Part shown: in pieces, positions 1 to 64,000 of the stretch | How the letters are laid out: each line of letters starts with the position of its first letter | Numbering within the stretch: the stretch's first letter is position 1 | NCBI GenBank assembly: GCA_949741215.1 | Contig: CATJLA010000087.1 | Span: forward strand, 1-64,000 | Length of the DNA stretch: 64,000 nucleotides | Direction of reading: 5' to 3' | Source: an uncultured Oscillospiraceae bacterium | GTDB taxonomy: Bacteria; Bacillota; Clostridia; Oscillospirales; Ruminococcaceae | Notes under the pieces: generated by a model | What the model was told of the DNA's origin: nothing | Database searches by the model: none | The model's input: only the letters and a program-made list of their open reading frames with translations | Made by a program: the position numbers and the translations under genes

Positions 1-72
1 CCGCAATATTAAAATCGCTCCCGTAAGGGAGGGTTCTTACACTATTTACTATTCACTATTCCTTCTTACTTC
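1..72. repeat. Partial copy of dispersed MITE/REP-like intergenic element (terminal repeat D)
   Basis: gcaatattaaaatcgctcccgtaagggag...cactatttactattcactattccttcttactt matches the right end of the element at 41811..42093 and the ends at 15400..15595. Confidence 0.75.
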
Positions 73-79
73 AAGTTAA

Positions 80-95
80 TGTTTCACGTGAAACA
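80..95. promoter_or_regulatory. parS: parS site (ParB/Spo0J binding)
   Basis: exact 16-bp palindrome TGTTTCACGTGAAACA, within the 20-bp palindrome AATGTTTCACGTGAAACATT. Confidence 0.88.
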
Positions 96-259
96 TTTTG
101 GGGGCTTAAACGAGCTGTTTTAACCGATTTTGGAGGTAGATGATGGCAAAATGGCACTATCGTCCAAAATGTATTTACATAAAATACAAGTGTTTTTTGA
201 ATAAGGACATAGCAAGGAAATGTGTTGATTTGTTTCCGTTTTTTTCGTACATTAGCAGA

Positions 260-808
260 ATGAAGTATATTGCAAGGTGGGCTTTGATGCGAAATAGCGT
301 GTCGGAAAATATTCAGGAGCACAGCCATATGGCGGCGGTGCTGGCCCATGCTTTGGGAGTGATTCGACGGGACGTGATGGGGGAAAAGTGTAATCCTGAG
401 GCTTATGCGACGGCGGCGTTGTTCCACGACGCACCGGAGATTTTTACCGGGGACATGCCTACGCCAATTAAGTACGATTCCCCGGAGATTAGAGAGGCAT
501 ACCACAAGGTGGAGAAGCAGGCCGCTGAAAAGCTGCTGGTTACTCTGCCTGAAGAGCTGCGCCAGGCGTATGCTCCGCTGCTGAGGGAGGAGGACTTGGA
601 GGTAAAGCGGATTGTGAAGGCGGCGGATAAGCTTTCGGCCTACATTAAATGCTTGGAGGAGCTGAAGGCGGGAAACAGGGAGTTTAGCGATGCGGCAAAT
701 GAAATTTTGAAAGCCTTGCAGGAAATGAAAATGGAGGAGGTGGACTGGTTTTTGGACCGGTTTGCGGATTCCTTTGGGGTTACGTTGGACAGGCTGCAAA
801 AAAGATAG
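260..808 (+). CDS. HD-domain 5'-deoxynucleotidase, YfbR-like
   Basis: HSHMAAVLAHAL...ALFHDAPEIFTGDMPTPIKY HD motif pattern; start chosen at MKYIARWALMRNS. Confidence 0.85.
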   Translation: MKYIARWALMRNSVSENIQEHSHMAAVLAHALGVIRRDVMGEKCNPEAYATAALFHDAPEIFTGDMPTPIKYDSPEIREAYHKVEKQAAEKLLVTLPEELRQAYAPLLREEDLEVKRIVKAADKLSAYIKCLEELKAGNREFSDAANEILKALQEMKMEEVDWFLDRFADSFGVTLDRLQKR

Positions 809-900
809 GCGGAAGGCTGGGCGATGTCTGCAAGGATGGGGATTGGGAGGAAAAAAACGGAAGAGTTTGTGAAAAAATTTTGGTTTTTTACAAAAAAGAG

Positions 901-929
901 TTGACAAAAGACGCGGCGTATACTATAAT
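901..929 (+). promoter_or_regulatory. Consensus sigma-A promoter for the tRNA pair
   Basis: TTGACA (901-906), 17-bp spacer, TATAAT (924-929). Confidence 0.9.
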
Positions 930-961
930 AGTATTCGCCTTGAATGGCATCTTTTGTTTAT

Positions 962-1038
962 GGCGGCATAGCTCAGTTGGCTAGAGCATTCGGTTCATAC
1001 CCGAAGTGTCGTAGGTTCAAATCCTATTGCCGCTACCA
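962..1038 (+). tRNA. tRNA-Met (CAT)
   Basis: 77 nt; acceptor GGCGGCA/TGCCGCT, anticodon loop ttCATac, GGTTCAAATCC T-arm, encoded CCA. Confidence 0.93.
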
Positions 1039-1079
1039 TTGTTATATTGCCTGCCACGGCGGGCTTTATATATATGCGA

Positions 1080-1151
1080 GGCCCGTTGGTCAAGCGGTTA
1101 AGACACGGCCCTTTCACGGCTGTAACACGAGTTCGATTCTCGTACGGGTCA
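1080..1151 (+). tRNA. tRNA-Glu (TTC)
   Basis: acceptor GGCCCGT/ACGGGTC, anticodon loop cctTTCac, T-arm CGAGTTCGATTCTCG; no encoded CCA. Confidence 0.93.
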
Positions 1152-1156
1152 TGCAA
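1115..1156 (+). repeat. 42-bp direct repeat copy 1 (tRNA-Glu 3' part, attL-like)
   Basis: CACGGCTGTAACACGAGTTCGATTCTCGTACGGGTCATGCAA identical to 1986..2027. Confidence 0.95.
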
Positions 1157-1160
1157 CAAA

Positions 1161-1196
1161 AACCCCCTTGGAATGGTTTTCCGTTCCAAGGGGGTT
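1161..1196 (+). terminator. Rho-independent terminator
   Basis: AACCCCCTTGGAA / TTCCAAGGGGGTT perfect stem. Confidence 0.8.
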
Positions 1197-1421
1197 GCCT
1201 TTTATGGAAATTATTTTTACGATATAAGCGTTTGTGCAACAGGATTTTTTACTGGTGGTTTTCTTTTTCTTTGGATTTCGAAAACTTTAAATATTTCTTT
1301 AGTGCCTTGATCGCCAAAAATACAGTGCATACTATTACACCTAAAAGAAAAATATTTCCCAAAGTCAAAAGAATATCCCAAGGCAAAATATCACCAGCCT
1401 TTTTAAAATTGAGATAATACT

Positions 1422-1808
1422 TTATTTTATAGCCAGACAGATACCTTCCAAATGGACAGCCTCTCGTCCAAGCTCTATAAAACCATCAACCAGTAGATTA
1501 TATGTTAATTCACCATTAGCTACAGCATAGATATCTTTTCGAGAAGAAGTGATTTGGGATGAACACATATTTTCATCCCAGCCAAAGCCGAGGGTGAACC
1601 CAGTAAAGTTTGTATATGCTTCATGGTATGTAATACCACCGGTATTTGAATCTCCAGACGTTGTATAAGCAACTCTTAAATTGATAGAACCCATACCACC
1701 AGAGATCTTGCGGGAATCTACAAGAGCATCCCCATGTGTAGCTCTTGCGTTTGGATTAAAATCAATAGTGGAATCGCATGGTGTAGGAGTTTTGATATCA
1801 ATTAGCAT
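1422..1808 (-). CDS. Hypothetical protein in AT-rich island (possibly N-terminally truncated)
   Basis: 128 aa ORF, no recognised domain, no signal peptide; lies between the tRNA-Glu and its 3' duplication. Confidence 0.5.
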   Translation of the reverse strand: MLIDIKTPTPCDSTIDFNPNARATHGDALVDSRKISGGMGSINLRVAYTTSGDSNTGGITYHEAYTNFTGFTLGFGWDENMCSSQITSSRKDIYAVANGELTYNLLVDGFIELGREAVHLEGICLAIK

Positions 1809-1985
1809 TTCATCAATATAGTTGTCTGCAGCTGATATTTGATATATTAATTATATATAATTTGGGAGAAAATGTCAATGCATAATCAACTAAATATCAT
1901 ATAAAAAATAAAATATTTTATCGATTATGCTACAAACGTAGTGCGTGTCCAGTCCTTCCGTTACACATAACATAATAAGACTTGG

Positions 1986-2027
1986 CACGGCTGTAACACG
2001 AGTTCGATTCTCGTACGGGTCATGCAA
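1986..2027 (+). repeat. 42-bp direct repeat copy 2 (tRNA-Glu 3' fragment, attR-like)
   Basis: identical to 1115..1156; lacks the 5' half of the tRNA. Confidence 0.95.
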
Positions 2028-2030
2028 GAA

Positions 2031-2069
2031 AAAAGCTCCTGGATGTTGCTTTACATCCGGGAGCTTTTT
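2031..2069 (+). terminator. Rho-independent terminator downstream of tRNA fragment
   Basis: AAAAGCTCC tGGATGT..ACATCC GGGAGCTTTTT hairpin. Confidence 0.8.
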
Positions 2070-2097
2070 GTTTTGGGTTGATTGGCAGAATAAAGGG

Positions 2098-2625
2098 CTA
2101 AAACTGGCCATAGGCTGTCAACGCCTGCAAGGGCTGTGAAGCTTTGTGCATGGGGGAGGGCTGGGCGTCCGGGGCGGGATACCCCAGAACCAACAGGGCG
2201 ACAGGCTCCAGAACGTCCGGGAGGGAAAACTCACAGCGGACAGCCTCCGGGATAAAGTGCATGACCCAGGTGGTGCCTAAGCCCAGGCTGGCGGCTTCCA
2301 GCATCATATGGGTGGCGACGATGGCGGCGTCGATTTCTCCGCTGGGCTTTTGGTCGTAATCCCGCACCCAGCATTGCTCCCGGTTATAGCAGACCAGCAG
2401 GGCAGCGGGGGCGTTAAAGTGGCTGCCGGTGCACTTTTTTAGACGATCCAGAGACTCTGGGGTGTTGATTACCAGGACTTGCTGGGGCTGGCGGTTGCAG
2501 GCAGTAGGAGCCAGCAGACTAACCTGCAGGATTTTGTCGAGATGATTTTGAGAGACAGGCTGCTCTGTAAATTTGCGGACGGAGTAACGGGAGGCGGCTA
2601 ATTCTGAAAAATCTGCGAATGTCAT
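2098..2625 (-). CDS. Nitroreductase family protein
   Basis: SRYSVRKFTEQPVSQNHLDKILQVSLLAPTACNRQPQQVLVI; RBS aaaggag. Confidence 0.88.
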   Translation of the reverse strand: MTFADFSELAASRYSVRKFTEQPVSQNHLDKILQVSLLAPTACNRQPQQVLVINTPESLDRLKKCTGSHFNAPAALLVCYNREQCWVRDYDQKPSGEIDAAIVATHMMLEAASLGLGTTWVMHFIPEAVRCEFSLPDVLEPVALLVLGYPAPDAQPSPMHKASQPLQALTAYGQF

Positions 2626-2781
2626 GGACAGAGCTCCTTTCAAGTATAGGAAAATAGGGGGGCGGAGGGCGCTTTTTTGCCGGAATAAGGGGGATTGACA
2701 GATTTTGATGGGGGTTTTTGCGGTTTCTTTCGATTGCGGAAGGATTCGACAAGGGGGAGGCTTGGGGAAGGCGATGAAGGA

Positions 2782-3312
2782 TCAGGGGTGCTGTTCGTCA
2801 CCGGTGAGGTAGGCGGAAAAGCCTAAGCCGGCTTTGATATTTTCCATGATTTGGTTGTCAAACTGGTAGGTCATTTCCCGCAGGCCAATGGCAGGGCCTT
2901 TTTTGGGGTAGATCCATAACACGCCCATGTCTCTTACCGCCTGTTTTAGGGTGTGCTTTTTTTGGGTAGTGGCCGGGGCCAGCAGGATGTCCTTGATTTG
3001 GGAATAGGGGAGGCGTTTTTTGTCGATGACTACGCCGGTTTCATAAAAGAGGGCGGCGCCGAGCTGGTCATGCTTGGGGATTTTTATTACCAGGGGGCCG
3101 AACTCCGGATCCGGGTTGCCGGGGGTGCGGGGGGCGTTCCATTCCAGGACGATATCCTCACCGTAGCGGGTTTGTTGTTCCTCCGCTTTCTGCTGGCGGG
3201 CGGCGCGGTCCTTGTAAAAAGAATGCAGGTACCAGATGATTAAAATAATACCGAAAGTAAAAATAAGAAGAACTAAAATTTCTGGTAGATATCCCAGGAT
3301 GTAGTAGGGCAT
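2782..3312 (-). CDS. Hypothetical membrane-anchored protein
   Basis: N-terminal TM (ILGYLPEILVLLIFTFGIILIIWYL), start moved to MPYYILG. Confidence 0.6.
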   Translation of the reverse strand: MPYYILGYLPEILVLLIFTFGIILIIWYLHSFYKDRAARQQKAEEQQTRYGEDIVLEWNAPRTPGNPDPEFGPLVIKIPKHDQLGAALFYETGVVIDKKRLPYSQIKDILLAPATTQKKHTLKQAVRDMGVLWIYPKKGPAIGLREMTYQFDNQIMENIKAGLGFSAYLTGDEQHP

Positions 3313-3382
3313 GGGGTGGACCTCCTTTTTAGAATATAAATTTACCCGCTTTGCAGAAAGTACAGCTGCAAAGCGGGATTTT

Positions 3383-3610
3383 TTAATCCTCAAATAATTT
3401 GGAAACAGGGATATCCAACGCATCCGCTATAGTGAAAAGTGTTTCCATCGAAACACCAAAAGGACGGGTAGGACTTTCAATTTTTGCAAGATACGACCAG
3501 GAAATCCCTACTTTATCAGCAAAATCCTCTTGTGTCATACCTTGTAGTTTGCGGTAGTATTGTACCTTAAGCCCAAATTTGATATATTTTTGCGGATATT
3601 TGGTCTGCAT
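3383..3610 (-). CDS. XRE-family helix-turn-helix regulator
   Basis: LKVQYYRKLQGMTQEDFADKVGISWSYLAKIESPTRPFGVSMETLFTIADALDI HTH. Confidence 0.88.
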   Translation of the reverse strand: MQTKYPQKYIKFGLKVQYYRKLQGMTQEDFADKVGISWSYLAKIESPTRPFGVSMETLFTIADALDIPVSKLFED

Positions 3611-3747
3611 TATAATCACCATATATAGCATACCATGTCATTTTGATTTTATTTATGGATTGTAATTGCTATTTATAACCATAGAATGATATAATAAGGC
3701 ATAAGAAATGCCCGGAGAGATCCGGGCAGATGAATGGAGCGCTGATC

Positions 3748-4248
3748 ATGAATGAGAAAAAGAGGAAAACAGCGTGTTTTACAGGACATCGGCAGATGAC
3801 AGAATCGATCATTGAGATAGAAAGCAAAATTACGGAGGAAGTCAAGCATTTGATACAAAACGGTTATCAATATTTTGGAGCCGGAGGGGCAAGAGGATTT
3901 GACACATTAGCTGCTGAGGTTATCCTGAAGCTAAAGGTGATGTATCCGGAAATTCACTTGATTCTTGTATTGCCATTTGATGAGCAGTATAAGAAAGAGA
4001 AAAATTGGGAAAAAACAGAAATCGAGCAATACCATCAGTTAAGAAAAAGTGCTTCAAAAGTAGTGGTGTTGGAGAGAACATATAGTTCAGGGGTATATTA
4101 TCGCCGGAACCGGCATTTGGTAGATAACTCCTCTTACTGCATTGCTTATATGGTTAGGGAGAATACGGGTACAGGCTATACTGTACGTTACGCGATAAAA
4201 CAAGGAGTGTCAGTAGCCAATATTGCCTTAAATGGGGCGTTGAGATAA
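3748..4248 (+). CDS. SLOG-superfamily (DUF1273/YpsA-like) protein
   Basis: TACFTGHRQ...FGAGGARGFDTLAAEVILKLK...LILVLPFDEQ Rossmann-like SLOG signature. Confidence 0.8.
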   Translation: MNEKKRKTACFTGHRQMTESIIEIESKITEEVKHLIQNGYQYFGAGGARGFDTLAAEVILKLKVMYPEIHLILVLPFDEQYKKEKNWEKTEIEQYHQLRKSASKVVVLERTYSSGVYYRRNRHLVDNSSYCIAYMVRENTGTGYTVRYAIKQGVSVANIALNGALR

Positions 4249-4284
4249 CGGTGTGGCTGTTACGTCCGTTAAAAATACTGGATA

Positions 4285-4330
4285 AAAAGACCGCCCCGGA
4301 TATTACTACCCGGAGCGGTTTCGTCTTTTA
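4285..4330. terminator. Hairpin terminator between convergent genes
   Basis: AAAAGACCGCCCCGG / CCCGGAGCGGTTTCGTCTTTT. Confidence 0.65.
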
Positions 4331-4351
4331 TTGCCGAGAGGATAAAAATGC

Positions 4352-5350
4352 TTACTTCATGCCTTCCTCTACCGCTACGGCGCAGGCTACGGTGGCGCCT
4401 ACCATGGGGTTGTTGCCCATGCCGATCAGGCCCATCATCTCTACGTGGGCGGGTACCGAGGAAGAACCGGCGAACTGAGCGTCCCCGTGCATTCTGCCCA
4501 TAGAGTCGGTCAAGCCGTAGGAAGCAGGGCCGGCTGCCATGTTGTCCGGATGGAGGGTACGGCCGGTGCCGCCGCCGGAGGCTACCGAGAAGTACTTCAC
4601 GTTATTCTCATAGCACCATTTTTTGTAGGTGCCCGCTACCAGGTGCTGGAACCGGGTGGGGTTGGTGGAGTTACCGGTGATGGATACGTCTACCTTTTCC
4701 ATCTTCATAATGGCAACGCCTTCCAGGACGTCGTTACAGCCATATACTTTAACGGCGGCCTTTTCGCCATCGGAGAAGGGTACGGTGCGCACTACCTTTA
4801 CCTCGCCGGTGGAGAAGTCAAAGTCAGTTTCCACATAGGTAAAGCCGTTGATACGGGAGATAATATAGGCAGCGTCCTTCCCCAGGCCGTTGAGGATTAC
4901 CCGCAGGGGTTCTTTCCGGGCCTTATTGGCGGTTCTGGCAATGCCGATTGCGCCCTCTGCCGCGGCAAAGGACTCGTGCCCGGCCAGGAAGCAGAAGCAC
5001 TTGGTTTCGTCCCTAAGCAGCATAGCGCCCAGGTTGCCGTGGCCTTGTCCTACATCCCGCTGCTCGGCTACCGAACCGGGGACACAGAACGCCTGCAGGC
5101 CGATACCGATAGCCTCGGCAGCCTCAGCCGCTTTGGTAATGCCCTTTTTAATGGCGACGGCGGTGCCCAGGGTGTAGGCCCATACGGCATTCTCAAATGC
5201 GATGGGCTGCACGCCCTTGACAATAGCCTCAACGTCGATGCCTTTGCTCATGCAAAGGTCCTTTGCCTCTTCCAGAGTAGCCATGCCGTATTCCTTTAAG
5301 CAGGCTTCAATTTTAGGCATTCTTCTTTCTTTTCCTTCAAACTGTGCCAT
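4352..5350 (-). CDS. GGGtGRT-family protein
   Basis: literal GGGTGRTLHPDNMAAGPASYGLTDSMGRMHGDAQFAGSSSVPAHVEMMGLIGMG. Confidence 0.85.
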   Translation of the reverse strand: MAQFEGKERRMPKIEACLKEYGMATLEEAKDLCMSKGIDVEAIVKGVQPIAFENAVWAYTLGTAVAIKKGITKAAEAAEAIGIGLQAFCVPGSVAEQRDVGQGHGNLGAMLLRDETKCFCFLAGHESFAAAEGAIGIARTANKARKEPLRVILNGLGKDAAYIISRINGFTYVETDFDFSTGEVKVVRTVPFSDGEKAAVKVYGCNDVLEGVAIMKMEKVDVSITGNSTNPTRFQHLVAGTYKKWCYENNVKYFSVASGGGTGRTLHPDNMAAGPASYGLTDSMGRMHGDAQFAGSSSVPAHVEMMGLIGMGNNPMVGATVACAVAVEEGMK

Positions 5351-5372
5351 CTCGCGAACCTCCTATCCTTCT

Positions 5373-6065
5373 TTATTCTTCTCTGGGATCAATGTACTTG
5401 GGGGCGTCAGCATAACGTCCGTAAGTACCGATATTCTTTTCGTAAGCCTTGGCGGGATCCATTCCCCGGCGGATATCCTGGAGCATGGGGCCTACCTTGA
5501 CGAACTTGTAGCCAATGGCCTCGCCGTTTTCGTCCACAGCTACAGAAAGGATGTAGCCCTCGGCCATTTCCAGATAGCGAACACCCTTTGCGCCGGTGGA
5601 GAAGATGGTGCCTACCTGAGAACGCAGGCCTTTGCCCAGATCCTCCAGGGAAGCGCCGATGGGGAGGCCGCCCTCGGAGAAGGCTGTTTGGCTTCTGCCG
5701 TAGACCAGCTGCTTAAAGATTTCACGCATAGCTACGTTGATGGCGTCACAAACCAGGTCGGTATTCAGGGCCTCCAGCAGGGTTTTGCCGGGGAGGATTT
5801 CGCCGGCCATAGCGGCGGAATGGGTCATACCGGAGCAGCCCAGGGTTTCTACCAGGGCCTCCTGGATGATGCCGTCCTTTACGTTAAGGGTGAGCTTGCA
5901 GGCACCTTGCTGAGGGGCGCACCAGCCAATGCCGTGGGACAGGCCGGAAATATCGCTGATTTGGTAGGCTTTTACCCACTTTCCCTCCTCGGGAATAGGG
6001 GCAGGGCCGTGGTGCGGACCTTTTACCAGGGTACACATGTTTTCGACTTCGTGCGAATAGTTCAT
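5373..6065 (-). CDS. NifU-like iron-sulfur cluster assembly scaffold protein
   Basis: KDGIIQEALVETLGCSGMTHSAAMAGEILPGKTLLEAL NifU-N/IscU-like. Confidence 0.8.
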   Translation of the reverse strand: MNYSHEVENMCTLVKGPHHGPAPIPEEGKWVKAYQISDISGLSHGIGWCAPQQGACKLTLNVKDGIIQEALVETLGCSGMTHSAAMAGEILPGKTLLEALNTDLVCDAINVAMREIFKQLVYGRSQTAFSEGGLPIGASLEDLGKGLRSQVGTIFSTGAKGVRYLEMAEGYILSVAVDENGEAIGYKFVKVGPMLQDIRRGMDPAKAYEKNIGTYGRYADAPKYIDPREE

Positions 6066-6400
6066 ATTGGTACTCCTTTCGGTTTATTTAGAGCGGGGGA
6101 TTGCTGTATAAAGTTTTTCCAAAAGGCGGACGGAGCAGCGTTTTTGCGTTCCTGCGCATTTTGAAAAGGCTCTGGTTATTATTATAAGGGCTTTGGCAGA
6201 ATTTATCAAGATGGAATCAAGAAGATACTGTTAAATTTTTGTCGTTTTAAGGAAAGGCCCGGGGAGGAACGGCAGAAACATGGGGCAGGCGTTCGTCCCC
6301 AAAGGGATATTTGCCCTTTTTGATGGGAAACATCCCAATTCATGTGAAGAAATCCACCCCGGGAGATGCTATACTTGTTTTGGAAGGGAGGGCAACGGTT

Positions 6401-7297
6401 GTGAATAAAGGCGTTTACACGGTGCAAAGGCTGATCGACTGGATAGACGACCATATTACGGAAAATCCCCCCTTATCCAGGATGGCGGAGCAGGCGGGGT
6501 ATTCTCCATGGTACTGCTCGGAGCTGTTTCGTCGGATTACAGGGATGACGGTGAGGGAATATATGGCAAAACGACGGTTGTGCCTGGCGGCTTTTGCTCT
6601 GCGGGATACGAATATGCCCATTATAGAGATTGCGCTTACATATGGGTTTTCTTCCCAGCAGGCCTTGACAAGGGCCTTTACCAACGCGTACGGGCGCGCG
6701 CCGGCCGCGTACCGGAGGAACCCTGTGCCAATCCCTGTGACGGTCAAAAAGATCGTTGTCACACCCTTGGACAATATGGAACAAGGAGGTTTTATGATGA
6801 GTAATTTAGCAGTACCTGCTTATCGGGTAGAGCATATCCCTGCCCACAGGTTTTTGGGGGTATACGGTTATGCGGAGACCTCAGAGGGGGCGGTTTGGCC
6901 CGCCCATGACTGCGATCTCCTTTGCGGGATTGTGCAAAGCTTTACGGCCGGCCACCCGGTGGTTGCAAATCACACCGCAGGCTGGAAATGGGTAAACGGC
7001 GAAAGAAAATACTTTTACGGGGTGGGGGTGGAGCCCGATTATCAAGGGCCGGTTCCCGAGGGGTTTACTTTGACCGGGATTTTGCCGGAAAGCTATTATC
7101 TTGTGTTTTTTCACCCGCCCTTTGACTATCTTTCCGAAAACGGGGAGGTGATGAGGAGAGTGGAGAACTTAGCCTGGAGCTTTGATCCGGCCTCCATTGG
7201 CTATGAGTGGAACGAGGCACTTTGCCAGGATTACCAGCGGCATTATCCGGAGGTGCTTGGGTACCAGGTGCTTCGGCCGGTGAAAAAAATCAAATAA
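6401..7297 (+). CDS. AraC-family regulator with GyrI-like effector-binding domain
   Basis: two HTHs (LSRMAEQAGYSPWYCSELFRRITGMTVREYMAKRRL...PIIEIALTYGFSSQQALTRAF) plus C-terminal effector-like region; GTG start after aagggagggc. Confidence 0.82.
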   Translation: MNKGVYTVQRLIDWIDDHITENPPLSRMAEQAGYSPWYCSELFRRITGMTVREYMAKRRLCLAAFALRDTNMPIIEIALTYGFSSQQALTRAFTNAYGRAPAAYRRNPVPIPVTVKKIVVTPLDNMEQGGFMMSNLAVPAYRVEHIPAHRFLGVYGYAETSEGAVWPAHDCDLLCGIVQSFTAGHPVVANHTAGWKWVNGERKYFYGVGVEPDYQGPVPEGFTLTGILPESYYLVFFHPPFDYLSENGEVMRRVENLAWSFDPASIGYEWNEALCQDYQRHYPEVLGYQVLRPVKKIK

Positions 7298-7562
7298 ACC
7301 GGTGCGGTTCGGGAAAAAGGATGGCGGCTTTTGAAAAGGGCTGCCGTCCTTTTTGAATAAGAGGGCCGGGCGGGAAAAAAGTTTACATCTTGTTTTTGGG
7401 TTTTTTCCATTTACGGCTGTTTTTTTGTTGTTACTGCTGGGGCGGGATGTTATAATAAGTAGGAATAGCTCTTTGGGGGGCTTTGCAAAAGAAATTAGGC
7501 GCGATGTCCCTGAAAAATAGCGGAAAATATGGAAATAATGGCTTTGAACGCCGGATGGGGGT

Positions 7563-7591
7563 TTGACAAAAAATTCCTTTCGGGATACAAT
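7563..7591 (+). promoter_or_regulatory. sigma-A promoter upstream of secA
   Basis: TTGACA, 17-bp spacer, TACAAT. Confidence 0.75.
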
Positions 7592-7670
7592 GAAAATTGC
7601 GGATTCTTTCAGCACTTTTTTGTGCTTTTGGATAGAAGCGGCCAACAACTATGATTAAGAGGTGTTTTAC

Positions 7671-10415
7671 ATGGGTTTTATGGAGAAAATATTCGGTTCC
7701 TACTCCAAACGGGAGCTGAAGCGGGTGAACCCCATAGCGCAAAAGGTTTTTGACTTGGAGGACGAGTTTAAGAAGAAAACAGACGATGAGCTGAAAGCCA
7801 TGACCCCTAAATTTAAGGAGAGGCTGGCTAACGGGGAAACGTTGGACGACCTGCTGCCCGAGGCATTTGCTACCTGCCGGGAGGTAACTGACAGAGTGCT
7901 GGGCAAAAGGCACTTCCCGGTGCAGATTATCGGCGGCATTGTGCTGCACCAGGGCCGTATTGCCGAGATGAAAACCGGTGAGGGGAAAACCCAGGTGGCT
8001 GCTTTGCCCGCCTACCTGAATGCCTTGGAGGGAAAAGGAGTTCATGTGGTTACGGTGAATGACTATCTGGCCAAGTACGGCTCGGAGCAGATGGGCAAGA
8101 TTTACCGGTTTTTGGGGCTTTCTGTCGGCCTGATTGTAAGTGGGCTGGATAATGAGCAGCGGCGTCAGGCTTATGCTGCTGATATTACCTATGGTACCAA
8201 TAACGAGTTCGGATTTGATTACCTGCGGGACAATATGGTTACCTACAAGGCCCAGCAGGTGCAGAGAGGGCACCGGTTTGCTATTGTGGATGAGGTGGAC
8301 TCTATCCTGATTGACGAGGCCAGGACGCCGTTGATTATCTCCGGGCAGGGGGATAAATCTACCGACCTGTACAAGCAGGCGGACGTGTTTGCCAGAAAGC
8401 TGACCTGTGTGCGGGTAAAGGAGCTGGACGACAAGCAGGACAACGACAGCGCTTATGACGCTGATTATATTGTGGACGAAAAGGCGAAAACCGCAACCTT
8501 GACCCCCAGCGGTGTAAAAAAGGCGGAAACCTATTTTAATGTGGAAAATTTGATGGATCCGGAGAATATGACGCTGCAGCACCACGTGAACCAGGCGATT
8601 AAAGCTCATGGCATTATGCACCGGGATGTAGATTATGTCGTGAAGGATAACGAGGTTATTATTGTTGACGAGTTTACGGGACGTTTGATGATTGGACGGC
8701 GGTATAACGAGGGGCTGCACCAGGCGATTGAGGCCAAGGAGAATGTGCAGGTTGCCCATGAGTCCAAAACGCTGGCGACGATTACCTTCCAGAACTTTTT
8801 TAGGATGTACGAGAAGCTTTCCGGCATGACCGGTACAGCGCTGACTGAGGAAAGCGAGTTCAGGGAGATTTATAACCTGGATGTGGTGGAGATTCCTACC
8901 AATATGCCGGTGATCCGGAAGGACCATGCGGATGTGGTGTATAAAACCGAAAAAGCCAAGTACAACGCTGTTGTTGACCAGGTGGTGGTCTGCCATGAGA
9001 AGGGCCAGCCGGTGCTGGTGGGTACGGTTTCCATCGATAAGTCCGAGCTGTTAAGCGGGATGCTGAAGCGCCGGGGGATCAAGCATGAGGTGCTGAACGC
9101 CAAGCAGCATGAAAAAGAGGCGGAGATTGTGGCCCAGGCCGGTAAGTTTGGGGCGGTTACTATCGCTACCAACATGGCGGGACGGGGCACGGATATTATG
9201 CTGGGCGGCAACGCGGAATTTCTTGCCAAGGCTGAAATGCGGCGGATGCAGATTCCGGAGGAGATTATTACCGAGGCGATTGGCTATGGTGAGACCGATG
9301 ACGAGGAGATTTTATCCGCCAGAAAAACCTTTATTGAATTGGAACAGAAATATAAGGAGCAGATACGTCCGGAAGGGGAAAAGGTAAAGGAAGCCGGGGG
9401 CCTGTTTATTGTGGGCACCGAGCGGCATGAGTCCCGCCGGATTGACAACCAGCTGCGGGGCCGTTCCGGACGGTTGGGGGACCCGGGTGAGAGCCGGTTT
9501 TTCCTCTCGCTGGAGGACGATTTGATGCGGCTGTTTGGCGGGGAGCGGATACAGAATTTGATGGACACGATGGGCGTGGAAGAGGACATGCCCATTGAAA
9601 ACCGGATGCTTACCGGGGCCATTGAGTCCGCCCAGAGCAAGGTGGAGCTACGGAACTTTAGTATCCGGAAAAATGTGCTGCAGTATGACGACGTGATGAA
9701 CCGGCAGCGGGAGATTATTTACGGGCAGCGGGAGCAGGTGCTGGCCGGGGAGGATATCTCTGCGTCCATCAAGAAGATGGTGAAGGACTCTGTTTCCGGC
9801 ACGGTGGATGCTTATCTGGCGGACAACGAGGCGAAATATCAGTGGAACCTGGACGGGCTGCGGGACTTTTATTTGGGCTGGCTGACTGTGCCGGACGATT
9901 TCGTCTTTGAAAATGACGAGGCGCTGGAGGCTATTACAAAAGAGCAGATTAAGGAACAGCTGACTGACAGGGCCATGAAGTTTTATGACTTTAGAGAGAA
10001 CCAGTTTGGCTCCAAGATTATGCGGGAGCTGGAGCGGGTGATTTTGCTGAAAAATGTGGATACCCTGTGGATGGATCACATTGACGCTATGGACGAGCTG
10101 AAAAAGGGGATTTCCCTGCGGGCGTATGCCCAGCGGGACCCGGCGGTGGAGTATCGGATTGAAGGCTTTGAGATGTTTGACCAGATGGTGCATTCCATTC
10201 AGGAAAACACTGTAAAGATGCTGTATACCGTACAGCTGCGACCGGAGGCCGGGGAGCCCAAGCGGGAGCAGGTGGCCAAGCCTACTCAGGCAAGCGGTGG
10301 GTCCGCCAACAGCAGTGAGGGGACTACGGTACAGGCTAAGTCCAGCAAGGTGGGGCGGAATGACCCCTGCCCCTGCGGGAGCGGGAAGAAGTATAAAAAG
10401 TGCTGTGGGCGGTAA
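7671..10415 (+). CDS. secA: Preprotein translocase ATPase SecA
   Basis: [56 protein letters not shown]-terminal [17 protein letters not shown] zinc motif. Confidence 0.98.
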
Positions 10416-10469
10416 AAGCACGACGGTGCTGCTTTACAATGCCCCCAGCTTTAAGGGAGGCCCGCAAAG

Positions 10470-10913
10470 ATGATGATTGAGCCGGTAACTGCCGATTCCT
10501 TGACAGAGGCGGCGAAAATCCATTCTGCAAGCTGGAAGGAATCTCATAAGGGCTTTTGTACGCCGGAGTTTGTGGCGCTGCATACGCCGGAACGGCAGAA
10601 AAGCTACCTGGAGGCAGAGATTGCAAAGGGGAACCGGGTGTATCTGCTTACCGACCATAAGCCGGTGGGGATTGTTTCGGTTTGCGGCAGCCTGATTGGG
10701 AATCTGTATGTCCTGCCGGAGGAGCAGAACAAAGGCTATGGGACGAAACTGCTGGCTTTTGCAGTCTGCCACTGTGAGGGGACGCCGTTTTTATGGGTTC
10801 TCAATACAAATCACGGCGCCCGGCGGCTCTATGAGAGCAGCGGGTTCCGGTTTACAGGTAAAACCATCGTGCATTCTGATTCCCTATATGAAATGGAATT
10901 CAGGCTACATTAA
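10470..10913 (+). CDS. GNAT family N-acetyltransferase
   Basis: IGNLYVLPEEQNKGYGTKLLAFA...WVLNTNHGARRLYESSGFRFTG. Confidence 0.88.
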   Translation: MMIEPVTADSLTEAAKIHSASWKESHKGFCTPEFVALHTPERQKSYLEAEIAKGNRVYLLTDHKPVGIVSVCGSLIGNLYVLPEEQNKGYGTKLLAFAVCHCEGTPFLWVLNTNHGARRLYESSGFRFTGKTIVHSDSLYEMEFRLH

Positions 10914-10925
10914 CAATCAGAGAAA

Positions 10926-10959
10926 GAAAAAGCAGGCTCCAAGCGGGGCCTGCTTTTTT
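10926..10959 (+). terminator. Rho-independent terminator
   Basis: AAAAAGCAGGC..GCCTGCTTTTTT. Confidence 0.8.
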
Positions 10960-11025
10960 GCGCGGTGGATGCACTTGTTGCCGGGGACTTGCCGGGAGGC
11001 AGAAGAAAATCGGGCGGCAGTCCTG

Positions 11026-11283
11026 TCACGCAGAGAGGATTTTGCGGATGGCCTCCTCGGTTAGGCCGTACTGCTGGGCTAGCTGGGGGACGTTAGCGCC
11101 TGCCCGGTAAGCCTCCCGAATGGCCTGGTTGCGCTGTTTGTAATAGCTGCGGGCGCCGGAGGCCTCTCCCCAGGGCTTTTTTTCTCCGGCGGCGGGAACG
11201 TAGAGCATGCCGCCGGAAATGTATTGCTGCAGTTCTCGGAGAAGCTTGTCTGGAAGTATATTTTGTGCATTTTTATACCTCAT
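11026..11283 (-). CDS. CD3324-family protein (HTH-like)
   Basis: MRYKNAQNILPDKLLRELQQYISGGMLYVP...NQAIREAYRAGANVPQLAQQYGLTEEAIRKIL. Confidence 0.7.
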   Translation of the reverse strand: MRYKNAQNILPDKLLRELQQYISGGMLYVPAAGEKKPWGEASGARSYYKQRNQAIREAYRAGANVPQLAQQYGLTEEAIRKILSA

Positions 11284-12310
11284 GGAGAAAATCCTCTCGG
11301 GTGGGATATTCCCGAATATGGCCGCCGCCGGACTGGATAGCCTGGCGCATCTGCTGCTCCAGCTTATCGGCATGGGCGGCAAAGGCGGGGAGGTTTTGAG
11401 GGTCAAAATGGGACATCAGCTCCATTTTGGGCAGGTTAAAGTCCTCACAGACGTCGTTTAGCTCCTTTTGCAGAAAGCTGCCCCAGTAGCAGCAGCCGGA
11501 TACGTCCCCCAAGGCGGCGTAATGGCGGATGCGCAGCCAGGTGTAGGAAAGCTCGCCGTACCAGTCAGCCAAATCCTGAAAGTTATGTTCCGGGGACGGG
11601 GCTGCGTCCGGACAGCTGAGGGCGGCTGAGGTTATGGCAATCAGCCGGTGACAGAGCTGTTTGAGGCAGGGTTCGTCCGTTTCGGCCACAAGGGCGGCGG
11701 AAAGCTCGGCGTAATTTTGGGGCAGCCCGCCCATTTGACGCAGCTCCTCCAGGCGGAGGGCAGAGTGTGTTCCTTTGAAACAGCGGCCTTGGGCGAAGCA
11801 GAGTGCGCGGTCCAGGAAATAGGAGATGTAGTTGGCAGCCATCTTTACATCGCTGCCGCTGCTGAACAGCAGGTTCAGGTACAGCTGCCGCGCCTGCTGA
11901 AAAGCCTCTAAGCTGCGGGCCCGCTGCTGCACCGGGTCGCTCAGGTTCTTTTGCAGACGGGACTGCAGATCCCGGAACCGCTGGGCGTCCTCGGGGGTGC
12001 GGGCGTACATGATTTCTCCGTCTGCCAGGCAGGAGAGATTTTGCTCCTCCAGGGAGGCAAAGCGCTCCAGACGCTGCCACTCAATGCCCCAGATGTCAAA
12101 CCCGATGCCCTCTAAAATAAAGGTTTGGGCAAAGCGGCGGCCTTTATCGGTGATAGGCACAAAATAGCTGAAGGCGGGCGGGGTGGGGTCCATTCGCCAG
12201 AGGCTGTGGGAGATTACCAGGGCAATATCGTCGGCATACTGCTCCCGGATGGTATTCAGCACCCATTGGTTTACAAACTGCTGGGTATCGTTTTCATGGA
12301 TCTTGTTCAT
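11273..12310 (-). CDS. Hypothetical protein
   Basis: 345 aa ORF overlapping the start of the CD3324-like gene; no recognised motif. Confidence 0.6.
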   Translation of the reverse strand: MNKIHENDTQQFVNQWVLNTIREQYADDIALVISHSLWRMDPTPPAFSYFVPITDKGRRFAQTFILEGIGFDIWGIEWQRLERFASLEEQNLSCLADGEIMYARTPEDAQRFRDLQSRLQKNLSDPVQQRARSLEAFQQARQLYLNLLFSSGSDVKMAANYISYFLDRALCFAQGRCFKGTHSALRLEELRQMGGLPQNYAELSAALVAETDEPCLKQLCHRLIAITSAALSCPDAAPSPEHNFQDLADWYGELSYTWLRIRHYAALGDVSGCCYWGSFLQKELNDVCEDFNLPKMELMSHFDPQNLPAFAAHADKLEQQMRQAIQSGGGHIREYPTREDFLHEV

Positions 12311-12524
12311 TCAAATCCCTCGCTTTTATTTAGGTATAGAAGTCAAACCGGTTTGTTCTGGTTTTATCCTATCATAAAAGGATGGCGGGGAAAAGAGAGA
12401 AAACTTGTAAAAACGTTTGGTTTGCAGGACGTCACTGAAAAAGATAGGCCGGTGCGGAACGCCAAAAAGGCTGCCGCGGGATGAACCGCAGCAGCCACGT
12501 CTAAATTTAATGAAAAAGCAGAGG

Positions 12525-13385
12525 TTATTCGATGCCTTTGAGGGCCTCTGCTTCCGCTTTTTCTACCCGGATTTGGGAATCCCGCAGCAGGCGGACCTCC
12601 TTTTTGGGGTACAGCTTGGGGATACCGTCGCTTTTTTCCAGCATGACCTTCAGCATACCGGTAAGCAGGTTGACCTCGGTAACAGTGCCTTTGCCGTCCG
12701 CCGTGGAGACATAGGCGCCTACCTTGGGGGTGGTGCGCAGCAGGGATTCGTAGGCGTTCTGCTCGTATTTGAGGCAGCACATCAGCCGGCCGCAGATACC
12801 GGAGATTTTAGTGGGATTCAGGGAAAGACTTTGCTCCTTGGCCATTTTGATGGAAACCGGCTGGAACTCCCCTAAAAAGGAGGAGCAGCAGAAGGGACGG
12901 CCGCAGATGCCGATGCCCCCCAGCATTTTGGCTTCGTCCCGAACGCCGATCTGCCGCAGCTCGATACGGGTGCGGAAAACGGAGGCAAGGTCCTTTACCA
13001 GCTCCCGGAAGTCCACCCGGCCGTCCGCCGTGAAATAGAACAGGATTTTGTTGTTGTCAAAGGTGTATTCTACGTCGATCAGCTTCATGTTCAGCTTATG
13101 ATCGGCGATTTTTTTCAGGCAGATGGCAAAGGCTTGCTTTTCCTTTTCCTCATTGGCTTTTACCCGCTTCAGATCCTCCGGCGTTGCCACCCGGACCACC
13201 TGCTTTAAGGGCTTGACCACCTGTTCCTCCAGGATTTGGCGGTTGGCCATGGCTACCTCGCCGCATTCTACACCGCGGGCGGTTTCTACAATCACCCGTG
13301 TGCCTACCTCTACCTGGTTGGCGCCGGGGTCAAAATAATAGATTTTTCCTACGTCCTTAAATCGGACTCCGATTACTTCTGCCAC
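12525..13385 (-). CDS. ricT: PSP1-domain protein, RicT/YaaT-like
   Basis: MLGGIGICGRPFCCSSFLGEFQPVSIKMAKEQSLSLNPTKISGICGRLMCCLKYE. Confidence 0.92.
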   Translation of the reverse strand: MAEVIGVRFKDVGKIYYFDPGANQVEVGTRVIVETARGVECGEVAMANRQILEEQVVKPLKQVVRVATPEDLKRVKANEEKEKQAFAICLKKIADHKLNMKLIDVEYTFDNNKILFYFTADGRVDFRELVKDLASVFRTRIELRQIGVRDEAKMLGGIGICGRPFCCSSFLGEFQPVSIKMAKEQSLSLNPTKISGICGRLMCCLKYEQNAYESLLRTTPKVGAYVSTADGKGTVTEVNLLTGMLKVMLEKSDGIPKLYPKKEVRLLRDSQIRVEKAEAEALKGIE

Positions 13386-13468
13386 AAATGTCCTCCTTTT
13401 TTATGGCTGCCGGCAAACAGGGCTTGCCGGCGCGTGTGGTTTGTGTTTGGGGACGGAACTGCAGGGTG

Positions 13469-13783
13469 TTATTCCCGTGCTACAGAGATTTTAATCACCT
13501 TCAGGGGCTGATTCCCGTGGTTCCAGATGGAGTGGGGGATCATGCCGTTGACAAAAAACATTTCATCCTTTTGGACGATATGGCTTTCCGCTCCGGTAAT
13601 GACTTCCGCTTCGCCCTCCACTACGATGAAAATGTGGTTATCGCTGTGGGTATGATTGCCTTGAGGGCCGCCGCCGTTCTTTTCGATATAGGCTACCGCG
13701 CCCCACTGGATGGTACCCATGTTGTCAAACAGCTTTTTGGCTAAAAAACCGGTGTGTCCTTCCGGCGTGATAAATCCTTCCAT
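13469..13783 (-). CDS. Cupin-domain protein
   Basis: HTHSDNHIFIVVEGEAEVITGAESHIVQKDEMFFVNGMIPHSIWNHGNQPLKVI. Confidence 0.85.
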   Translation of the reverse strand: MEGFITPEGHTGFLAKKLFDNMGTIQWGAVAYIEKNGGGPQGNHTHSDNHIFIVVEGEAEVITGAESHIVQKDEMFFVNGMIPHSIWNHGNQPLKVIKISVARE

Positions 13784-13863
13784 AACGAAGTATCCTCCCT
13801 TTTGGGACAGCTGCCGGGAGAGCCTGAGATAACAAACCGGCTGTGCCGTCCCGCAAAAAATAA

Positions 13864-14829
13864 TTATGTGATTGCTTTGATTTTTGCGCTGAGACCTGCG
13901 AGAATTAGGGTAAGGTTGACGTTTTGGCCTAATAACTCCGCAGTATCTTCTATTATATCAATTATTTTTACCCACTGCAATGCCGAAAGCCTGGAAGAAT
14001 GCTGTTTTGTAAAGGAATTTTCGGAATGTTTGGAAAATTTCTCCGCCGCCATCTCCTTACAGAGCTCTTTGAGAAGGGGGAGGACGGCGAGAAGCTGGTC
14101 TTTTTTACGGTCATACCGAGTAAGGTAGGCGGCCAGCTGGAACTCGTCATCCTGAAGAATGTGGGTGAGCAGCTGCCGGGCTTGGGGGCCGGGGCCGTCC
14201 TCCGGTTGGGCGGCAAGGGCCATAGCTTTGCCGATATTGCCGCCTGCTTCCTCCGCAAGCTGGCGGAGATGTTCTGGAGGTTCTTGAGGAAGCTGTTGGG
14301 TAAGATAGCTGAAGCACTGGCTGGGGGTAGGAGGCTGCAAGGAGAATACGGCGCAGCGGGATACCACTGTTTCCAGCAGGGAGGAGCGGTTCTCACACAG
14401 CAGCAGGAACATACCGTGAGCGGGGGGTTCCTCCAGGATTTTGAGAAGGGCGTTTTGGGCGGAGACTGTCATATTTTGGGCGTTTTGCAGGAGGTAGATT
14501 TTTTTTTCGCCTTCATTGGGGGCGATTTGGATGGTTTCACGGATTTGGCGGATGGTTTCGATATGAAAAGAGAGGGGGGCGGTGCAGGATTCGCCCACGG
14601 TGATCCAATCCGGATGGACGCCGCGCTGGGCCTTTTTGCAGCCGGTACAGAGGCCGCAGGGCGGGGTTTGGCCGGTACAGAGGACGGCCTGGGCCAGAGC
14701 GCGGGCCACGGTGCGTTTGCCGGAGCCGGGTTCGCCCTCCAGCAGGATAGCGTGGGGCAGGCGGCGGTTTTGGGACATTTCCCGTAGGGTTTGGATAAGC
14801 TGGCGGTTGGCGAGAAAGGTTTCCAGCAT
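13864..14829 (-). CDS. holB: DNA polymerase III subunit delta'
   Basis: LPHAILLEGEPGSGKRTVARALAQAVLC...CGLCTGCKKAQRGVHPD...ILEEPPAHGMFLL. Confidence 0.92.
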   Translation of the reverse strand: MLETFLANRQLIQTLREMSQNRRLPHAILLEGEPGSGKRTVARALAQAVLCTGQTPPCGLCTGCKKAQRGVHPDWITVGESCTAPLSFHIETIRQIRETIQIAPNEGEKKIYLLQNAQNMTVSAQNALLKILEEPPAHGMFLLLCENRSSLLETVVSRCAVFSLQPPTPSQCFSYLTQQLPQEPPEHLRQLAEEAGGNIGKAMALAAQPEDGPGPQARQLLTHILQDDEFQLAAYLTRYDRKKDQLLAVLPLLKELCKEMAAEKFSKHSENSFTKQHSSRLSALQWVKIIDIIEDTAELLGQNVNLTLILAGLSAKIKAIT

Positions 14830-15058
14830 GGTTGACCTCCGTTCCGCTTTTACAAGCTTGTGCCGGAGCTTGTTTTTTGGGGGGGAGAGCTCCGGCTGGG
14901 TTTTATCAAAAAAACAGGCAGACGCTGCCGCCTGCCCCTTAGTTTATTACAGTTTTCAGGTTGCCCTTTTCAGACGGGAGAGCCTGCCTGGATGCCCATG
15001 GTTATGGAAAGGCAGGAGACAAAACGACGTCCTAAAAAGGGAGTGGAAAAAAGTGGCT

Positions 15059-15382
15059 TTACAGCTTCTCGAAGCGCTCTACGTCCATAACGAAAACGGT
15101 TGCGCCGCCGATGGTGACCTCAATGGGGAAGGAGGAGTACATACCTACGCCGTAAGAGGCGGTAGAGGGAACCATTTGGCTGCGTTTTTTGCTGTGCTCC
15201 CCAATAATTTTAATTACCTGATCCACCTTTTCGTCATCTGTACCTACCAGGAAGGTGGTGTTGCCGGACATTAAGAACCCGCCGGTAGTAGCCAGCTTAG
15301 TTACTGAAAACCTGGCTTTTGTCAGGCCGGAGGATACTTTGGAGCTGTCTTCATTTGATACAATGGCGAGAATTAACTTCAT
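15059..15382 (-). CDS. Cyclic-di-AMP receptor, PII-like (DarA/PstA-type)
   Basis: MKLILAIVSNEDSSKVSSGLTKARFSVTKLATTGGFLMSGNTTFLVGTDDEKVDQVI. Confidence 0.93.
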   Translation of the reverse strand: MKLILAIVSNEDSSKVSSGLTKARFSVTKLATTGGFLMSGNTTFLVGTDDEKVDQVIKIIGEHSKKRSQMVPSTASYGVGMYSSFPIEVTIGGATVFVMDVERFEKL

Positions 15383-15399
15383 ACAAAAACCTCCTTTAT

Positions 15400-15595
15400 T
15401 AAGTAAAAGGGAATAGTGAAGAGTGAATAGGGATAGAACGCTCCTATGGGAGCGATTTGAATGGTGCGGAGGAGGGGGCGGATTGGTGGTTTGGGGAATG
15501 GCTTGGGCAGTTATTGTTTACAGAGAAACCCTTTTCAAATCCGTCCCGCAGGGACACCTACACTATTTACTATTCACTATTACTTTTTACTTATA
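15400..15595. repeat. Complete MITE/REP-like inverted-repeat element (copy E)
   Basis: TAAGTAAAAGGGAATAGTGAAGAGTGAATAGGGATAG..GCTCCtatgGGAGC.. and inverted TAAGTAAAAAGTAATAGTGAATAGTAAATAGTGTAGGTGTCCCtgcGGGAC.. Confidence 0.8.
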
Positions 15596-15611
15596 AAATA
15601 TCTTCTTTTTT

Positions 15612-16946
15612 TTATTTTACCACATTTAGGAAGGAAATTCTATACTGTTTGAGGGTTTTTATTAAATTTTTTTCGATACGTTCGCCAGGCATGACGATGG
15701 GGATGCCCGGCGGACAGGGGCTTTTGACGCAGGCGCAGATTTTATTTTCGCATTGTTTTACCGGAAGGAGCTGGGAGTGGCTGAATATGGCCTCCCGGAG
15801 GGTGATGCCGCTTTGGGCTACAGGCAGGGGGGCGGGGGGACCCTGAGAGAGAGAAGGCTTTGGATGGATATTTTGCAGCATTTGGCTGACTCGCGCCCAG
15901 TCCTGCTCCCGCAGGAAGGAGGACATTAACAGGACACAGCCTACTGAAGAAAGATACTCCGGCTCAATGCCATGAGAACGGAGGTGCTGCCCGAATTGTT
16001 CGCCGGTATAACCTACGGAAGCAAAGCCTAGGGTGAGGCGGGTTGGGTCACACAAGTGGGGCGGGCCAGGGACGAAAAAGCCTTTTTGCTGTGCCAATGC
16101 CTTTAGGGAGGCGGTACGGCGGGCGGTTTGGGCCAGGTCCTGCCGGCATTGGGTGTGGATATAGTCCAAGGCCCTGTCAATAGAAAGCATGATTAAGTAG
16201 CTGGGGCTGGTACTGCCGAACATGGACATGGTTTGTTTGGCATGGGGAAGGTATTTTTCCTCCCCGATATGGAGAAGCGCCCCGCCGGTGATTACCGGCA
16301 TGGTTTTGTGAAGAGAGTCACAGCAGAGAGAGGCGCCTTGGGTTATGGGGTGGCAAGGGGGGGCTAAAAAGGGCAGGTGAGCCCCGTGGGCGTTATCTAC
16401 CAGCAGAGGGATGTTCCGGGAGCGGCAAAGTGATGAAATTGCGCTTACGTCCGACAAAACACCAAAGTAATCAGGGCTGGTTAGGTATACCCCTTTGGCG
16501 TTAGGGTGTTGGACAAGGGCGCGCTCGATATCCTCCGGGGCAAGGGTGGAGCCGATGCCGTCCGGGTTTTGCCGGGGGTAGACCCAGTGGGGGCGGAGGT
16601 CCAAAAGGGCCATGGCGTTTACGGCGGAAACATGGAGGTTGCGGCCGGCGATCAGTTCGTTGCCAGGGAGAAAGGCCAGGGCCAGCATGGTTTGGATACA
16701 CAGGGTTGACCCTCCGGCAGAAAGCAAGGTGCCTTTGCTGCCGTAAAGCTGGGAGTATTGGCGCTCACACTCGGCAATGGCTTCTTCGGCTTGGTAGAGA
16801 CTATCAGTACCCTGAACCTCGGTGAGATCATATGGCAGGACAGGGGCGAGAAGGTCGAAGGCAGCGCCCTTGTGGCCAGGCATATGGGTACGGGAAAGAT
16901 CCTTTTGCAGGTATTGCTCCAGGGCGGTTTGGATAGGGGTTTTCAT
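15612..16946 (-). CDS. Orn/Lys/Arg decarboxylase-like, PLP-dependent aminotransferase fold
   Basis: MPGHKGAAFDLLAP...DLTEVQGTDSLYQAEEAI...SLHKTMPVITGGALLHI. Confidence 0.88.
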   Translation of the reverse strand: MKTPIQTALEQYLQKDLSRTHMPGHKGAAFDLLAPVLPYDLTEVQGTDSLYQAEEAIAECERQYSQLYGSKGTLLSAGGSTLCIQTMLALAFLPGNELIAGRNLHVSAVNAMALLDLRPHWVYPRQNPDGIGSTLAPEDIERALVQHPNAKGVYLTSPDYFGVLSDVSAISSLCRSRNIPLLVDNAHGAHLPFLAPPCHPITQGASLCCDSLHKTMPVITGGALLHIGEEKYLPHAKQTMSMFGSTSPSYLIMLSIDRALDYIHTQCRQDLAQTARRTASLKALAQQKGFFVPGPPHLCDPTRLTLGFASVGYTGEQFGQHLRSHGIEPEYLSSVGCVLLMSSFLREQDWARVSQMLQNIHPKPSLSQGPPAPLPVAQSGITLREAIFSHSQLLPVKQCENKICACVKSPCPPGIPIVMPGERIEKNLIKTLKQYRISFLNVVK

Positions 16947-17048
16947 GGGGGATCCGGCTCCTTTCAGGGAAATAGAGGGGTTTGAAAAAGAACAGCCCGG
17001 AGGCAGAAAGCTCCGGGCGGCAGTTTCGTCCAAAAAATAAAGGGAGGG

Positions 17049-17302
17049 CTAACTGTTTTGTTTGACCTCCAGATCAATATATTCCTTTTTGTAATGGAAG
17101 ATGCGGGAGGCTGTTCTGGCAATGCCGTACAAGGCGGCAAATAAAATTCCTGGCCACCAACGCAGCGCCTGCCCCAGCCATAAAACGATTACTGAGAGAA
17201 AAGTAGGGGAGAGAGTATCCAAAATGTATTCCAGCAGGTGGTCCCGAATATGACGGCGGAACTGAAACTGCTTTTTTCCTCAGCGGTGAAGGGCTGGCTC
17301 AT
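17049..17302 (-). pseudogene. Small two-TM-like protein split by a one-base frameshift in an A6 tract
   Basis: MSQPFTAEEK, frameshift, then QFQFRRHIRDHLLEYILDTLSPTFLSVIVLWLGQALRWWPGILFAALYGIARTASRIFHYKKEYIDLEVKQNS*; total 254 nt (one short of a codon multiple). Confidence 0.65.
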
Positions 17303-17445
17303 TCAATCTCCTCCTTGACTTTTCCTGATACCTATGATAAAATACAGGGTACATCATTGGTAAAAATGAACACAAATATTTTTCGTATTATACCATAAGT
17401 TCATCAAATTGTCAATAAGTTTTTTATTTGAAAGGATGTGTGGGG

Positions 17446-18012
17446 ATGGATTTTTCTTTGGCTTTTTTACAGAAAAGCTCCCTGCAAAGCGCTGCCAATG
17501 AGATTTTGGCTGCCAATCAGGCAAGCCGGCGGTTTGAGCTTACCTTATCCCCAAAGGAAGCGGAGGCTTTGGTACAAAGACGGGGAGAGGCGCTTTCGTC
17601 CAGTGGGCGGGTGGAGTTTGACTGTGCCCTGGTGCCTCAAATGATTGAGCTGTTTTGCGACTCCAAATATTTGAACCAAGCGGAGTATGCCGAGGTTTTG
17701 GGGGATTTGGTGGAGGCGTTTTACTACTTCAAAACCGAGATGCTGGACCGGGTGGACGACCAGACCTTGCTGCGGCTGATGCGGGATGAGTTTGAGGAAT
17801 GTAAAGGCAATATGGAGCTGTTGACCGGCACCGCCTTGGAGCGGGCGGCCCGGCGGGTGAGGGAGGGGCTGCCACCTGTGCCCGGGGACGAGGAGCTGAC
17901 ACAAATGCTGATGGAGCAGGAGGAAGAAGAGGACCCTATGGAGCAGGATGACGAGGACGGGGAGGAGGAGCACCATCATGAACACGGCGAACACTGCGGG
18001 CATGCGCACTGA
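17446..18012 (+). CDS. DUF6323-like protein with acidic His-rich tail
   Basis: MDFSLAFLQKSSLQSAANEILAANQASRRFELTLSPKEAEALV...; C-term EEHHHEHGEHCGHAH. Confidence 0.65.
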   Translation: MDFSLAFLQKSSLQSAANEILAANQASRRFELTLSPKEAEALVQRRGEALSSSGRVEFDCALVPQMIELFCDSKYLNQAEYAEVLGDLVEAFYYFKTEMLDRVDDQTLLRLMRDEFEECKGNMELLTGTALERAARRVREGLPPVPGDEELTQMLMEQEEEEDPMEQDDEDGEEEHHHEHGEHCGHAH

Positions 18013-19462
18013 AAAGGATGCCCGGGAATTGGCGATGCGGGACGTCCTGAAAAAGAATGCTGCGGGGGACGGGGGAGAGGTGGTTTCGTCTTTTCCCATT
18101 ACGACGGAGCAGCTGGACCCGAACCGCTACACACAGGCGCTGCTGGCGGCTGCCCGGGAGAAGGGGCTGCTTTCGGATACACAGCAGCAGGCTTTTGGGA
18201 ATGATCTGCTGCAGCTGCTGGCGGTGGTTACCCGGCGGTATACACGGGAGAAAAGCTCCTCGGTGCCGGTGGGTGTGGCGGAGATGCTGTTTGCCTCGGC
18301 TTTGTACTGTATTGACTACTGCTTGAAGCCTTTGAGCCCTCAGCGGGGGCTGGAGCTTTTGGAGACCGAAGGGGTGGCGCAGCTGTATGCTAGAGGGCTG
18401 TGGGAGATTAACCGCCAACTGCGCCGCTGCAAGCTGCTGCTTTTGCAGGTGGAAAAAACCGAGGTGCCTTTGCCGTTAATCTGCTATGGGGAGACGATGG
18501 ACCAGATTTCGGACTTTCTCTCTATTTACAGGCCGGAGGTGGATGCGCTGGCTTTGGATTTTTCGATTGATTATCCCCTGTATTTGCCGCTGGAAAGGCT
18601 GTGGGGAATTGCTTATTTAACCGAATACCTGAAAGCGCTGCTTTGTGAAAACCGGGTTTGCGGGCGGTTCCCCCGGCGGGAAATTGCCGGGCTGTTAAGC
18701 CAATACAGCCGACCGTATGGGCTGCCCTGGCAGAGCTTGGGGGTGAATTTGTTTGAGATTACCCTGACAAACGCTTTGGGGGCGGTATGGCTTGGGCGCT
18801 CGCCCATGGAGCTGAGCCTGAGTGAGGAGGACGGCAGGGTGCTGGCGGCACAGTTGGCTTCTTTGGACAAAGAGGGCTTTCAGCTGCAGGCTACCCAGGT
18901 GTATAAGCAGCTGCGGGAGGCTTTGCAGATTACCTCTCAGGAGACGCTTGCCTATTTGCGGAAGGCGGCGGCTTCCATTTGCAGGCGGCTGTACCACAGT
19001 GCCAAAACCGGAGAGTTTGCGGTGTGGTTTATCTGCCGGAAGGAGCAGCCGGAGGCTATGGGCCAGAAGCTTTACTTCCAGGATGACAACACGGTGAGCA
19101 ACGCTGTTTTTTGCCGGATTGCCGAGGAGATCAGCCGGGAAGAGGATATGGAGAAGAAGCTTGCGATCCTTTCCGGCGGGATTCACAGCATTTATGACTT
19201 GGCGGATTTGCTGGAGACCGGGTGCTTTTGGACAGAGGACTATCCGGCGCTGTTTGCTTCTTTAGGGGATTTGGAACTGGCGGTGCTGTTACGTCTGCTG
19301 CCCCAGGAGGAACAGGAGCGTTTTTTGGCCCGAACGCCGGCAGAAGAGCCGCCCATGGAGCCGGAAAAGGACTGGGATCAGGCATTGCTGCGGTATTTGG
19401 ACGGAGCTGGGGCGGAGCGGCTGGAGCAGGTGCTTTCCATTTATGGGATGCTGGAGATGTAG
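17978..19462 (+). CDS. DUF6179-like protein, translationally overlapping the upstream gene
   Basis: start ATGAACACGGCG lies inside the upstream ORF (35-nt overlap). Confidence 0.6.
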   Translation: MNTANTAGMRTEKDARELAMRDVLKKNAAGDGGEVVSSFPITTEQLDPNRYTQALLAAAREKGLLSDTQQQAFGNDLLQLLAVVTRRYTREKSSSVPVGVAEMLFASALYCIDYCLKPLSPQRGLELLETEGVAQLYARGLWEINRQLRRCKLLLLQVEKTEVPLPLICYGETMDQISDFLSIYRPEVDALALDFSIDYPLYLPLERLWGIAYLTEYLKALLCENRVCGRFPRREIAGLLSQYSRPYGLPWQSLGVNLFEITLTNALGAVWLGRSPMELSLSEEDGRVLAAQLASLDKEGFQLQATQVYKQLREALQITSQETLAYLRKAAASICRRLYHSAKTGEFAVWFICRKEQPEAMGQKLYFQDDNTVSNAVFCRIAEEISREEDMEKKLAILSGGIHSIYDLADLLETGCFWTEDYPALFASLGDLELAVLLRLLPQEEQERFLARTPAEEPPMEPEKDWDQALLRYLDGAGAERLEQVLSIYGMLEM

Positions 19463-19528
19463 GAAGAAAGTTTGCCGGTGCGGCGACGTCCCGGAAGCTT
19501 GTTTTTGCAGCGGTTTTTTGGAAATCCT

Positions 19529-19691
19529 GCTCACGCAGGCGTCCATGGCAATGAGCTTCGTCTGAAAGGTGTAGTTGGCCTGCTGGACGGCATGACAGTG
19601 CAGAAAATTCCTGCCAACCGCCTTCCTGCTGGATAACAAGGCTAAGGCCATTTATTACCAGGCCCAGCCTACCACAAATACAAAGGAATAA
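19529..19691 (+). pseudogene. Decayed phage major-capsid-like fragment
   Basis: LRLKGVVGLLDGMTVQKIPANR, frame change, AFLLDNKAKAIYYQAQPTTNTKE*; resembles two separated parts of the C-terminal half of phage capsid proteins. Confidence 0.45.
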
Positions 19692-19834
19692 CCTGTTGAT
19701 GGGGGCCGCATGGGGGAAATAACCCTGTGCGGCCCCTGTGGGCTTATGCTTTAACGAGAGGTTTTGACATTGTAAAACGGGTGTGCAACCGATAGTTGCC
19801 GGATAGTTGGTAGACAGCGTGTGCTTTTTGGGCT

Positions 19835-20356
19835 ATGATAATGGCAAAACTGAATGGAAAGGGGAAATACATTGTGGAGATAGGCACACGGATTAAAGAG
19901 CTGCGGCTGAAGAAGCATTTATCTCAGGAGGCGCTGGCGGGGGAGCTTGGGGTTTCTCGTCAGGCGGTTACAAAGTGGGAGGATAATAGCTCCAGGCCCA
20001 GTACGTCCAACCTTTTGGCGCTGTGTGAGATTTTTGGGATGTCTTTGGATGAGCTGGTTTCAGGGGAAGCAGAGCAGATGCCTGCTGCGGAAACGGGCAG
20101 ACACACCAAGAGAAAGGGCGCGCTTTTGGTGGGCAGTGCGGTTCTTTTGGCGGGTTCTATAGCCGCAGCGGCAGAGAGCTTGAAGTACCAGCCGCTGCAA
20201 GATGCTATCGGCTATGGAGATACCGCAACCGGGATTTTTGTTTTGGGTACGCCGCTTTGGGCTTACCTGCTGTATGGTATAACGGCGGTGATGATTGCGG
20301 TTACTGCCGGGGTATTCCTTAGGGCATATAAAAAGGAAAAAAGGGAGAGAAGATAG
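19835..20356 (+). CDS. XRE-family regulator with C-terminal membrane helices
   Basis: IGTRIKELRLKKHLSQEALAGELGVSRQAVTKWEDNSSRPSTSNLLALCEIFGMSLDELV; a GTG start at 19874 is equally plausible. Confidence 0.85.
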   Translation: MIMAKLNGKGKYIVEIGTRIKELRLKKHLSQEALAGELGVSRQAVTKWEDNSSRPSTSNLLALCEIFGMSLDELVSGEAEQMPAAETGRHTKRKGALLVGSAVLLAGSIAAAAESLKYQPLQDAIGYGDTATGIFVLGTPLWAYLLYGITAVMIAVTAGVFLRAYKKEKRERR

Positions 20357-20370
20357 GCATTTCTCCCCAC

Positions 20371-20416
20371 AAAAAGGCCGCCTTGCTTCCTTGTTATGGG
20401 GGCAGGGCGGCCTTTT
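20371..20416 (+). terminator. Rho-independent terminator
   Basis: AAAAAGGCCGCC..GGGCGGCCTTTTT. Confidence 0.75.
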
Positions 20417-20660
20417 TGGTTTATAAGGGACTTTCCAACCTTTGTCGTATTCTGGCGGGGTGACAAATTGTGCTGCGGAATTTTGTCCAGCACAACAATT
20501 TCGACAGGGTTTTCTCTGCGAAAAGGCAGGTTTCCTGAAATGGATGTGCAGTATTTTAGCTGTGGCATGAGAATAGAAAATTTGTGCTTCGTCTTGAAAA
20601 ACCGGAGTGGAAATGCTAAAATATCCTTTAGATATCCGAGCAGAAAAGGAGGCCGTTTTT

Positions 20661-22271
20661 ATGGCGGAGGAGAAAAAGAACGGCGCCGGCCTTTTGCGCT
20701 GGCCCTGGAATATTGTGATCTATATTCTGCTGGTGCTTACCCTGTGGATTTTCGCGATCCCGGTGATATGGGCCCTGCAAAAAGCTCAAAAACAAAACGA
20801 CCCCCACGGCGCTGCGGAGGGGTATTGCCTCAGCCGTACCAGAAAACGGGTTGCCTGGATTTTTTGGTCGGTTTTGGTGCTGCTGCTGGGAGTTTGCGCC
20901 GCCGCAGGGTTTTTTATCGGAATACAGCAGGACCAGGCTTACTGGGACGCGGAGGACTATGGTACTCTGATTGTTTGCGCCGTTGCGGCGGTGCTTTTGC
21001 TGGCCGGCGGCATTTATATGATGGTTACCGCTGTGCGGGATGTGTTTTTCCCTGGCAAAAGCAGGTTGGCTCAATCGATCCGCAGCCAGCTGCCTTACCC
21101 GGAGGAGGCCCCGCCGGTAGAAGAGCTGTTTGCCATGGTGGATCAGGACCTGGAGCAAAACGGCAGGTGGTTTGACGCAGTGGGAATCGGAAATGAGTGG
21201 GTTTTGGGGGAGGTTGCTACTAAAATTGAACGAATTCGGGGTATTTTTACGGTGGACGAAATCCATCAGCACAGTACCCAAAACGGCACCCGCACCAGCC
21301 GCACCCTGGAGCTGGTTTTGGTGGACGACCGCTGGCAGAAGGCAGTGACTGACTTTAAAAAACCGGATGATTTACAGGCCGCGGCGGATTACCTTGCCCT
21401 GCGGGTGCCGGAAGCAAAACGGGGCCGGAACGGCCAGCAGCATGACTTTATGGCCATGAAGGAGCATGAGCGGGAGGAGTTTGAGCGGGACTTTCAGCAG
21501 AAGCAGAGCCTGCGGGCCTCTGAACAGATACAGAAAGAAACCCTTACCGGCGGCGTTCAGGACATGATTTTGCAGGTGGGGGAGGAGGTAACCTCCCGGG
21601 TGAGCGCTGCAGACATAGAGGAGCAGCTGCGTCTTTGCATGGCAAACGGAGGGGGCTTTACCTTGACGCCAACCCGTCCGACGGAAACAGAGGCTGGCAG
21701 CTTTAAGGCCATGCGGGCGACGAAAGCGGGCGCGGACGTTGTAGAGCTTTTATTGGAGCCTGCCGCAGGAACGCAGGGACAGGCAAAAATTTGCAATGTA
21801 AGGGAAGCCAGAGAGATTTTAACGGGCTGGTTAAGACGCCAAGTGCCTGCGTTAACGGGCTGGCAGCCAAGGCAGGTATACACCCCCGCCCCTAAGGCCG
21901 CCCCTCAGGAGGAAAGAGCCCCCATGCAGCGGCTGCTGTTGATTTCCACCAGCGGTGCGGCGGAGAGGCACATGAACTTTACACAGGAGGACATCCGGCT
22001 GGCGGCCAACGGTATTGTGGACGGCAGTTACCAGCAGGTGGAGCATGTTTTGCCCTCGGGTTATATGTGGATTCAGGTAAAGGCAGGGGATAAGCAGGAC
22101 GCCAGATGTACGGTAGAGGCTACCCGGCCGGAGGGAAGTGAGCTGAAGTTCTATTCCGCTAAAATGACTGCCCGGCAGGCGGCGGAATGGTTTATAAAAT
22201 ACCCTTATGGGGAGTATCTCCCCCATGGGGCGGACTGGAAGGATATTACCAAACAGGCGAACAAAAAGTAG
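20661..22271 (+). CDS. Hypothetical membrane protein
   Basis: N-terminal TM helices and a long soluble region; start moved to MAEEKKNGAG. Confidence 0.65.
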   Translation: MAEEKKNGAGLLRWPWNIVIYILLVLTLWIFAIPVIWALQKAQKQNDPHGAAEGYCLSRTRKRVAWIFWSVLVLLLGVCAAAGFFIGIQQDQAYWDAEDYGTLIVCAVAAVLLLAGGIYMMVTAVRDVFFPGKSRLAQSIRSQLPYPEEAPPVEELFAMVDQDLEQNGRWFDAVGIGNEWVLGEVATKIERIRGIFTVDEIHQHSTQNGTRTSRTLELVLVDDRWQKAVTDFKKPDDLQAAADYLALRVPEAKRGRNGQQHDFMAMKEHEREEFERDFQQKQSLRASEQIQKETLTGGVQDMILQVGEEVTSRVSAADIEEQLRLCMANGGGFTLTPTRPTETEAGSFKAMRATKAGADVVELLLEPAAGTQGQAKICNVREAREILTGWLRRQVPALTGWQPRQVYTPAPKAAPQEERAPMQRLLLISTSGAAERHMNFTQEDIRLAANGIVDGSYQQVEHVLPSGYMWIQVKAGDKQDARCTVEATRPEGSELKFYSAKMTARQAAEWFIKYPYGEYLPHGADWKDITKQANKK

Positions 22272-22451
22272 CCGGCTGCACAAAATGTGGCAGGGGCTGT
22301 ATACCTGTCCTATAATATCTCGTTTATTTTTATAGCTGCAGTGCCGGCAGGTTCTTTCTTCGCGAAAGGAAAGGCATATAACCGTATTGCTGCAGCTTAA
22401 AAATATTACCGGCGCTGTTTTTTGAAAAAAGAGATAGGAGAGATGAGAAAA

Positions 22452-23690
22452 ATGGCAAAAGTATTAAGCAATGAAGTGAAGCAGGCGCTTCAGGACATCT
22501 ACTACAACGAGCGTACCGGAAAAGGCAAGGAAGCCTTTACGCTGCTGGAAAAAGCCTCTGCCGCAGGGGACGGAGACGCCAGCTGTATTTTAGCCCGGTG
22601 CTATTGCGGGCACCAGTATGTGTGGGCTGGCCATGGCTTCCCTGAAAATGACGACCAGGCTACCAGGCTGCTGCACCTTTCGGTGGAGCAGGGCAGTGCT
22701 ATTGGCGTAATGGTTGCGCTGCGCAGCGGGGAGCTTACCCCCTCTGTTCTGAAAACAATGCCCTTTGCCAGCCTGCAGGAGGCTTTTAACGAGGTTCTTG
22801 CCATGGCGGAGGCGGGAGACGCCTTCTGCCAGTACACTGTGGCGAACTCCTACTTTTGGTGGGACTTTTTGCGCATCCAGGATAAGGGGCCGGATTCTTT
22901 CCCAAATCATGCCGCTTATAAGGCTTATTTAAAGGAGAATATCTCCCAGTGTGAGCCTTGGTTCCAGAAAGCCCTGCAGGGCGGTATGTACTTTGCCGCC
23001 AACAATTTGAACCGCTATTATACCCAGGGAGATGAGGATATTATTCTCCCGGAGCCGGAGAAGGCCAAGGATATCTATAGAATCGGGGCGGAGTGCGGGC
23101 ATCCTATTTTGCAGTCCATCTATGCCAAGGATCTGGAAAAGGCCGGGCAGAAGGAGGAGGCCCTCCACTGGTTTAAGGAGGCTGCCGAGGGCGGTGAGCC
23201 CGGCGGCTGGTATGAGGTTGGCAGATGCTATTTCAGCGGCATTGGCACTGCAGCGGACGAAGCTTACGCCGTAAAGTGCTTTGAGAAGGGGATCCCCTCC
23301 GGGCATATGGGCTCCCAGAACCTGCTGGGCAAAGCATATTTTTATGGCAAAGGGGTGCAGCAGGATTATGCCAAGGCCTATCAGCTGTTAAAAGCCGCTT
23401 ACGACCAGGGCAGCACCTGGGGAGTCTACTATCTGGGCAAATGCGCCTTTGAGGGCTTGGGTGTGCCTCAGGACTACGTTTTGGCCAGAGAGTACCTGGA
23501 AAAGGTGGACTGGAACAACGCGGAAGCCTTCTATATGCTGGGGTACATCTATGGCAGGGGCCTTGGCGTGGCGGAGGATATCCCGAAAGCGGTTGGCTAT
23601 CTGCAAAAAGCGGGCAATAACCAGGCCGCCAAGGAAGAACTGTTGCAGTATAAAAAGTCGCTGTTCGGCAAGTGGTCCCGGAGAAAGTAA
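22452..23690 (+). CDS. Sel1-repeat family protein
   Basis: repeated A..GD..A.Y.LG..Y..G.GV.QD..KA..Y..KA motifs. Confidence 0.88.
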   Translation: MAKVLSNEVKQALQDIYYNERTGKGKEAFTLLEKASAAGDGDASCILARCYCGHQYVWAGHGFPENDDQATRLLHLSVEQGSAIGVMVALRSGELTPSVLKTMPFASLQEAFNEVLAMAEAGDAFCQYTVANSYFWWDFLRIQDKGPDSFPNHAAYKAYLKENISQCEPWFQKALQGGMYFAANNLNRYYTQGDEDIILPEPEKAKDIYRIGAECGHPILQSIYAKDLEKAGQKEEALHWFKEAAEGGEPGGWYEVGRCYFSGIGTAADEAYAVKCFEKGIPSGHMGSQNLLGKAYFYGKGVQQDYAKAYQLLKAAYDQGSTWGVYYLGKCAFEGLGVPQDYVLAREYLEKVDWNNAEAFYMLGYIYGRGLGVAEDIPKAVGYLQKAGNNQAAKEELLQYKKSLFGKWSRRK

Positions 23691-23709
23691 GTTTTTGGAA
23701 AAGCAGTAA

Positions 23710-23764
23710 AATAACGGGCTTGCAGTTTCGTCTTTTTGGGACGGAACAGCAAGCCCGTTATTAT
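23710..23764. terminator. Hairpin terminator with nested TTCGTC/GACGGAA arms
   Basis: AATAACGGGCTTGC .. GCAAGCCCGTTATT. Confidence 0.75.
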
Positions 23765-24095
23765 TGTGCATGACGGTGAAACAGCCTGTTAGCCAAAAGC
23801 CAAAGCCCCGCGTTTGCCAGCACCTGCGGAGGAAACAACAGCATAATCCGTCCCAAAGGCAGGAAAAACCCGGTTTTTTGCCCATAAAAGCATCCTTATC
23901 AGGCAAAGTGAATGCTCAATCCGCAGTTTCCGGATGAGTGGGCGGCAGGGAATTTTGCTTGATGGCAGGCAGTGGCCCGTTTGGGTCGGTGGCGCCGGTG
24001 GTAGCAGGCGGGATAATCCGGTTCCCCTACTCCAATCGGGAATTTTGAAAAAGGGGCAGAAGAACAAAAGAGCTGTCCTGTCCCGCAACAAAAAC

Positions 24096-25856
24096 TTAGT
24101 GAGCAAACTGGCTTTGGTAAAGCTGGTGGTAAAAGCCCTTTTTCTCCAGCAGCTGCTGGTGGGTGCCTTGCTCGATAATATTGCCGTCCTTCATCACCAA
24201 AATCACATCCGCCTCCTGAATGGTGGAGAGCCGGTGAGCCACAATAAAGCTGGTACGCCCCTCCATCATTTTGGCAAAGGCCTGTTGCACCCGCTGCTCG
24301 GTGCGGGTGTCAATAGACGAGGTTGCTTCGTCCAGAATCAGCATAGGAGGCAGAGAAAGCATTACCCGGGCAATACAAAGCAGCTGCTTTTGGCCCTGAG
24401 AGAGATTCCCTCCGTCCTCTGAAACAATAGTATCATACCCCTGGGGCAGCCGCCGAATAAAGCTATGGGCATGCACCGCCTTGGCAGCCTCAATTACCTG
24501 CTCCTCAGTGGCGTTTGGATAGCCGTAGGCAATGTTTTCCCGGATTGTTCCGGAGCGCAGCCAGGTTTCCTGCAGCACCATGCCGTAATTGTTCCGCAGG
24601 CTTTCCCGGGTCATCTTTTTAATAGGAATGCCGTTTACCCGGATTTCCCCTTGGTCTACATCGTAGAACCGCATCAGCAGGTTGATCAGGGTGGATTTGC
24701 CGCAGCCGGTAGGCCCAACGATAGCTACCCGTTGCCCCGGCTTTACCGAGAGGTTCAAATCCTCAATCAACCGCTGCCCCGGCGTATAGGAGAAGTATAC
24801 ATGCTCCAAATCCACACTGCCGTCCGCCTTGGAAAGAACTTTGGCGTTGGGGGCATCCGGGACTTCGGCAGGCTGTTCAATCAGCTCAAATACCCGGGCA
24901 AAGCAGGCTAACGCGTTCTGCAGCTCTGTTACTACGCCGGAAATCTCGTTAAAGGGCTTGGTGTACTGGTTGGCATAGCTTAAAAAGCTGGAAAGCACAC
25001 CTACTGTAATACCGCCGTTCGCTGCAATCAACGCTCCGGTAATGCCCACCCCCGCATACACCAGCCCGTTGACGAACCGGGTAGCCGGGTTTGTAATGGA
25101 AGAAAAGAAGATTGCCCGCAGGCTGTAGCGAGAAAGCCGGTCGTTGATTACATCAAACCGGGCTTCCGCCTTTTTCTCATAGCTGAAAGCCTGCACCACC
25201 TTCTGGTTGCCCACCATTTCGTCAATCAGGGAGGTAATTTCCCCCCTGGCCTCCGATTGGAGCTTGAACATGGAGTAGGTTTTCCGGGCAATGTAGCTGG
25301 CTACCAGCAGGGAAACCGGGGTGATCAGCACCACCACCAGGGTAATGCCTCCATGAAGGCTTACCATAAAGCCCAAAGTGCCCAAAATGGTGGCAATGCC
25401 GGTAAAAAGCTGGGTAAAGCCCATCAGCAGGCCCTCGGAAAACTGATCGACATCCGCTACAATCCGGCTTACCACTTCACCGGTCTGGCGCTGGTCCAAA
25501 TAGCTTAAGGGCAGGATGGTCAGCTTGCTGAAGGCCTTATCCCGGATATCCCGCACCACGTGATAGGCAATATGATTGTTGCAGCGGTTCATCAGCCATT
25601 GAAACACAGAGGTAAGCAGTACCGCCAAAGCAATTATCTGCATTACCCGCAGGATGCCGGTAAAATCCACCTGACCAGGGCCAATAATACAGTCTACCGC
25701 CTGGCCGATAAGAATAGGCACATACAAGGTAAGCCCCACAGTAATAGCGGCAAACAATATCGTTGCCAGTACCGTCAGCCAATAGGGCTTAATATAGCGC
25801 AGGATGTTTTTGATAACCGCCCCCTGGGGCGTGTTGGTTTGCTTTTTATTTCCCAT
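24096..25856 (-). CDS. ABC transporter ATP-binding/permease (exporter type, partner B)
   Basis: GPTGCGKSTLINLL, LSQGQKQLLCIARVML, ILDEATSSID. Confidence 0.93.
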   Translation of the reverse strand: MGNKKQTNTPQGAVIKNILRYIKPYWLTVLATILFAAITVGLTLYVPILIGQAVDCIIGPGQVDFTGILRVMQIIALAVLLTSVFQWLMNRCNNHIAYHVVRDIRDKAFSKLTILPLSYLDQRQTGEVVSRIVADVDQFSEGLLMGFTQLFTGIATILGTLGFMVSLHGGITLVVVLITPVSLLVASYIARKTYSMFKLQSEARGEITSLIDEMVGNQKVVQAFSYEKKAEARFDVINDRLSRYSLRAIFFSSITNPATRFVNGLVYAGVGITGALIAANGGITVGVLSSFLSYANQYTKPFNEISGVVTELQNALACFARVFELIEQPAEVPDAPNAKVLSKADGSVDLEHVYFSYTPGQRLIEDLNLSVKPGQRVAIVGPTGCGKSTLINLLMRFYDVDQGEIRVNGIPIKKMTRESLRNNYGMVLQETWLRSGTIRENIAYGYPNATEEQVIEAAKAVHAHSFIRRLPQGYDTIVSEDGGNLSQGQKQLLCIARVMLSLPPMLILDEATSSIDTRTEQRVQQAFAKMMEGRTSFIVAHRLSTIQEADVILVMKDGNIIEQGTHQQLLEKKGFYHQLYQSQFAH

Positions 25857-25912
25857 GCAAAACAGCTCCTTTCTCCCCGGACAAAAGCACAGCTTTCGGT
25901 TCGGGGGTTTTT

Positions 25913-27634
25913 CTATTTTGTCAGCTGGGATTTACAAATTTCCTGATAAACCGGGCAGCTTTCCAGCAGCTGCTCGTGGGTGCCAAGGCCGGCAAGAACT
26001 CCGTCATCCAGCACTAAAATCTGGCCGGCATGGCGGATGGAGGATGCCCGCTGAGAAACGATAAACACGGTGGTTTCCCCCTCAATTTCCCGCAGGGCCT
26101 GGCGTAAAGCGGCGTCGGTAGCGTAATCCAGGGCGGAGCTGCTGTCATCCAAAATTAAAATCTCCGGTCTTCTTACCAGCGCCCGGGCAATGGTAAGCCG
26201 CTGCCGCTGGCCGCCGGAAAGGTTGCGCCCACCCTGCTGGATTACCGTATCCAGCCCCTCGGGCCTGCTGTTGATAAAATCCATGGCCTGGGCCCGGCGC
26301 AGCGCCTCCAGCAGCTCCGGCTCAGTGGCAGACTCATTGCCCCACAGCAGGTTTTCCCGCACGGTGCCTTGGAACAGCACCGCCTTTTGGGGTACTACGC
26401 CAACCTTTGTTCGCAGCTCGTCTAAAGAATACTCCCGCACGTCAATGCCGTCCACCAAAACGCGGCCTGCGCGGACGTCATAAAACCGGGGAATTAGGTT
26501 GACAAGGGAGCTTTTGCCTGAGCCGGTACCGCCAATAATGCCCACAGTTTCCCCCCGGCTTACCCGAAAGGTGATGCCGGAAAGGGAATCCGCCTGGGTT
26601 CCCCGGTAAGCGAAAAAAACGTCCTCAAAAGCCACAATCTCCCGGGGCAGCTGTTCCGGCTGGGGGGCGGCATTTTCAGGGGACGTAAGTGTAGATTTGG
26701 TGTCAAACACTGCCTGCACTCTCCTTCCACATGCCAAAGCTTTGGTAACCGATACAATCAGGTTGGCAAGCTTAATCAGCTCTACCAGAATCTGGGACAT
26801 ATAGTTTACCAGGGCCACAACAGCTCCCTGGGTTAAAGCGCCGTTATAGGTTTCCCATCCGCCGGACCAAAGAATCCATAAAATGGCGGCGTTTACCAGC
26901 AGGTAGGTAATCGGGTTCAGCAGGGCTGAAATTTTGCCTACAAACAGCTGGGTATGCGTAAGCTCCCGGTTGGCGGCAAAAAAGGTTTCCTTTTCCCGCT
27001 CCTCCTTATGAAAGGCCCGTACTACCCGCACGCCTGTCAGGTTTTCCCGGGTTACTTTGGTTACATGATCCAGCTGGGACTGGGCCTTTTGATACAGGGG
27101 AATAGTAAGCTTCATAATACCAAACACCACCAAAGAAAGCAGCGGAATCGCCACAACAAAGGCCAGCGCCGCTTGGGGGCTGATGGTAAAAGCCATGATC
27201 ATCGCTCCGGCTACAATAAAGGGGGAGCGCAGAAACAGCCGCAGCACCAGGTTTACGCCAGACTGAATCTGGTTGACATCGCTGGTCATGCGGGTAATCA
27301 GGGTGGAGGCCCCAAGGGTATCCTGCTCACTGTAGGAGAGGGATTGGATATGGCGGAACAAATCACGCCGCAGAGCCGCCGAAAAGCCTACCGCTGCTTT
27401 GGCCGCAAAGTATTGGGCTGTAATGGAGCACACCAGTCCAATAACGCCCAGCAGTACCAGAATGCCGCCCATCCACCAGATATAGCCCGTATCTCCGCCG
27501 GCTATGCCGATGTCGATCATTTTTGCCATCACTAAGGGGACAAACAGCTCAAAGGATGCCTCCAGCAGCTTGAACAGCGGCCCCAGCACACTTTCCTTTT
27601 TATAGTTGTTCAGGTATTTCAGCAAGCCTTTCAA
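25913..27634 (-). CDS. ABC transporter ATP-binding/permease (exporter type, partner A)
   Basis: GGTGSGKSSLVNLI, LSGGQRQRLTIARALV, ILDDSSSALD. Confidence 0.93.
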   Translation of the reverse strand: MKGLLKYLNNYKKESVLGPLFKLLEASFELFVPLVMAKMIDIGIAGGDTGYIWWMGGILVLLGVIGLVCSITAQYFAAKAAVGFSAALRRDLFRHIQSLSYSEQDTLGASTLITRMTSDVNQIQSGVNLVLRLFLRSPFIVAGAMIMAFTISPQAALAFVVAIPLLSLVVFGIMKLTIPLYQKAQSQLDHVTKVTRENLTGVRVVRAFHKEEREKETFFAANRELTHTQLFVGKISALLNPITYLLVNAAILWILWSGGWETYNGALTQGAVVALVNYMSQILVELIKLANLIVSVTKALACGRRVQAVFDTKSTLTSPENAAPQPEQLPREIVAFEDVFFAYRGTQADSLSGITFRVSRGETVGIIGGTGSGKSSLVNLIPRFYDVRAGRVLVDGIDVREYSLDELRTKVGVVPQKAVLFQGTVRENLLWGNESATEPELLEALRRAQAMDFINSRPEGLDTVIQQGGRNLSGGQRQRLTIARALVRRPEILILDDSSSALDYATDAALRQALREIEGETTVFIVSQRASSIRHAGQILVLDDGVLAGLGTHEQLLESCPVYQEICKSQLTK

Positions 27635-27695
27635 ATGGCATTCCCTCCGTTTTTGGATTTTTGGGGATAAAAGGATAAAGGCACGCAGAGTGCTA

Positions 27696-28407
27696 TCAGT
27701 TTTTCATAAAAACCCTTATAACAAGGGCAAGCGCAAAGGTCACATATGTTAAACCGGATAAAATAGGTTTATTCAAATCAGGCGACAGATAAATACCTTT
27801 TTCATACAGAAACTTATCTAAGCGCAATACAATTAAATGAACATACTCTTGCTTTGTAGGAAATAACCCTTGTATATGACTTGACAATGCTGTTATTGCC
27901 TTTGGATTTTTATCCAGCCATAACTTGGAAACCTTCTCCAAATCCGACAGTTTTACATACAATAAATGATTGTTGTTGCTTTCACCTTCGACCTCAAACG
28001 GTTTGGCGAGTCGCCAGCCCCGTTTATTTGTAGGTAAAGATTCAATTCCCCGATAAGTAACCCCGGAATTCGCTAATTCTGTCACATTAAAATAAATAAC
28101 ATTCCCCTTGCTGATCGTGTAAACAGGAGTGTTATCATAGATACTCTCATAATAAGAAATGGATATCGGTAATGTTATTTGATTGGTATAATTGGATCCA
28201 AGCGGCGCTGAAGCAGTTGGAAATATTTTTGAAATTTCACTAAAATCAATATCGTCATTGATGATTGCCTGTTCATAAGGGTAGGCGTCCGCCCTTGTTT
28301 TAAAAGAACTTTTTAACGTTATATTACTATATATTCGATATTACCGAGGAGACACCGATAAACAGCACTATGAGCAAAATAATCGTCAATTTGTGGATTT
28401 TCTTCAT
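27696..28407 (-). pseudogene. Hypothetical membrane/secreted protein interrupted by a one-base frameshift
   Basis: MKKIHKLTIILLIVLFIGVSSVI, frameshift, ...SNITLKSSFKTRADAYPYEQAIINDDIDFSEISKIFPTAS...VTELANSGVTYRGIESL...; RBS aaaggagc; total 712 nt. Confidence 0.65.
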
Positions 28408-28510
28408 GCGCTGCTCCTTTCATTCGTTTTTGGCAAAAATCCCTGACATTCTTTGCCACCGGTGTGCTTTCGCTTTAGCTTAGCTTTTTACGCAAGAATA
28501 TACTGCCATA

Positions 28511-28987
28511 CTAATTCTCATTGTGCTGGCACTGGTCCACCGCAATCACAAGGGCCGAAAAAAAGGGCGCGTTGGAGGGATCATACACCAGCATTTCGTA
28601 ACAGTCGCCCCAGGTCATCCACTCCTTGCGGATGACCCCCAGCTCCCGGCCTTCCCGGCTGATAGAATAATTGTGGTCCCAAAAGTCCCCGTTGATCTCA
28701 AAATCGCCGTAGTTGCTGGTAATCGTGAGCCGGGGGCTGAACAGAGAAAACTCCTTTTTTACCTGGGCGCAAAGCCTGTCGCCCCGATAAATACTGTATT
28801 GAGGCAGAAAAGAAAGCACCTTGCCGGCAATAAAGAACAGCTCCTCGCCATGGATATCGTACAAATGGATTTTTGCCCCAATGGAAAGCCATTCCCCCTG
28901 CACTCTAAAAATCTCCTGCTGGGTGTCGTCATAAATGGAGTAACTGTCCCCAATGGAAAAGACCTTTTGCTGAATATAAAGCTTCAT
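28511..28987 (-). CDS. LURP-one-related (Tubby-like) family protein
   Basis: MKLYIQQKVFSIGDSYSIYDDTQQEIFRVQGEWLSIGAKIHLYDIHGEELFFI. Confidence 0.85.
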   Translation of the reverse strand: MKLYIQQKVFSIGDSYSIYDDTQQEIFRVQGEWLSIGAKIHLYDIHGEELFFIAGKVLSFLPQYSIYRGDRLCAQVKKEFSLFSPRLTITSNYGDFEINGDFWDHNYSISREGRELGVIRKEWMTWGDCYEMLVYDPSNAPFFSALVIAVDQCQHNEN

Positions 28988-29097
28988 TGTGTGCTTCCCC
29001 CTTTGTTATCAGGCTACAGGGCGCAGCTTCGTCCCCGAAAAAGCCGTTCTTCTCCGGGGACGAAGCGCATGGCCGTGTTTTCAGGGCTTATGCAGGC

Positions 29098-30504
29098 TTA
29101 GTTGTGAAAGGCGATGCTTTCCACAATAGCGTTGAAGATAGGCTCACCCGCGCCGTCAAAGTCGGTATGGAGGGAATAGTCCATCTCCAGAACCATGTCG
29201 CCGTTTTTCACAAACAGAATAGAAGAATCAAAGGTATTGCCGGACTCAGTGGTGTCAATGCCGGTACAAATCCAGGCAGGCTTGCCGTCTACAGTGGTTT
29301 CGCTGGCGGTATAGCCAATCTGCTCCATTACGGCAATCAAATCCTCAACAGTCATACCGTCTCCAAGCTCCACCTCCGGGTACAGATGAGCGTACAGAAC
29401 CGACATATCCCAGGGGTTGTCATCGTCATAACGGGAATAAAAGCCGAGATCCACGCTGGTTTCGTCCTGGGTGGAATCCTGCTCGTCCCAAAGGTAGGGG
29501 AGCTTAAAGCTTACACTATTGTCGCCCTCTATAGTATATGGCACCATAACAGGCAGGGGTGTTTCCGGCGCCATAGCCATAGCGGTATCAATTTCCGCTT
29601 GGGTCAAGGTGATGTTGCACTCTGCACCGGTATCCGCCAGTACCTTTTGGGCAAGCAGACGGGTTACAGGAGCCAGTACCGAGAAGTGGTCTGCCCCTTC
29701 GGCCACAAAAAAGCTGAGATTTTCATTTTTGGTGGCTTTCTCCATATTCAGCAGGTTGGCGGAGTTGCCCTCGCTGCCTTCAATCAGGAAGGTGGGCTTT
29801 TTTACGTCCTCCAGCCAGTGGATGGGGGAACGCATTTTGAACTCCTCATCGCTGGAGGTATCAAAGGTGAACTGGCTGTTGTTGTGGTACTTTACCTCGT
29901 CCACTGCCCCAAAGCAGAATACGGCGCGGAAGACGTCGGTATATTCCGAGGCAAGCAGCGCCCGGGTGCCGCCAGTGCTGTGGCCGCCCAGATAGATGCG
30001 GTCCGGATCCACATAAGGGAGGGAGGCGGCGTACTGATAGGCGGAAACGATGTCGTCCACCTCACCAAACAGGGCCTCGTAATGGCCGGGGTTGCCGCTG
30101 CCGCCCCGGAAGGAGGGGTACATGGTAAGCACGCCGGCCTGCCAAAAGGCGGAGCCGGTTTGGTCGTTATCCCATTCCGGGTAGCACCAGGGGAAGTCGT
30201 CAATGCCGTTGCCCCAGCCGCCAACAACCCAGATGATCATGGGATGCTTCTGGCCGTCCCCAGGGTCGCTGGAAACATAGGCGGAAAGGTCTCCTACCTT
30301 AGAGGAGTATTTTACCAGGTCAAACACACCCTCCGGCGGCTCGGGGATCGGGTCGGTATCGTTTTCCTGCCGGGCCAGGGTGGTTTCAAAAGCGTCATGA
30401 GCCTCAGCAAAGCTTTGCTTCTGGCCGCCGGAGCAAGCGGTGGCAAACAGCAGCACCACTGCCAGCAGCAGCGCAGAAACTGCGCGGATTTTCCTCAAAT
30501 TCAT
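29098..30504 (-). CDS. Lipoprotein with alpha/beta-hydrolase (S9-like) domain
   Basis: lipobox LLFATACSGG; DRIYLGGHSTGGTRALLASEY nucleophile elbow. Confidence 0.85.
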   Translation of the reverse strand: MNLRKIRAVSALLLAVVLLFATACSGGQKQSFAEAHDAFETTLARQENDTDPIPEPPEGVFDLVKYSSKVGDLSAYVSSDPGDGQKHPMIIWVVGGWGNGIDDFPWCYPEWDNDQTGSAFWQAGVLTMYPSFRGGSGNPGHYEALFGEVDDIVSAYQYAASLPYVDPDRIYLGGHSTGGTRALLASEYTDVFRAVFCFGAVDEVKYHNNSQFTFDTSSDEEFKMRSPIHWLEDVKKPTFLIEGSEGNSANLLNMEKATKNENLSFFVAEGADHFSVLAPVTRLLAQKVLADTGAECNITLTQAEIDTAMAMAPETPLPVMVPYTIEGDNSVSFKLPYLWDEQDSTQDETSVDLGFYSRYDDDNPWDMSVLYAHLYPEVELGDGMTVEDLIAVMEQIGYTASETTVDGKPAWICTGIDTTESGNTFDSSILFVKNGDMVLEMDYSLHTDFDGAGEPIFNAIVESIAFHN

Positions 30505-30654
30505 TTCATTCCAAACTCCTTTTACAAAATTTTAGCCGTCATCAAAGCAAAATACCCTAACAACGGCTGTTCTATTCTATATTATAATCATTTTTCGGTT
30601 TTCTTCAATCCCTTTTTGGCTATTCTTGTAGTTTATTCTCGAAGAGGCTGCCGG

Positions 30655-31983
30655 CTACCCCAGTTCCAGGACGTCGCCGCCGCTGATAGTGCAGGGCTTC
30701 CACTGGGGCAGACCCTCTCCGTTGGGGTTTCCGCTGCGGATAAAGTTTGCCCAATAGCTTACCATAGCCTCGCTTAAACGGTAGTCATGCTCCGTAAAGG
30801 GACGCCAGCACCTCTCCAGCGTGCCGAACATATACCAAAGCTCCGCGGAATGAAAAGCTCCGGCATCGTCCCCCGGCAGCCGGCGGGTAAAAAAGTAAAC
30901 ATAGGCAGGGGGGAACCCGGCGGATTCCAGCTTCTGGCTCCAGGCAACACAGCCCTGATACAGCTTGCTTTTCTGCCCGGCCGCTGTTTCCTCCGGGGAT
31001 ACAAAAATATCATCCAGGTTGGAGCCCAGCAGGTAGGGGATCTTTTTCACCGTACCGTTTTCCACCTGGGCGTTATACCCCTCCGGCAGAACATAGCCGT
31101 CTACCACCGGCAGCATGGGCAGGCCGCTGTGCAGCTTGCTTATTTTTTCCATAAAGCTGCCAAATGCCGCATACAGCTGCTCCGGTGTTTGGCTCCGCAG
31201 CTCTTTTAAGCTTGTTGCCCCGGTTTCCTCCACAAAAATTGCACCAAGCTTTTCGGCCTCCTGCAGGGAAACATCCTCGTTCATCCCGTTTTGGTAGCCG
31301 CCGCCGCTTTGCAGGATTGCTTTGCTGATCCAGTTTTCTGTCAACGGGGAGGACACCAGCGTCTGCACGCTCATAGCCCCTGCGCTTTGGCCCATAACGG
31401 TGATGTTTTCCGGGTCTCCCCCAAAGGCGCTGATATTTTCCCGAACCCAGCGCAGGGCGGCAATCTGGTCCAAAATACCGTAGTTGCCGGAAACATGGTG
31501 AGGGCTTTCCTCCGTAAGCCAGGGATGGGCAAGAAAGCCAAACAGGTTAAGCCGGTAGTTCACAGTAACCAGGATCACCTTTTTTTCGCAAAAGCGCTTG
31601 CCGTCAAACTCCTTTTCTCCTCCGCAGCCGCCCATAAACGCTCCTCCATGGATCCAGAAAACCACCGGCAGGGCCTCCTGCCCGGTTTCCGCCGGCGTCC
31701 AGATATTGAGATACAGGCTGTCTTCACTGGAGGGGAAAAGCCATCGTTCATCATCACGGAATTCTTTATCATACAAGGCGCTGGGGCGTTTTTTCTGCAT
31801 ACTTTGGGCCGGGAATTTAACCGCCTGATATTCCCCCTGCCAAGGCGCAGGGGGCTGAGGGGCTTTCCAGCGCAGTTCCCCTACCGGGGGTGCGGCATAG
31901 GGGATTCCCCGGAACTCGCTGTACCCTTCTCGGGCAAGGCCGCAGATAACGCCGTATTGTGTACGAACAGTTGACAGTGCCAT
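30655..31983 (-). CDS. Carboxylesterase family protein
   Basis: FRGIPYAAPPVGELRWKAPQP, VFWIHGGAFMGG, NITVMGQSAGAMSV. Confidence 0.93.
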   Translation of the reverse strand: MALSTVRTQYGVICGLAREGYSEFRGIPYAAPPVGELRWKAPQPPAPWQGEYQAVKFPAQSMQKKRPSALYDKEFRDDERWLFPSSEDSLYLNIWTPAETGQEALPVVFWIHGGAFMGGCGGEKEFDGKRFCEKKVILVTVNYRLNLFGFLAHPWLTEESPHHVSGNYGILDQIAALRWVRENISAFGGDPENITVMGQSAGAMSVQTLVSSPLTENWISKAILQSGGGYQNGMNEDVSLQEAEKLGAIFVEETGATSLKELRSQTPEQLYAAFGSFMEKISKLHSGLPMLPVVDGYVLPEGYNAQVENGTVKKIPYLLGSNLDDIFVSPEETAAGQKSKLYQGCVAWSQKLESAGFPPAYVYFFTRRLPGDDAGAFHSAELWYMFGTLERCWRPFTEHDYRLSEAMVSYWANFIRSGNPNGEGLPQWKPCTISGGDVLELG

Positions 31984-32084
31984 CTCAAAGTCCTCCTTCA
32001 TGATTTTTATTTTCCATCAATTACTTTAATTATAACATTTTTTTCGTTTTCTTCAATCTTTTTATAATACTTGCCAAAAAACAT

Positions 32085-32111
32085 GGGACGTAACCGGAGC
32101 AGTTACGTCCC
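32085..32111 (-). terminator. Hairpin terminator with GGGACGTAAC/GTTACGTCCC arms
   Basis: 10-bp perfect stem, followed on the minus strand by tgttttttgg. Confidence 0.8.
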
Positions 32112-32116
32112 AAAAC

Positions 32117-32851
32117 TTATTTTACAGCCGCTGCAGCCGGAGGCAAGGCATAACAGTAGGCCCGGCCCTCCTTACCGGTGCGCTCCAGCACCCCCCAGGA
32201 GGAGAGCATCCCCAAAGCGCTTTGGGCGGCGGTCCGGGGAATACGCAGCTCTTTTGCCAGCCAGGCGGTGGTTATTTTTTCCGGCAGGGCTTGGGGCAGA
32301 AGGGCTAAAAAATCCTGCGGAGAGGCAAAGCAGAGCTCCCCTAAACGCTCTATGGGAACTCTGTCCCACCGGTGGGAGCCACGTTTTTTATCCGGCCCCC
32401 AGCCGTTTAGCAGACGGTACTGCTCCAACTCCAGCAAAATTAACCGGAAGGAAAGCCCCGGCTGCCCCACCAGCTTCCGCAGGCCGTACAGCTCCTGAAA
32501 AAAGGCGGCGGGGCGTTCGGGCCGGGGAGACTTTTTCCGCTGGGAAAGCTCGCCGGTTTCCGGGTCCAGCCAGCGCACCCATTTTACCAGGGCTACCGGA
32601 TAAACTACCTCTACCCGATAGCCTTGGGAGAGATAATACCGCAGCTTACCCTCTAACCGAAACAGCTGCCGGGTTTGGATTTCAATAATCTCCCCCTGAT
32701 CCGGACGAAAAATATCAGCCACATAAGCGCCTACCGGCTGTTCCCAGCAGTTTTCATCCGGCTCCAGCCAAAGCTTCAGCTGCTGGTGCAGGGTTCTTTC
32801 CCCCAAGATGCCGATTTTCTGTTTTCCCGCCAACGCCGGATTTTGCTTCAT
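32117..32851 (-). CDS. Hypothetical protein: PD-(D/E)XK-nuclease-like N-terminus plus C-terminal winged helix
   Basis: GERTLHQQLKLW...VGAYVADIFRPDQGEIIEIQTRQLFRLEGKLRYYLSQGYRVEVVYPV (D..ExQ) and LAKELRIPRTAAQSALGMLSSWGVLERTGKEGRAYCY. Confidence 0.55.
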   Translation of the reverse strand: MKQNPALAGKQKIGILGERTLHQQLKLWLEPDENCWEQPVGAYVADIFRPDQGEIIEIQTRQLFRLEGKLRYYLSQGYRVEVVYPVALVKWVRWLDPETGELSQRKKSPRPERPAAFFQELYGLRKLVGQPGLSFRLILLELEQYRLLNGWGPDKKRGSHRWDRVPIERLGELCFASPQDFLALLPQALPEKITTAWLAKELRIPRTAAQSALGMLSSWGVLERTGKEGRAYCYALPPAAAAVK

Positions 32852-32865
32852 TAGCCTGCCTCCCC

Positions 32866-33204
32866 TTATTCAGCGGGATTTCCCATCCTGATTTCTGACC
32901 GAAAATACTGCTCCTGAAACTGAACCTGCGTCATAATTTCCTCTGTTGAAAACACAGCGTTTTCCGGCGCTACAACCCACTTTTCCTCAATATCATCGCC
33001 TCTGTGGATAATTGCAATTACCTTTCCCGTAAAATCCTTTACAGGCTTTTTCACTCCAAGGACGTATGCGTCCTGTTCTTCGCCGTCAGGCGCAAAGATG
33101 CCCTCAACAAAACCGTAGTTGATAGGATAATACAGATCCTTATGTTCCGGATGAAAGCTGCCCATTGGCCTGTCAACCGTTACTTTTACAATCGATCCTA
33201 TCAT
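32866..33204 (-). CDS. Inorganic pyrophosphatase-like protein
   Basis: VTVDRPMGSFHPEHKDLYYPINYGFVEGIFAPDGEEQDAYVLGV. Confidence 0.8.
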   Translation of the reverse strand: MIGSIVKVTVDRPMGSFHPEHKDLYYPINYGFVEGIFAPDGEEQDAYVLGVKKPVKDFTGKVIAIIHRGDDIEEKWVVAPENAVFSTEEIMTQVQFQEQYFRSEIRMGNPAE

Positions 33205-33267
33205 AGCGCGCACCTCTCCGTTTCCGGAATATTGATTTAGAAATCTCCTCAAACTGCCTGTTTTGGC

Positions 33268-33837
33268 TTACAGCTCCTTGCCCCAAAACACAATCCGGTG
33301 CCCGGCTTCTGCTGCTAGGGCCTTCAGCTCCTCAAATTCCCCACAAGGGCAAGGGAACAGCACGTAGCTGTCGCTGTCAATATCCACGCCGCCCACCAAA
33401 TAGCCATAGGGACGCCACTTTTCCTCCAAAACAGCACACCAATCCGGAATTTCCCCCTCTTCCGAGAACCATTCCGGCTGAACCGGCAAGCCTCTGCTTT
33501 CCGCCAGCTGTTCCATCCAGCCGATAAACTCCGAAAGCTCCTCTTTCCAGTCCAATTCGCAAAAAAGCCCGGCGTCCTCCATCCGGTTTACCAAAGTAAG
33601 CCAGCAGATTCCCCTGTTGTCCTCAGAAGAAATACTTCTTTCCTCCAGTTCTCCCCGATGCAGGGTGTAATACTCCGTGGGGTTTTCAAAGCAGGCAAAA
33701 AGCTCCTGAAGCAGCGCTTCGTCCCTGGTAAGGCGGCGGGCAAGGCGTTTGTAGGGCTCCCCGCAAAATGGCTGGGCCTCCGGCAATGGTTCCTCCAGCG
33801 GCAGCTGCTTTGCTTTTAAAAATTCCAAAAGTTTCAT
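33268..33837 (-). CDS. Hypothetical protein
   Basis: 189 aa ORF with codon-biased composition; no recognised motif. Confidence 0.55.
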   Translation of the reverse strand: MKLLEFLKAKQLPLEEPLPEAQPFCGEPYKRLARRLTRDEALLQELFACFENPTEYYTLHRGELEERSISSEDNRGICWLTLVNRMEDAGLFCELDWKEELSEFIGWMEQLAESRGLPVQPEWFSEEGEIPDWCAVLEEKWRPYGYLVGGVDIDSDSYVLFPCPCGEFEELKALAAEAGHRIVFWGKEL

Positions 33838-33921
33838 TTCAACCCCACTCCTTCTTCGTCATGTAAAAAGCTTTGGGGACGTGCCCGGGAATGATGCGCC
33901 CGGTTACGTCCCCCAAAGGCG

Positions 33922-36900
33922 TTACTTTACAGTAGTGCCCGGGAAGTAGTGCTCCAAAATTTCCACATAGTCGTACCCCTGCCGGGCCATCAGGATTGCG
34001 CCGTTCTGGCTCATACCCACTCCATGGCCATAGCCGTAGGTGGTAAAGATAAACTGGTCGTTCCGGGAATCATACTCCACATCAAATTTGGCGGAGCGCA
34101 GGCCGAATACTGCCTCCCGCAGAACTCTGCCGGTGATATCGTAATAACGGCCGGTGGCGTCGTAGTAATATTTGGTTTCATTGCCAACCCGCATTTTGTC
34201 GTTATAACCGCCGCTGGTGTAGGTAAGTACTTCAAACCAGTCCTCCGGGTCGCCGTCCAAAGTAATGCTCAGCTGGTAGTCCACCAGAGATTCCACCTGG
34301 CTGCGGGAGATTTTTTTGGTTTGCCGGTAGCCGGGGGCGTTTTCGTCTATCGAGCTGTCCACACTGACAAGATAAGGGTAGTTGCCCCCCCAAACCTCCG
34401 CGCTGGACTGGGTTTGCCCGCCGCTGGTAGCGTGATAGCAGGTGTAAGCCAGGCTGCCCCGGTAGTATACCCCTTCTCCCAGAACCTGAGCCACAGCCTT
34501 TTCTACCGATTTGGAGTAGTTGCTGCGCATGGCTACACTGGGGGTGGTGCCAAGCACCGTGTTGGCATAGCGGATATAGCTGTAGGCCGCCACAGCCTGG
34601 GCTTTCAGAGCTTCCAGCTCGGTAGTGCTGCCAAGCTCGGCCCCAACTATCTGGCAAAGGATTTCGTAGGCGTCATCGCTGTAAACACGTCCGCCGCTGG
34701 AAACCTTCAGGGTAATGCCGGAGGCGTCCGGAGCAGTAAAGTCGTCGTCATCGTCCCAGCTTTCGCCCCAATCATCGCCCCAGTCGTCCTCATAGCCGTC
34801 ATCCTTTTCCACACCGGAGATGATGATAACCCCACTGCTGGAGCTGCTGTTTTTATCACTGTCCCGCATTGCGCCTACCCCGCCGCCGCTGCTGCCGGAG
34901 GACGAGGCTGCAGGCGTGGTTTCCGGCGTTGTCGCAGGGGTAGTTGCAGGCGGTGTTGTAGCAGGAGGCGTGGTGGCAGGGGGCGTCATCACCGGTGGAG
35001 TAGTTTCCGGCGGGGTAGTTTGCTCCGGCTCCGGGGACGTCGCGGTATCCTCCGGTGCAGGGGGAATAGTTTCAGGCTTGGAGGCAGCTTCAATCTTGAT
35101 AGGCTTAGGGGTGGTTTCCGGCTCGGAGGTGGTAGCGGGAAAAAGCTGCGCGTAAAACACAGTTTCCGGCTTAGGCTCACCCTTTTCCCGGTACCAGCGG
35201 TCCGGGTACAAAGGCTCCTGAGCCAAAGAGGCTTTTGCAACGTCGGGATAATCCTCCTCCTCCCGCAGCTTTCGGGCCAGCACTACAAAGTCCGCTCCCT
35301 CAATTTCAGATGGGGTGGAAAGCGCCAGCAGCTGGTCACCATACTCCGCGTCAACGCCGGTATCCAGCAGCGAGCGGAGCTGTACCTCATACACATACCG
35401 GTTGAACTGCCGTTCCGTATTGCCGGCGGCAAAATCCCGGTAGTTAAAAATATCCCCCTGGGTGCGCTCCTGATTGGCGTAAAACACCGCCATTACCAGG
35501 TACTCCCCCTCATCATACACGCTGTCAAACCGAACAACGGGATGCTCCCGATAATAATCCAGCTCTTTATAGGACGTAAGCGTGCCGAACATCTGGCCGT
35601 CCTTGGGGTTGCTGCCATAGATTACCAGCTGATCGCAGAAGAATTTTACATCTCCCCGGTAGTCCAGATAAAGGGTGCCATAGGAACTGAAGTTACGGTC
35701 AAAGTCCCGGGTAGCATAATACTGCAGGGTGTCGCTATCCTCAAAGCCTTGGGTAACCGGATAGCTGATGGAGGTTCCGGGTATTGTGAGCCAGCCGCAT
35801 ACCTCCGGGTTGCGGCTGTACAGCTGGGCAAACTGAGGCAGGTAGTCGGCGGGATAATCCTGAGGAAACTGGGGCTGAACCGTATACAGCTGTTCAATCT
35901 CCGCCCAAACGGCCCGGGCATGCTGCCCCATAAAGGCCTGAAAGCCGAAGAATCCCCCCACTACCAACGCAGCGGCGGCGCAAAGGGAGCCAATCGCAAT
36001 GGCAATCTTTTTGGCAGAGCCCTTTTCCGGCTGCAGGGGCTCCCACTCAAGGGTTTGCACCGGAAAAGGATCACCGCCCTCCTCCCCAAACAGCAGGAAG
36101 CCCGTGCCGCTGCTTTTGCCCCGGAGCAGCTTTTTGGGCTCCTCCCAGCCGGGCAGCAGGCCGGGGCGGGCGGCAAGCACATTGTAAAACAGGCGGCAGC
36201 CGCACCGGGCGGCATACAGAGGATGATCCGATTCCTCCAGCTCCGATGGATAGGGGGCTGCGGCAATCCAAAGATGTTCCCCGTCCGTCAGGGCGGCGTA
36301 GGCGGATTCGTCGCCCGCTATCGTCCAAAAGCCATAGGAAGCGCCCGTTTGCTGCTGGTAGCGGACGGCAAGCATACCGGCAGTACCGCCGCTTTCCGGC
36401 CCGTATTTTTGCAGTAACGTGCGGGAAAGCCCAAACTCCTGCTCCAGCTCCGGGGCGGAGGATGCGGCATGGCAGGCGGTAAGCCCCGGGCAGCGCTCCA
36501 AAAGCCCGCCAAGAGCGGTATAAGGGTATTCTCCGGCGGCAAAGGTAATTTTTCCTTCGGCAAGCTTTTCAAACAGGGCCTGCTCCCCTTCCTCCGGGAA
36601 AACCCAGCGGTTTTCGCCCTTGGCGTACACAAAATCCTCCAAATCCAGCGCAAAACTGCTGGCTGCAGGACGTCCCAAAGCCTGTGCGTCCTCTGTGGTT
36701 TTAGCGGCGGCGGTAATCCGCAGAATAACCCCGGCCCCCTGATGATACGCCACAACAGCGGGATTCTTTTTGATCATCCAATCCTTCAGCCGCAGCTCCA
36801 ACCGCTTTTTGGAGATGCCGAACAGCCCCATAGACCAGCAGTAGGCCTGCTTGCCGGTAACCCGCGCCAAAAATTGGGTCATTTCCTGGCAGGCCATGGG

Positions 36901-37401
36901 GGAGAACACCTGCTGGGCAGCCGGCAGGAATACAATACACTGCTCCTTTACCGCCATGCCAAAGCCGCTGTTTACCCCGTCGGGGGAAGGCCAAACCTCC
37001 CCGTTGATGCCGGTTCCGGCAAGGTCAGGGAACAGGGCAAGCTCCTCCCACTCCTCTTCCGGCGCTTCTTCCATCCCCTCCGGCTGGGACGAAGTGAAGC
37101 GGGCAATTCGCGCAGCCACCTCTTTATCCTGCTGCAAAGGGAGCTGCAGGCCCTCTAAAATTATTTTGCGCAGCCCGGCGCTGCCGTAATGGCCCAGGCC
37201 CCCGGCAAAAATCACTAATTCCCCTTTGGTAAGGGCCTCGCTGGCGGCTTCCATCAGCTGCTGGGGGTCCTTTTCCAGCCATTGCAGGCGGTCCAGGGAA
37301 ATATCCAGCATTTCCAGCTGTTTTTTCAGCAGCCGGGCCATTTCCTGGGAGCTGTTTCCCTCGGGGTGCAGCCCCACTGCTATCAGTTGTGCTGAGATCA
37401 T
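33922..37401 (-). CDS. CinA-like / TM / sortase-B-like / Thr-Pro linker / SpoIID-LytB fusion protein
   Basis: start at MISAQLIAVG after ggaggagccgg; CinA-like blocks (VIFAGGLGHYG, FGISKKRLELRLKDWMIKKNPAVVAYHQGAGVILRITAAAKT), TM (IAIAIGSLCAAAALVVGGFFGF), sortase-B-like (CGWLTIPGTSISYPVTQG...QLVIYGSNPKDGQMFGTL), SpoIID (ELEALKAQAVAAYSYI...YGYGHGVGMSQNGA). Confidence 0.88.
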   Translation of the reverse strand: MISAQLIAVGLHPEGNSSQEMARLLKKQLEMLDISLDRLQWLEKDPQQLMEAASEALTKGELVIFAGGLGHYGSAGLRKIILEGLQLPLQQDKEVAARIARFTSSQPEGMEEAPEEEWEELALFPDLAGTGINGEVWPSPDGVNSGFGMAVKEQCIVFLPAAQQVFSPMACQEMTQFLARVTGKQAYCWSMGLFGISKKRLELRLKDWMIKKNPAVVAYHQGAGVILRITAAAKTTEDAQALGRPAASSFALDLEDFVYAKGENRWVFPEEGEQALFEKLAEGKITFAAGEYPYTALGGLLERCPGLTACHAASSAPELEQEFGLSRTLLQKYGPESGGTAGMLAVRYQQQTGASYGFWTIAGDESAYAALTDGEHLWIAAAPYPSELEESDHPLYAARCGCRLFYNVLAARPGLLPGWEEPKKLLRGKSSGTGFLLFGEEGGDPFPVQTLEWEPLQPEKGSAKKIAIAIGSLCAAAALVVGGFFGFQAFMGQHARAVWAEIEQLYTVQPQFPQDYPADYLPQFAQLYSRNPEVCGWLTIPGTSISYPVTQGFEDSDTLQYYATRDFDRNFSSYGTLYLDYRGDVKFFCDQLVIYGSNPKDGQMFGTLTSYKELDYYREHPVVRFDSVYDEGEYLVMAVFYANQERTQGDIFNYRDFAAGNTERQFNRYVYEVQLRSLLDTGVDAEYGDQLLALSTPSEIEGADFVVLARKLREEEDYPDVAKASLAQEPLYPDRWYREKGEPKPETVFYAQLFPATTSEPETTPKPIKIEAASKPETIPPAPEDTATSPEPEQTTPPETTPPVMTPPATTPPATTPPATTPATTPETTPAASSSGSSGGGVGAMRDSDKNSSSSSGVIIISGVEKDDGYEDDWGDDWGESWDDDDDFTAPDASGITLKVSSGGRVYSDDAYEILCQIVGAELGSTTELEALKAQAVAAYSYIRYANTVLGTTPSVAMRSNYSKSVEKAVAQVLGEGVYYRGSLAYTCYHATSGGQTQSSAEVWGGNYPYLVSVDSSIDENAPGYRQTKKISRSQVESLVDYQLSITLDGDPEDWFEVLTYTSGGYNDKMRVGNETKYYYDATGRYYDITGRVLREAVFGLRSAKFDVEYDSRNDQFIFTTYGYGHGVGMSQNGAILMARQGYDYVEILEHYFPGTTVK

Positions 37402-37522
37402 CCGGCTCCTCCTTTTCTGGCAGGCAGGTGTGTTTCGTTTCAGGCCCGGGACGTCGTGCGTGCGGGACGTCCCAAAGCCCTGATAGATAAGCTCCTCCCC
37501 CTTTTTCCGTCTGCGCCGCGGC

Positions 37523-37551
37523 TTGCACAACCAATCGGGCTATGTTATAAT
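37523..37551 (+). promoter_or_regulatory. sigma-A-type promoter
   Basis: TTGCAC, 17 bp, TATAAT. Confidence 0.6.
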
Positions 37552-37585
37552 GATGGCAGAAAACGGAAGGATAGGGGAGAATCAA

Positions 37586-38026
37586 ATGCAAAGTGTCAGA
37601 ATTTATGAAATGCCCGATTGTAAAATGGTTTCATCGGGAATCGGCATGTTTGGGGACGAGAAGATCCGTTTGTTTGAAGAATGGCTCTCCTCCCAAAAGC
37701 GCGGCATGTTCCCCAAGGACTTTTTGTTCTGTATGGAAGGAGGCTTTGTTTGGCTGTATCAATATGAAGAAGGAATGTCGGTTCCGGACAGTTTGAAGAT
37801 CGTTGATTTTCCGGGCGGGCTTTACGCGGTTGCCGCCGATATCGACCAAAAAACAGACCAACAGCTTATGAAAGCCGAGGTGGACCGGTTCCTGCAGGAA
37901 AACGGCTTTGAGCGGGACTTATCCCGCCCGGAGTTGGGGAATATCATTACCTCTCCCCTTGCAAAGGAGATCATGGGATACGAACAGATGGACTACTACA
38001 CTCCCGTCAAACCAAAAAAGCAGTGA
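37586..38026 (+). CDS. GyrI-like/effector-binding domain protein
   Basis: VRIYEMPDCKMVSSG...FPGGLYAVAADID...YTPVK; similar layout to AraC effector-binding domains. Confidence 0.65.
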   Translation: MQSVRIYEMPDCKMVSSGIGMFGDEKIRLFEEWLSSQKRGMFPKDFLFCMEGGFVWLYQYEEGMSVPDSLKIVDFPGGLYAVAADIDQKTDQQLMKAEVDRFLQENGFERDLSRPELGNIITSPLAKEIMGYEQMDYYTPVKPKKQ

Positions 38027-38061
38027 TAGAGTCACACCCTACAAAGTTGGAGGAACCAAGT

Positions 38062-38214
38062 ATGTGGGAAGAATTAGGAATCAGCGGAGGAACGGCAATC
38101 ATTATTTTGACCGCATTATATTTCATCATCAAGTGGGCGGTCAAAAATGGCGTAAAAGAAGCTTATGAGAAAATTGCCAGGGAAAAAACGACGAATCATT
38201 TGGATAAAGAATAA
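38062..38214 (+). CDS. Small single-TM protein (DUF6019-like)
   Basis: MWEELGISGGTAIIILTALYFIIKWAVKNGVKEAYEKIAREK; RBS ttggaggaa. Confidence 0.6.
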   Translation: MWEELGISGGTAIIILTALYFIIKWAVKNGVKEAYEKIAREKTTNHLDKE

Positions 38215-38261
38215 AACAGCTTTCTAAAAAGGAGTCATATCATCATTGCAGATGCCGGCCG

Positions 38262-38294
38262 GGCGGTTATCCATAAAGGGTAACCGCCTTTTTT
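38262..38294 (+). terminator. Rho-independent terminator
   Basis: GGCGGTTA..TAACCGCCTTTTTT. Confidence 0.8.
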
Positions 38295-38310
38295 ATAAAA
38301 GCCGGGCGGG

Positions 38311-39510
38311 CTATTCAATATACCCTTTCGCGCCCTTGTCCGTTACCAGGATAACCTCCACCGATTCCACCGCTTCGGCAATCATCTCCTCCATGCCCGG
38401 GATTTTGGCCTCCGCTTCCGTCACCATAGCCAGGGTGGGCTTGGTTTTGGGGTGCTTGGGGGTAAACACGGTACAGCAGTCCTCATAGGGCTCAATAGAG
38501 GTTTCAAAAGTATCAATTTTCCGGGAAATCGTAATGATCTCCTCCTTATCCATGCCAATCAAAGGCCGCAGCACCGGCAGGGACGAAGCTGCGTCGGTAC
38601 ATCCAATGGCGTGAACCGTCTGGCTTGCCACCTGGGCCAGGCTTTCCCCGGTAATCAAGGCGCTGCACTGCTCCTTTAGGGCAAGCCTTTCCGAGATCAT
38701 CATCATAAACCGGCGCATAATTACGGTAAACAAATCCTCCGGGCAGCAATCCTTAATCGCCTCCTGGATCCGGGTTAAATTCACCACATACATGGGCAGA
38801 CGTCCGCAGTAGGCTGTCATTTTATGCACTAAGGTGATTACCTTCAGCTTAGCCCTGTCGCTGGTATAAGGGGGGCTTACAAAGTGGATGGGAATCAGTT
38901 CCAGCCCCCGTTTGGCCATCATGTAGCCGGCCACCGGGCTGTCTATCCCGCCAGAAATTAAAAGCGCCGCTTTGCCGCTGGTGCCCACCGGCATTCCGCC
39001 TGCTCCCGGCAGCTGCTTGGCATGGATATACGCCCCAAATTCCCGGATTTCCACAGTAACAATCAGCTCCGGGTCGTTCACATCCACCTTCAGGTGAGGA
39101 TAATGGTCCAAAATCACGCCCCCCAGCTCGGAGCAGATTTTGGGGGAATCGTAAGGGAAGGACTTATCCGACCGTTTGGCCTTTACCTTAAAGGTAGCGG
39201 CCTCCCGAAGCTGCTCGTCCAAATAGCTTAAAGCGGTGGAGCAGATGAGGTCAAAGTCCTTTTCCACCACACAGGCCCGGCAAAGGGCCGCAATGCCGAA
39301 CACCTTTTGCAGCCGGGCAACCGCTTCGTCAATATCGGCCTCCTCATCCCTGGGCTCAATGTAAATGGTGGATTGGGCCTTATAGCACCGGTAACTGCCG
39401 GTAGGGGCAATCCTCCGCTTGGCGTTTTTAATCAGCTTGTCCTCAAAGCTGGAGCGGTTCAGCCCTTTTAAGGCAATTTCCCCGTCCTTCAGCAGAATAA
39501 TTTCTTTCAT
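38311..39510 (-). CDS. thiI: tRNA 4-thiouridine synthase ThiI
   Basis: KAALLISGGIDSPVAGYMMAKRGLELIPIHFVSPPYTS; THUMP-like N-terminus. Confidence 0.95.
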   Translation of the reverse strand: MKEIILLKDGEIALKGLNRSSFEDKLIKNAKRRIAPTGSYRCYKAQSTIYIEPRDEEADIDEAVARLQKVFGIAALCRACVVEKDFDLICSTALSYLDEQLREAATFKVKAKRSDKSFPYDSPKICSELGGVILDHYPHLKVDVNDPELIVTVEIREFGAYIHAKQLPGAGGMPVGTSGKAALLISGGIDSPVAGYMMAKRGLELIPIHFVSPPYTSDRAKLKVITLVHKMTAYCGRLPMYVVNLTRIQEAIKDCCPEDLFTVIMRRFMMMISERLALKEQCSALITGESLAQVASQTVHAIGCTDAASSLPVLRPLIGMDKEEIITISRKIDTFETSIEPYEDCCTVFTPKHPKTKPTLAMVTEAEAKIPGMEEMIAEAVESVEVILVTDKGAKGYIE

Positions 39511-39555
39511 GGCGCATTTCTCCTGTTCTTCTATGACGTCGCCGGTACGGCGGTT

Positions 39556-40695
39556 CTACCTGCGGATTTCCTGCATCCCCTGCAGAATCCGTTTTGCCAG
39601 CAGGGCGGCTTCTTCCGGGGTATTATAGCGGGAAAAGCTGATCCGCAAAGCGGAGTCAATCCGGTCTTCCCCAATCCCCATAGCGGCCAGCACATGGCTT
39701 TTGGCCCCCTTGGCGCAGGCAGAGCCGCTGGAAACATAAAAGCCCTCCTGCTCCAGATAGTGCATCATAATTTCGCTGCGGATCCCCAAAACCGAAAGGT
39801 TTACAAGATAGGGCAGGCCGTCCTCCGGGGAGTTTATCACAATACCCTTCACGCCCCGCAGCTCCTCCAGCAGCCGGTTTTTCACCTCTGTAACGCTGCG
39901 CAGGTGCTCGGCGCGGCCGGCATCCGCCAGCTCGCAGGCCAGGCCAAAGGCGGCAATCCCGGCGGCGTTTTCGGTACCCGGGCGGATTCCTTTTTCCTGC
40001 AGGCCCCCAAACTGCCGGGGCAGCACCCGGGCGCCCTGCTTGATGTAAATCGCCCCCACCCCCTTGGGCCCGTGGATTTTATGGGCGGTAACGGTCATAT
40101 AATCTACGTCCCACTTTTGGGCCTGAATTTTCAGCTTACCCAAAGCCTGCACGGCGTCACAGTGGACGAAGGTGCCTGGGTTTTTTCTGCGCACCGCTTT
40201 TACAAGCTCCGGAACAGGCAGGATAGAGCCGATCTCATTATTCACCAGCATGCAGGAGACCAAAAGCGTGCTTTCGTCCACAAGGGCGGCAAACTGTTCT
40301 GCCGTAATATGGCCGTTTTGGTCCGGCATCACGCGGCATACCGTATAACCTTGGCGCTCCAGCTCCCGGGCAGCCTCCTCCACCGAGGAATGCTCAAAGC
40401 CGGAGATGACCGCCTTTTTGCCCCGCTTAGGATAAGCGGCAGCGGCCCCCAGCAGCGCCAGATTGTTGGCCTCGGTTGCGCCGGAGGTAAACAACAGGTT
40501 TTTCGGCTCGCACCCCATGGCTTTTGCCAGCTGGCGGCGGGCCTTTTCGGTTTTCAGCTGGGCCTCGTATCCCATAGCGTGGAGGGAGGAGGGGTTGCCA
40601 TAGCTTTGAGTGAGCATTTCCAGCATTAGCTGCGCTGCCTCCGGGGAGGTTTGGGTGGTAGCGCTGTTATCAAAATAGTGGCGGGTTTGTTCCAT
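39556..40695 (-). CDS. Cysteine desulfurase (NifS/IscS family)
   Basis: YFDNSATTQTSPEAAQLMLEML, VTAHKIHGPKGVGAIYI, SGSACAKG. Confidence 0.95.
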   Translation of the reverse strand: MEQTRHYFDNSATTQTSPEAAQLMLEMLTQSYGNPSSLHAMGYEAQLKTEKARRQLAKAMGCEPKNLLFTSGATEANNLALLGAAAAYPKRGKKAVISGFEHSSVEEAARELERQGYTVCRVMPDQNGHITAEQFAALVDESTLLVSCMLVNNEIGSILPVPELVKAVRRKNPGTFVHCDAVQALGKLKIQAQKWDVDYMTVTAHKIHGPKGVGAIYIKQGARVLPRQFGGLQEKGIRPGTENAAGIAAFGLACELADAGRAEHLRSVTEVKNRLLEELRGVKGIVINSPEDGLPYLVNLSVLGIRSEIMMHYLEQEGFYVSSGSACAKGAKSHVLAAMGIGEDRIDSALRISFSRYNTPEEAALLAKRILQGMQEIRR

Positions 40696-40998
40696 GATCT
40701 TCTCACTTTTCATCATATTACTTTCAGACGCCGCCCACAGCGCGGAGCGGAAAAGGGCAGGACGTCTAAAAAAGCTGATTTTGACACAAATATTGCAGTT
40801 GCTTCTCATTATAGCTTATTTTCTGCGAAAATTCAATTTGATTCTCCTGTTTTTGGGGGGATTCCTGTAAATTTTCTGTTTCCCGAGGGGGGAAGGAGGC
40901 GGCACGGGGGGCGGAGAATTATCATATAGTAAAATACCGCCAAAGGCTTTTAGGCCGTTTGGATATAGGATAAGAATACAGATAGGAGTGGTTTTTCC

Positions 40999-41799
40999 AT
41001 GTCCCTTTTACAATTATCCCCGGTGCTGCAGGCGCTGCTTGCCACAACCTTCACCTGGGGAATTACTGCGGCGGGGGCGGCGTTGGTATTTTTTATTGCC
41101 ACAGCCAACCGCCGGCTGATGGATTTGCTGATGGGCTTTGGCGCCGGCGTTATGATAGCCGCCAGCTATTGGTCGCTGCTGAACCCTGCCATAGAGCTTT
41201 GTGGGGAGCTGGGGTATCACCCTTGGCTGCTGCCGGTAACGGGCTTTGGCGTGGGCGGCCTGTTTTTTGTAGGGGCTGACAGACTGCTGGAACACACTTT
41301 GTCCGGAAAAGAAAGCCTTGGCGCAATGGGCAAAAGCTCCCTAAAGCGGAGCCTGCTGCTGGTTACTGCCATTACCTTACATAACATCCCGGAGGGGATG
41401 GCGGTTGGGGTTGCCTTTGGGTGCACTGCCCTGGAGATGCCGGGGGCCTCTCTTTCAGCGGCTATGGCGCTGGCGCTGGGGATTGGGCTGCAGAACTTTC
41501 CGGAGGGCGCGTCGGTTTCGCTACCATTGCGGCGGGACGGGATGAGCCGGTGGAAAAGCTTTTTTTACGGGCAGGCTTCGGGCCTGGTAGAGCCTTTGGC
41601 CGGAGTTATCGGGGCGGCGGCCGCAGTTTCCTCCAAAGCGATGCTCCCGTTTTTGCTTTCCTTTTCCGCCGGAGCAATGATTGCGGTAGCAGCCGCGGAG
41701 CTGATACCGGAATCCACCGCACAAAACAAAACCCTGGGGGCCATGGGCGTGGTTGCCGGCTTCCTAGTAATGATGCTGCTGGACATCGCCTTAAATTAA
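40999..41799 (+). CDS. ZIP-family metal transporter
   Basis: TLHNIPEGMAVGVAFG...LGIGLQNFPEGASVSLPL. Confidence 0.93.
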   Translation: MSLLQLSPVLQALLATTFTWGITAAGAALVFFIATANRRLMDLLMGFGAGVMIAASYWSLLNPAIELCGELGYHPWLLPVTGFGVGGLFFVGADRLLEHTLSGKESLGAMGKSSLKRSLLLVTAITLHNIPEGMAVGVAFGCTALEMPGASLSAAMALALGIGLQNFPEGASVSLPLRRDGMSRWKSFFYGQASGLVEPLAGVIGAAAAVSSKAMLPFLLSFSAGAMIAVAAAELIPESTAQNKTLGAMGVVAGFLVMMLLDIALN

Positions 41800-41810
41800 T
41801 TACATTAACT

Positions 41811-42093
41811 TAAGGTAATAGGGAATAGTGAAGAGGGAATAGTGTAGGTACGCTCCCTGCAGGAGCGATTTTAATATTGCGGCGGTGGTTTTTGGCCGGC
41901 TGTGATTGAAATAGCCTTTTCGTCCGCCAAAATGTTTCACGTGAAACATTTTGGTTGCAACCTCAACTTTTTACAGTCAAGAAAAGCTATTTCAACAACA
42001 GCCAATAAAAAATCATACTCTGCAACATTAAAATCGCTCCTTCAAAGGAGCGTACCTCCACTATTCCCTCTTCACTATCACCTATTACTTATA
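41811..42093. repeat. Complete palindromic MITE/REP-like element (copy A) with central parS
   Basis: ~70-bp imperfect terminal inverted repeats, inner inverted repeat GGCTGTgaTTGAAATAGCcTTTTC / GAAAAGCTATTTCAAcaACAGCC, parS at centre. Confidence 0.85.
41927..41954. promoter_or_regulatory. parS: parS site in a 28-bp perfect palindrome
   Basis: CCAAAATGTTTCACGTGAAACATTTTGG. Confidence 0.88.
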
Positions 42094-42840
42094 AAAATAT
42101 CTGTATCCCAAAGACGTTTCTACCCTGCCAAGGGTGATGCCCATAGCCTGCTCCAGCTGTTTGCCCAGATAGACTTCCTCTGCTGTGCCGGTTTGGAGAA
42201 TGCGGCCGTTTTCCATTACCGCGATCCGGTGGGCATACTGCAGGGCCAGGCAAAGATCATGAAGTACTAGCACTACCGCTTTGCCCTCTTCTGCCAAGCG
42301 GCGGGATAGTGCCATCACCTCCAGCTGGCAGCTTACATCCAGATAGGTGGTGGGCTCGTCCATTAAAATGGTTTCGGTATTTTGGGCCAGGGCCATGGCA
42401 AGATAAATTTTCTGCCGCTGGCCGCCGCTTAACTGGGGCAGGGGACGGTCTGCAAGCAGGGTTGCCCCTACCCAGCTTAAAGCTTTCTGTACCATCTCAT
42501 AATCCTGCTGACGATAGCGGCGGGGATAGGAAAGATAGGGGAACCGCCCGTGGAGCACCATCCGCTGTGCCGTGATGTTGGGTACCGCCCGGGATTGAGG
42601 GAGATAGGCCGTTTTTTGGGCAATCTGCTTGGGGGTAAGGGCCTCGAGAGGCGCTTCGTCCAAAAAAACCTGCCCGGCGGTTTTGGCAAGCAGCCCGTTG
42701 GCGGTGCGCAGCAAGGTGCTTTTGCCGCAGCCGTTGGGGCCTATAATCGCCAGCACCTCCCCCGGGAGGAAGTTCAAAGTAATATCCTGGAGCACAGGGC
42801 GGCCCGGGTAGCCCGCACATAGGTTTTGCAGACGAATCAT
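42085..42840 (-). CDS. Iron-chelate/heme ABC transporter ATP-binding protein
   Basis: IGPNGCGKSTLLRTANGLL, LSGGQRQKIYLAMALAQ, LMDEPTTYLD. Confidence 0.93.
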   Translation of the reverse strand: MIRLQNLCAGYPGRPVLQDITLNFLPGEVLAIIGPNGCGKSTLLRTANGLLAKTAGQVFLDEAPLEALTPKQIAQKTAYLPQSRAVPNITAQRMVLHGRFPYLSYPRRYRQQDYEMVQKALSWVGATLLADRPLPQLSGGQRQKIYLAMALAQNTETILMDEPTTYLDVSCQLEVMALSRRLAEEGKAVVLVLHDLCLALQYAHRIAVMENGRILQTGTAEEVYLGKQLEQAMGITLGRVETSLGYRYFYK

Positions 42841-43856
42841 GCCCTGCCCCCCTTTCTCTGCCGCAGCAGCAGCCAGAGGAAAAACGGCCCCCCGGTAAGG
42901 GAGAGCACTACCCCTAAAGGCAGCTCAAAGGGGGCAAACAGCAGGCGGGAGAGCAAGTCACACAAAGTAAGCAGCGCCGCGCCCCCTAAAGCGGAGCTTA
43001 ACAGCAGGGGAAAGCTTTGCTCCCCCACCAGCCGCCGCATGATATGGGGTACCAGCAGCCCCACAAAGCCCAACAGCCCTGCAAAGCTTACCGCCGCCCC
43101 GGCCAGCGCCGCCGCCAACGCCAACAAAAGCAGACGAAGCCGCTTTGCGGGCAGCCCCAGGCTTTGGGCAGTTTCACTGCCCAGCAAAAGCAAATCCAGC
43201 TCGTTGGAAAGGGAAAGGGCAGCCGCTAAGGCAATCAGAATCACCCAGAAAGCCGGCGCCAAGCGGGCCATGGAAAGGTTTTTTACCCCGCCGATCCGAA
43301 AATCGGAGTAGCCGGCAAGGGCATCGGGAAAAAAGGTGACCACGGCGTCAATCCCGGCGCTGAAAATGCTGGACATAGCCACCCCCGCCAGCACCAGCGT
43401 AATGCGGGAGGCTCCGGCCTTTTCCGAGAGGAACAGTACCAGCAAAACCCCTGCCAGCGCCCCTAAAAAGGCGGCAAAGGGGGTAAACGCCACCGCCCCG
43501 GGCAGCACGGCGCAACACAATGCAACTGCCAGCCCCGCACCGGCATTTACGCCGATCACATTGGGGGCGGCCAAAGGGTTGCTTAATACTGCTTGTATAA
43601 TTACACCGGAGGAAGCCAGCGCCGCCCCCGCCAGCAAACAGCCGCAAAGCCGGGGCAGCCGGGCCAGCAGGATAATCCGCCCCTGAGTTTCCCCTCCGTG
43701 CCCGAGAAAAACGGCCAGCACTTCTGTCAACGGAATAGAAACCGCCCCAAAAGCCAGGCTCAGCAGACTGGACAGCAGCACTGACGTCCCCAAAGCCAAA
43801 ATAAGCAGAGCAGGCCGTTTTTTACTTTTTGTATAGGATTTCCGCCAGCTTTTCAT
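42837..43856 (-). CDS. Iron-chelate ABC transporter permease (FecCD family)
   Basis: RLPRLCGCLLAGAALASSGVIIQAVLSNPLAAPNVIGVNAGAGLAV. Confidence 0.93.
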   Translation of the reverse strand: MKSWRKSYTKSKKRPALLILALGTSVLLSSLLSLAFGAVSIPLTEVLAVFLGHGGETQGRIILLARLPRLCGCLLAGAALASSGVIIQAVLSNPLAAPNVIGVNAGAGLAVALCCAVLPGAVAFTPFAAFLGALAGVLLVLFLSEKAGASRITLVLAGVAMSSIFSAGIDAVVTFFPDALAGYSDFRIGGVKNLSMARLAPAFWVILIALAAALSLSNELDLLLLGSETAQSLGLPAKRLRLLLLALAAALAGAAVSFAGLLGFVGLLVPHIMRRLVGEQSFPLLLSSALGGAALLTLCDLLSRLLFAPFELPLGVVLSLTGGPFFLWLLLRQRKGGRA

Positions 43857-44802
43857 AAGCTTCCCCCCACAGCGCGTTGGGCTTCAGGTTATAAAGCCGG
43901 CGCTCCATTGTGTAAAAACGGCCCTCCTGTACGGCCCGCAGGCTGCTCCAGGCGGGGTTTTGCAGCAGGGTAGCTTCCAGGTTGGCCTGGGCCTTGGCGG
44001 CGTCGGTTCCATGGTAAACGGCAAAAATATAATCCGGGTCCGCCTGGATAATGGCCTCCAGGCTTAAATCCTCCAGCAAAGCGCCGTCAACGTCTGCCAC
44101 ATTGGTGCAGCCCAGGGCAAAAAGCATTTCTCCCAGTACATTGCCCTCACTGCCCTTTACGGTGCAGCTTTGGCCCGAAACCTGGATGCTCAGCACCGTA
44201 GGATGGCTGTCGTCCTGCGTGGCAATCGCTGCCTCCACCTGTTTTTGGACGTCGGTTCCCTTGCGCTCAAAATTCTCCGGGCAGCCGGTAAGGCGGGTGC
44301 AGATTTCCAGCAGCCGCAGATAATCCTCAAAGGAGGCTACGTCAAAATAAGCGGCGGGAATATCCGCTTTGGCAAAGGCCTCCTGCATCTCCAGGTTGGA
44401 GGAGGAGATAGAGCTTGCCAGCACCAGATCCGGCTGGGCGGCAAGGGCAAGCTCCAGGCTGGGTTTCATCCCGGAACCCAGGTTTGCCACCTGCTCCCCC
44501 AGCTCCAGGCCAAAGGATTCCCAGGCGTCGTTAGCGGTGGCGGCAAGGGTGTCCTCCCCGCCGGCAAGGCACCAGATTTCGGCAAAGCTGCCAATCAGGG
44601 CCACCGCCCGCTTTGGCTTGAGGAGGGTAAATTCCTGCCCTAAATCGTCGGTAAAGGTGACGGGCTGCTCCCCGGCGCTTTCAGGCAGCCGGGAGTTCTC
44701 CGATAGCTGAGGCAGGGAGGAGGAGCTGTTTGCAGGCTGGCTGCAGGCGGCGCTGAAAAGCAGCGTAAGGACGAGCAGGAAGGGGAAAATCCGTTGCTTC
44801 AT
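43822..44802 (-). CDS. Iron-chelate ABC transporter substrate-binding lipoprotein
   Basis: lipobox LLFSAACSQP; PKRAVALIGSFAEIWCLAGGEDTLAA. Confidence 0.9.
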   Translation of the reverse strand: MKQRIFPFLLVLTLLFSAACSQPANSSSSLPQLSENSRLPESAGEQPVTFTDDLGQEFTLLKPKRAVALIGSFAEIWCLAGGEDTLAATANDAWESFGLELGEQVANLGSGMKPSLELALAAQPDLVLASSISSSNLEMQEAFAKADIPAAYFDVASFEDYLRLLEICTRLTGCPENFERKGTDVQKQVEAAIATQDDSHPTVLSIQVSGQSCTVKGSEGNVLGEMLFALGCTNVADVDGALLEDLSLEAIIQADPDYIFAVYHGTDAAKAQANLEATLLQNPAWSSLRAVQEGRFYTMERRLYNLKPNALWGEAYEKLAEILYKK

Positions 44803-44846
44803 AGTAAATCTCCTTATCATGAAAGATAGAACGACGATTTGCGGCA

Positions 44847-45515
44847 TTACCCCTGTAAAAACAGGGAGGCCCAAACGGTAATCAAAGCGTCATAAATGCC
44901 GTGGGCGATGATCAGGGACAGGGTAGAGCAGTGCTTGATCTTCATCCGGCACAGGCAGAAAAAAGCGCCGATGCAGGCGGTGATCACAATCTGGATGATG
45001 TTGCCGCTGAGAAAATGGAACAGCCCAAAAAGAACCGACGAGACAACCAGAGCAGTTACGTCCTTTTGGCTGATGGATTTTATTTTTTGGTAGATAAAGC
45101 CGCGGAAAACAAATTCCTCCACACAGGCAACAGAGAGGGTGTAGTAGATAAACTCCCACACAAACTGCCATAAGTACTGGTATCTGGTGCCGTTATCCAC
45201 AAAGCCGCCCAGGCCGAACAGGTGGGGCAGCAGGGTAAGCACAAGGGACATGGCGATTCCTACCAGAACCCCTGCTGCTATTTGAAAAGGGAGCTTTTCT
45301 TTTGTAAAGCCGTAGTTTGAAAGCTTATCTTTAGCGAGGAGCATGATTACAATGGGGACAAGAGCGATCACCCAGTAGCAGGCAAGCAGGATGATCAGCC
45401 GCGGCGGCAGAGGCAGCGCCATGGCCTGCCGGTTACAAAACGACACCACAAATACCCCCAGCACAGCGCCCCCAAAGCCTGCCGCCAAACAAATCCAGTC
45501 TTTCTTTTTGCTCAT
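44847..45515 (-). CDS. CPBP-family intramembrane metalloprotease
   Basis: VACVEEFVFRGFIYQKI (EExxxR) and FGLFHFLSG. Confidence 0.9.
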   Translation of the reverse strand: MSKKKDWICLAAGFGGAVLGVFVVSFCNRQAMALPLPPRLIILLACYWVIALVPIVIMLLAKDKLSNYGFTKEKLPFQIAAGVLVGIAMSLVLTLLPHLFGLGGFVDNGTRYQYLWQFVWEFIYYTLSVACVEEFVFRGFIYQKIKSISQKDVTALVVSSVLFGLFHFLSGNIIQIVITACIGAFFCLCRMKIKHCSTLSLIIAHGIYDALITVWASLFLQG

Positions 45516-45713
45516 AATGGCCTCCGTTATGTTCTGATTACAGAGAACAGCCGGAGCAGGGGTTGGCCCCCTGCCCCGGTGCGCCTTTTGCGTCAAAAGT
45601 TGCAGTGCACCTTCCTGCCTCCCAACAAGGGAGGTGCGGGCTTGTACCGCCAGCGATACATTTGCAAAAAGGCGGGCAAACCGTTTCCGCTCCGCACACC
45701 CTAAAAAGAGAAA

Positions 45714-45830
45714 GAAAAGTAAAGCTATTTCAATCTCTGGGCAACAAAAAATAATCTCGGCAACATTCCAATCGTTCCTGCAAGGAACGTACCTCCACTA
45801 TTCCCTATTCACTCTTACTTTTTACTTAAA
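45714..45830. repeat. Partial MITE/REP-like element (copy B, right half only)
   Basis: AAAGCTATTTCAA...GCAACATTCCAATCGTTCCTgcaAGGAACGTACCTCCACTATTCCCTATTCACTCTTAC. Confidence 0.75.
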
Positions 45831-45832
45831 CC

Positions 45833-47371
45833 TTACTTGTATTTTGCAATAATGGCGTCCCGTTCCTCCGGGTGTGCGGCGGACCAATCAGTCCAGCTTT
45901 GTCCGGAAGCGGCGGCAGCTTTGCCAAGCTCTACCAGCAGGGCAGGCAGGTCCTTCTCCAAAACCGTTGCGACAGGAGCGCCAAACCGGGCTTTGCCAAC
46001 CCTATCGCTGCCCCCCAGGAACATTTTGAAAGCGGGCATGGGGGTTTTATCCACCGGCTTTACCCCGCCCTGAAAGCCAATTTCCCCAGCCTGGTGAGCC
46101 CCGCAGCTGGAGGGACAGCCGGAAATGCAGATCTTTGGCAGGGCGCCGTCCGGGAGATTTGCCGCCCGAACCGCGTCAACCGCGGCCTGTAATGCGCCCT
46201 GGCTATCCCGCACGCCCTGTTGGCACACCGTTGCGCCGATGCACGCCACGCTGTGCTCAAACTGGGTTTGCGCTCCGTCTGCTGTAACGGCGAGAGCTTT
46301 TTCCGCCTCCGCCGCAGTTAGGTTGATAATATACAGGGTTTCATCGGGGGCAACACGGATTTCAGTCTGGGGCATATCCTTCAGCAGCGCATACAGCTGA
46401 GCAGGCTTTTCAACCGGCAGCAGCCCGCCGATGGGGTGATATTTTACCGCATAAAGCCCCGGCTGCTTTTGGGGGATAGCCCGGGGATCACTGCATGTAC
46501 CCTTTGCTGCCTTGTCCACAACTATGGGGGACGGATGCACATCCAATCCGCCCTGGGCCTTAAGAGCGGCCACATTGGCAAGGAAAGCTTCCTTCAGGCC
46601 ATCCTGCCCTAAAGTCTCCTGCATAAAGCGGGTACGGGCCTTGGTGCGGTTTTCATAGTTGCCGTGGGCGCAGAAGGTGTCGATCATGGCGCGGATATAG
46701 TAGAGGATGTCGGCAGGCGCCAGTTTTTCCTCTACCAGCACCCCCATAGAGGGATTGGCCGCCCCTAACCCGCCGGCAATCCGCAGGGAAAAGCTGCCGT
46801 CCGGCTGGGCCTGGAAGCCCATATCCCGGAAAGCGCTGTGCACACAGTCGTCAACACCGTTGGAGAAGGCGATTTTCAGCTTCCGGGGCATTTTAATTTC
46901 CCGGCAGATGGAAAGGAGATACTCGCAGGCGGCCTCCGCCCAGGGGATTACGTCAAAGGCCTCTCCCGGCTGAACGCCGGAAAGGGGGCTGCACATCACA
47001 TTGCGGGGGTTATCTCCGCCGCCGCCCTTGGTATAGATGTCGGTTTCAATGGCCTGGGCCATCAGCTGGGGCACCTGGCCGGCAGAAAGGTCGTGAAGCT
47101 GAATGGTTTCACAGGTTGTCAGCTTTAACCGGGAGATCTGCTGCTTTTCCACCGCTTCCGCCAAAAATTGAAGCCGGCTTTGGGTAAGGCGTCCGCCTGT
47201 CATCCGCAGACGAAGCATATGGCGGGAGGGGTCCCGCTGGGCATAGGAGCCCAATCCTCCGGAAACGCCCTTGTAGGCTTTCCGATCCAGATCGCCCTTG
47301 TCAAAGGCGCTGATAGTCTCCTTAAAAGTTTCAATTTCATTCCGGAAGGTATTGGTCCACTGTTTGTCCAT
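45833..47371 (-). CDS. Nitrite/sulfite reductase (siroheme/4Fe-4S)
   Basis: MLRLRMTGGRLTQSRLQFLAE, GGGGDNPRNVMCSPLSG, ICISGCPSSCGAHQAGEIGF. Confidence 0.92.
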   Translation of the reverse strand: MDKQWTNTFRNEIETFKETISAFDKGDLDRKAYKGVSGGLGSYAQRDPSRHMLRLRMTGGRLTQSRLQFLAEAVEKQQISRLKLTTCETIQLHDLSAGQVPQLMAQAIETDIYTKGGGGDNPRNVMCSPLSGVQPGEAFDVIPWAEAACEYLLSICREIKMPRKLKIAFSNGVDDCVHSAFRDMGFQAQPDGSFSLRIAGGLGAANPSMGVLVEEKLAPADILYYIRAMIDTFCAHGNYENRTKARTRFMQETLGQDGLKEAFLANVAALKAQGGLDVHPSPIVVDKAAKGTCSDPRAIPQKQPGLYAVKYHPIGGLLPVEKPAQLYALLKDMPQTEIRVAPDETLYIINLTAAEAEKALAVTADGAQTQFEHSVACIGATVCQQGVRDSQGALQAAVDAVRAANLPDGALPKICISGCPSSCGAHQAGEIGFQGGVKPVDKTPMPAFKMFLGGSDRVGKARFGAPVATVLEKDLPALLVELGKAAAASGQSWTDWSAAHPEERDAIIAKYK

Positions 47372-47707
47372 ACCGCATTCCCACCTTTTTCATTATTGTC
47401 TGGCAAACTCTATAAAAGTATCGCTGATATTTAAGGTAATTATACCAAACCTGCAGATACGGCGCAAGCTTTATTTTAGGCGGCTTTTTAAGGACGTAAC
47501 TGCCGCTTGCCGGCCTTGTACCTTACCGGGGCTTATATAGGGCTTTTGCACCGCAGGCTTCCGGGACGTCCCCTGTGCCCAAAAGCGGCGGGCTTTGTTT
47601 GGGGAAAAGTTCTCTTGTATTTCTCTGGGGATCGGGTTATAATTATCCGCAAAGCGTTCCCTGCCAGGGGAACCACAAACAAAACAGAAAGGCTGTGACC
47701 TGATTTT

Positions 47708-48472
47708 ATGGCGAAAAAAGCCCTTTTTATCGGCGCCCATAACGATGACTGCGAGTGTGCTGCCGCCGCTACCGCATATCTGCTTGGACAAAAAGGCTAT
47801 GAACTGGTATTTTTGAATGTTGCCTGCCGCCATCGGATTCCTTTAACGGGAGAACCTTTCCGGGAGGCGCTGTGGCAGCAGCAGGAGGCCGCCAGGATTT
47901 TGGGGGCGAAAAAAATAGTAATCGGCCCCCATGGCGAAGAGCCCTATCAGTATGACGATGTGATCTATACCAATGACAAGGAGAATATGCTGGCTATCCG
48001 CAAGGTGCTGCAGGAGGAAAAGCCGGACCTGGTTTTTATCCACTGGCCTAAGGATAACCATGTGGACCACGCCGCTGTTTCCCGGGCTTCTATGGACGCA
48101 ATCTGTCTTTCCCCCTGTGAGGGCTGGGCGCCCCGGGAGGTATACGCCTTTGAAGCCGGCCCCTACCAGACCATGGTTTACTTTGAGCCGGACATTTTCA
48201 TCACAGCGGATACCGCCGCTGAAAAGGTAAAGGAAAGCCTGCTGGTGTTTAACCAGCAAACCGCCGGAGGCAAATGGCTTTGGAAGGAAAAGGAGGTCAG
48301 TATGGCATTCCGGGGGCATATTGCCGGGGTAAAGTACGCCGAGTGCTTCAAGATCATCAAATTTCCGGCAGGCAATCAGGGCAGCGAGCTCTGGCTCCGA
48401 AAGGATTTGGAGGAATATTTCTCTTGGGCGGGCTTTAACGCGTATCCTTGGGGCAGAAAATACTTCTTATAA
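47708..48472 (+). CDS. PIG-L family deacetylase
   Basis: ALFIGAHNDDCECAAAATAYLL, HWPKDNHVDHAAVSRASMDA. Confidence 0.9.
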   Translation: MAKKALFIGAHNDDCECAAAATAYLLGQKGYELVFLNVACRHRIPLTGEPFREALWQQQEAARILGAKKIVIGPHGEEPYQYDDVIYTNDKENMLAIRKVLQEEKPDLVFIHWPKDNHVDHAAVSRASMDAICLSPCEGWAPREVYAFEAGPYQTMVYFEPDIFITADTAAEKVKESLLVFNQQTAGGKWLWKEKEVSMAFRGHIAGVKYAECFKIIKFPAGNQGSELWLRKDLEEYFSWAGFNAYPWGRKYFL

Positions 48473-48530
48473 GTAAAAACGAATAGGGAATAGTGAATAG
48501 TGTAGGTGTCCCTGCGGGACGGATTTTAAA
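48468..48530. repeat. Terminal repeat of MITE/REP-like element (copy C)
   Basis: ATAAGTAAAAACGAATAGGGAATAGTGAATAGTGTAGGTGTCCCTGCGGGACGGATTTTAAA. Confidence 0.75.
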
Positions 48531-48645
48531 TTACCATTTACCGATTATCGATGTTTCTGGCGCAGCCGGAAACTCGCATGGTATTTTGCGCAGCAAATTA
48601 CCATTTACCGATTATCGACGTTTCTGGCGCAGCCGAAAACTCGCA
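48528..48645. repeat. Two 51-bp direct repeats, 67-bp period
   Basis: AAATTACCATTTACCGATTATCGAYGTTTCTGGCGCAGCCGRAAACTCGCA at 48528..48578 and 48595..48645, two mismatches. Confidence 0.92.
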
Positions 48646-48701
48646 AGTACCATTTTATCTGGTTTTGTTTTGGACGAAAGTGCTTTCGGTTTTTTCTAAA
48701 A

Positions 48702-48717
48702 TGTTTCACGTGAAACA
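48702..48717. promoter_or_regulatory. parS: parS site
   Basis: TGTTTCACGTGAAACA exact. Confidence 0.87.
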
Positions 48718-48774
48718 ATTGTTCTTTTGCGACGAAGAATATTCCTGCTTTTTTCCTTAAACGCTGGAATTTTC

Positions 48775-48803
48775 TTGCCTGTATCTGGTAGGTTTGCTAT
48801 AAT
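48775..48803 (+). promoter_or_regulatory. sigma-A-type promoter upstream of GH27 gene
   Basis: TTGCCT, 17 bp, TATAAT. Confidence 0.65.
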
Positions 48804-48895
48804 GAATCCATGATTGCAGGGGAAGGCCGGCGAAGCGGTAAAACAATGAGGCTGCGCTTACGTCCTATAAGCCCCTGCCAAAAGGAGGTTCTCTT

Positions 48896-50086
48896 ATGTA
48901 TATTCAAAAGCCCCCTATGGGCTGGAACACCTGGAATACCTTTGGCCCGAATATCAACGAGGAGCTGGTGATGCAGTCCGCGGACGCTATGGTGGAAACC
49001 GGGCTTAGAGATGCCGGATACGAGTATGTGGTAATCGACGATATGTGGTCCTTAAAAGAGCGGGATAAGGACGGCCGCCTGGTGGCGGATCCGGAGAAAT
49101 TCCCGCATGGCATGAAATATTTGGCGGATTATGTGCACAGCAAGGGGCTTAAGTTCGGAATGTATTCCTGCGCAGGGTTTTTAACCTGTGCAGGGTATCC
49201 CGGCAGCTTTGGCTACGAGTGGGTGGACGCCCAAACCTTTGCCCAATGGGGCGTTGACTTTTTGAAGTATGACTTCTGCTTCCATCCCGCCAGCCTGGAG
49301 CCCAGCGTTACCTATAAGCGAATGGGCCTTGCTTTGGCAAACTGCGGCAGGGATATCCTGTTCAGCGCTTGCTCCTGGGGGGCGGAGTATACCCGCCAGT
49401 GGATTAGGGAAACCGGCGCCCACACCTGGCGCTCTACCGGGGACATCAATGAGTCCTGGGGACATATTAAGAGGCTGGCTCAATCCCAGCTGACAGTACA
49501 GGAATACAATGCCCCCGGCTGCTTTAACGATATGGATATGCTGGTGGTAGGCATGGGCGGCCAGGGGAATGTGGCCCTTGCCTCCTGCACCGAAGACGAA
49601 TACCGCCTCCACTTTGCTTTGTGGGCCTTCCTCTCCTCTCCGCTGATGATTGGCTGCGATATCCGGAACATGAGCGAGGAGACGAAAAAAATTCTGCTGA
49701 ACAAGGATATTATCGCCATCAACCAGGACCCTGCAGCTCGTCCTGCCTTTTTTGTAAACATGCGCCGGTATGAGCCTAACTTTAACCGCGGGCCGGAGGA
49801 TCCTTTCTTTAAGGAGTACGACCTGGACCGCACCTGTATGGCCCGGTACCTGGATAACGGTGATATTGCCGTGATAATGCTTAATTTTACCGACAGGGAC
49901 ACCGTGGCGCAGCCGCTGGTGGTAACTGCCGATATGCTGGGCCTGCCGGAAAACGCCGGTAAGGATCTGGAGGTAACTGACCTTTGGACCGGCAAAACCA
50001 CCCGGGCATTTAACGGTACGGTGTTTAACGACCTGTGCAAGGCCCATGGCTGCCGGATTTTCCGGGTTCGGGTGGTGGACCGCTGA
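48896..50086 (+). CDS. Glycoside hydrolase family 27 (alpha-galactosidase-like)
   Basis: PPMGWNTWNTFG...YEYVVIDDMWSL...GLKFGMYSCAGFLTCAGYPGSFGYE...VDFLKYDFC. Confidence 0.92.
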   Translation: MYIQKPPMGWNTWNTFGPNINEELVMQSADAMVETGLRDAGYEYVVIDDMWSLKERDKDGRLVADPEKFPHGMKYLADYVHSKGLKFGMYSCAGFLTCAGYPGSFGYEWVDAQTFAQWGVDFLKYDFCFHPASLEPSVTYKRMGLALANCGRDILFSACSWGAEYTRQWIRETGAHTWRSTGDINESWGHIKRLAQSQLTVQEYNAPGCFNDMDMLVVGMGGQGNVALASCTEDEYRLHFALWAFLSSPLMIGCDIRNMSEETKKILLNKDIIAINQDPAARPAFFVNMRRYEPNFNRGPEDPFFKEYDLDRTCMARYLDNGDIAVIMLNFTDRDTVAQPLVVTADMLGLPENAGKDLEVTDLWTGKTTRAFNGTVFNDLCKAHGCRIFRVRVVDR

Positions 50087-50319
50087 TGGAGGAGGATTTA
50101 GGCTGCTGTATGCAGTGCGGGCGCCCTTTAACCGACGACGAGGTGGGGATTTATAAGCGGCTGGTCAACCGGGGGGCCGCCTCCTTTTACTGCATTACCT
50201 GCCTGGCCGGGTACTTTGGATGCAGCGAGGAGCTGCTGCGGGAGAAAATTGAGCATTTTCGTCGGATGGGCTGTACCTTGTTTGAGCCCAATAAACCGGA
50301 TCTGTCGGCTTTCCGCTAA
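50086..50319 (+). CDS. Small Cys-rich (zinc-ribbon-like) protein
   Basis: CCMQCGRPLTDDEVGIYKRLVNRGAASFYCITCLAGYFGCS; TGATG overlap with the GH27 stop codon. Confidence 0.7.
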   Translation: MEEDLGCCMQCGRPLTDDEVGIYKRLVNRGAASFYCITCLAGYFGCSEELLREKIEHFRRMGCTLFEPNKPDLSAFR

Positions 50320-50463
50320 AAACTGCTTTTGCAGGGACAGGAGTGCCGCTTTGTGATCTCATGCTTCCGGCGGCACTCTATACAAAAAGGAAGCCATTGG
50401 CTCTGCCCGGAACGGATTTTTCCCTTGTCTTATTGGCGCAGAAAGGGCTTATGCACCATAATT

Positions 50464-50503
50464 ATGCGCCCCCGTCAACAGGTGTTTGCTGACGGGGGCG
50501 CAT
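50464..50503. terminator. Rho-independent terminator
   Basis: ATGCGCCCCCGTCA..TGACGGGGGCGCAT perfect 14-bp stem. Confidence 0.85.
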
Positions 50504-50537
50504 TGCTTTTGTTCCGGGCTTGCCGGTACAAAGTGTG

Positions 50538-52736
50538 CTACCGGTAATCGCCGGGGTTTACATTCATGATGGATTTGAAGTTCCGGCGGAAGGTAAGTAC
50601 GTTGCCATAGCCGCATTCCGCCGCAATTTCCTCCACGGTTTTTTTGGTGGTGCGCAGCAGCTCGGCGGCATACAGGATGCGCTTTTCCTGAATATACTGC
50701 AGGTAGGTTTTGCCCAGGTGGCTTTTGCAGATCATGGAAATGTACTTATTGCTTACCCCGAATTTTTTGCTTAGTAAAGCCAGGGAAAGCTCAGGGCTTT
50801 TATAGTTTTCCTCCAGATAGGCGAGGATTTCGCTATCCAGCTGTTCCATATCCTTTTTAGGCGGCATAAGCTCTTCCGGCTCGCTGCAGACTGCTTCGTA
50901 AACGGCGTGGTAATAGTCGAAAATTTCCTCTAAAGTAGCGGCCTGCTCCATTTTGTCGATCTGAATCCGGGTGGTATGGAACAGGTTGATGTTTTTGAAT
51001 ACGTTTAAGGTTAAAAGATGCAGTTCGTCCACCAAAAGACGAATGGTTTCCGGGGAGGCATCATACTCCCGGGTATTTTTCTCGTAAATTTCGTCCAAAA
51101 AGGCGTGAAGATCCTCTGCCTTGCGCTCCTTAAAGGCCTTCAGCAGCCGGCCCTGGGCGTCCTTGGGGAAGTAGTATTCCTTTTTGCTCCACTCCTTTAC
51201 CGGCTCAAAGAAATAAACGGTGTTTCTGCCGCCGGTAAGCATGCCGTCCAGTGCCTGCACAGCGTCCTGGCAGGCGGCATTCAGCCGTTCGATATTGTCC
51301 TCAACCTGGCCCACGCCGATGGTAATCAGGCAGCTTTGGTCGTTAATTTCATGGCAGACAGCGTTGTGAAAGCTGTAGAAAACATCCTCCAGGGGGATCA
51401 TGTCATCGCTGTTGACAATCAGGAAAACGTTGCTGATATCCTTGACGTAGCAGTCAATCTGCATTTCCTCGGTGGACTGCTGCCGGCAGACCTGCTGGAT
51501 AATTTCCAGCACGTCTTTTTGCTTTTGGGCGGCGGTTTGCTCGGTTCCCTGGCAGACGATGTTGGTAAGGGCAAGTGCAAAGTAGCTTCGCTTTAAGTCA
51601 ATATAATTTTCGTCAATCAAAATGCGCAGGTTGTTCTGCTCCATATTGCCGCTTAAAATGCCGTGGAGGATTCCCTGCTTGGCATAGGGGGAAATGTGTA
51701 CCATCCGTTCCCGGAAGCCGTTATTTTCTCCGATCAGGCTTTGAATCCCCTTGATGATGGTGCCGAATTCATCCTGGCGGGTTTCCTCAGGGCCAACCAT
51801 TTCACCGCTTTCAATAAACTTTTCCAGATTCCCGATAGGGGAATAATACCGGACAGAAAAGAGATAGGAAATTACAGCGAAAACCGCGCTGAACACAAAG
51901 CCGATGGTAAGGGCGGCAACAGGCGCATCATGGAAGCCCATAGCAAAGGCGCCGGTATCCACATACAGCTCATAGCTTACAGAAGGGTTGACGCTGGATA
52001 CCGCTCGGAAGCAGTCTCCCATAAGGTCTCCGTCCTGGAGGATCACTTCGTCACCGCAGAGAATACGGTAGCCGCACTGCCCCGCAATTTTTTCCACCCG
52101 CTGGGCCATAATCTTTTTATCAAACAGGACAAGAATGTTCCCTTTTTCCCGCACAGAAGTGGAGTAAGAGTATTCGTCCCCATAAATGACGTATTCTGTA
52201 TTGAAAAGAATATCCCCCACCGAGCTTACGCCCAGCAGATCCCGCACTCGGCCTGCCTGAAGAAAGGGATGGGTTTCCGGGCTGAGGGTATAGCCGCTGT
52301 CCATTTGGATGACAGAGGAGGCGGTATAGGCCCGGTTGTAATCCTTGAACAGCAGGATGATATTGTAGATTTGATAATTGTTGCTGGAGGTTTTGATGCT
52401 TTTTAATTCCTGCAGGCTTTGGTATAAAAGATAGGAATTTACCGAGGATTTTTCCACCGCCACAGCGGAATAGAGGTTCCGCAGGGTGGTGGAGCCGTTA
52501 ATGCTGGACACAATGTGCTGGGCGGTTAAAAGCTCAAAATCCATGGCGTTGCCGATGGACTGGGCCTTGAGATTATACTCCTGCCTTAGATTTTCCTGAT
52601 AGGCGGTGCGGTGCTGGAAAAGGGTGAGCAAAGAGTACATGGCGAAAAATACGGAGATCATCAGGATGTAGGAAAGAAACATCCGGACAAACAGCCTGCT
52701 TTTCATCAGTTTACTGCCGGCAAATAATCGTTTCAT
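50538..52736 (-). CDS. AraC-family (YesN-like) regulator with N-terminal membrane sensor region
   Basis: TM near N-terminus, C-terminal SLALLSKKFGVSNKYISMICKSHLGKTYLQYIQEKRI...VEEIAAECGYGNVLTFRRNFKSIMNVNPGDYR. Confidence 0.9.
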   Translation of the reverse strand: MKRLFAGSKLMKSRLFVRMFLSYILMISVFFAMYSLLTLFQHRTAYQENLRQEYNLKAQSIGNAMDFELLTAQHIVSSINGSTTLRNLYSAVAVEKSSVNSYLLYQSLQELKSIKTSSNNYQIYNIILLFKDYNRAYTASSVIQMDSGYTLSPETHPFLQAGRVRDLLGVSSVGDILFNTEYVIYGDEYSYSTSVREKGNILVLFDKKIMAQRVEKIAGQCGYRILCGDEVILQDGDLMGDCFRAVSSVNPSVSYELYVDTGAFAMGFHDAPVAALTIGFVFSAVFAVISYLFSVRYYSPIGNLEKFIESGEMVGPEETRQDEFGTIIKGIQSLIGENNGFRERMVHISPYAKQGILHGILSGNMEQNNLRILIDENYIDLKRSYFALALTNIVCQGTEQTAAQKQKDVLEIIQQVCRQQSTEEMQIDCYVKDISNVFLIVNSDDMIPLEDVFYSFHNAVCHEINDQSCLITIGVGQVEDNIERLNAACQDAVQALDGMLTGGRNTVYFFEPVKEWSKKEYYFPKDAQGRLLKAFKERKAEDLHAFLDEIYEKNTREYDASPETIRLLVDELHLLTLNVFKNINLFHTTRIQIDKMEQAATLEEIFDYYHAVYEAVCSEPEELMPPKKDMEQLDSEILAYLEENYKSPELSLALLSKKFGVSNKYISMICKSHLGKTYLQYIQEKRILYAAELLRTTKKTVEEIAAECGYGNVLTFRRNFKSIMNVNPGDYR

Positions 52737-52824
52737 GGATTTTATGTTCCTCCGATTGGAATAGCTGCCCGCAGCCCGCCCGGCTGCAAAGCTCCGCCGA
52801 CGTCCCGAAAGCAATTTTCCCAAA

Positions 52825-52875
52825 GCATACGAAGTTTGCTTGTGCATACGAAGTTTGCTTGTGCATACGAAGTTT
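52825..52875. repeat. 19-bp tandem repeat, ~2.7 copies
   Basis: GCATACGAAGTTTGCTTGT x2 then GCATACGAAGTTT. Confidence 0.95.
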
Positions 52876-53023
52876 TGGAAAGTAAGCTCTTCCATTTCTT
52901 ATTTTAATATACCATGAAACTGCCGGCTTTTCAATATAAATACAGAGAATCCGAAAAGAAATTTATAAAAATTGGCTAAAAATACAAGGATTTATGCTAT
53001 GGAATATTATAAAATGCCCAAAA

Positions 53024-53068
53024 TACAGCCGCCCAAAGATAACGCTATCTCTGTGCGGCTGTTTTTTA
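53024..53068. terminator. Nested hairpin terminator
   Basis: ACAGCCGC / GCGGCTGT outer stem, AGATA/TATCT inner stem, T-run. Confidence 0.7.
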
Positions 53069-53093
53069 TTGGCGGACTGGACTGCAAAGACTC

Positions 53094-54446
53094 TTATTTA
53101 CCTGCAATGGAAAGCCCTTCCACCAGCACGCTGGGGCTGACAAAGGCGGTGGGGGAGATGGACGTGGGGGGCAGAGGGTCGTTGCCCACAGCGGAAATGC
53201 CCTCCAGCAAACGGAAGAAGTTGCCTGCCACTGTAAAGGAACGAACAGGGGCGGTTTTCTGCCCGTTTTCAATCAAAAAGCCGGAGCTTTGGAGGGAAAA
53301 ATCGCCGCTGATAGTGTTGGCCCCTGCATGGAGACCGCCCAAGGAGTCGATCAGAACACCGTTTTGGGCTTTCTGCAGCAGCTGCTCCTGGGTAAACGGG
53401 CCATTTACCAGATACAGGGTAAATGGACGAATGCCCACTTTGGCGTCATAGCTGGTTTTTGCGCCGTTGCCGGTGGTGGTTTTGCCGGCTGCCGCCGCAG
53501 TGCGCAGGTTGTACAGCAGGGTGGTCAGCACGCCATTTTCGATGATATTTTTCCGCCGGGTGGGGCTGCCCTCGGCGTCAAAGGGCATGGGCATGGCGCT
53601 TTTGTCATAAAAAGGATCGTCTACCAGGGTAACTATAGGTGCGGCGACGGTACTGCCCTCTTTGTCCTTCAGCAGAGAAAGGCCTTTTTGCACATTTTCT
53701 GCCGAGAAGATGCCGGCATAGGTACCCAGCAGCTGGGCCATAGCCTTGGAGGAAAATACTACAGGCATACTGCCGGTAGGGGCAACCCCTGCGCCAAGGG
53801 TGGCACGAGCGTCGGCAGCGGCCTCACTGGCGGCAGCGTTCAGGTCAAGCTTATCCAGCTGGCCCAGGCGGATTTTATAATTATTGGCTTTTTCCCCATC
53901 GGGCTTGCCGTCGCTGACTACTGCGGCAACAAAAGCGCCGGAGACGGTGTTCTCATACTCCAGGCTAAGGCCCCGGGAATTGTGGATGGCAATGCAGGTA
54001 CGGCCGGCAAAAACCTCGGTTTCGCAGCCGTCAATTACGCTTTGCTGGGCATATAAAGCATCCTGCCCGTCCAAAGCGGTTTTGCGCATGCTGTCGGCGT
54101 CCGGCAGGGGGACACGGCTGGCACTTACAGCCTCATAGCTCTGACCGGCGCCTACCAGAAACTCAGGCTCGGCAGTTTCCAGCACGGCGGCGTTATCGGC
54201 GGCGCGGTGCACTAATGCCCGGGCGCTTTCGTCGCTGAGCTGCTGGGTGGAGGCATAGCCCATTTTGCCGTTAATCAGGCACCGCAGGCAGACACCCCCC
54301 TCGCTTGCGCTGGAAAAATTGTTGATTTCATGACGGAAGGCGGATACGGAGGTGTTTTCCTCCAGCCGGTAGTACAGCTCGTATTCTTCAATCTGCAGCT
54401 TGGCGGCTTCTTCGGCCGCAATCTGCCGGAATGCTTGAAAATCCAT
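53094..54446 (-). CDS. pmbA: TldD/PmbA family protein (PmbA-type)
   Basis: EYELYYRLEENTSVSAFRHEINNFSSASEGGVCLRCLINGKMGYAST...; paired with tldD. Confidence 0.88.
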   Translation of the reverse strand: MDFQAFRQIAAEEAAKLQIEEYELYYRLEENTSVSAFRHEINNFSSASEGGVCLRCLINGKMGYASTQQLSDESARALVHRAADNAAVLETAEPEFLVGAGQSYEAVSASRVPLPDADSMRKTALDGQDALYAQQSVIDGCETEVFAGRTCIAIHNSRGLSLEYENTVSGAFVAAVVSDGKPDGEKANNYKIRLGQLDKLDLNAAASEAAADARATLGAGVAPTGSMPVVFSSKAMAQLLGTYAGIFSAENVQKGLSLLKDKEGSTVAAPIVTLVDDPFYDKSAMPMPFDAEGSPTRRKNIIENGVLTTLLYNLRTAAAAGKTTTGNGAKTSYDAKVGIRPFTLYLVNGPFTQEQLLQKAQNGVLIDSLGGLHAGANTISGDFSLQSSGFLIENGQKTAPVRSFTVAGNFFRLLEGISAVGNDPLPPTSISPTAFVSPSVLVEGLSIAGK

Positions 54447-54460
54447 GTTAAAATCCTCCT

Positions 54461-55840
54461 TTATCTGCCGCCCACGGTAATGGACGAAACACGGATCAGC
54501 GGTTGGCCCACGTTAGTAGGGATAGAGCCGCTGGACGAGCCGCACATCCCCTGCCCGCAGGCCAAGTCGCTGCCCACCATATCAATTTTGGGAAGAATCT
54601 CCGAGCCCTTGCCCACCAGGCTGGCCCCCCGCACCGGCTCGCAAACCTTGCCGTTACGGATAAGATAGCCCTCGTTTACAGAAAAGTTGAACTCTCCGGT
54701 AACCGGGTTTACCGAGCCGCCGCCCATCTCCTTGGCGTACAGGCCGTACTCAATGGAGGCGATAATGTCCTCGTTTTTATCATTGCCAGGGGCGATGAAG
54801 GTGTTGGTCATACGGGAGGTAGGCACATAGCTAAAGCTTTCCCGCCGGGCATTGCCGGTAGGGGGCATGCCCATCCGGCGGCCATTAAATTTATCAATCA
54901 TGTAGGACTTGAGCACACCGTTTTCAATCAGCACATTGCGGTGGGAGGGGGTGCCCTCGTCATCAATGTTGACAGAGCCCCACTCGTTGGGGATAGTACC
55001 GTCGTCAATAGCGGTAACCTTTTCGTGGGCAATCTTCTCGCCCAGCTTGCCGCAGAACTGGCTGTTGCCGTAAGCTACGCTGGAGGCCTCCAGGGAATGT
55101 CCGCAGGCTTCGTGGAAGATAACGCCTCCAAACCCGTTGCCGATAGCCACCGGCATAACTCCGGCAGGGCAGTAGCCGGCCCCGGCCATGGTAACCGCCT
55201 GACGGGCGGCCTCCTGCCCTACGGCCTTGGGGTCTACTGCTTCAAACAGCTCCATGCCGCGGCGAGCGCCGGGGTGGCAGCCGCCGGTTTGGGTTTCCCC
55301 GTTGATTTCCGCCACGGCGTTTACCATCAGCCGGGTACGAATCTGCCGGTCCTGGGCCCACAGCCCCTCGCTGGTGGCAATCAGGATGTGGTGGTCTACA
55401 TCCAGCAGGGTGCCGGTTACCTGCACCACAGCGTCATGATACCCACTGGCAGCGGAGCAGGCGTCCTTCAGCAGCAATACCTTATCGGCGTTTGCCACGC
55501 TGGCGGGGGCAATTTGAATGGGGTGGATATCCCCAAACAGCCGCTCCCGCAGGGTAATGGAAATTTCCGCTTTGCCCTGGGCCAATGCCTCGGCGGCCCG
55601 TTGGGCGCAACGGAGCAGCCCGGCCTCGGTGGTGTCAACCGTAGTGGCCATTACACTGCGCAGCCCCAAAAACACCCGCACAGCAGCGCCGGCAATCTGG
55701 GCGTCGTGGACAGAATCCACCTTGCCGCCTACCAGGTTGACGGAATGGTTCAGGGTATTTTCCGCAAAGAGCTCGGCGTAATCCGCGCCGGTGGATGCGG
55801 CTTTTTGCAGTACACGCTCACAAATCTCTTTTGAAATCAT
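54461..55840 (-). CDS. tldD: TldD family metalloprotease
   Basis: GFGGVIFHEACGHSLEASSVAYG (HExxxH)...GQGMCGSSSGSIPTNVGQPLIRVSSITVGGR. Confidence 0.93.
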   Translation of the reverse strand: MISKEICERVLQKAASTGADYAELFAENTLNHSVNLVGGKVDSVHDAQIAGAAVRVFLGLRSVMATTVDTTEAGLLRCAQRAAEALAQGKAEISITLRERLFGDIHPIQIAPASVANADKVLLLKDACSAASGYHDAVVQVTGTLLDVDHHILIATSEGLWAQDRQIRTRLMVNAVAEINGETQTGGCHPGARRGMELFEAVDPKAVGQEAARQAVTMAGAGYCPAGVMPVAIGNGFGGVIFHEACGHSLEASSVAYGNSQFCGKLGEKIAHEKVTAIDDGTIPNEWGSVNIDDEGTPSHRNVLIENGVLKSYMIDKFNGRRMGMPPTGNARRESFSYVPTSRMTNTFIAPGNDKNEDIIASIEYGLYAKEMGGGSVNPVTGEFNFSVNEGYLIRNGKVCEPVRGASLVGKGSEILPKIDMVGSDLACGQGMCGSSSGSIPTNVGQPLIRVSSITVGGR

Positions 55841-56180
55841 CTGCAATTCTCCTGTCAAAAATTTTTATATGCCCTGCCTGCTTTCCCAAAAGCCATAGGG
55901 CAAGCATCTGTATTTAAGTATAAACACCTGGGACATCAAAGTCAAGGGAAGCCCCGGGCGGAACGGGCAGCTATATAAAAGGGGGAGTATACTCTCATTG
56001 ACGAAAAGGTAATTTTTAAGCTGCCGGGCCATTTGGACGTTTCGGTTACATACAATAATGAACCGAAACTATGGAGAAATAACGTTGTGCTTACTGTCAA
56101 AAATGTGTTATAATACTTTTTTGGAAAAGACATTGCATAGAAGCAGAATCTCCCTTTGGGATGAAAGGATTTGATCGGTT

Positions 56181-57515
56181 ATGAATAAGGATTTAACGGT
56201 AGGCAAGCCGGAAACGGTGCTGTGGCGGTTTTGCCTGCCCTTATTTGGCAGCATTCTTTTTCAGCAGCTTTATAATATTGCCGATAGCCTGGTAGCCGGC
56301 AGGTTTATTGGGGAAAACGCCCTGGCTGCAGTTGGCAACAGCTATGAAATTACCCTGATTTTTATCGCCTTTGCCTTTGGCTGCAATATGGGGTGCTCGG
56401 TGCTGGTTTCTCAGCTGTTTGGCGCACGTCAGTATGGTAAGCTGAAAACGGCGGTTTCAACTGCGTATATTTTCAGCGGGGCACTCTGCGCTGTGCTGAT
56501 GCTTGCCGGCCTGTTTGGCTGCAGCCCCCTGCTCCATCTGATCCGCACGCCGGAGGACGTGTTTGCTGACTCGGCGCTGTATCTGGACATCTACATATGG
56601 GGGCTGCCCTTTGTGTTCTTTTATAATATTGCAACCGGAATCTTCTCCGCCTTGGGGGATTCCAAAACGCCCTTTTACTTTTTGGCAGTATCCTCCACCG
56701 CCAATATCGCAGTGGATATTTTGTTTGTGACGGTATTCGACATGGGTGTTGCCGGCGTTGCGTGGGCAACCTTTCTGTGCCAGGGTATCAGCTGTGTGCT
56801 GGCGGTTTTGGTGGTGCAGCTGCGTCTTAAAAAAATTCAGGCGCAGCAAAAAATGCCCCTGTTTGACAAAGCCCTGCTGAAAAGGATTCTGGTTATTGCA
56901 ATTCCCAGCATTTTGCAGCAAAGCTTTGTTTCGGTGGGCAATATCCTGATCCAGGGGATTATCAACGGCTTTGGCGCCTCGGTTATGGCGGGGTATTCCG
57001 CCGCCGTAAAGCTGAACAACATGGTGGTTTCCTCCTTTACCACCATCGGCAACGGCATTTCCAACTTCACAGCCCAAAACCTGGGGGCCAACCAGTACGG
57101 GAGAATCAAGGAGGGCTTTAAGGCAGGGCTTAAAATTGTGTGGTGCCTGTGCGTCCCCTTTTGCCTCCTTTATGTCTTTGGCGGCAAATACCTGCTGCTG
57201 CTGTTTATGGAGCAAAGCTCCGCCGCCGCGCTGCTAACCGGTATGCAGTTTTTATGGATTTTATCCCCCTTCTACTTTGCAGTATCGGCCAAATTGGTGG
57301 CGGACGGCATTTTGCGCGGGGTAAGCGCGATGCGGCAGTTTATGGCGGCTACCTTTATTGACCTGATTCTGCGGGTAGTGCTGGCGTTTATTTTATCCGG
57401 CTGGACGAACAGCGCCATTGGTATCTGGTGCGCATGGCCCATCGGCTGGACCATTGCCATGGGGCTTTCCATCTTCTTTTACCGGCAGACCAGCAAAAAG
57501 TATGTGGCGGACTGA
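56181..57515 (+). CDS. MATE-family efflux transporter
   Basis: FCLPLFGSILFQQLYNIADSLVAGRFIGENALAAVGNSYEI. Confidence 0.93.
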   Translation: MNKDLTVGKPETVLWRFCLPLFGSILFQQLYNIADSLVAGRFIGENALAAVGNSYEITLIFIAFAFGCNMGCSVLVSQLFGARQYGKLKTAVSTAYIFSGALCAVLMLAGLFGCSPLLHLIRTPEDVFADSALYLDIYIWGLPFVFFYNIATGIFSALGDSKTPFYFLAVSSTANIAVDILFVTVFDMGVAGVAWATFLCQGISCVLAVLVVQLRLKKIQAQQKMPLFDKALLKRILVIAIPSILQQSFVSVGNILIQGIINGFGASVMAGYSAAVKLNNMVVSSFTTIGNGISNFTAQNLGANQYGRIKEGFKAGLKIVWCLCVPFCLLYVFGGKYLLLLFMEQSSAAALLTGMQFLWILSPFYFAVSAKLVADGILRGVSAMRQFMAATFIDLILRVVLAFILSGWTNSAIGIWCAWPIGWTIAMGLSIFFYRQTSKKYVAD

Positions 57516-57716
57516 CTTTTAGACGGCGTCCCCCTCAAATCATCTGAAAAAACTATAGACAAATCTGAATTTTTTATCTAAAATAGAGATAATACATACC
57601 GAAAAAAAGAAGCCTGCCTAAAATGCGCAGGGCATCAAACCGGCAGTGCCGTCCCTTAGTAATAAAAGGACGAAGCGCTTTTGGGCAGCGAAATTTGGAT
57701 AAGGGAGGTATGCGGT

Positions 57717-59987
57717 ATGGAACGAGATCTGAAGCAGCTGATTTCCCAGATGACACTGGAGGAAAAGGCAGGGATGTGCTCTGGCCAGGATTTTTGGCAC
57801 CTGAAAACGGTGGAGCGGCTGGGCATTCCAAAGGTGATGGTGTCCGACGGACCTCATGGGTTGAGAAAGCAGGATGGGGACGCCGATCATCTGGGCATCA
57901 ACCAGAGTATTCAGGCGGTGTGCTTCCCGGCGGCATGTGCCACAGCCTCCAGCTGGGATACCGAGATGCTGGAGCAGATGGGCAAAACCTTAGGCGAGGA
58001 ATGCCAGGCGGAAAACCTGAGCGTTTTGCTGGGGCCTGCCGCTAATATCAAGAGAAGCCCCTTGTGCGGCCGGAACTTTGAGTATTTTTCCGAGGATCCT
58101 TATCTCACCGGCAAAATGGCCGCGGCGGAGATTAAAGGGGTGCAAAGCTGGGATATTGGCACCTCTATGAAGCACTACGCGGTGAATAACCAGGAGTATA
58201 ACCGAATGAGCTGCTCCTCCAATCTTTCAGACAGGGCGCTGCGGGAAATCTACTTAACCGGCTTTGAAATAGCGGTGAAGGAAGCCCGGCCCAAAACCAT
58301 CATGTGCAGCTACAACAAGATCAACGGCACCTATGCCTCTGAAAACAAGTACCTGCTTACCGATATTCTCCGGGACGAATGGGGCTTTGAAGGCTATGTG
58401 ATGACCGACTGGGGCGCGGTGAGCGATAGGGCAGAGGGCATCCGGGCGGGGCTGGATTTGGAAATGCCCGGCTCCAATGGGGTAAATGACGCCAAAATTG
58501 TAGAGGCAGTCAAAAATGGCTCGCTGGACGAAGCACTTCTGGATAAAGCTGTAGAGAATATACTAAAAGTAATCTTCTCCTATATCGACCACCGGCGCCC
58601 GGAGGCAAAGTTTGACCGGGACGCAGACCATGAAAAAGCGATCAATTATGCGGCAGAATGTGCCGTTTTGCTGGAAAACAACGGTCTTTTGCCCTTAAAG
58701 CAGGGGCAAAAAGCGGCCTATATCGGGGAATATGCGGTAAAGCCCCGGTTCCAGGGGGGAGGCAGCAGCCATATTAACTGCAGCAAGGTTACCTCCGCGT
58801 GGGAAAGCGCCCAGGCGAAGGGACGTCCTGTAACCTATACCAAGGGCTTCCCGGCAGATCGGGACGAGTTGGACCCGCAGGAGCTGGCCGCAGCTGTTGC
58901 GTCCGCAAAGGAAGCGGATGTGGCGGTGATTTTTGCCGGTTTGCCGGACGTGATTGAGTCCGAAGGGTATGACCGGAAGAATATGGCTATGCCCGCCTGC
59001 CAAAACAAGGTGATTGAAGAGGTGCTGAAGGTACAGCCCAATACAGTAGTGGTGCTGCACAACGGCTCCCCGGTAGAAACCCCTTGGGCGGATAAGGCAG
59101 CGGCCGTGCTGGAGATGTATCTGGGCGGCCAGGGCGTGGGCGAGGCCTGCGACCGGCTGCTGTATGGCGAGGCCAACCCCTGCGGCAGGCTGGCGGAAAG
59201 CTTCCCCTACCGGGTACAGGATAACCCCAGCTACTTGAACTTCCCCGGAGACGGCAAGGATGTGAATTATCAGGAGGATATTTTTGTAGGCTACCGGTAT
59301 TATGAGGCCAAGGAGCTGCCGGTGCGCTGGGCGTTTGGCCATGGGTTAAGCTATACCAGCTTTGCATATGGCAATCTGCGGCTTTCCTCCGGCAAAATGG
59401 GGGATGGAGATTCCGTTACTGTTTCGGTGGACGTGACCAATACCGGTACAGTCCCGGGCAAGGAGGTTGTTCAGCTGTATGTGGCGGATAAAAACGGCAC
59501 GCCCCAGCGCCCGGTAAAGGAGTTGAAAGGCTTTGTAAAGCTTGCCCTGCAGCCTGGAGAAACCAAAACGGCAGAGCTCACCATTGACGCAAGGGCTTTG
59601 TCCTACTATCATGAGGGGCTGGGGGATTGGTACGCGCCCTCCGGGAATTACGAGGTTCTGGTAGGCCATGCCAGCGACGATATTCGTCAGGCGGGTACGG
59701 TTGCCTTTACCACGGCCAAGGAGCTGCCTTTCAGCATAACCGGGGCCACTACCATGGGTGAGCTGATGAGCCACCCCAAAACTGCGCCGGTGATCAACGG
59801 AATTCTGGCAAAGATGGCGGAAAACGGGTTAAGCAGCAGTGAGGAGGACGATCCCCTGGGTACCGGAGGCGAAATGATGAAGGTTATGATACAGGGAACG
59901 CCTATTAAATCCCTTGCCGGCTTTACAGGCGGCGCGGTAAAGGCAGAGGAGCTGATTGCAGAGCTGAACCGACGCCTGGAGAAATAA
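57717..59987 (+). CDS. Glycoside hydrolase family 3 (beta-glucosidase-like)
   Basis: LEEKAGMCSGQDFWH...GFEGYVMTDWGAVSDRAEGIRAGLDLEMPG; fibronectin-III-like C-terminus. Confidence 0.95.
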   Translation: MERDLKQLISQMTLEEKAGMCSGQDFWHLKTVERLGIPKVMVSDGPHGLRKQDGDADHLGINQSIQAVCFPAACATASSWDTEMLEQMGKTLGEECQAENLSVLLGPAANIKRSPLCGRNFEYFSEDPYLTGKMAAAEIKGVQSWDIGTSMKHYAVNNQEYNRMSCSSNLSDRALREIYLTGFEIAVKEARPKTIMCSYNKINGTYASENKYLLTDILRDEWGFEGYVMTDWGAVSDRAEGIRAGLDLEMPGSNGVNDAKIVEAVKNGSLDEALLDKAVENILKVIFSYIDHRRPEAKFDRDADHEKAINYAAECAVLLENNGLLPLKQGQKAAYIGEYAVKPRFQGGGSSHINCSKVTSAWESAQAKGRPVTYTKGFPADRDELDPQELAAAVASAKEADVAVIFAGLPDVIESEGYDRKNMAMPACQNKVIEEVLKVQPNTVVVLHNGSPVETPWADKAAAVLEMYLGGQGVGEACDRLLYGEANPCGRLAESFPYRVQDNPSYLNFPGDGKDVNYQEDIFVGYRYYEAKELPVRWAFGHGLSYTSFAYGNLRLSSGKMGDGDSVTVSVDVTNTGTVPGKEVVQLYVADKNGTPQRPVKELKGFVKLALQPGETKTAELTIDARALSYYHEGLGDWYAPSGNYEVLVGHASDDIRQAGTVAFTTAKELPFSITGATTMGELMSHPKTAPVINGILAKMAENGLSSSEEDDPLGTGGEMMKVMIQGTPIKSLAGFTGGAVKAEELIAELNRRLEK

Positions 59988-60020
59988 AGGAAGAAGCGTC
60001 TCATTTACTGGGGCGCAATA

Positions 60021-60057
60021 AAAACCGCTGCGGACAAAATTTGTCTGCGGCGGTTTT
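60021..60057 (+). terminator. Rho-independent terminator
   Basis: AAAACCGCtGCgGACAAA / TTTGTCtGCgGCGGTTTT. Confidence 0.8.
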
Positions 60058-60197
60058 GGTATGCGGTGAGAATAAACTCACGGCAAAGGCAGGGGTTAAG
60101 CGGCAAAACTCCCTTCCGCACTTACGTCCCTAAAAAGCGGACGTAAGTGAAAAAGGGAGTTCCTACCGCCAAAGGAAGGCTTATTCTTTGAGGGATG

Positions 60198-61097
60198 TTA
60201 TTCCTTAATCGCACCGATCATAACGCCCTGGACAAAATACTTCTGCAAAAACGGGTATACGCACAAAATCGGTAAAATCACTACAATAATGGTGGCGTAT
60301 TTTGTCTGCATGGCGCTCATGGCCAGCTCCAAAGCATCTGTTCCGCCTTCGGCCATCAGCTGCTGGTTTTGCACCAAAAGCCGTACCAGATACATCTGCA
60401 GCGGCTGCAGCTCCAGCCGGGGAACATAAAGCAGCGCGTTAAAATAACTGTTCCAATGGGATACCGCATAAAACAGGGCCAATACCGCCAAAATCGGTTT
60501 GGAGATGGGAAGCACAATTTTCAGCAGAATCGTCCCTTCTCCGGCTCCGTCAATCATAGCGGATTCATTCAGGCTGACAGGCAGCCCCGCAAAAAAGGTT
60601 CGGGCCAAAATCATGTTGTATACGCTGATCGCGCCAGGCAGCAGCAAAGCCCACCGGGTGTTGTAAAGGTGCAGGGAGTTGATCAGCAGAAAATTGGGCA
60701 CCATCCCTCCGCTGAAAAGCATGGTCAGCGTAACGATGAAAGTAATCACGTTTTTTCCAAAAAACCGCTTGCGGGAAAGGGGATAGGCCATCATCACCGT
60801 CAGCACTACATTGATCAGTGTTCCTGCAATGGTATAAAACAAAGTGTTTCCGTAAGCTGTCCAGATATTAGGCTCTGAAAGAACCTTGACGTAGGACTTG
60901 AAGTTAAGCCCTTTAGGCAGCAGCCAAACCTCCTGACGCATTACGCTGCCCTGGTCGCTCAGCGACATACTCAGCACATAGATAAACGGATAAAGGGTTA
61001 CTGTCAGGCAGACCACCATAATCACAATAACTGCCGCGTAAAAAATACGGTCGCTGACTGCCTCTCGAATTTTCATCCTTGTTTTTTCCTTTGTCAT
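60198..61097 (-). CDS. Carbohydrate ABC transporter permease (LplC-type)
   Basis: AYPLSRKRFFGKNVITFIVTLTMLFSGGMVPNFLLI, ESAMIDGAGEGTILLKIVLPISKPILAVLALF EAA loop. Confidence 0.92.
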   Translation of the reverse strand: MTKEKTRMKIREAVSDRIFYAAVIVIMVVCLTVTLYPFIYVLSMSLSDQGSVMRQEVWLLPKGLNFKSYVKVLSEPNIWTAYGNTLFYTIAGTLINVVLTVMMAYPLSRKRFFGKNVITFIVTLTMLFSGGMVPNFLLINSLHLYNTRWALLLPGAISVYNMILARTFFAGLPVSLNESAMIDGAGEGTILLKIVLPISKPILAVLALFYAVSHWNSYFNALLYVPRLELQPLQMYLVRLLVQNQQLMAEGGTDALELAMSAMQTKYATIIVVILPILCVYPFLQKYFVQGVMIGAIKE

Positions 61098-61110
61098 CCC
61101 GCAGCACCCC

Positions 61111-62052
61111 CTACCACAACGAAACTTCCGAAACCTTTCGGCTGATCTGATTTACCACCAGAATCAGAAAAAGGTTGATGACAGAATTAAACAGGCCCAC
61201 CGCAGTGCCAAAGCTGAACTGAGAATCCAAAATGCCGCGACGATATACGTAAGTGGAAATCACGTCCGCCGTTTCATAAACCGCCGGGGAATACAGCAGG
61301 TTAATCTTTTCAAACCCTACGTTCATAATGCTGCCAAAGTTTAAAATCAGCATAATAATCGCGGTAGGCAGAATGCAGGGGAAGGTCACCCTCGTCATAA
61401 TTTGAATCCGCTTTGCCCCGTCAATTCGGGCGGCCTCATACAGCTGCGGGTCCACTGCCGAAATGGCGGAAAGATAGATGATGGAGTTATACCCAAAGTT
61501 CTGCCAAATGCCGGAGCCTACATAAATCGTGCGGAACCAGGAGGATTCCGATAAAAAGTTGACGGCACTGCCTCCTAATTTTGTTATCAGCTGATTTACA
61601 ATCCCCTCATAGGGGCTTAAAAAGCTTTGCACCATGCCCACCAACACCACTACAGAAATAAAGTGGGGCATATAGCTTACTGTCTGTACGACCTTCTTAA
61701 AGGGGCCGGCTGCCAGCTCGTTCAAAAGCAAGGCAAACAAAATCGGCACCGGGAACCCCCACAGCAGGCTGTATACGCTGATCAGCACCGTGTTGCGCAT
61801 CAGCCGGGGAAAAAAGGGGGAGGAAAAGAACTCGGCAAAATACCGCAGGCCAACCCAGTTGCTTCCCCAAATGCCTTTCAAAGGACGGTAATCCTTAAAC
61901 GCAATCACCAGCCCGCCCATAGGAACATAGCAAAAGATGATAAAATAAAGCAAGCCCGGAAGAATCAGCAGCCATAAAAAACGGTCCCGCTTGATCTGTG
62001 GCAGTACCTGGGACCGAAAATATCCCGTTTTTTTGTTGTTAATCGACTTCAT
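61111..62052 (-). CDS. Carbohydrate ABC transporter permease (LplB-type)
   Basis: YEAARIDGAKRIQIMTRVTFPCILPTAIIMLIL EAA loop; WLLILPGLLYFIIFCYVPMGGLVIAFKDY. Confidence 0.92.
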   Translation of the reverse strand: MKSINNKKTGYFRSQVLPQIKRDRFLWLLILPGLLYFIIFCYVPMGGLVIAFKDYRPLKGIWGSNWVGLRYFAEFFSSPFFPRLMRNTVLISVYSLLWGFPVPILFALLLNELAAGPFKKVVQTVSYMPHFISVVVLVGMVQSFLSPYEGIVNQLITKLGGSAVNFLSESSWFRTIYVGSGIWQNFGYNSIIYLSAISAVDPQLYEAARIDGAKRIQIMTRVTFPCILPTAIIMLILNFGSIMNVGFEKINLLYSPAVYETADVISTYVYRRGILDSQFSFGTAVGLFNSVINLFLILVVNQISRKVSEVSLW

Positions 62053-62291
62053 GTACGCCTCCTCCATATCGGTTAGGCAGGCTAAGGAAAAACCGCCGCC
62101 CAAATGCCAGGCGTTTTTTGAAAAGCGCCCCCGCAGCCCCCTGAGCAGAACTGCGGGCCGGGCGTTTTCCAAAGCGGCCTTTGCCGCGGCAGACGTCTTT
62201 TAAGACTGCCCCCTGATCAGCAAATGATCAGGCAAAATTTCTTTGCAGAGAGATGCCGGAAACAAATTCGTCAGATGGCAAAACCGGTGGG

Positions 62292-63992
62292 TTACTGCAG
62301 GCTCTTATAGCGGTCATACTGGGCCTGACGAACCTGTAGCACCTTGTCCAGCCCAATCTGCTGCAGGTCATTCACAAAGGTATCAAACTGATCCAGGCTC
62401 TCCCGTCCCATAATAAACTTGGTAACCATTTCGTCCCGGAGAGTGGTAATATCTGTCATATACTGCCCAATAATAGACTGCTCCTCCTCCGTAGACGGAA
62501 TGTTCTGGGGGAAGGAATCCCGGATATAGGGCTGCATCATCTCAGCCGCTGCCACGGTGTTGGGCTGATGGGCAATGGTCTGGGTGGGCTGGTAGCTCCA
62601 ATACCCGTTTAGAGACCGGCACCACGGGAAGGTAGGCATGGCGCCCATGGAGCGCAGAGCGTCGCTGGTGCTCTTGCCGTCCGGGTTGTTCAGGACGTAA
62701 TCGGTAAATACGGGCTTTCCGTCCTTCAGTTCGTAGCCAACCCCTTCCTCACCAAAGCAGGTGCCAAAGTTTCCGGTTTCGCTGGCGTAGGCGTAATCAA
62801 TAAACTTAAACTTGATATCCAGATCCTTGCAGTCCTTAGTAAAGCCATACAGCCCGGAAACAGGCCCGTACCGCTCCACAAAAGGCTCCAGCTTGGAATC
62901 TGCAGAGGCTTTTGGCGGCTTTACCGCAATATACTCACCGTCTATCCCGGCGGACTGAAGCGCCTTATTATAGGTATCCAGCCCGTTCAAAAAGCGGAAC
63001 ACACCACCGGACTGATTGGAGCTTACCTTTTTCATAATGACGTCAGTGCCCTGGGTGGCAAATTCCTTGTCGATCAAATCCTCGCTGTAGCACTTGTTCA
63101 GCCAGGCCAGCAGCTCCTTCATTTCCGGTTTGACGTAATCGTATTCCACAACCCCCTGGTCATTTACCGACCATCCCTCGGAGGCGTGTGTATACAGGCC
63201 AAAGGCCTCGCCAAAGCCGGTAAGCCCCTTCAGCTGGTTGTCATTGCAGAAAGGAATTTCATCCCGCTGCCCATTCCCATTGGCATCCTGCTCCAAAAAG
63301 GTTTTCCAGCACTGGTACCAGTCGTCCAGCGTTTCCGGCTCGCTCAAATTGAATTTCTCCAGCCAGTCCTTCCGGATCATAAACGCATAAGGGTCAGAGA
63401 GGGAAGTGCCCGCTACGTCGCTGGTAAAGAAGTACAGCTCTCCGTCCGGCCCGGTAACAAAGGGGCGCAGATAGGGGTTGGCCTCAAAAAGCTGATTGGT
63501 ATAGTATCCGTATTTCTCCATCTGCTCGGTAATAGGAATAATCACCCCGTCGCTTACATACCGCATAGCATCCCCGGGAATATTGATGAAATCCGGCAAA
63601 TCCGTACCGGAGGCCAGCCGGGTTTTCATAACGGTGGCGTAATCGCTGCTGGGGGTAGTCTGCCAGTCAATTTTTACACCGGTTTCCTCTTGCAGCCGCT
63701 CCCAAACCGGCAGCCCGGAAGAATAAGGGTACCCTGTAAGGTAATTTTCATAAATTGCAATGGAAATGGTCACAGAGCCATCCTCCACCAGCGGCAGGGT
63801 ATATTTTTCGGGGCCGCTTCCCGTTGAGGAATCCGGTGCGGAGCCCCCTGTGCCAGATGCAGATGAACTACCGGACGGGCTGCTACCGGACGAACTGCTG
63901 CTGGACGAGCTGCCGCCGGCAGGCCCCGTGCAGGCTGTTAAAAGCAAGCAGGCAGCCAAGATCAAAATCCCCTGTGCTTTCAGTTTCTTCAT
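62292..63992 (-). CDS. Extracellular solute-binding lipoprotein (LplA-type)
   Basis: lipobox LLLTACTG; GYPYSSGLPVWERLQEETGVKIDWQTTP...SGTDLPDFINIPGDA. Confidence 0.92.
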   Translation of the reverse strand: MKKLKAQGILILAACLLLTACTGPAGGSSSSSSSSGSSPSGSSSASGTGGSAPDSSTGSGPEKYTLPLVEDGSVTISIAIYENYLTGYPYSSGLPVWERLQEETGVKIDWQTTPSSDYATVMKTRLASGTDLPDFINIPGDAMRYVSDGVIIPITEQMEKYGYYTNQLFEANPYLRPFVTGPDGELYFFTSDVAGTSLSDPYAFMIRKDWLEKFNLSEPETLDDWYQCWKTFLEQDANGNGQRDEIPFCNDNQLKGLTGFGEAFGLYTHASEGWSVNDQGVVEYDYVKPEMKELLAWLNKCYSEDLIDKEFATQGTDVIMKKVSSNQSGGVFRFLNGLDTYNKALQSAGIDGEYIAVKPPKASADSKLEPFVERYGPVSGLYGFTKDCKDLDIKFKFIDYAYASETGNFGTCFGEEGVGYELKDGKPVFTDYVLNNPDGKSTSDALRSMGAMPTFPWCRSLNGYWSYQPTQTIAHQPNTVAAAEMMQPYIRDSFPQNIPSTEEEQSIIGQYMTDITTLRDEMVTKFIMGRESLDQFDTFVNDLQQIGLDKVLQVRQAQYDRYKSLQ

Positions 63993-64000
63993 TTTTCTAA

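Follow-up and report, generated by a model that had tools for sequence, protein, structure and literature searches.

Inverted copies of a genome-wide repeat around parS, and dozens of dispersed parS sites with a one-sided GTTC box, in an uncultured Oscillospiraceae bacterium

The centromere site parS is usually present in a handful of copies near the replication origin. In the stretch of DNA analysed here (the window; 64,000 nucleotides of contig CATJLA010000087.1, referred to below as C87), an exact parS lies at the centre of an intergenic element at positions 41811–42093. A sequence-only reading had described this element as near-palindromic, with terminal inverted repeats of ~70 bp, and had suggested that a transposable or REP-like element of this kind could spread parS. 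The question that this locus raises is what the element consists of, and whether such elements account for the parS sites of this genome.

The near-palindromic organization was confirmed: inverted arms surround a 28-bp perfect palindrome (CCAAAATGTTTCACGTGAAACATTTTGG; 41927–41954), which holds the exact parS 16-mer TGTTTCACGTGAAACA (41933–41948) and has a GTTC box on neither side. However, the arms are not private terminal repeats of this element but two copies of a genome-wide ~107-bp repeat, here called R. One copy, which covers positions 3–108 of the 109 in the R profile and has the top score in the sequence read, is on the + strand (41813–41918), and the second is inverted (41984–42091, − strand). 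The arms are 93% complementary over 42 nt in their outer part (41815–41856 and 42047–42088), 78% in the inward continuation (41858–41893 and 42009–42044) and 76% in the innermost segment (41886–41919 and 41982–42015), and the fold energy of the element strand is −88.4 kcal/mol (z = −18). The element occupies the space within a convergent gene pair, whose stop codons lie at 41799 and 42085. With parS enclosed by inverted repeats, this copy has the arrangement looked for in a mobile element.

Three parS sites with up to two mismatches are present in the window (beginning at 80, 41933 and 48702), as against 0.00 expected from shuffling. The first (80–95) is origin-linked, lacks the GTTC box and abuts R, an R copy on the − strand being cut by the contig end (1–72). 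Bases 1–99 of C87 match, exactly and in inverse orientation, the final 99 bases of contig C71, which carries the oriC/parAB region; we infer that C87 and C71 are neighbours, joined by an inverted repeat that stopped the assembler. If so, the element at 41811–42093 would lie some tens of kilobases away from the origin genes; its parS is thus probably origin-linked, with most of the 87 exact sites of the genome lying elsewhere. The third site belongs to a dispersed type, in which parS (48702–48717) is followed by GTTC (48721–48724) within the composite AAATGTTTCACGTGAAACAATTGTTCTTTT (48699–48728, + strand). A partial R (48470–48530, + strand) lies 171 bp from this composite parS. The window also contains an R copy without parS (45721–45828, − strand) and two partial copies inverted relative to each other (15400–15473, + strand; 15532–15593, − strand) with no parS between them. 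A symmetric two-mismatch variant of parS, TGTTACACGTGTAACA, is found at C87:64150, 150 bases past the window end. Further repeats, resembling GGACGTAACTGCCGG or GGCCGAAGCCTAAAA and likewise dispersed, stand beside many composite parS sites, for example at 48760–48870, and palindromes of the CAGGACGTCCTG type are also common.

In the whole genome (2.33 Mb in 192 contigs, 88% complete), 87 exact parS sites were found, and 95 at up to two mismatches, whereas the reversed control pattern gave none; 150 relatives from the same family and order contain 0–6 exact sites each. Site-by-site reading covered 1.75 Mb, partly from contigs picked for having parS, with some short contigs represented by N and genes called with a simple caller. 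The resulting catalogue comprises 90 sites, of which 84 are exact, three have one mismatch and three have two; an independent scan gave 84, 3, 3 and 3 sites at 0, 1, 2 and 3 mismatches. As their flanks vary between sites, the catalogued sites represent distinct loci. The 77 dispersed sites share a core of ~33 bp consisting of an A-rich stretch, parS, WTNGTTC and a T-rich stretch (consensus AAAA-TGTTTCACGTGAAACA-WTNGTTC-TTTT). They are intergenic, none of the 77 being within a predicted gene, and where both neighbours are known the gaps are co-directional (44), convergent (15) or divergent (9). All 16 parS positions of this class are 99–100% fixed and the information falls to background ~10 bases out on either side, while in-register flank similarity to any other site was seen at only 38 of the 90 sites. 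An unchanged core with mostly unrelated flanks beyond ~33 bp points to selection on the core, and the pattern of the dispersed sites is that of a short site kept by selection. Their spacing is evener than random (p = 0.017 and 0.0065), as examined by a density test on contigs C118–C192, chosen irrespective of sites, and a nearest-neighbour test on all contigs.

The GTTC box separates two classes of sites. Of the 76 exact sites that are not origin-linked, 66 have it at positions +4 to +7 after parS, as against none of the eight that are (Fisher p = 1e-6), and it is one-sided at 65 of the 66 boxed sites; five of the ten non-origin sites without GTTC have GTTT. The number, spread and conservation of the sites, their asymmetry, and the split between the origin and elsewhere are established. 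In Listeria, GTTC follows none of 14 parS or near-parS sites close to the origin, and hence the box is dispensable for parS as such. The Listeria records were taken as a control from a plasmid search for the composite, which itself gave weak partial matches only. A replication-oriented motif was rejected upon the orientation of the composite relative to GC skew (34/53, p = 0.05) and to the local gene strand (33/62, p = 0.70).

Among 394 genomes of the same order other than the source genome, none contained the composite. It is present at four of the five first-listed sites in the MAG UBA3767, at all five first-listed sites in the MAG SRR10912540_bin.40 (CAMZIK), and at 10 of the 16 first-listed sites, mostly as GTTCG, in Gordonibacter pamelaeae. 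UBA3767 and CAMZIK are, like the source genome, Clostridia, and Gordonibacter belongs to the Eggerthellaceae, whose genomes contain 26–122 exact parS each. In the Peptococcaceae genome RGIG1748 the GTTC box is present at none of the five first-listed parS sites; this genome has 30 exact parS, most of them on one contig that has a dense cluster. The parS listed for G. pamelaeae (chromosome of 3.6 Mb) lie at about 0.45–2.97 Mb, most densely at ~1.2–1.44 Mb, with none listed in the other ~1.1 Mb. IMG/VR viral contigs were also seen to carry exact parS in arrays of three, in some cases with GTTC following.

The R profile was built from seven copies and scanned over the 1.75 Mb, in which 115 copies were detected, none of them within predicted genes. 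Most copies are single and most are without parS, and inverted pairs also occur. R shows no strong preference for orientation, and a role as terminator was rejected upon this basis; Rfam gave only a plant microRNA hairpin model, which was rejected with 28 bits against a cut-off of 180. Where R and parS adjoin, the register is fixed, with parS ~16 bp past the 3′ end of R or 7–9 bp ahead of its 5′ end. Such junctions are present at about 16 of the 90 sites, mostly in the parA/parB region, where C71 carries tandem units of parS, 7–9 bp, R, ~16 bp and parS. In comparison with random intergenic positions (200 trials), R lies within 300 bp of 10 of the 13 box-less parS sites (three of the 13 being degenerate) versus 1.3 ± 1.05 expected; as this is far above the null, R and parS are associated, and R–parS units have been duplicated near the origin. 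For the dispersed sites the corresponding count is 18 of 77 versus 8.6 ± 3.0 expected (maximum 18 in the 200 trials), and in the 1.75 Mb read no R was found within that distance of the remaining 59. Most parS copies are not R-borne. Co-occurrence of the repeat with parS, which the sequence-only reading proposed to test genome-wide, holds for the box-less sites but does not extend to parS travelling with R throughout the genome. Similarly, its suggestion of transposable or REP-like spread agrees with R being REP-like and with the duplicated R–parS units but fails for the dispersed sites, which are mostly without R; a mobile parS element as the route of spread is not established.

In the origin region parA, parB and noc lie beside dnaA, mnmG and rsmG, with one parS of the origin cluster inside mnmG; smc is also present. 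By the residue rule for ParB/Noc specificity (PMC7383237), the encoded ParB has parS-type contact residues (R173/T179/G201-type) and Noc has NBS-type residues (Q173/K179/R184/R201-type), and ParB is therefore the expected reader of parS. NBS-like sites number 42 at up to two mismatches versus 4.8 for random palindromes. The ~ninefold excess of these degenerate sites (ATTDCCCGGGHAAT-like; on C19, C36, C68 and others) suggests a working Noc system.

The end of parS together with GTTC reads AAAC-N4-GTTC (GAAC-N4-GTTT on the opposite strand), and both the GTTC and the GTTT sites counted above conform to the operator geometry RAAC-N4-GTTY; this is also the form of GAACnnnnGTTT/C, the motif with which LexA operators of Clostridium difficile have been screened for (PMC4234289). 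With a matrix of composite positions 12–23, the best intergenic non-parS match in the 1.75 Mb is the source genome's own lexA promoter, a result that depends upon the matrix window, since with 13–24 it becomes the second intergenic match and with 12–28 it is gone from the top. Four Eggerthellaceae lexA promoters (two of Gordonibacter, one each of Adlercreutzia and Rubneribacter) have either AAAACATTTGTTCG or AAAACATCTGTTCG, and in recA promoters of this family AAACATATGTTCG, AAACAAATGTTCG or similar sequences are found; minus-strand loci in this comparison were turned by hand. RGIG1748 has a GAAC-type box before lexA, though its first-listed parS sites lack GTTC. No clear box was seen upstream of the source genome's recA, no AAAC-N4-GTTC box of the expected kind upstream of recA in UBA3767 and CAMZIK, and no box was visible at lexA of these two genomes. 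Their recA genes are preceded by CTGT..ACAG-type inverted repeats (AACTGTCC-N8-GGACAGTT in CAMZIK), possibly a different damage-response operator. Base 2 after parS is T in 99% of cases, a stronger constraint than at the same position of the LexA boxes seen, which are few. The genes beside composite sites, as judged by eye from sequence, have housekeeping and metabolic rather than SOS functions, and an operator set controlling SOS genes was rejected for this reason. LexA is the likeliest candidate reader of the GTTC box. No description of a LexA–parS composite was found in the open-access literature.

Our preferred model, which we put forward tentatively and at somewhat below an even chance, is that the dispersed sites are ParB-loading sites at which LexA and ParB compete. 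ParB, with its parS-type residues, would load at parS. The last bases of parS, AAACA, together with the one-sided GTTC would form a LexA-type operator, AAAC-N4-GTTY, and due to this overlap binding of the two proteins at the composite would be mutually exclusive. In normally growing cells the dispersed sites would be hidden by LexA, so that the unboxed origin-linked sites alone act as centromere; upon DNA damage the loss of LexA would allow ParB, with SMC, to load chromosome-wide. For two species, ectopic parS is reported to be tolerated only in a region of ~600 kb surrounding the origin (PMC7333895). Unmasked dispersed parS would hence be unexpected, and some kind of masking is an economical assumption, for which the overlapping LexA box would offer a means. 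The wider proposal of damage-gated centromeres, by which dozens of LexA-overlapped parS in several unrelated gut-type bacteria would let SOS switch ParB/SMC from origin-only to whole-chromosome loading, is one that we hold with slightly greater reserve. The element at 41811–42093 is an inverted R pair around a probably origin-side parS, and as part of the LexA–ParB model it may be understood as one of several R–parS junctions amplified near parA/parB.

A different possibility, plausible though with distinctly less than an even chance, is that the dispersed sites are constitutive loaders of ParB (or ParB–SMC) that organize the chromosome lengthwise, much as Noc sites serve division control, the GTTC being read by another factor or modulating ParB. 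That the parS core is sharply conserved and the sites are intergenic and evenly spaced agrees with this, as does the spread of the G. pamelaeae sites over the span given above, and the recA promoters of UBA3767 and CAMZIK argue against LexA in those genomes. However, it leaves the LexA-type spacing of GTTC and the lexA-promoter match without explanation, and parS far from the origin is costly in the species tested (PMC7333895). It is rather unlikely that parS owes its spread to a mobile element of REP/MITE type, either R or another, of which the present sites are the remains: the fixed-register junctions, the tandem units of the parAB region and some upstream repeats common, in register, to several composite sites accord with such a history, but most composite sites have no R nearby, the 16-mer is unchanged while its flanks are mostly unrelated, and there are almost no decayed parS copies.

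Two further readings appear very improbable. The A-tract and T-tract on either side of the inverted repeat and a mild excess in convergent gaps (15/68) could indicate that the composite is simply an operator or intrinsic terminator whose likeness to parS is fortuitous; however, the universal parS is matched exactly in a genome with a parS-type ParB, all 16 positions are fixed, loop included, and the sites occupy gaps of every kind (promoter, terminator and co-directional). The stem is without covariation, and the terminator reading of the composite was rejected upon this ground. In Bacillus, Noc sites are dispersed, and with noc in the origin region it is conceivable that this paralogue, rather than ParB, reads the dispersed sites; but binding by Noc was rejected in view of its NBS-type residues (Q/K/R/R) and the separate enrichment of NBS-like sites.

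The sites described here resemble those of chromosomal ParABS systems in the exact 16-bp sequence, the gene order around the origin, SMC and the origin cluster. However, reviews of parS report at most 20–23 sites per genome, near the origin (PMC7333895), whereas this genome has 87, mostly dispersed and with a one-sided GTTC that is missing at the origin. Like Noc sites they are dispersed and number in the dozens, with a ParB-family protein as the expected reader, but their sequence is that of parS, and separate NBS-like sites and an NBS-type Noc are present. With Gram-positive LexA operators they share the RAAC-N4-GTTY geometry, and their sequence is close to identical with that of the Eggerthellaceae lexA/recA boxes and of the genome's own lexA promoter, yet half of the box is within parS, and they are neither at SOS genes nor consistently at promoters. 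R is comparable to REP/BIME repeats in its length, intergenic location, >100 copies, internal hairpins and occurrence singly or in inverted pairs, but differs in abutting parS in fixed register. In Pseudomonas aeruginosa ParB binds many sites away from the origin, as half-parS heptamers (GTTCCAC/GTTTCAC; PMC10419367), whereas the candidate sites identified here from sequence comprise the whole 16 bp of parS and a box in addition.

Origin clustering of parS and its varying site number are regarded as an open question (PMC7333895). The 87 exact sites in this genome, and those of the Eggerthellaceae, exceed the known range of parS. The presence of two site classes in one genome provides a ready test of how centromere sites can be tolerated everywhere on a chromosome. 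If the box is that of LexA, chromosome segregation and the DNA-damage response would be wired through one overlapping DNA site.
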